The position numbers were made by a program, and so were the translations under genes. From Acinetobacter sp. WCHAc010034 (lineage in GTDB: Bacteria; Pseudomonadota; Gammaproteobacteria; Pseudomonadales; Moraxellaceae), in assembly GCF_001696615.3 (NCBI RefSeq), contig NZ_CP032270.1, positions 1-14,502 of the forward strand: a DNA stretch of 14,502 nt, given 5' to 3'. The notes under the pieces were generated by a model, which was given only the letters and a program-made list of their open reading frames with translations, searched no databases and was not told the origin of the DNA. This document shows positions 1 through 14,502 of the stretch, piece after piece (within the stretch, counting starts at the first letter, position 1; every line of letters begins with the position of its first letter).

Positions 1-930
1 ATGAAAACAGAATTAATAGTTAAAGATAATGCCTTAATTAATGCCAGTTATAACCTTGATCTAGTGGAGCAACGGTTAATTCTTCTAGCGATTCTTGAAG
101 CAAGGGAGTCGGGTAAAGGAATAAATGCTAATGATCCTCTAACAGTTCATGCTGAAAGTTATATCAATCAATTTGGTGTTCATCGAAATACGGCTTATCA
201 AGCATTAAAAGATGCTTGTGATGATCTATTCGCAAGACAATTTAGTTATCAAAGCCTTAGTGAAAAAGGAAATGTTATTAATCACAAATCAAGATGGGTG
301 AGTGAGGTTGCTTATATTGATAATGAGGCTGTTGTTAGACTTATCTTTGCTCCCGCTATTGTGCCTTTAATTACTAGACTAGAAGAACAATTTACAAAGT
401 ATGAAATACAACAAATAAGCAATTTAACAAGTGCTTATGCCGTTCGTTTATATGAAATATTAATTGCATGGCGTAGTACCGGAAAAACGCCTCTCATAAC
501 CCTGTACGACTTCAGACAAAAAATAGGGGTACTCGATACTGAATACAAACGAATGTATGATTTTAAAAAATATGTCTTAGACATTGCATTAAAACAAGTC
601 AATGAACATACCGATATTACTGTCAAAGTTGAACAGCATAAGACAGGCAGATCAATTACAGGCTTTTCATTTAGCTTTAATCAAAAAAAGTCGGCTACTC
701 AATCTGTCGGATCTAAAAGGGATTCAAATACATTAGACCTCTTTTCAACAATGACAGATAAACAACGTCACCTATTCGCCAATAAGCTCTCCGAACTTCC
801 TGAGATGAGTAAATATTCACAAGGTACAGAAAGCTATGAACAATTCGCTGTACGTATAGCTGATATGTTGCAAGATCCTGAGAGAGTAAAAGAATTCACT
901 CCATTACTTAGAAAAGTTGGCTTTCAATGA
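1..930 (+). CDS. repB: Replication initiator, Rep_3 (RepB) family
   Basis: This 309-residue protein is the plasmid replication initiator. It binds the iterons and opens the origin. The N-terminus (VKDNALINASYNLDLVEQR) is the typical opening of Acinetobacter Rep_3 initiators, followed by the two winged-helix regions expected of the family (about residues 10-130 and 135-230). The length is normal. No clear Shine-Dalgarno precedes the ATG, but the start is supported by the conserved N-terminus. If the window is circular, the four direct iterons at 14360-14447 and an inverted partial iteron at 14465-14476 lie immediately upstream, the usual arrangement for origin and autoregulation. The next gene (998) follows after 67 bp. 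The family assignment is from recognition of the sequence; autoregulation is inferred. Confidence 0.95.
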   Translation: MKTELIVKDNALINASYNLDLVEQRLILLAILEARESGKGINANDPLTVHAESYINQFGVHRNTAYQALKDACDDLFARQFSYQSLSEKGNVINHKSRWVSEVAYIDNEAVVRLIFAPAIVPLITRLEEQFTKYEIQQISNLTSAYAVRLYEILIAWRSTGKTPLITLYDFRQKIGVLDTEYKRMYDFKKYVLDIALKQVNEHTDITVKVEQHKTGRSITGFSFSFNQKKSATQSVGSKRDSNTLDLFSTMTDKQRHLFANKLSELPEMSKYSQGTESYEQFAVRIADMLQDPERVKEFTPLLRKVGFQ

Positions 931-934
931 ATAG

Positions 935-984
935 TGTCAATTGACAATGTAAAGTTGACAGTGAAGTATTAACACAAATTGACA
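935..984. promoter_or_regulatory. TGTCAATTGACA palindrome and TTGACA repeats before the second replication gene
   Basis: The gap between repB and the next gene contains a perfect 12-bp palindrome TGTCAATTGACA (935-946) and two further direct TTGACA copies (955-960 and 979-984). The TTGACA half also matches a sigma70 -35 box, but no convincing -10 follows at normal spacing. Related half-sites recur inside the downstream gene (TGTCAAT at 1162-1168 and AATTGACA at 1180-1187). The cluster could be an operator for the DNA-binding protein encoded just downstream, which is inferred. Confidence 0.5.
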
Positions 985-997
985 ACTCATTTACACC

Positions 998-1543
998 ATG
1001 AAAAAACTATCCGTTTCAGAGTTAGCAAAACTATATGGGTTTTCCAGACAAGCAATATATGCTCATATAAATAAAGGAAATTTATCAAAGGGAGCAGATG
1101 GCTTAATTGATTTCTCAGAAGCTTTAAGAGTATTTGGCGAACCACAAAAGAAAGGGAGTACTGTCAATCAAAGTCAATCAATTGACAGCCAAAAGTTAAC
1201 AGAAATTGATTTACTCAAACGTCAAGTTGAATTGCTTGAGAAGCAATTAAATCAAGCACAACTTAGAGAAAGCCAGTCTTTAGAACGAGAATCTTTCTAT
1301 CAAGAGCAAATTGAGGCAATGCAACGTCTATTAGAAGCTCCAAAGACTAATATGACTACGTTTACCGATCAGAAACCTAGCCAAGATATAGCAACGGATC
1401 CTCGGTTAGAACCTGACCAGAAACATGACGGATTGACTACTCCAGATCAAAAAGAAAATAAGCGGATTCCAGTACCGGAGCACATTGAACAGGAACCGGA
1501 AAAAAGAGGCTTTTGGAGCCGTTTTTTTAGACCCTATGATTAA
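998..1543 (+). CDS. Plasmid replication-associated DNA-binding protein (HTH plus coiled coil)
   Basis: This 181-residue protein is of the type often annotated as 'plasmid replication DNA-binding protein', found directly after repB on many Acinetobacter Rep_3 plasmids. Residues 1-45 form a helix-turn-helix (SVSELAKLYGFSRQAIYAHI) with a following wing-like segment. Residues about 65-115 are a charged, leucine-rich coiled coil likely to mediate oligomerisation. The tail is low-complexity and proline-rich, ending in an aromatic, basic motif (RGFWSRFFRPYD). Its exact role (copy control, partition or a replication accessory) is not established; the plasmid may not need it. TGTCAA/TTGACA boxes upstream and inside the gene are candidate self-binding sites. 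The gene is probably co-transcribed with repB. Confidence 0.85.
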   Translation: MKKLSVSELAKLYGFSRQAIYAHINKGNLSKGADGLIDFSEALRVFGEPQKKGSTVNQSQSIDSQKLTEIDLLKRQVELLEKQLNQAQLRESQSLERESFYQEQIEAMQRLLEAPKTNMTTFTDQKPSQDIATDPRLEPDQKHDGLTTPDQKENKRIPVPEHIEQEPEKRGFWSRFFRPYD

Positions 1544-1618
1544 CCACGATTGTTTAACTGATATGAACAAAGTCGTGAAACATTGCTTAAATAATAGGCG
1601 TGGAACGTGAAAAATCAT

Positions 1619-1656
1619 AAAAAAAAAAGCCCACCTTGGGGGAGGTTGGGCAAAAA
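1619..1656 (-). terminator. Rho-independent terminator reading leftwards
   Basis: Arms GCCCACCT and AGGTTGGGC form a GC-rich stem with a G-rich loop (about 1630-1652). On the minus strand the hairpin is followed by a run of about ten U residues (1619-1629), so it would stop leftward transcription coming from the pdif modules before it runs antisense into the replication genes. On the plus strand the stem is followed by A residues, so it is poor in that direction. Confidence 0.6.
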
Positions 1657-1695
1657 AGAAACTACAGCCTTGAATTATAAGGATAATTATAACGC

Positions 1696-1723
1696 ATTTC
1701 GTATAAGGTGTATTATGTTAATT
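1696..1723 (+). other. pdif site 1 (XerC/XerD orientation)
   Basis: The 28-bp recombination site for host XerC and XerD has XerC arm ATTTCGTATAA (1696-1706), spacer GGTGTA (1707-1712) and XerD arm TTATGTTAATT (1713-1723). It marks the left edge of the modular region and opens the module holding the 91-codon gene. The sequence after the XerD arm (TTAGAGAATCTT) is shared in form with sites 3 and 5. Confidence 0.9.
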
Positions 1724-1748
1724 TTAGAGAATCTTAAAAAATACTTTT

Positions 1749-2024
1749 ATGAAAAATAAAATTGAAGATTTAAAATCAACAATTCAAGAACTAATAGAAT
1801 TGTTTGAAGAACAGAATTTAGAACATTGGGCAGAAATGTATAAAAGAATACTGTTCTATATTGATGATGATCTAGAATACGCAAAATATAAAATACAAAG
1901 TACCATTGGAGGAATGGGATCAATGGATGATATCGTTTTATATCGCAATGGTGATCCACTTATCAAAGAAAACAATCGTTTGGATTACTTAAGAAGTAAA
2001 TTATATGTTTTTTGCGAAAGCTAA
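1749..2024 (+). CDS. Small acidic protein of unknown function (possibly DUF6966-like)
   Basis: This 91-residue protein is the only gene of its pdif module. It is rich in acidic residues and isoleucine and has an N-terminal amphipathic helix (about residues 1-25). A distinctive central segment (IGGMGSMDDIVLYRNG, about 53-68) recalls the GGMGS-D motif of a small uncharacterised bacterial family (DUF6966, from memory). No signal peptide, membrane segment or catalytic motif is visible. The ATG lies 25 bp after pdif 1, without a strong ribosome-binding site. A terminator overlapping the next pdif site follows. It could be an immunity-type or stress protein, but that is speculation. Confidence 0.7.
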   Translation: MKNKIEDLKSTIQELIELFEEQNLEHWAEMYKRILFYIDDDLEYAKYKIQSTIGGMGSMDDIVLYRNGDPLIKENNRLDYLRSKLYVFCES

Positions 2025-2043
2025 ATTATTCTTAATATCGCTA

Positions 2044-2071
2044 ATTTAACATAATGGCTGTTATGCGAAAC
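2044..2071 (-). other. pdif site 2 (XerD/XerC orientation)
   Basis: The XerD arm ATTTAACATAA (2044-2054), spacer TGGCTG (2055-2060) and XerC arm TTATGCGAAAC (2061-2071) form a site inverted relative to site 1. It separates the 91-codon gene from the toxin-antitoxin module. Its spacer is unlike every other site in the window. Confidence 0.85.
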
Positions 2072-2096
2072 GAGATCTACCAGCTCTCGTTTTTTG
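2069..2096 (+). terminator. Terminator overlapping pdif site 2
   Basis: AACGAGA (2069-2075) pairs perfectly with TCTCGTT (2085-2091), and the stem runs into a T tract (2090-2095). It would end rightward transcripts from the 91-codon gene and insulate the following module. The left arm includes the last bases of the XerC arm. Confidence 0.75.
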
Positions 2097-2145
2097 TTAT
2101 GGAAACTGCTAAAATTCAAATACGCCATTGACGTATAAAGAGTCC

Positions 2146-2466
2146 ATGTTATTTATTGAAACCAGCATCTTTACCAAGCAAATTAAAGACCTTGTATCTG
2201 ATGAGGAATATCGTCAACTTCAGCAAGATCTTTTGGTACAGCCTGATAGAGGTGACCTAATCAAGAATGGCGGTGGTATTCGCAAAGTACGTTGTGCTCA
2301 AGGTAACAAAGGGAAAAGTGGTGGGATACGGGTGATTTATTATTGGGTCACCGAGGATGATCAGATCTTTTTCTTAGTGGCTTATCCAAAATCAGTAAAA
2401 GATAATTTAACAGATAAGGAAACCGCCATTCTGCACCAACTCGTGAAGGAGCAATTTCATGGATAA
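2146..2466 (+). CDS. higB: HigB/RelE-type toxin of a toxin-antitoxin pair
   Basis: This protein of about 106 residues belongs to the RelE/HigB superfamily of ribosome-dependent mRNA endonucleases. Family features are the N-terminal helix region (FTKQIKDLVSDEEYRQLQQDL), the central PDRGDLIKNGGGIRKVRCA segment, the basic GGIRVIYYWV strand and the C-terminal AYPKSVKDNL. I chose the ATG at 2146 because AAAGAG precedes it; an in-frame TTG at 2128 would add six residues. The stop lies inside the antitoxin gene (8-bp overlap), so the pair is translationally coupled, toxin first, the usual HigBA order. Its expected role is growth arrest on plasmid loss, which stabilises the plasmid. Confidence 0.9.
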   Translation: MLFIETSIFTKQIKDLVSDEEYRQLQQDLLVQPDRGDLIKNGGGIRKVRCAQGNKGKSGGIRVIYYWVTEDDQIFFLVAYPKSVKDNLTDKETAILHQLVKEQFHG

Positions 2467-2731
2467 CAACTTATTTGATGACTTGGTTGCTTCAATCAAA
2501 GAAGCTGGAGCTATCAAACGTAAAGAAGTTAAAGCAAGCCGAGTTACAGAACTCGAATTGCCTGATATTAAAGAAGTACGTGAAAAAACTGGCTTGAGCC
2601 AAAATGAATTTGCTGCACGTCTACATATTAGCCCCCGTACCCTGCAAAATTGGGAACAGGGACGACGCTATCCAACTGGACCAGCAGCTACATTGATTCG
2701 AATTTTAGATGCTCACCCAAGCCTTATTTGA
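2459..2731 (+). CDS. higA: HigA-type antitoxin, XRE-family HTH
   Basis: This 90-residue protein is the partner of the toxin just upstream. Residues about 35-85 form a Cro/CI-type helix-turn-helix (REKTGLSQNEFAARLHISPRTLQNWEQGRR), and the N-terminal 30 residues probably wrap the toxin. The start overlaps the toxin's stop. As in other HigBA systems the protein should neutralise the toxin and repress the operon; both are inferred from the family. A strong terminator follows at 2746-2772. Confidence 0.92.
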   Translation: MDNNLFDDLVASIKEAGAIKRKEVKASRVTELELPDIKEVREKTGLSQNEFAARLHISPRTLQNWEQGRRYPTGPAATLIRILDAHPSLI

Positions 2732-2745
2732 AAAAATTACTTAAA

Positions 2746-2772
2746 AAATGGGAGCTTAAGGCTCCCATTTTT
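2746..2772. terminator. Bidirectional terminator after higBA
   Basis: Perfect arms AAATGGGAGC (2746-2755) and GCTCCCATTT (2761-2770) enclose a 5-nt loop, with T residues on the right and A residues on the left. It ends the toxin-antitoxin operon one base before pdif site 3. Confidence 0.9.
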
Positions 2773-2800
2773 ATTTCGTATAAGGTGTATTATGTTAATT
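2773..2800 (+). other. pdif site 3 (XerC/XerD orientation)
   Basis: XerC arm ATTTCGTATAA (2773-2783), spacer GGTGTA (2784-2789) and XerD arm TTATGTTAATT (2790-2800) make the core identical to site 1 in all 28 bases. The extension TTAGAAAATCTT follows. It is the left boundary of the msr(E)-mph(E) module. Confidence 0.9.
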
Positions 2801-2931
2801 TTAGAAAATCTTCACTACTATTATTTTAAAATAAGCCTTATATCCAAGCATAAAACAAGGTTGTCTAGACTTCTTTTAACAGTAAAGTTATCATAAAACT
2901 GAATTTTATTTTTTAGGTAAGTTTATGCATT

Positions 2932-3022
2932 CTATCCGCATTCGTTAAGACACAACTATTTGCATAGTGACACTATTTTATAATGGTGGGCTTTTGTTGT
3001 GTCTTTAAGAATATATGCGGAT
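2932..3022. repeat. Imperfect inverted repeat upstream of msr(E)
   Basis: TATCCGCAT with AAGACACAAC (about 2933-2956) is matched in inverse by GTTGTGTCTT with ATGCGGATA (2996-3023), with unequal gaps between the two matching blocks. About 40 bp lie between the arms and contain a TATAAT hexamer (2979-2984) with only a poor -35. It could be the two ends of a small decayed mobile element, or a regulatory structure over the msr(E) promoter. Confidence 0.5.
2979..2984 (+). promoter_or_regulatory. Possible -10 box for msr(E)-mph(E)
   Basis: A perfect TATAAT lies about 240 bp before the msr(E) start, inside the inverted repeat and ahead of the leader hairpin. A TTGCAT at 2960-2965 is only 13 bp upstream, too close for a standard sigma70 promoter, so the assignment is tentative. 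A start here would give a leader RNA of roughly 230 nt containing the attenuator. Confidence 0.35.
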
Positions 3023-3054
3023 ATATAAAGTAAAAGTATGCTTAATTTATAAGT

Positions 3055-3084
3055 ATGCTTTTAGTGCATAGTTTCCAGTTATAA
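3055..3084 (+). promoter_or_regulatory. Candidate leader ORF ahead of the msr(E) attenuator
   Basis: ATG at 3055 opens a nine-codon frame (MLLVHSFQL) that stops 11 bp before the terminator hairpin. A shorter frame (MLNL, 3038-3052) precedes it in a repeated AGTATGCTT context. A stalled ribosome here could prevent the terminator from forming, as known for leader peptides of other ABC-F and erm genes. Ribosome-binding sites are weak, so translation is uncertain. Confidence 0.35.
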
Positions 3085-3095
3085 CTTAATTGACT

Positions 3096-3134
3096 AGCTA
3101 TTTGTCCACCCTGTGGATGAATAGCTTTTTTTTT
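3096..3134 (+). terminator. Attenuator-like terminator in the msr(E) leader
   Basis: AGCTATTTGTCCAC (3096-3109) pairs with GTGGATGAATAGCT (3113-3126), a 14-bp stem with two G-U pairs and a 3-nt loop, followed directly by nine T residues (3126-3134). It is a textbook intrinsic terminator lying between the promoter region and msr(E), about 90 bp before the start codon, so it must be read through for msr(E)-mph(E) to be expressed. Confidence 0.8.
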
Positions 3135-3148
3135 GGGAGGACACTGTG

Positions 3149-3172
3149 ATGCTAGCTTTTGTTTTCACCTAA
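3149..3172 (+). promoter_or_regulatory. Leader peptide ORF with good RBS before msr(E)
   Basis: GGGAGG (3135-3140) sits 8 bp before an ATG that opens a seven-codon frame (MLAFVFT, stop TAA at 3170-3172). Directly after it, CCTGTTT (3175-3181) can pair with AAACAGG (3206-3212), which covers part of the msr(E) ribosome-binding site AGGAG. Ribosome stalling on the short peptide could alter this pairing, a translational-attenuation arrangement. The hairpin and ORF are seen; the mechanism is inferred. Confidence 0.5.
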
Positions 3173-3223
3173 ATCCTGTTTGCTGCATAAAAAATTTCAA
3201 GAGCTAAACAGGAGTAAATAAAA

Positions 3224-4699
3224 ATGAGTTTAATTATTAAAGCGAGAAACATACGCTTGGATTATGCTGGGCGTGATGTTTTGGATATTGATGAATTGGA
3301 AATTCACTCTTATGACCGTATTGGTCTTGTGGGTGATAACGGAGCAGGAAAGAGTAGTTTACTCAAAGTACTTAATGGCGAAATTGTTTTAGCCGAAGCG
3401 ACATTACAGCGTTTTGGTGATTTTGCACATATCAGCCAACTGGGCGGAATCGAAATAGAAACGGTCGAAGACCGGGCAATGTTATCTCGCCTTGGTGTTT
3501 CCAATGTACAAAACGACACAATGAGTGGCGGAGAGGAAACTCGTGCAAAAATTGCTGCCGCATTTTCCCAACAAGTACATGGCATTCTAGCGGATGAACC
3601 AACCAGCCACCTTGATCTCAATGGAATAGATCTACTTATTGGTCAACTTAAAGCATTTGATGGAGCATTACTTGTTATCAGTCATGACCGATATTTTCTT
3701 GATATGGTTGTAGACAAGATATGGGAGTTAAAAGACGGTAAAATTACGGAATATTGGGGTGGTTACTCGGATTACTTGCGTCAAAAAGAAGAAGAGCGAC
3801 AACACCAAGCCGTAGAATATGAGCTGATGATGAAGGAACGGGAGCGATTAGAATCTGCTGTGCAAGAAAAACGCCAGCAAGCTAATCGATTAGACAATAA
3901 GAAAAAAGGAGAAAAATCCAAAAACTCTACCGAAAGTGCTGGACGACTTGGGCATGCAAAAATGACTGGCACCAAGCAAAGAAAACTGTATCAGGCAGCT
4001 AAGAGTATGGAAAAGCGTTTGGCTGCATTAGAAGATATTCAAGCACCAGAGCATTTGCGTTCTATTCGTTTTCGTCAAAGTTCAGCCCTAGAACTGCACA
4101 ATAAGTTCCCGATTACGGCAGATGGTCTGAGCTTAAAATTTGGTAGCCGTACTATCTTTGATGACGCTAACTTTATAATACCGCTTGGCGCTAAAGTCGC
4201 TATAACTGGATCGAATGGAACAGGGAAAACGTCCTTGTTAAAAATGATATCAGAACGTGCTGATGGATTAACCATATCTCCAAAAGCTGAAATTGGCTAC
4301 TTTACACAAACAGGATATAAATTTAACACGCATAAATCTGTGCTCTCCTTTATGCAGGAAGAGTGCGAGTACACAGTTGCGGAAATTCGTGCAGTATTGG
4401 CTTCAATGGGGATCGGAGCGAATGATATTCAAAAAAACTTATCCGACTTATCGGGAGGTGAAATCATCAAACTGCTTTTATCCAAAATGCTTTTAGGAAA
4501 ATATAATATTTTGCTTATGGATGAACCAGGAAACTATCTTGACCTAAAAAGTATTGCCGCATTAGAAACAATGATGAAGTCCTATGCAGGAACTATTATC
4601 TTCGTATCTCATGACAAGCAATTGGTCGATAATATTGCTGACATTATCTACGAGATCAAAGACCACAAAATCATCAAGACTTTTGAGAGAGATTGTTAA
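3224..4699 (+). CDS. msr(E): Msr(E) ABC-F ribosomal protection protein
   Basis: This 491-residue protein is a soluble ABC-F ATPase that displaces macrolides and streptogramin B from the ribosome. It is not a transporter, since no membrane segments are present. Two nucleotide-binding domains are visible. The first has Walker A GDNGAGKS (37-44), signature SGGE (101-104) and Walker B with DEP at 124-126. The second has Walker A GSNGTGKT (329-336), signature LSGGE (409-413) and Walker B with DEP at 433-435. Between them is a long charged helical linker (about 190-270), the domain that reaches toward the peptidyl-transferase centre. AGGAG lies 9 bp before the ATG. The gene is followed after 55 bp by mph(E), its constant partner. 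Family and length match known Msr(E). Confidence 0.97.
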
Positions 4700-4754
4700 T
4701 GATAGCCAATCTAATCCGAACATTAATTATTGAACTCTTTAAAGGAAATTAAAA

Positions 4755-5639
4755 ATGACAATTCAAGATATTCAATCACTTGCTGAAGCACACGGCTTGT
4801 TGCTTACGGACAAAATGAATTTCAATGAAATGGGCATTGATTTTAAGGTCGTTTTTGCTCTTGATACAAAGGGGCAACAATGGTTGCTGCGTATTCCTCG
4901 TCGTGATGGCATGAGGGAACAAATCAAGAAAGAAAAACGCATTTTAGAATTGGTAAAAAAACATCTTTCTGTAGAGGTTCCTGATTGGAGAATTTCATCT
5001 ACAGAATTAGTGGCTTATCCCATACTTAAAGATAATCCTGTTTTAAATTTGGATGCTGAAACCTATGAAATAATTTGGAATATGGACAAAGATAGCCCGA
5101 AATACATAACATCTTTGGCAAAAACCTTATTTGAAATCCATAGTATTCCTGAAAAAGAAGTTCGGGAAAATGATTTGAAAATTATGAAACCTTCAGATTT
5201 AAGACCTGAAATAGCAAACAATTTGCAGTTAGTAAAATCTGAAATTGGTATAAGTGAGCAATTGGAAACCCGCTACAGAAAATGGTTGGATAATGATGTT
5301 CTATGGGCAGATTTCACCCAATTTATACATGGCGATTTATATGCTGGGCATGTACTAGCTTCAAAGGATGGAGCTGTTTCAGGCGTTATTGATTGGTCAA
5401 CAGCCCATATAGATGACCCAGCGATTGATTTTGCTGGGCATGTAACTTTGTTTGGAGAAGAAAGCCTCAAAACTCTAATCATCGAGTATGAAAAACTAGG
5501 GGGTAAAGTTTGGAATAAACTATATGAACAGACTTTAGAAAGAGCAGCGGCCTCTCCTTTGATGTATGGTTTATTTGCCTTAGAAACTCAAAATGAAAGC
5601 CTTATCGTTGGAGCAAAAGCTCAGTTGGGAGTTATATAA
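4755..5639 (+). CDS. mph(E): Mph(E) macrolide 2'-phosphotransferase
   Basis: This 294-residue cytoplasmic kinase inactivates macrolides by phosphorylating the 2'-hydroxyl of the desosamine sugar, probably with GTP as donor as in related Mph enzymes. It has the aminoglycoside-phosphotransferase/choline-kinase fold: a kinase-like N-lobe, the catalytic loop HGDLYAGHV with catalytic Asp at about 194, and the metal-binding IDWS motif with Asp at about 213. AAAGGAAA precedes the ATG. The gene lies 55 bp after msr(E) and is likely on the same transcript under the same leader control. Confidence 0.97.
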   Translation: MTIQDIQSLAEAHGLLLTDKMNFNEMGIDFKVVFALDTKGQQWLLRIPRRDGMREQIKKEKRILELVKKHLSVEVPDWRISSTELVAYPILKDNPVLNLDAETYEIIWNMDKDSPKYITSLAKTLFEIHSIPEKEVRENDLKIMKPSDLRPEIANNLQLVKSEIGISEQLETRYRKWLDNDVLWADFTQFIHGDLYAGHVLASKDGAVSGVIDWSTAHIDDPAIDFAGHVTLFGEESLKTLIIEYEKLGGKVWNKLYEQTLERAAASPLMYGLFALETQNESLIVGAKAQLGVI

Positions 5640-5715
5640 TTTAAAAATATGATTGCTGAGAACTGCCTTGTTTTGAAACTTGGTTGGCTTTAATTAGTTT
5701 TTAGTATTCTTTATA

Positions 5716-5743
5716 GAAAATGCCTCGATCAAGGGGCATTTCT
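5716..5743 (+). terminator. Probable terminator after mph(E)
   Basis: AAATGCC and GGCATTT can pair around a loop of about 10 nt, closing the msr(E)-mph(E) unit just before pdif 4. The downstream T tract is short, so termination may be incomplete. Confidence 0.5.
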
Positions 5744-5750
5744 AACAATC

Positions 5751-5778
5751 ATTTAACATAAAATTTCTTATGTGAAGT
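5751..5778 (-). other. pdif site 4 (XerD/XerC orientation)
   Basis: XerD arm ATTTAACATAA (5751-5761), spacer AATTTC (5762-5767) and XerC arm TTATGTGAAGT (5768-5778). It is the right edge of the msr(E)-mph(E) module and the left edge of the recombinase module. Spacer and XerD arm are identical to site 6. Confidence 0.9.
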
Positions 5779-5828
5779 AACCTGAATGCAGCGGTGCCCC
5801 ATTGGGGGCGCGTTGAGATAAGCCTCTT

Positions 5829-6440
5829 TTAGATAACTTTAGCAACTCGATAGACAGTTGCAACTCCACAATTCACTGCTTTGGCAATTTCTTCCTTAGT
5901 CATATTGCCAACTACTAGCAATTCTTTTATTCGTTTATGTTTAGCCTCATTTGCCTTCTTGCCTGTTGGTTTGTAACCCGAACGTGCCAGGCCCTGCTTA
6001 ATACGTTCTATACGTTTCTCATTGTCTAGGCGGGCCATTGTTGCCAGAAGATCAATCAACATATTGTTGATGAGTTCCAAGATTGAATGAGTAATGCTGT
6101 CACTGGTTTGAATCATTTGGTAGGTAGTAGGAAGATCTGCTACGACTAAACGAAGTCCCTTCTCCTGGATCCTGCGCTTCAGCTCTTGAAAATCTCGTTG
6201 GGTTAGGCGTGATAAGCGGTCAATACTTTCAACTAACAATGTGTCACCTTGATTTGCTTCTGACAGTAGCTTATTCAATTCAGGTCGGTCTAACTTCGTA
6301 CCACTATAGTTTTCCACGTACACAATGGTTTCACCCAAATTCAAGTTTTGGTTTAGATCCTGAAGAATCTGCAAAGCCCTTTCTGCATCTTGATCTTTAG
6401 TTGAAGCTCGTAGATAAATACGTGTATTCATTTCTATCAT
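5829..6440 (-). CDS. Serine recombinase / resolvase
   Basis: This 203-residue protein is a small serine recombinase (resolvase/invertase type). It has an N-terminal catalytic domain with the nucleophile Ser at about 13 (YLRASTKDQ), the conserved VESIDRLSR motif around residue 70, a long dimerisation helix around 115-150, and a C-terminal HTH (MTKEEIAKAVNCGVATVYRVAKV) for DNA binding. An alternative start is the ATG three codons in (MNTRIYLRAS). It is alone between two pdif sites and is transcribed leftward. Repeated TATCATT boxes occupy the region before its start and are candidate binding sites. It could resolve plasmid multimers or act on a lost partner element; the specific role is unknown. 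Confidence 0.9.
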   Translation of the reverse strand: MIEMNTRIYLRASTKDQDAERALQILQDLNQNLNLGETIVYVENYSGTKLDRPELNKLLSEANQGDTLLVESIDRLSRLTQRDFQELKRRIQEKGLRLVVADLPTTYQMIQTSDSITHSILELINNMLIDLLATMARLDNEKRIERIKQGLARSGYKPTGKKANEAKHKRIKELLVVGNMTKEEIAKAVNCGVATVYRVAKVI

Positions 6441-6537
6441 TTAATCTTAATTCTATTAGATTAATGATAATACTATCATTTAATTATTGCATTAAGTCTA
6501 ATGATAGATATTGTATGCGATTTGGCTCGCTATCATT
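6435..6537. repeat. Five TATCATT boxes in alternating orientation (candidate res/operator)
   Basis: TATCATT or its complement AATGATA occurs at 6435-6441 (+), 6463-6469 (-), 6474-6480 (+), 6500-6506 (-) and 6531-6537 (+). The second and third form a perfect palindrome with a 4-nt loop. The array fills the gap before the serine recombinase gene, the usual place for a resolvase's res site and operator. Binding is inferred. Confidence 0.55.
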
Positions 6538-6552
6538 CAGGTATAGTCTTTT

Positions 6553-6585
6553 GATAAAAAAAGCATGACTAAAAGCCATGCCTTG
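6553..6585 (-). terminator. Terminator reading leftwards before the recombinase promoter region
   Basis: On the minus strand AAGGCATGG and its imperfect complement TCATGCTT form a hairpin followed by a run of seven U residues. It would shield the recombinase gene from leftward transcription entering across pdif 5. Confidence 0.65.
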
Positions 6586-6587
6586 GG

Positions 6588-6615
6588 AATTCGTATAACG
6601 TGTATTATGTTAATT
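6588..6615 (+). other. pdif site 5 (XerC/XerD orientation)
   Basis: XerC arm AATTCGTATAA (6588-6598), spacer CGTGTA (6599-6604) and XerD arm TTATGTTAATT (6605-6615), then TTAGGAAATCTT. It differs from sites 1 and 3 by one spacer base and by one base of the XerC arm. It is the left edge of the aac(3)-Tn3 block; the aac(3) start codon is only 41 bp away. Confidence 0.88.
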
Positions 6616-6656
6616 TTAGGAAATCTTAATCGAAGTGAAATAGAGGAGATATCGCG

Positions 6657-7517
6657 ATGCATACGCGGAAGGCAATAACGGAGGCGCTTCAAAAACTCGG
6701 AGTCCAAACCGGTGACCTCTTGATGGTGCATGCCTCACTTAAAGCGATTGGTCCGGTCGAAGGAGGAGCGGAGACGGTCGTTGCCGCGTTACGCTCCGCG
6801 GTTGGGCCGACTGGCACTGTGATGGGATACGCGTCGTGGGACCGATCACCCTACGAGGAGACTCTGAATGGCGCTCGGCTGGATGACGAAGCCCGCCGTA
6901 CCTGGCTGCCGTTCGATCCCGCAACAGCCGGGACTTACCGTGGGTTCGGCCTGCTGAATCAATTTCTGGTTCAAGCCCCCGGCGCGCGGCGCAGCGCGCA
7001 CCCCGATGCATCGATGGTCGCGGTTGGTCCGCTGGCTGAAACGCTGACGGAGCCTCACGAACTCGGTCACGCCTTGGGGGAAGGATCGCCCGTCGAGCGG
7101 TTCGTTCGCCTTGGCGGGAAGGCCCTGCTGTTGGGTGCGCCGCTAAACTCCGTTACCGCATTGCACTACGCCGAGGCGGTTGCCGATATCCCCAACAAAC
7201 GGTGGGTGACGTATGAGATGCCGATGCTTGGAAGAGACGGTGAAGTCGCCTGGAAAACGGCATCGGATTACGATTCAAACGGCATTCTCGATTGCTTTGC
7301 TATCGAAGGAAAGCCGGATGCGGTTGAAACTATAGCAAATGCTTACGTGAAGCTCGGTCGCCATCGAGAAGGTGTCGTGGGCTTTGCTCAGTGCTACCTG
7401 TTCGACGCGCAGGACATCGTGACGTTCGGCGTCACCTATCTTGAGAAGCATTTCGGAACCACTCCGATCGTGCCTCCGCACGAGGCCGTCGAGCGCTCTT
7501 GCGAGCCTTCAGGTTAG
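6657..7517 (+). CDS. aac(3)-IId: Aminoglycoside 3-N-acetyltransferase, AAC(3)-II family
   Basis: This 286-residue acetyl-CoA-dependent enzyme acetylates the 3-amino group of gentamicin, tobramycin and related drugs. Family hallmarks are the N-terminal GVQTGDLLMVHASLKAIG, the central HPDASMVAVG, the LLLGAPLNSVTALHYAE loop and the C-terminal GTTPIVPPHEA. Length is normal for AAC(3)-II. From memory the substitutions fit the IId/IIe variants best; the allele needs a database comparison. GAGGAG lies 8 bp before the ATG. The gene is far richer in G+C than the plasmid backbone, so it comes from another organism. A tmrB-like gene follows after 12 bp, the known companion of aac(3)-II. Confidence 0.95.
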   Translation: MHTRKAITEALQKLGVQTGDLLMVHASLKAIGPVEGGAETVVAALRSAVGPTGTVMGYASWDRSPYEETLNGARLDDEARRTWLPFDPATAGTYRGFGLLNQFLVQAPGARRSAHPDASMVAVGPLAETLTEPHELGHALGEGSPVERFVRLGGKALLLGAPLNSVTALHYAEAVADIPNKRWVTYEMPMLGRDGEVAWKTASDYDSNGILDCFAIEGKPDAVETIANAYVKLGRHREGVVGFAQCYLFDAQDIVTFGVTYLEKHFGTTPIVPPHEAVERSCEPSG

Positions 7518-7529
7518 AGGCCGTCGACA

Positions 7530-8072
7530 ATGATAATCTGGATCAACGGACCTTTCGGCGCCGGAAAGACGACGCTCGCTAAGCGGCTGCGCGATCGGCG
7601 TTCCAAATCGCTGATCTTTGACCCCGAGGAAATCGGGTTCGTGGTGAAAGAAACGGTCCCCATGCCAGCGAGCGGAGACTATCAGGATCTCCCCTTGTGG
7701 AGGGGACTTACGATCGCGGCGGTCAGGGAGATTCGAAGGAATTACTCGCAGGACATCATCATCCCAATGACGCTCGTGCACCCGGACTATCTGACTGAGA
7801 TACTCGACGGGGTAAGGCGGATCGACGATCAGCTGCTGCACATCTTTCTGACGCTCAACGAGGACCTATTGCGTCACCGGATCGCGAACCAGACCATGCA
7901 TCCTGACCCGAATCGAAATGCGGAGATTCGAGAGTGGCGATTAGCGAATGTCGCCCGATGCTTGGCCGCAAGGGAACGGCTTCCATGCACAACCCGTGTT
8001 CTCGATAGTGGTGCACACACCAGCGATGAACTCGCAGCGATGGTGCTCGACGGAATCGATGGGCGCACCTGA
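7530..8072 (+). CDS. tmrB: TmrB-like P-loop ATPase (tunicamycin-resistance type)
   Basis: This 180-residue nucleotide-binding protein has a P-loop near its start (GPFGAGKT, residues 7-14) and a small kinase-like fold with a lid region (LLRHRIANQ..., about 110-120). It matches the TmrB-like ATPase usually found right after aac(3)-II. TmrB of Bacillus confers tunicamycin resistance; whether this copy does anything for the plasmid is unknown. It is co-directional with aac(3)-II with a 12-bp gap, so probably one transcript. Base composition matches aac(3)-II. Confidence 0.88.
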   Translation: MIIWINGPFGAGKTTLAKRLRDRRSKSLIFDPEEIGFVVKETVPMPASGDYQDLPLWRGLTIAAVREIRRNYSQDIIIPMTLVHPDYLTEILDGVRRIDDQLLHIFLTLNEDLLRHRIANQTMHPDPNRNAEIREWRLANVARCLAARERLPCTTRVLDSGAHTSDELAAMVLDGIDGRT

Positions 8073-8165
8073 TCGCCTTCGACGCCTGCGCAAAGCGTAG
8101 CGCGAGGGTGGCGGGCTCACGACCAAACGCCCAGAGGTCGATCATCGCAGGGATGTTTGGCTTTG

Positions 8166-8464
8166 TGGTGCGGACGACGGGACTCGAACCCGTACTCTCA
8201 CAGAGAAGCAGATTTTCGTACCACCTCGACTTTCGCCGCCGTCTGATGACGTTCGTGGTCTGGACTGTCCCTTCGCCATTGCCCGAAGGCTTTAGGCGCC
8301 GCCCGTCCAGTCTCTACACCTTCCCCCGAAGGGGCTTGGCTCGGGATTGGCTTAGGGTATTGCCCGTTAGCGTTCCCCGACTTTGAGCGGTTCTACTCCG
8401 CGGATTTCCCCGCGGGCACTCCAATTTTAAAGTCTGCTGCGTCTACCGATTTCGCCACGTCCGC
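8166..8464 (-). tRNA. tRNA-Leu(UAA), interrupted by a group I intron
   Basis: The two exons on the minus strand assemble into an 86-nt class II tRNA. The 5' exon is 8464-8430 (35 nt) and the 3' exon 8216-8166 (51 nt). The 7-bp acceptor stem GCGGACG/CGTCCGC is perfect, with discriminator A and an encoded CCA. The D arm carries the Leu-type sequence GGTAGACGC. The anticodon stem GCAGA/TCTGC holds the loop CTTAAAA, giving anticodon UAA. The long variable arm pairs CTCT with AGAG, and the T arm is ACGGG-TTCGAGT-CCCGT. The intron sits between U34 and A35, the same site as in cyanobacterial and plastid tRNA-Leu(UAA). The gene is intact but lies on GC-rich foreign DNA, convergent with the tmrB-like gene. 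Confidence 0.93.
8217..8429 (-). ncRNA. Group I intron (IC3-like) in tRNA-Leu(UAA)
   Basis: The 213-nt intron carries group I features in order on the minus strand. The 5' exon end ACTT can pair with an internal guide GGAGT (P1), giving the U-G wobble at the 5' splice site. A P/Q-like segment CCAATCCCGAGCCAAGC follows. The R element GTAGAGACTGGACGGGC (within 8302-8318) can pair with the S element AAGGGACAGTCC (8262-8273) to form P7, and the last intron base is G. No homing endonuclease is encoded, and the size fits tRNA-Leu introns. Splicing is expected to be autocatalytic with a guanosine cofactor; this is inferred from the motifs. Confidence 0.88.
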
Positions 8465-8465
8465 C

Positions 8466-8750
8466 TTTTTTCGCCGTTCCTAGCGCTCGTGCGATGCACC
8501 TATGTTGCACCTAGCGCCGAATCGTTCTTCGTCATCCTGAAAAACCACGTCTCCTAAAGCCTTGCATAGCTTATCTTTTCTCCACCACGAACTTTTTTGT
8601 GGGATGGTAGAAAAAAAGACTTTTTAAGTCCGCTGGCTTGCCAGGCCTTGTTAGCTTGTACGGTCATGGTTATCGGGTAAAGAATATTGACGGCATCGCT
8701 GGTGTCGGTGGCTGAAAAGCCGGCTCCCATCAGGGCAATAGCCATTTCAG
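8466..8750. other. Gap with no confident gene, left of the transposase remnant
   Basis: This stretch passes from GC-rich DNA behind the tRNA 5' end (with two copies each of AGGTGCA and GCGCTAGG on the minus strand) to more AT-rich sequence. The only long frame, minus strand 8554-8769, encodes 71 residues with no motif that I recognise and no good ribosome-binding site. I see no insertion-sequence ends. It probably holds joined fragments from at least two sources. Confidence 0.5.
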
Positions 8751-11228
8751 ATGCAGGCGTACAGGGCAATGGTCAACAGCTACAGCCTGTCTGACGATTC
8801 CGGCGTCATGGCTGCGGCGGCTATCACGCATTTTTTGTTCGGTCAGGCGGTGTTTTCGTACCTCTCCTTAAGCCAGCTTCGAGCCGGTGCAAAAAGCGTT
8901 ATGGTGACAGAGCTAAAAAAAGAACTGACGGTGTATCATCAGTTACAGCCTTATACAAGACAGATTGATAATGCTGTTAAGGGCTTAGCCTTATCGTCTA
9001 AAAACCAACAACACTTCGGTGAAATGGTGGATTATTATGGCAGTAAACTAAAACGCTTTAAGCGTCCACAGCAACACCTATGGTTGCTGTGTTTTCTGAC
9101 TCAACGCATACGGCAAAGCCTAGAGCGATTGGCTGATGGGTTTATTCATCATATCCGTAAACAACAAGAAGCTGCGCATGCGTTTGCCCAACAGGCAGTG
9201 TTTGACTCATGGAGGTCAGCTGCAGACAATGTCACCAAAGCCGCAGAATTACTGCATCTGTTTGTTGATGACAGTATCGACGATAATCAACCATTTGCAA
9301 CGGTTAGGCAACAAGCATTAAGTGTAATGAATAACCAAGATATAGAAACGCTATGCCTGTACTTAAAAAAGCAAAAACGCACGGTAGAAGAATATCAATG
9401 GCAATATTATGATGATCAAAACGGGTTAATTGAGCAGTTATTAAGGCCCGTGTTTCTATGTCTTGAATGCCAAGCAGGTAAAGGCTCAGAAGCATTAGTG
9501 ACCCAGCTCAAAACCACAAAAACAGAACTATTAGCAGGTAATACATTGCAAACAATGGATAGTACACTTATCCAACAAAAACATCGTCCATGGTTAATTA
9601 ACAAGGATGTTGTTCATCCACAGCGATACGAATGGTTGCTTTACCGTCAACTGGCTTCTCGGCTTAATGGTCGAATTTACTTATCAAACGTCACTAAATA
9701 TCGTGCGCTAGAAGACGACTTAATTGCATCGTCAATACAGCCTGATCTATTGGCATCATCAACATTGGAAAAGCTAAAGCAGCCGATTCAGAAGCTACTG
9801 CAAGTAAAACAAATACGCTTAACAACATCCCTAGAAGATGTTGCTCGTCACATTGATAATGGTGATAACCGCAATGTGATCATGAAGAGCCGAAGTGGCA
9901 CACGATGGCGACTGCCAGTTAAAGGCTCCCAATCACTTGTCAACAACCCTTTCTTTAAACAAATGATCCCCGTCAGTATTGCTGATGTGTTGCGTTATGT
10001 TGAACAAGAAACCAACTTTATGCAATGCTTCGCACACGTGCTGCCAATACAAAAACAAGTAGGCGCCAATCAGGATGATTTATTGGCTATTCTAATTGCG
10101 AATGCGACACATCGCGGCGTATATGGGATGGCACAAATATCTGATCGCAGTTATGAGCATCTAAGCACTATACAAGCTAATTATATTAGGCCTGAAACCT
10201 TGCAAGAGGCTAGTGATATCATCAATAACGCAGTAGCGGCACTCCCTATTTTCCGCCACTATCACATCCAAGAAGACGTCCTGCACGCCAGTACCGATGG
10301 GCAAAAATTTGAAACTCACCTTGAGACTTTTAAAACTCGCTACTCCTCGAAATACTTCGGCACCAACAAAGGTATTACGGCCATGACGTTAGTTGCCAAT
10401 CATAGTGCGTTAAATGCCCGTATCATAGGATCTAATGAGCATGAGTCCCATTATATTTACGACTTACTACAATCTAATACTAGTGATCTTAAGCCAGATG
10501 TCCTCTCAACCGACACCCATGGTGTTAATCATGTTAATTATGCCTTATTGGATTTATGCGGTTATAGTTTTGCGCCTAGGTATGCTCAGTTCACCAGTGT
10601 GATCAATGACCTATTTAACGTAACTGAAAGCGACGACGGAAACACGCATCTGGCGCTGAAAAAGCCGATAAAAATGAATGTGATTGAAGAAGGCTGGCAG
10701 GATATTCAGCGTATTGTGTTATCCCTTCAAGAAAAACGCACAACACAGGCATTGCTAGTACGCAAATTATCTGGTTATCCATCTAGACACCCTATATTAC
10801 AAGCATTAACGGAATATAATAGGCTCATCAAAGCCCAATATTTACTTGATTATATTGATGATGCAAGTCTGCGCCAATATGTTCAACGAGCACTGAACCG
10901 AGGCGAAGCCTGGCATTTCCTCAGGCGAGCTATTGCATCGGTCAATCGTGACCAGTTCCGTGGAAAAAACGAATCAGAAATAGTCGTCTGGAACGAGTGT
11001 GCCCGTTTGACGGCAAATGCTATTATCTACTTTAACTCGATGATCCTAAGTCATCTATTACTGCACTTTGAAGAAGTTGGTGACGAGGAAAAAGCAGCAA
11101 TAACTCGACAAGTATCACCCGTTGCATGGCAGAACATTAATCTGAGCGGCACTTATCAGTTCGCTAGTAACCGCAAACTACCTGATTTACAGGAAATAAC
11201 TAGGCCTATTGTTGAAAATGAAGTCTAA
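8751..11228 (+). pseudogene. tnpA: Tn3-family transposase, 5'-truncated
   Basis: The 825-residue open frame is a DDE transposase of the Tn3 family, which normally has about 950-1,000 residues. The catalytic triad is intact: Asp at about 516 (ASTDGQKF), Asp at about 588 (STDTHGVNH) and Glu at about 719 (LNRGEAWHF). The C-terminus (INLSGTYQFASNRKLPDLQEI) is complete. Roughly 150-190 N-terminal residues are missing. The first 45 or so residues do not look like a Tn3 transposase, so the family sequence probably begins near 8880-8900. The lost N-terminal part binds the terminal repeats, so the protein is unlikely to work. The terminal repeat follows at 11279-11316. Confidence 0.88.
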
Positions 11229-11316
11229 AATGAAAGGTAACCCAGCTCCACAAGCCATTAACTGCGAGGGTTGTGGCGATTTATGTTACTTTAGAGGGGA
11301 AAATCCCTAGAACCCC
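8880..11316 (+). mobile_element. Remnant of a Tn3-family transposon, right end only
   Basis: The element consists of the 3' part of tnpA and the right inverted repeat. The left junction (about 8880) is where transposase similarity begins. No resolvase gene of its own, left repeat or target duplication is seen. The element interrupts a gene whose 3' part continues at 11317. Confidence 0.7.
11279..11316 (-). repeat. Terminal inverted repeat of the Tn3-family element
   Basis: Read inward on the minus strand the repeat starts GGGGTTCTAGGGATTTTCCC and continues CTCTAAAGTAACATAAAT, 38 bp in all. The GGGG start, length and position 50 bp after the tnpA stop fit Tn3-family ends. No second copy was found in the window. 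Confidence 0.65.
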
Positions 11317-11555
11317 TAGAAGCTACTATTTTTGATGATTACCTTATTGAGAAAACACATTATTCCCATCAAATTAAGCAAATAGATAATAGTCTAAGAT
11401 ATGAAATTATTGGATATTTAAAAGAAGGGAAGCTAGATGTTAATGGCTTAATTTTTGAAGATGATATTTTAAATAGAGATTTTTTTTACTTAGATAACAA
11501 TACAGTAAAATGGACTGTCGATAGAATTAATGCTGACTTTGATGACAGAGATTGA
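11317..11555 (+). pseudogene. 3' fragment of a gene interrupted by the Tn3-family element
   Basis: An open frame starts directly at the transposon end and runs about 79 codons to TGA at 11553-11555 (EATIFDDYLIEKTHYSHQ... to VDRINADFDDRD). It has AT-rich Acinetobacter-like codons, unlike the GC-rich block to the left, and no start codon or ribosome-binding site of its own. It is acidic, with no recognised domain. It ends four bases before pdif 6, so it was probably the original gene of this pdif module. Its 5' part is not found next to pdif 5, which implies a deletion. Confidence 0.65.
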
Positions 11556-11559
11556 ATCC

Positions 11560-11587
11560 ATTTAACATAAAATTTCTTATGCGAAAT
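11560..11587 (-). other. pdif site 6 (XerD/XerC orientation)
   Basis: XerD arm ATTTAACATAA (11560-11570), spacer AATTTC (11571-11576) and XerC arm TTATGCGAAAT (11577-11587). It is the right edge of the modular region. Spacer and XerD arm equal those of site 4, in the same orientation. The stop codon of the leftward GIY-YIG gene touches its last base. Confidence 0.9.
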
Positions 11588-12018
11588 TACATACCAACTT
11601 TAACCACATTGTGGACAGGTTGGATTTTAGAGATAAGAAAAACTTCTAGGGCATTTGCTAAATAAGCCGTATCACGCTCAAAGCCTATTGTAATGATGGA
11701 TCCAGCATCTTTCAGTCTTGGATCTATCGCAATATATTCAGTTTTATCTTCATTCCATCGGCAATATTTCATTACCCTGGCGCTTAAGCCATTACCACGA
11801 TAACGGCCAGCACCTCTAGAAGTCCCAACACCGATATAAGTCACTAAATCCCCTTTGACAAACGCATATACACCTTGTTTATCGTAATTAGGAATTTTTC
11901 CAAAATTAAAATGTACTGGTGACCATTCAGGAGGCTTTCCTAATAGGTCTACATTCCAGTGATGTTCGAAGAATAATTCTGTATTACGTATTAACTTATT
12001 AAGTGTTGGATCTTCCAC
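11587..12018 (-). CDS. GIY-YIG nuclease-domain protein
   Basis: This 143-residue protein has a small GIY-YIG endonuclease fold: GVYAF (about residues 49-53), YIGVG (about 61-65), an Arg/Tyr-containing helix (GLSARVMKYCRW), and a C-terminal ALEVFLISKIQPVHN whose Glu is the expected metal-binding residue. No additional DNA-binding domain is visible apart from a roughly 45-residue N-terminal extension. I take GTG at 12018 as start, with GAGGG 7 bp upstream. It lies 17 bp after the small mobilization gene in the same leftward operon. Possible roles include processing of transferred DNA or selfish homing-like cleavage; neither is shown. The stop overlaps pdif 6 by one base. Confidence 0.78.
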   Translation of the reverse strand: MEDPTLNKLIRNTELFFEHHWNVDLLGKPPEWSPVHFNFGKIPNYDKQGVYAFVKGDLVTYIGVGTSRGAGRYRGNGLSARVMKYCRWNEDKTEYIAIDPRLKDAGSIITIGFERDTAYLANALEVFLISKIQPVHNVVKVGM

Positions 12019-12035
12019 TACTTATCCCTCAAAAT

Positions 12036-12302
12036 TTATAAATTAAAAAGCTTTCGGTCACGCTCATCTGTTAAATACTTATCCATCTGAGCAATTAATT
12101 TAGCTCTGGCTTGTTCATCATCTTCAGTGATCTTTAGCATACAGGATCCAATTAAAATTTTGCGTCTGGTATCATCCTTTCGAGCTTGTTCTTTCTCTTT
12201 AGCACGTTCTCTTGCCAGTGCTGCCTGTCTTTGAGCCTTTAACTGCTTTAGCTTTTCTTCCTGTGCTTTGATTTTGCTGTCTAGTGTTTCAGTAACGCTC
12301 AT
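12036..12302 (-). CDS. Small mobilization accessory protein (MobS/MobC-like)
   Basis: This 88-residue protein is an N-terminal coiled coil (KIKAQEEKLKQLKAQRQAAL) followed by a basic DDTRRKILIG segment and a C-terminal helical domain. It resembles accessory proteins of MobQ plasmids that help the relaxase at oriT. It is divergent from mobA with oriT between them. I chose the ATG at 12302 (MSVTETLDSK), because a longer frame to 12509 reads through the oriT hairpins and has an unlikely composition. The ribosome-binding site is weak, and a start 10 codons earlier (MVSQDDGIGL) is possible. Confidence 0.8.
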   Translation of the reverse strand: MSVTETLDSKIKAQEEKLKQLKAQRQAALARERAKEKEQARKDDTRRKILIGSCMLKITEDDEQARAKLIAQMDKYLTDERDRKLFNL

Positions 12303-12348
12303 TAATCCAATACCATCATCCTGGGAAACCATCCCTAACATAAGCGCA

Positions 12349-12366
12349 CTTGAATATGCATTCAAG
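12349..12366. repeat. Perfect hairpin CTTGAAT/ATTCAAG near oriT
   Basis: The arms are 12349-12355 and 12360-12366 with a 4-nt ATGC loop, extended imperfectly outward by AGCGCA and GTGCT. It lies between the small mobilization gene and the nic region and repeats part of the nic sequence (GCGCACTT at 12344-12351 and 12400-12407). It may be a regulatory or accessory-protein site. Confidence 0.5.
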
Positions 12367-12397
12367 GTGCTATATGTATAGTAATGTTTTCCTCGAA

Positions 12398-12425
12398 GAG
12401 CGCACTTATGCAAACTTCGTTTGCA
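12398..12425 (-). other. oriT: Origin of transfer, MobQ-type nic region
   Basis: On the minus strand an inverted repeat TGCAAAC/GTTTGCA (12425-12409, loop of 3) is followed directly by TAAGTGCGCTCT. This is the same layout and nearly the same core as RSF1010/MobQ oriT sites (hairpin, then TAAxTGCG with the nick beside it). The nick would fall near 12400-12402. It lies 100 bp before the start of a matching MobQ relaxase. The exact nick position is inferred. Confidence 0.8.
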
Positions 12426-12431
12426 AGTCCG

Positions 12432-12489
12432 ATTGGGGGAACCCCAATACCCCAACAACCGTATCCACGGTTGTATTTCACTACGTGAA
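12432..12489. repeat. Three further hairpins between oriT and mobA
   Basis: ATTGGGG/CCCCAAT (12432-12448), CAACCGT/ACGGTTG (12456-12473) and TTCAC/GTGAA (12477-12489) are all perfect with loops of 3-4 nt. They fill the leader of mobA and may control its promoter or form part of the relaxosome site. Confidence 0.6.
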
Positions 12490-12511
12490 AATTTAAAAGC
12501 GAAAAACAAGC

Positions 12512-13948
12512 ATGGCGATTTACCACTTTTCAGTCAAAACCGTAGCACGATCAGCAGGGCGTTCCGCCACTGCCGCGATTGCCTATCGGGCAGGTGAAAA
12601 GATCTATTGTGAACGTGAAGGCCGAGAACATGACTACAGCCGAAAAACCGGGGTGGAATACAAAGAGATTTACTTACCCGAAGGCGCACCAGAACATTTA
12701 AAAAACCGAGAAAAACTCTGGAACGAAGTCGAACAAAGAGAAACCAGAAAAAACTCAACAGTGGCCCGCGAATTTGAAATTGCCTTTCCAAGTGAATTAA
12801 ACCAGGAACAACGTCTGGCCATGCTCGAAGAATTATGTGCCAGCATCGTGGAAAGACACCAAATAGCCGTCGATGCCTGCATCCATGCACCACATACCGG
12901 ATCCGGCAGTGATGAGCGCAATTATCACGCCCATATCCTGATGAGCACACGTAAACTCACGCCAGAAGGTTTTACAGAAAAAACCCGGGAACTCGATCAG
13001 AAACACAGTGGAGAAATCGAGCACTGGCGCGAACACTTTGCAGATATCTGCAATATGCACCTCGACATGGCCGGATCCACAGCAAGGGTTGACCACCGCA
13101 GCTACAAAGACCAGGAGAATGGCTTGGAAGCGACCCTGCACGAAGGACCAAAAGTCACCGAACTACGCAGAAGAGGCATCGAAACCGAAATCAGCCGAAC
13201 CAACGATGAAATCAAAGAAAGAAATCAGGCTCAGCTGCAATACGGCAAAAATATGGATCTACTGATTGCTGAAAATGAGATCACACTCAAAAAACTAAAA
13301 ACAGAACAGCAGATGCATATCCAAAATAGCGCTAAAACGCCACCATTAAGCGCAGAAGAGCAATTTCAATATATACAGAGAGAAAACCTAAGCAAACTAC
13401 TCAAAGGCGAAATCAGCGCAAAAGAGGCGAATTTAGACCTAGATTTTATGCAACACAATCTTGAGAAAGTCGAAGGTATCCTGAGCAAACAACAAAAGCA
13501 CAAAAATGACTTCAATCAGCAGCTCGCCCAAGACATCGTGAAAAGCAGACTCAAACAAAGTCATGACAAATTGCAAAGCCTGGTGGATCAACACAACGAG
13601 TTAGGTCAGAACAAGCCCTTGCTGTTTGGAAAAAAAGCTTGGGAGGCACAACGTGATGCGATTTACCAGGAACACAAACAACTGAAAGATAGACATGAAT
13701 ACCAGAAAAAAAATGGTGTGAAGGATTTATTGGAAAACGAAAAATTCAAAGCACATGCCTGGACACAGTACCAAAAAGAGCATCCAGCCAAAGCCGAGCA
13801 ATATCAGAACCTCTACCAATCCTACCGAGCTATTAAAAACGGTGTGGATAAGATCAAAGCAGAACAACAAATGAAACTTAGACAAGAACAACAGCTCAAA
13901 GCACAACAACAAGCTCCTAAAATGAAATCTCGTGGCATGAGGCGATAA
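12512..13948 (+). CDS. mobA: MobA/MobL relaxase, MobQ family
   Basis: This 478-residue relaxase nicks one strand at oriT and is carried covalently with it into the recipient. It has an N-terminal relaxase domain (about residues 1-200). It begins MAIYHFSVKTVARSAGRSAT, close to RSF1010 MobA, with the catalytic tyrosine at position 25 (AYRAGE). The metal-binding histidine motif lies in IHAPHTGSG...NYHAHILMST (about 125-150). The rest is glutamine- and lysine-rich coiled coil (about 220-470) without a primase domain. The plasmid has no conjugation apparatus, so it depends on a helper. The ribosome-binding site is weak. Gene end and stop are clear. Confidence 0.93.
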   Translation: MAIYHFSVKTVARSAGRSATAAIAYRAGEKIYCEREGREHDYSRKTGVEYKEIYLPEGAPEHLKNREKLWNEVEQRETRKNSTVAREFEIAFPSELNQEQRLAMLEELCASIVERHQIAVDACIHAPHTGSGSDERNYHAHILMSTRKLTPEGFTEKTRELDQKHSGEIEHWREHFADICNMHLDMAGSTARVDHRSYKDQENGLEATLHEGPKVTELRRRGIETEISRTNDEIKERNQAQLQYGKNMDLLIAENEITLKKLKTEQQMHIQNSAKTPPLSAEEQFQYIQRENLSKLLKGEISAKEANLDLDFMQHNLEKVEGILSKQQKHKNDFNQQLAQDIVKSRLKQSHDKLQSLVDQHNELGQNKPLLFGKKAWEAQRDAIYQEHKQLKDRHEYQKKNGVKDLLENEKFKAHAWTQYQKEHPAKAEQYQNLYQSYRAIKNGVDKIKAEQQMKLRQEQQLKAQQQAPKMKSRGMRR

Positions 13949-13951
13949 ACA

Positions 13952-14254
13952 GAGCGAGTGTCTACGAGCGAACAGAAGATATCTAAATTTTTCGCCCGCC
14001 TTTTCCCTGATTACAAGCTCCCTATCCATCAATCACCTGCTTTACAGAGCATCCCGAATGGGTGCGAACTTTCCAAGTTTGCTTCCTAAATTGAGCGAAG
14101 CGAGAAAAAAAGCTGATGAGCGAAGCGAATTCCGAGTTGCTTTTGATCTTGCTTTTGCTTTTTCTTAAAGTCACGAAAATATGAACCAAAAATTGCTCCG
14201 ACGAATCGAGCGAAAGCGAGATTCAATAGAGTTTGAGCGAACGAAGTGAAGCGA
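13952..14254. repeat. GAGCGAAGCGA-type repeats in a gene-free stretch
   Basis: Between mobA and the origin, GAGCGAAGCGA and variants occur at 14093-14104, 14118-14129, 14208-14220 (one extra A) and 14235-14254 (diverged double unit), with shorter GAGCGA copies at 13952 and 13966. They all point in the same direction. No protein frame with credible features covers the stretch (13949-14359). The role is unknown, with a partition or origin accessory site as one possibility. Confidence 0.6.
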
Positions 14255-14359
14255 AAACCAAGGGCAATTTTTCACTCCTTTGGCTTTTAATTATTTTAAA
14301 GTTTTTAAATGCTTTTAGATGGTCTAAAAACCTTTATTTATAATATTCTTAGAGATTAT

Positions 14360-14447
14360 AAAACGAGGTTTACCTTGCATTAAAACGAGGTTTACCTTGC
14401 ATTAAAACGAGGTTTACCTTGCATTAAAACGAGGTTTACCTTGCATT
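14360..14447 (+). other. Replication origin: four perfect 22-bp iterons
   Basis: Four tandem identical units (14360-14381, 14382-14403, 14404-14425, 14426-14447) begin AAAACGAGG and end TTGCATT. A partial copy in inverse orientation (AACCTCGTCTTA, 11 of 12 bases) lies at 14465-14476. The flanks are AT-rich, and the iterons end 55 bp before the repB start across the window edge. Direct iterons bind RepB at the origin, and the inverted half-copy in the presumed repB promoter region suits autorepression; both are known for Rep_3 plasmids and inferred here. Confidence 0.92.
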
Positions 14448-14464
14448 AAGCGAGTTGATAATAT

Positions 14465-14476
14465 AACCTCGTCTTA
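14465..14476 (-). promoter_or_regulatory. Inverted partial iteron before repB (putative operator)
   Basis: AACCTCGTCTTA is the complement of the iteron start, with one mismatch. It lies between the iterons and the repB start, where a RepB dimer could repress its own gene. No consensus promoter could be fixed around it. Confidence 0.55.
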
Positions 14477-14502
14477 TTGAATTAAAAACATAATCTTTTC
14501 AT

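Follow-up and report, generated by a model that had tools for sequence, protein, structure and literature searches.

Disrupt-and-replace integration into host tRNA genes is described for actinobacteriophages with tRNA-dependent lysogeny (Guerrero-Bustamante and Hatfull 2024, PMC10865867), and prophages of S. meliloti insert into the middle of tRNA-Leu(UAG), inactivate the gene and carry a tRNA-Leu of the same kind (PMC11476347). Group I introns are described in the tRNA-Leu(UAA) of cyanobacteria and in alpha- and betaproteobacterial tRNAs (PMC4033280). Disrupt-and-replace integration and group I introns in tRNA-Leu(UAA) are thus each already known. Further intron cases are the tRNA-Arg(CCU) of Agrobacterium, the tRNA-Ile(CAU) of Azoarcus and a gammaproteobacterial tRNA-Leu(UAA).

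The window analysed here (14,502 nt) makes up one entire 14.5-kb contig in the assembly of Acinetobacter sp. WCHAc010034 (NZ_CP032270.1), and resembles an Acinetobacter plasmid. It contains an intron-split tRNA-Leu(UAA) that is probably part of the left end of an alphaproteobacterial integrative element of conjugative type, cut off and now plasmid-borne with tmrB and aac(3)-II as cargo. Like the actinobacteriophages (PMC10865867), such elements combine a tyrosine integrase with arm-binding domain and a short core in a host tRNA gene; the host tRNA is not rebuilt, the element brings a tRNA of the same kind, and secondary sites would be used. Unlike them, the two elements scanned here carry conjugation genes in place of a phage genome, the targets are tRNA-Leu(UAA) and tRNA-Leu(CAA) in alphaproteobacteria, and the UAA replacement is split by its intron exactly in the core; the available text of PMC10865867 has the word 'intron' once, in a reference title. 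Mid-gene disruption of a tRNA-Leu with replacement, in an alphaproteobacterial host, is shared with the S. meliloti prophages, whereas those are prophages in tRNA-Leu(UAG) and the available text on them does not contain the word 'intron' (PMC11476347). Compared with the bacterial tRNA introns covered in the accessible part of PMC4033280, ours is likewise small, lies in the anticodon loop and has a P3/P7 core, a splice-site U-G and a final G, and differs in its 213 nt borne by a mobile element and resistance plasmids.

The resistance unit itself is the aacC2-tmrB module (PMC7096625, PMC11232968), for which aacC2-tmrB-orf192-orf228-orf1182-ISCfr1 is one published gene order (PMC7096625); the 192-bp frame of pCTX-M3 spans the proposed integrase core. 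In the available text of both papers the words 'tRNA' and 'intron' are absent from the unit descriptions, and no report of an intron with the aac(3) unit or on resistance plasmids was found in the open-licence literature. As far as our searches show, what is new is the combination of intron and disrupt-and-replace integration in conjugative-type elements, and its survival as a stump beside aac(3)-IId.

The intron-bearing tRNA-Leu(UAA) and its plasmid setting

The complete gene occupies 8464-8166 on the minus strand (299 bp). Exon 1 (8430..8464, 35 nt, last base U34) is conserved throughout the 37-sequence alignment described below, the intron (8217..8429, 213 nt) ends in G, and exon 2 (8166..8216, 51 nt including CCA) was delimited from the sequence and the folding of the joined exons. 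These coordinates and the strand agree with the initial annotation, as does its description of a class II tRNA-Leu: the joined exons form a cloverleaf with 7-bp acceptor stem, anticodon stem, variable arm, T stem and CCA, and the 213-nt insert lies between U34 and A35, with a U-G wobble at the 5' splice site and a final G. Against shuffled sequences this cloverleaf reached a z-score of only -1.9, with an equally good fold in 9 of 200 shuffles. ARAGORN called no tRNA over the window, and Rfam at gathering thresholds gave no match in the window, nor for the loci of four close relatives. The covariance-model search that had been proposed for a group I core returned, at an E-value threshold, a significant full-model match of RF00028 (Intron_gpI) to 8439-8247 (36.8 bits, E 6e-8), yet one under the Rfam gathering score of 50.

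Relatives were collected with a core pattern searched over one genome per species, which yielded at least 119 stretches. After removal of two duplicates, 38 passing loci gave 36 distinct relatives; one locus cut by a contig end (L099) was dropped. Two of the 36 (L087, L135) come from metagenome-assembled genomes (MAGs) named only Proteobacteria, the rest from alphaproteobacteria or genomes of Enterovirga's order. The alignment of the window with these 36 was scored over 83 pairs, tRNA stems included, in a modelled structure running from P1 to P9 with the P3/P7 pseudoknot. Standard pairs filled 97.6% of cells (89.7% in shuffles, and no more than 44.6% when partners were shifted by 1-3 columns), both sides had changed in 33 of the 83 pairs (shuffles, 20.3), and 218 cells were compensatory (shuffles, 57.9); none of 500 shuffles matched any of the five covariation measures, a statistic that ignores the kinship of the sequences. 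P3, P7 and P8 were paired in 100% of cells with compensatory changes present. For P7 (8263..8312, minus strand; GACUG 8312-8308 against CAGUC 8267-8263), A-U replaces G-C in 14 of 37 sequences and C-G replaces U-A in 2 of 37; for P8, A-U replaces G-C in 16 of 37. P1 (8418..8433, minus strand) pairs exon ACUU plus intron U with GGAGU, and its splice-site wobble U8430-G8421, like the intron-final G, is kept in 37 of 37. The P7 (R/S) motifs noted from the single sequence are pairs that covary, and the P1 U-G noted there is conserved. The insert is a group I intron in tRNA-Leu(UAA), predicted from its conserved fold to be self-splicing.

A promoter search of 8000-8800 found no sigma-70-type site. 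Only one frame of at least 60 aa overlaps the intron; it is antisense and runs across the tRNA. The intron contains no endonuclease gene, and at 213 nt it is too small for one, which rules against homing.

The window further encodes RepM, in line with the Acinetobacter-type plasmid claimed initially, MobQ, msr(E)-mph(E), a resolvase-family recombinase, a Tn3-family transposase frame and, next to the tRNA, the two cargo genes: aac(3)-IId (6657..7517, plus strand), the aac(3)-II neighbour named by the initial annotation, and a tmrB-like gene for an AAA-domain protein (7530..8072, plus strand). The Tn3-family frame (8751-11228) is without its N-terminal part (profile positions 187-953), and its start falls within the flank shared with pCTX-M3. 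The best NCBIfam match of the TmrB-like protein is to the Gar/GrdA gentamicin-resistance ATP-binding family, at 26.2 of 170 bits and thus far under the cut-off; given this match and an AAC(3) neighbour also in S. meliloti, the true role of the 'tunicamycin resistance' TmrB may involve aminoglycosides.

The stretch 6641-8864 (2,224 bp) has 100% identity to pCTX-M3, where the unit is flanked by IS26 and ISCfr1. A 351-bp piece with the tRNA matched 1,292 PLSDB records (1,257 of them over 80% or more of its length; identity at least 99% in 1,271). Among 5,426 complete E. coli genomes, 635 matched it, 624 of these over 80% or more. In the 10 records inspected out of 658 from E. coli, the tRNA and intron are unannotated; the plasmid table lists no RNA genes. 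Of the suggestion that the ribozyme spreads with the resistance genes, these counts bear out carriage as a passenger; spread by homing does not fit 213 nt that leave no room for an endonuclease.

Element ends at tRNA-Leu(UAA) and tRNA-Leu(CAA)

In five of the 36 distinct relatives (AGun1, Enterovirga, Phyllobacterium, Mesorhizobium BR1-1-16 and a Novosphingobium MAG), the intron-bearing tRNA follows the 5' half of another tRNA-Leu(UAA) gene, which breaks off in the anticodon loop at the core CTTAAAA. Between this half and the complete intron-bearing tRNA lie 155-177 nt with a TAGG(A/T)GC repeat pair. The window has the corresponding parts on the minus strand: direct repeats TAGGTGCA (8495..8514; 8513-8506 and 8502-8495), 31-49 nt upstream of the tRNA, which we propose as integrase arm sites from the similar pairs in the chromosomal elements, and CTTAAAA (8622..8628), 157-164 nt upstream, which by comparison of the element ends is the proposed integrase core and makes up the whole anticodon loop of the target tRNA. 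The repeat pair has the window's spacing in four of the five left ends; in the fifth its distance is 20 nt greater. Similar upstream DNA, but no half tRNA, was seen at a sixth locus, L231. No half lies upstream in 31 of the 36 relatives.

Three genomes showed both ends, which in one case lie on two contigs. The 3' half missing at the AGun1 left end starts at CTTAAAA 34.6 kb downstream and adjoins a tyrosine integrase with an arm-binding domain. Displaced tRNA-Leu(UAA) 3' halves adjoin orthologous integrases (66% identity each) in two more genomes: in Enterovirga, at a distance of about 58 kb from the left end, and in Phyllobacterium, where linkage of the ends is assumed because the 3' half and the left end are on different contigs. 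The ends share a core of 7 nt, CTTAAAA, the whole anticodon loop, and the host tRNA is split and not rebuilt. Right ends of the Mesorhizobium and Novosphingobium elements were not found in the 55 and 39 kb read, and integrase matches in these genomes reached only 25-32%. Two of the key genomes are MAGs.

Among the scanned proteins of the Enterovirga element are a TraG coupling protein, a TrbB/VirB11-type ATPase, TrbE/VirB4, TrbL and a DUF3363 protein as putative relaxase. The AGun1 element has a coupling protein, a VirB11-type ATPase and a VirB4-type protein, and also an ArdC-type protein, ArsA and chromate-transporter proteins. With conjugation genes in the scanned part of each, neither looks like a temperate phage; both look like integrative elements of conjugative type, which may be able to transfer.

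A tRNA-Leu(UAA) pattern allowing two mismatches found no intact intron-less gene in AGun1, Enterovirga or Phyllobacterium; besides tRNA-Leu(CAA) sites it matched only the half at the element end. It found the intact gene in two of three comparison genomes and missed it in the third, so that this absence is not proof. UUA codons are not known to have another usual reader besides tRNA-Leu(UAA); the intron gene should therefore have to work in the element genomes, and the replacement seems to be needed in these hosts.

The integrase family extends to a second target. Nine integrases of at least 64% identity, from AGun1, Phyllobacterium and seven of 397 sampled genomes of Enterovirga's order (Enterovirga included), divide into three beside halves of tRNA-Leu(UAA), five beside halves of tRNA-Leu(CAA), with core CTCAAAA, and one that was assigned to neither. 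In five genomes the CAA-type left end is followed about 195 nt downstream by a complete tRNA-Leu(CAA) without intron, in which one base of the loop is changed (TTCAAAA); three of the five (G457, G674, G751) have an orthologous integrase on the same contig. The CAA-type half of Enterovirga reads CTAAAAA. The contiguous core is thus absent from the replacement gene at five of five UAA ends, where the intron splits a loop otherwise unchanged, and at five of five CAA ends with arms, where the loop reads TTCAAAA. One Phyllobacterium locus (genome G777, contig C5, 284.6-285.0 kb; L291, L302) lacks arm repeats; its half tRNA-Leu(CAA) is followed 388 nt on by a complete gene for the same tRNA whose CTCAAAA loop is intact. 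This locus may be a relic, and its retained CTCAAAA weakens a strict rule of core loss.

Some IMG/VR contigs contain related sequences. On L309, at about 2470 of the minus strand, a group I intron interrupts an apparent tRNA-Leu(UAA) within a tRNA gene cluster. Nineteen contigs (L310-L328) encode integrases 60-68% identical to that of AGun1, of which those on L310 and L311 adjoin a CTTAAAATCC tRNA 3' half; these predicted proviruses or miscalled elements therefore use the same integration system.

Origin of the plasmid unit

At least 18 loci match the tRNA and intron near full length, at 77-95% identity. Among the matches listed, the closest at full length were Enterovirga aerilata (95.4%) and the Bradyrhizobiaceae MAG AGun1 (95.0%), followed by the Novosphingobium MAG (93.4%) and Phyllobacterium phragmitis (92.8%); others come from Rhodobacteraceae, Mesorhizobium, Camelimonas, Jiella and more. 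ARAGORN, run on trial splices of 80 of the at least 119 loci, gave tRNA-Leu(UAA) at 11, tRNA-Arg(CCU) at 34 and a tRNA with CAU anticodon at 17 loci, frequently along with other predictions. The nearest named alphaproteobacterial relatives of TmrB are in Sinorhizobium (81%), Paracoccus (70%) and Geminicoccus (65%), those of AAC(3)-IId in Ensifer (86%), Brucella anthropi (85%), Bradyrhizobium (77%) and Geminicoccus (74%). AAC(3) alone cannot fix the donor, because a Pseudomonas aeruginosa record (87%) and Burkholderia cenocepacia (77%) are also among its relatives. On pSymA of S. meliloti Rm41, aac(3) and tmrB are adjacent in the same order (85% and 83%), with no tRNA or left end within 6 kb. 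The initial suggestion that the intron could mark a donor lineage can be given a name: by tRNA and intron this lineage is Alphaproteobacteria, to which TmrB and AAC(3) also point, less strictly.

The full row of half tRNA, intron tRNA, tmrB and aac(3) was not found in any genome searched. For TmrB, 13 sampled genomes gave no donor and 397 genomes one match of 37%; for AAC(3), 384 sampled genomes gave four matches, the best of 72%, and none was confirmed on viral contigs. The samples of 369, 397 and 384 genomes are even draws, not whole groups. A gammaproteobacterial donor was considered and rejected: in the genomes sampled there, the best full-length relative reached 69% over 270 nt, shorter stretches at most 78%, and the exons differ. 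RF00028 matched at E <= 1e-5 in 50 of 369 gammaproteobacterial genomes, several times in tRNA-Leu(UAA) by alignment.

The plasmid and the Phyllobacterium left end share 87.5-87.7% identity along 470 bp. This match starts at GGA|CTTAAAA, and homology of the plasmid to the element ends begins 3 nt outside the core. Beyond the core lies unrelated DNA; the flank 8632..8864 is common to pCTX-M3, whose wider flank has a pseudomonad-like DUF3883 gene (protein at most 88% identical to Stutzerimonas and Pseudomonas proteins). For the plasmid copy, no match to the AGun1 integrase was found (G000); only the left end of the element is left there. No uninterrupted flank site was seen in seven genomes of one genus, an absence that shows nothing. 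Capture of a circle, with the left flank being the element's own right end, was rejected, as there was no DNA match to the right ends compared. In annotated phages the flank had no matches, and the left-end region had three weak ones. In the simplest reading, the element would have inserted at a non-tRNA secondary site in a pseudomonad and then been captured beside ISCfr1 and IS26; for tRNA-dependent phages, secondary sites sharing only CTT are described (PMC10865867).

Integration model, alternatives and meaning

In the proposed model, a tyrosine integrase would insert the element into the CTTAAAA anticodon loop of the host tRNA-Leu(UAA), splitting the gene without rebuilding it. The replacement tRNA-Leu(UAA), just inside the left end past the arm-like repeats, would carry its intron directly after the third base of the core, and its transcript would splice itself and so restore the tRNA. 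Tentatively, we consider the intron an immunity device, with the core split in DNA and the tRNA restored in RNA, and the aac(3)-IId unit a stump of such an element. The split copy could then withstand its own integrase, or a second element, while the host tRNA-Leu(UAA) is destroyed, and the CAA sister elements may answer the same problem by one base change.

About equally likely, with nearly even prospects, is that the element is real and the intron a neutral passenger, the replacement tRNA having come from a lineage that already bore it. With no upstream half tRNA in 31 of the 36 relatives, many look like ordinary resident genes, and the arm-less Phyllobacterium locus, a replacement-like gene with intact loop, also suits a passenger; loss of the contiguous core in both target classes argues against it. 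A more radical alternative dispenses with the element end and supposes that the tRNA simply adjoined tmrB and aac(3) in the donor chromosome and was mobilised by an IS or transposon. The bracketing of the pCTX-M3 unit by IS26 and ISCfr1, the many seemingly resident alphaproteobacterial copies and the occurrence of tmrB with aac(3) elsewhere without the tRNA are all consistent with it. We nevertheless regard it as unlikely, since the 157 nt upstream, repeats and core included, correspond to the element ends, the similarity breaks off 3 nt beyond the core, and 12 other full-length loci of the at least 18 have no such upstream DNA.

That a homing or self-spreading intron invaded a plasmid tRNA is hardly credible: related introns do occur in tRNA-Arg(CCU) and CAU-anticodon genes, yet here intron and exons move together, the exons resemble the alphaproteobacterial gene at 95%, and the 213 nt are devoid of an endonuclease gene. 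Whether or not the intron serves the element, the plasmid copy could by now be an inactive relic, untranscribed or unspliced in its present hosts. We lean away from this while taking it seriously: it would accord with the missing sigma-70-type promoter and the Rfam score under the cut-off, whereas the core and splice-site pairs are intact and the sequence is at least 99% identical in most of the plasmid records, an identity for which recent spread alone could account.

If the locus is such a left end, aac(3)-IId, a common gentamicin-resistance gene, would have a traceable source in an alphaproteobacterial integrative element, and an apparent self-splicing ribozyme would reside on over a thousand plasmids, in a unit whose descriptions, in the available text of PMC7096625 and PMC11232968, do not include it. 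tRNA-dependent integration would extend from phages to conjugative-type elements, and a possible function of tRNA introns, to hide an integration site in DNA and not in RNA, would become testable.
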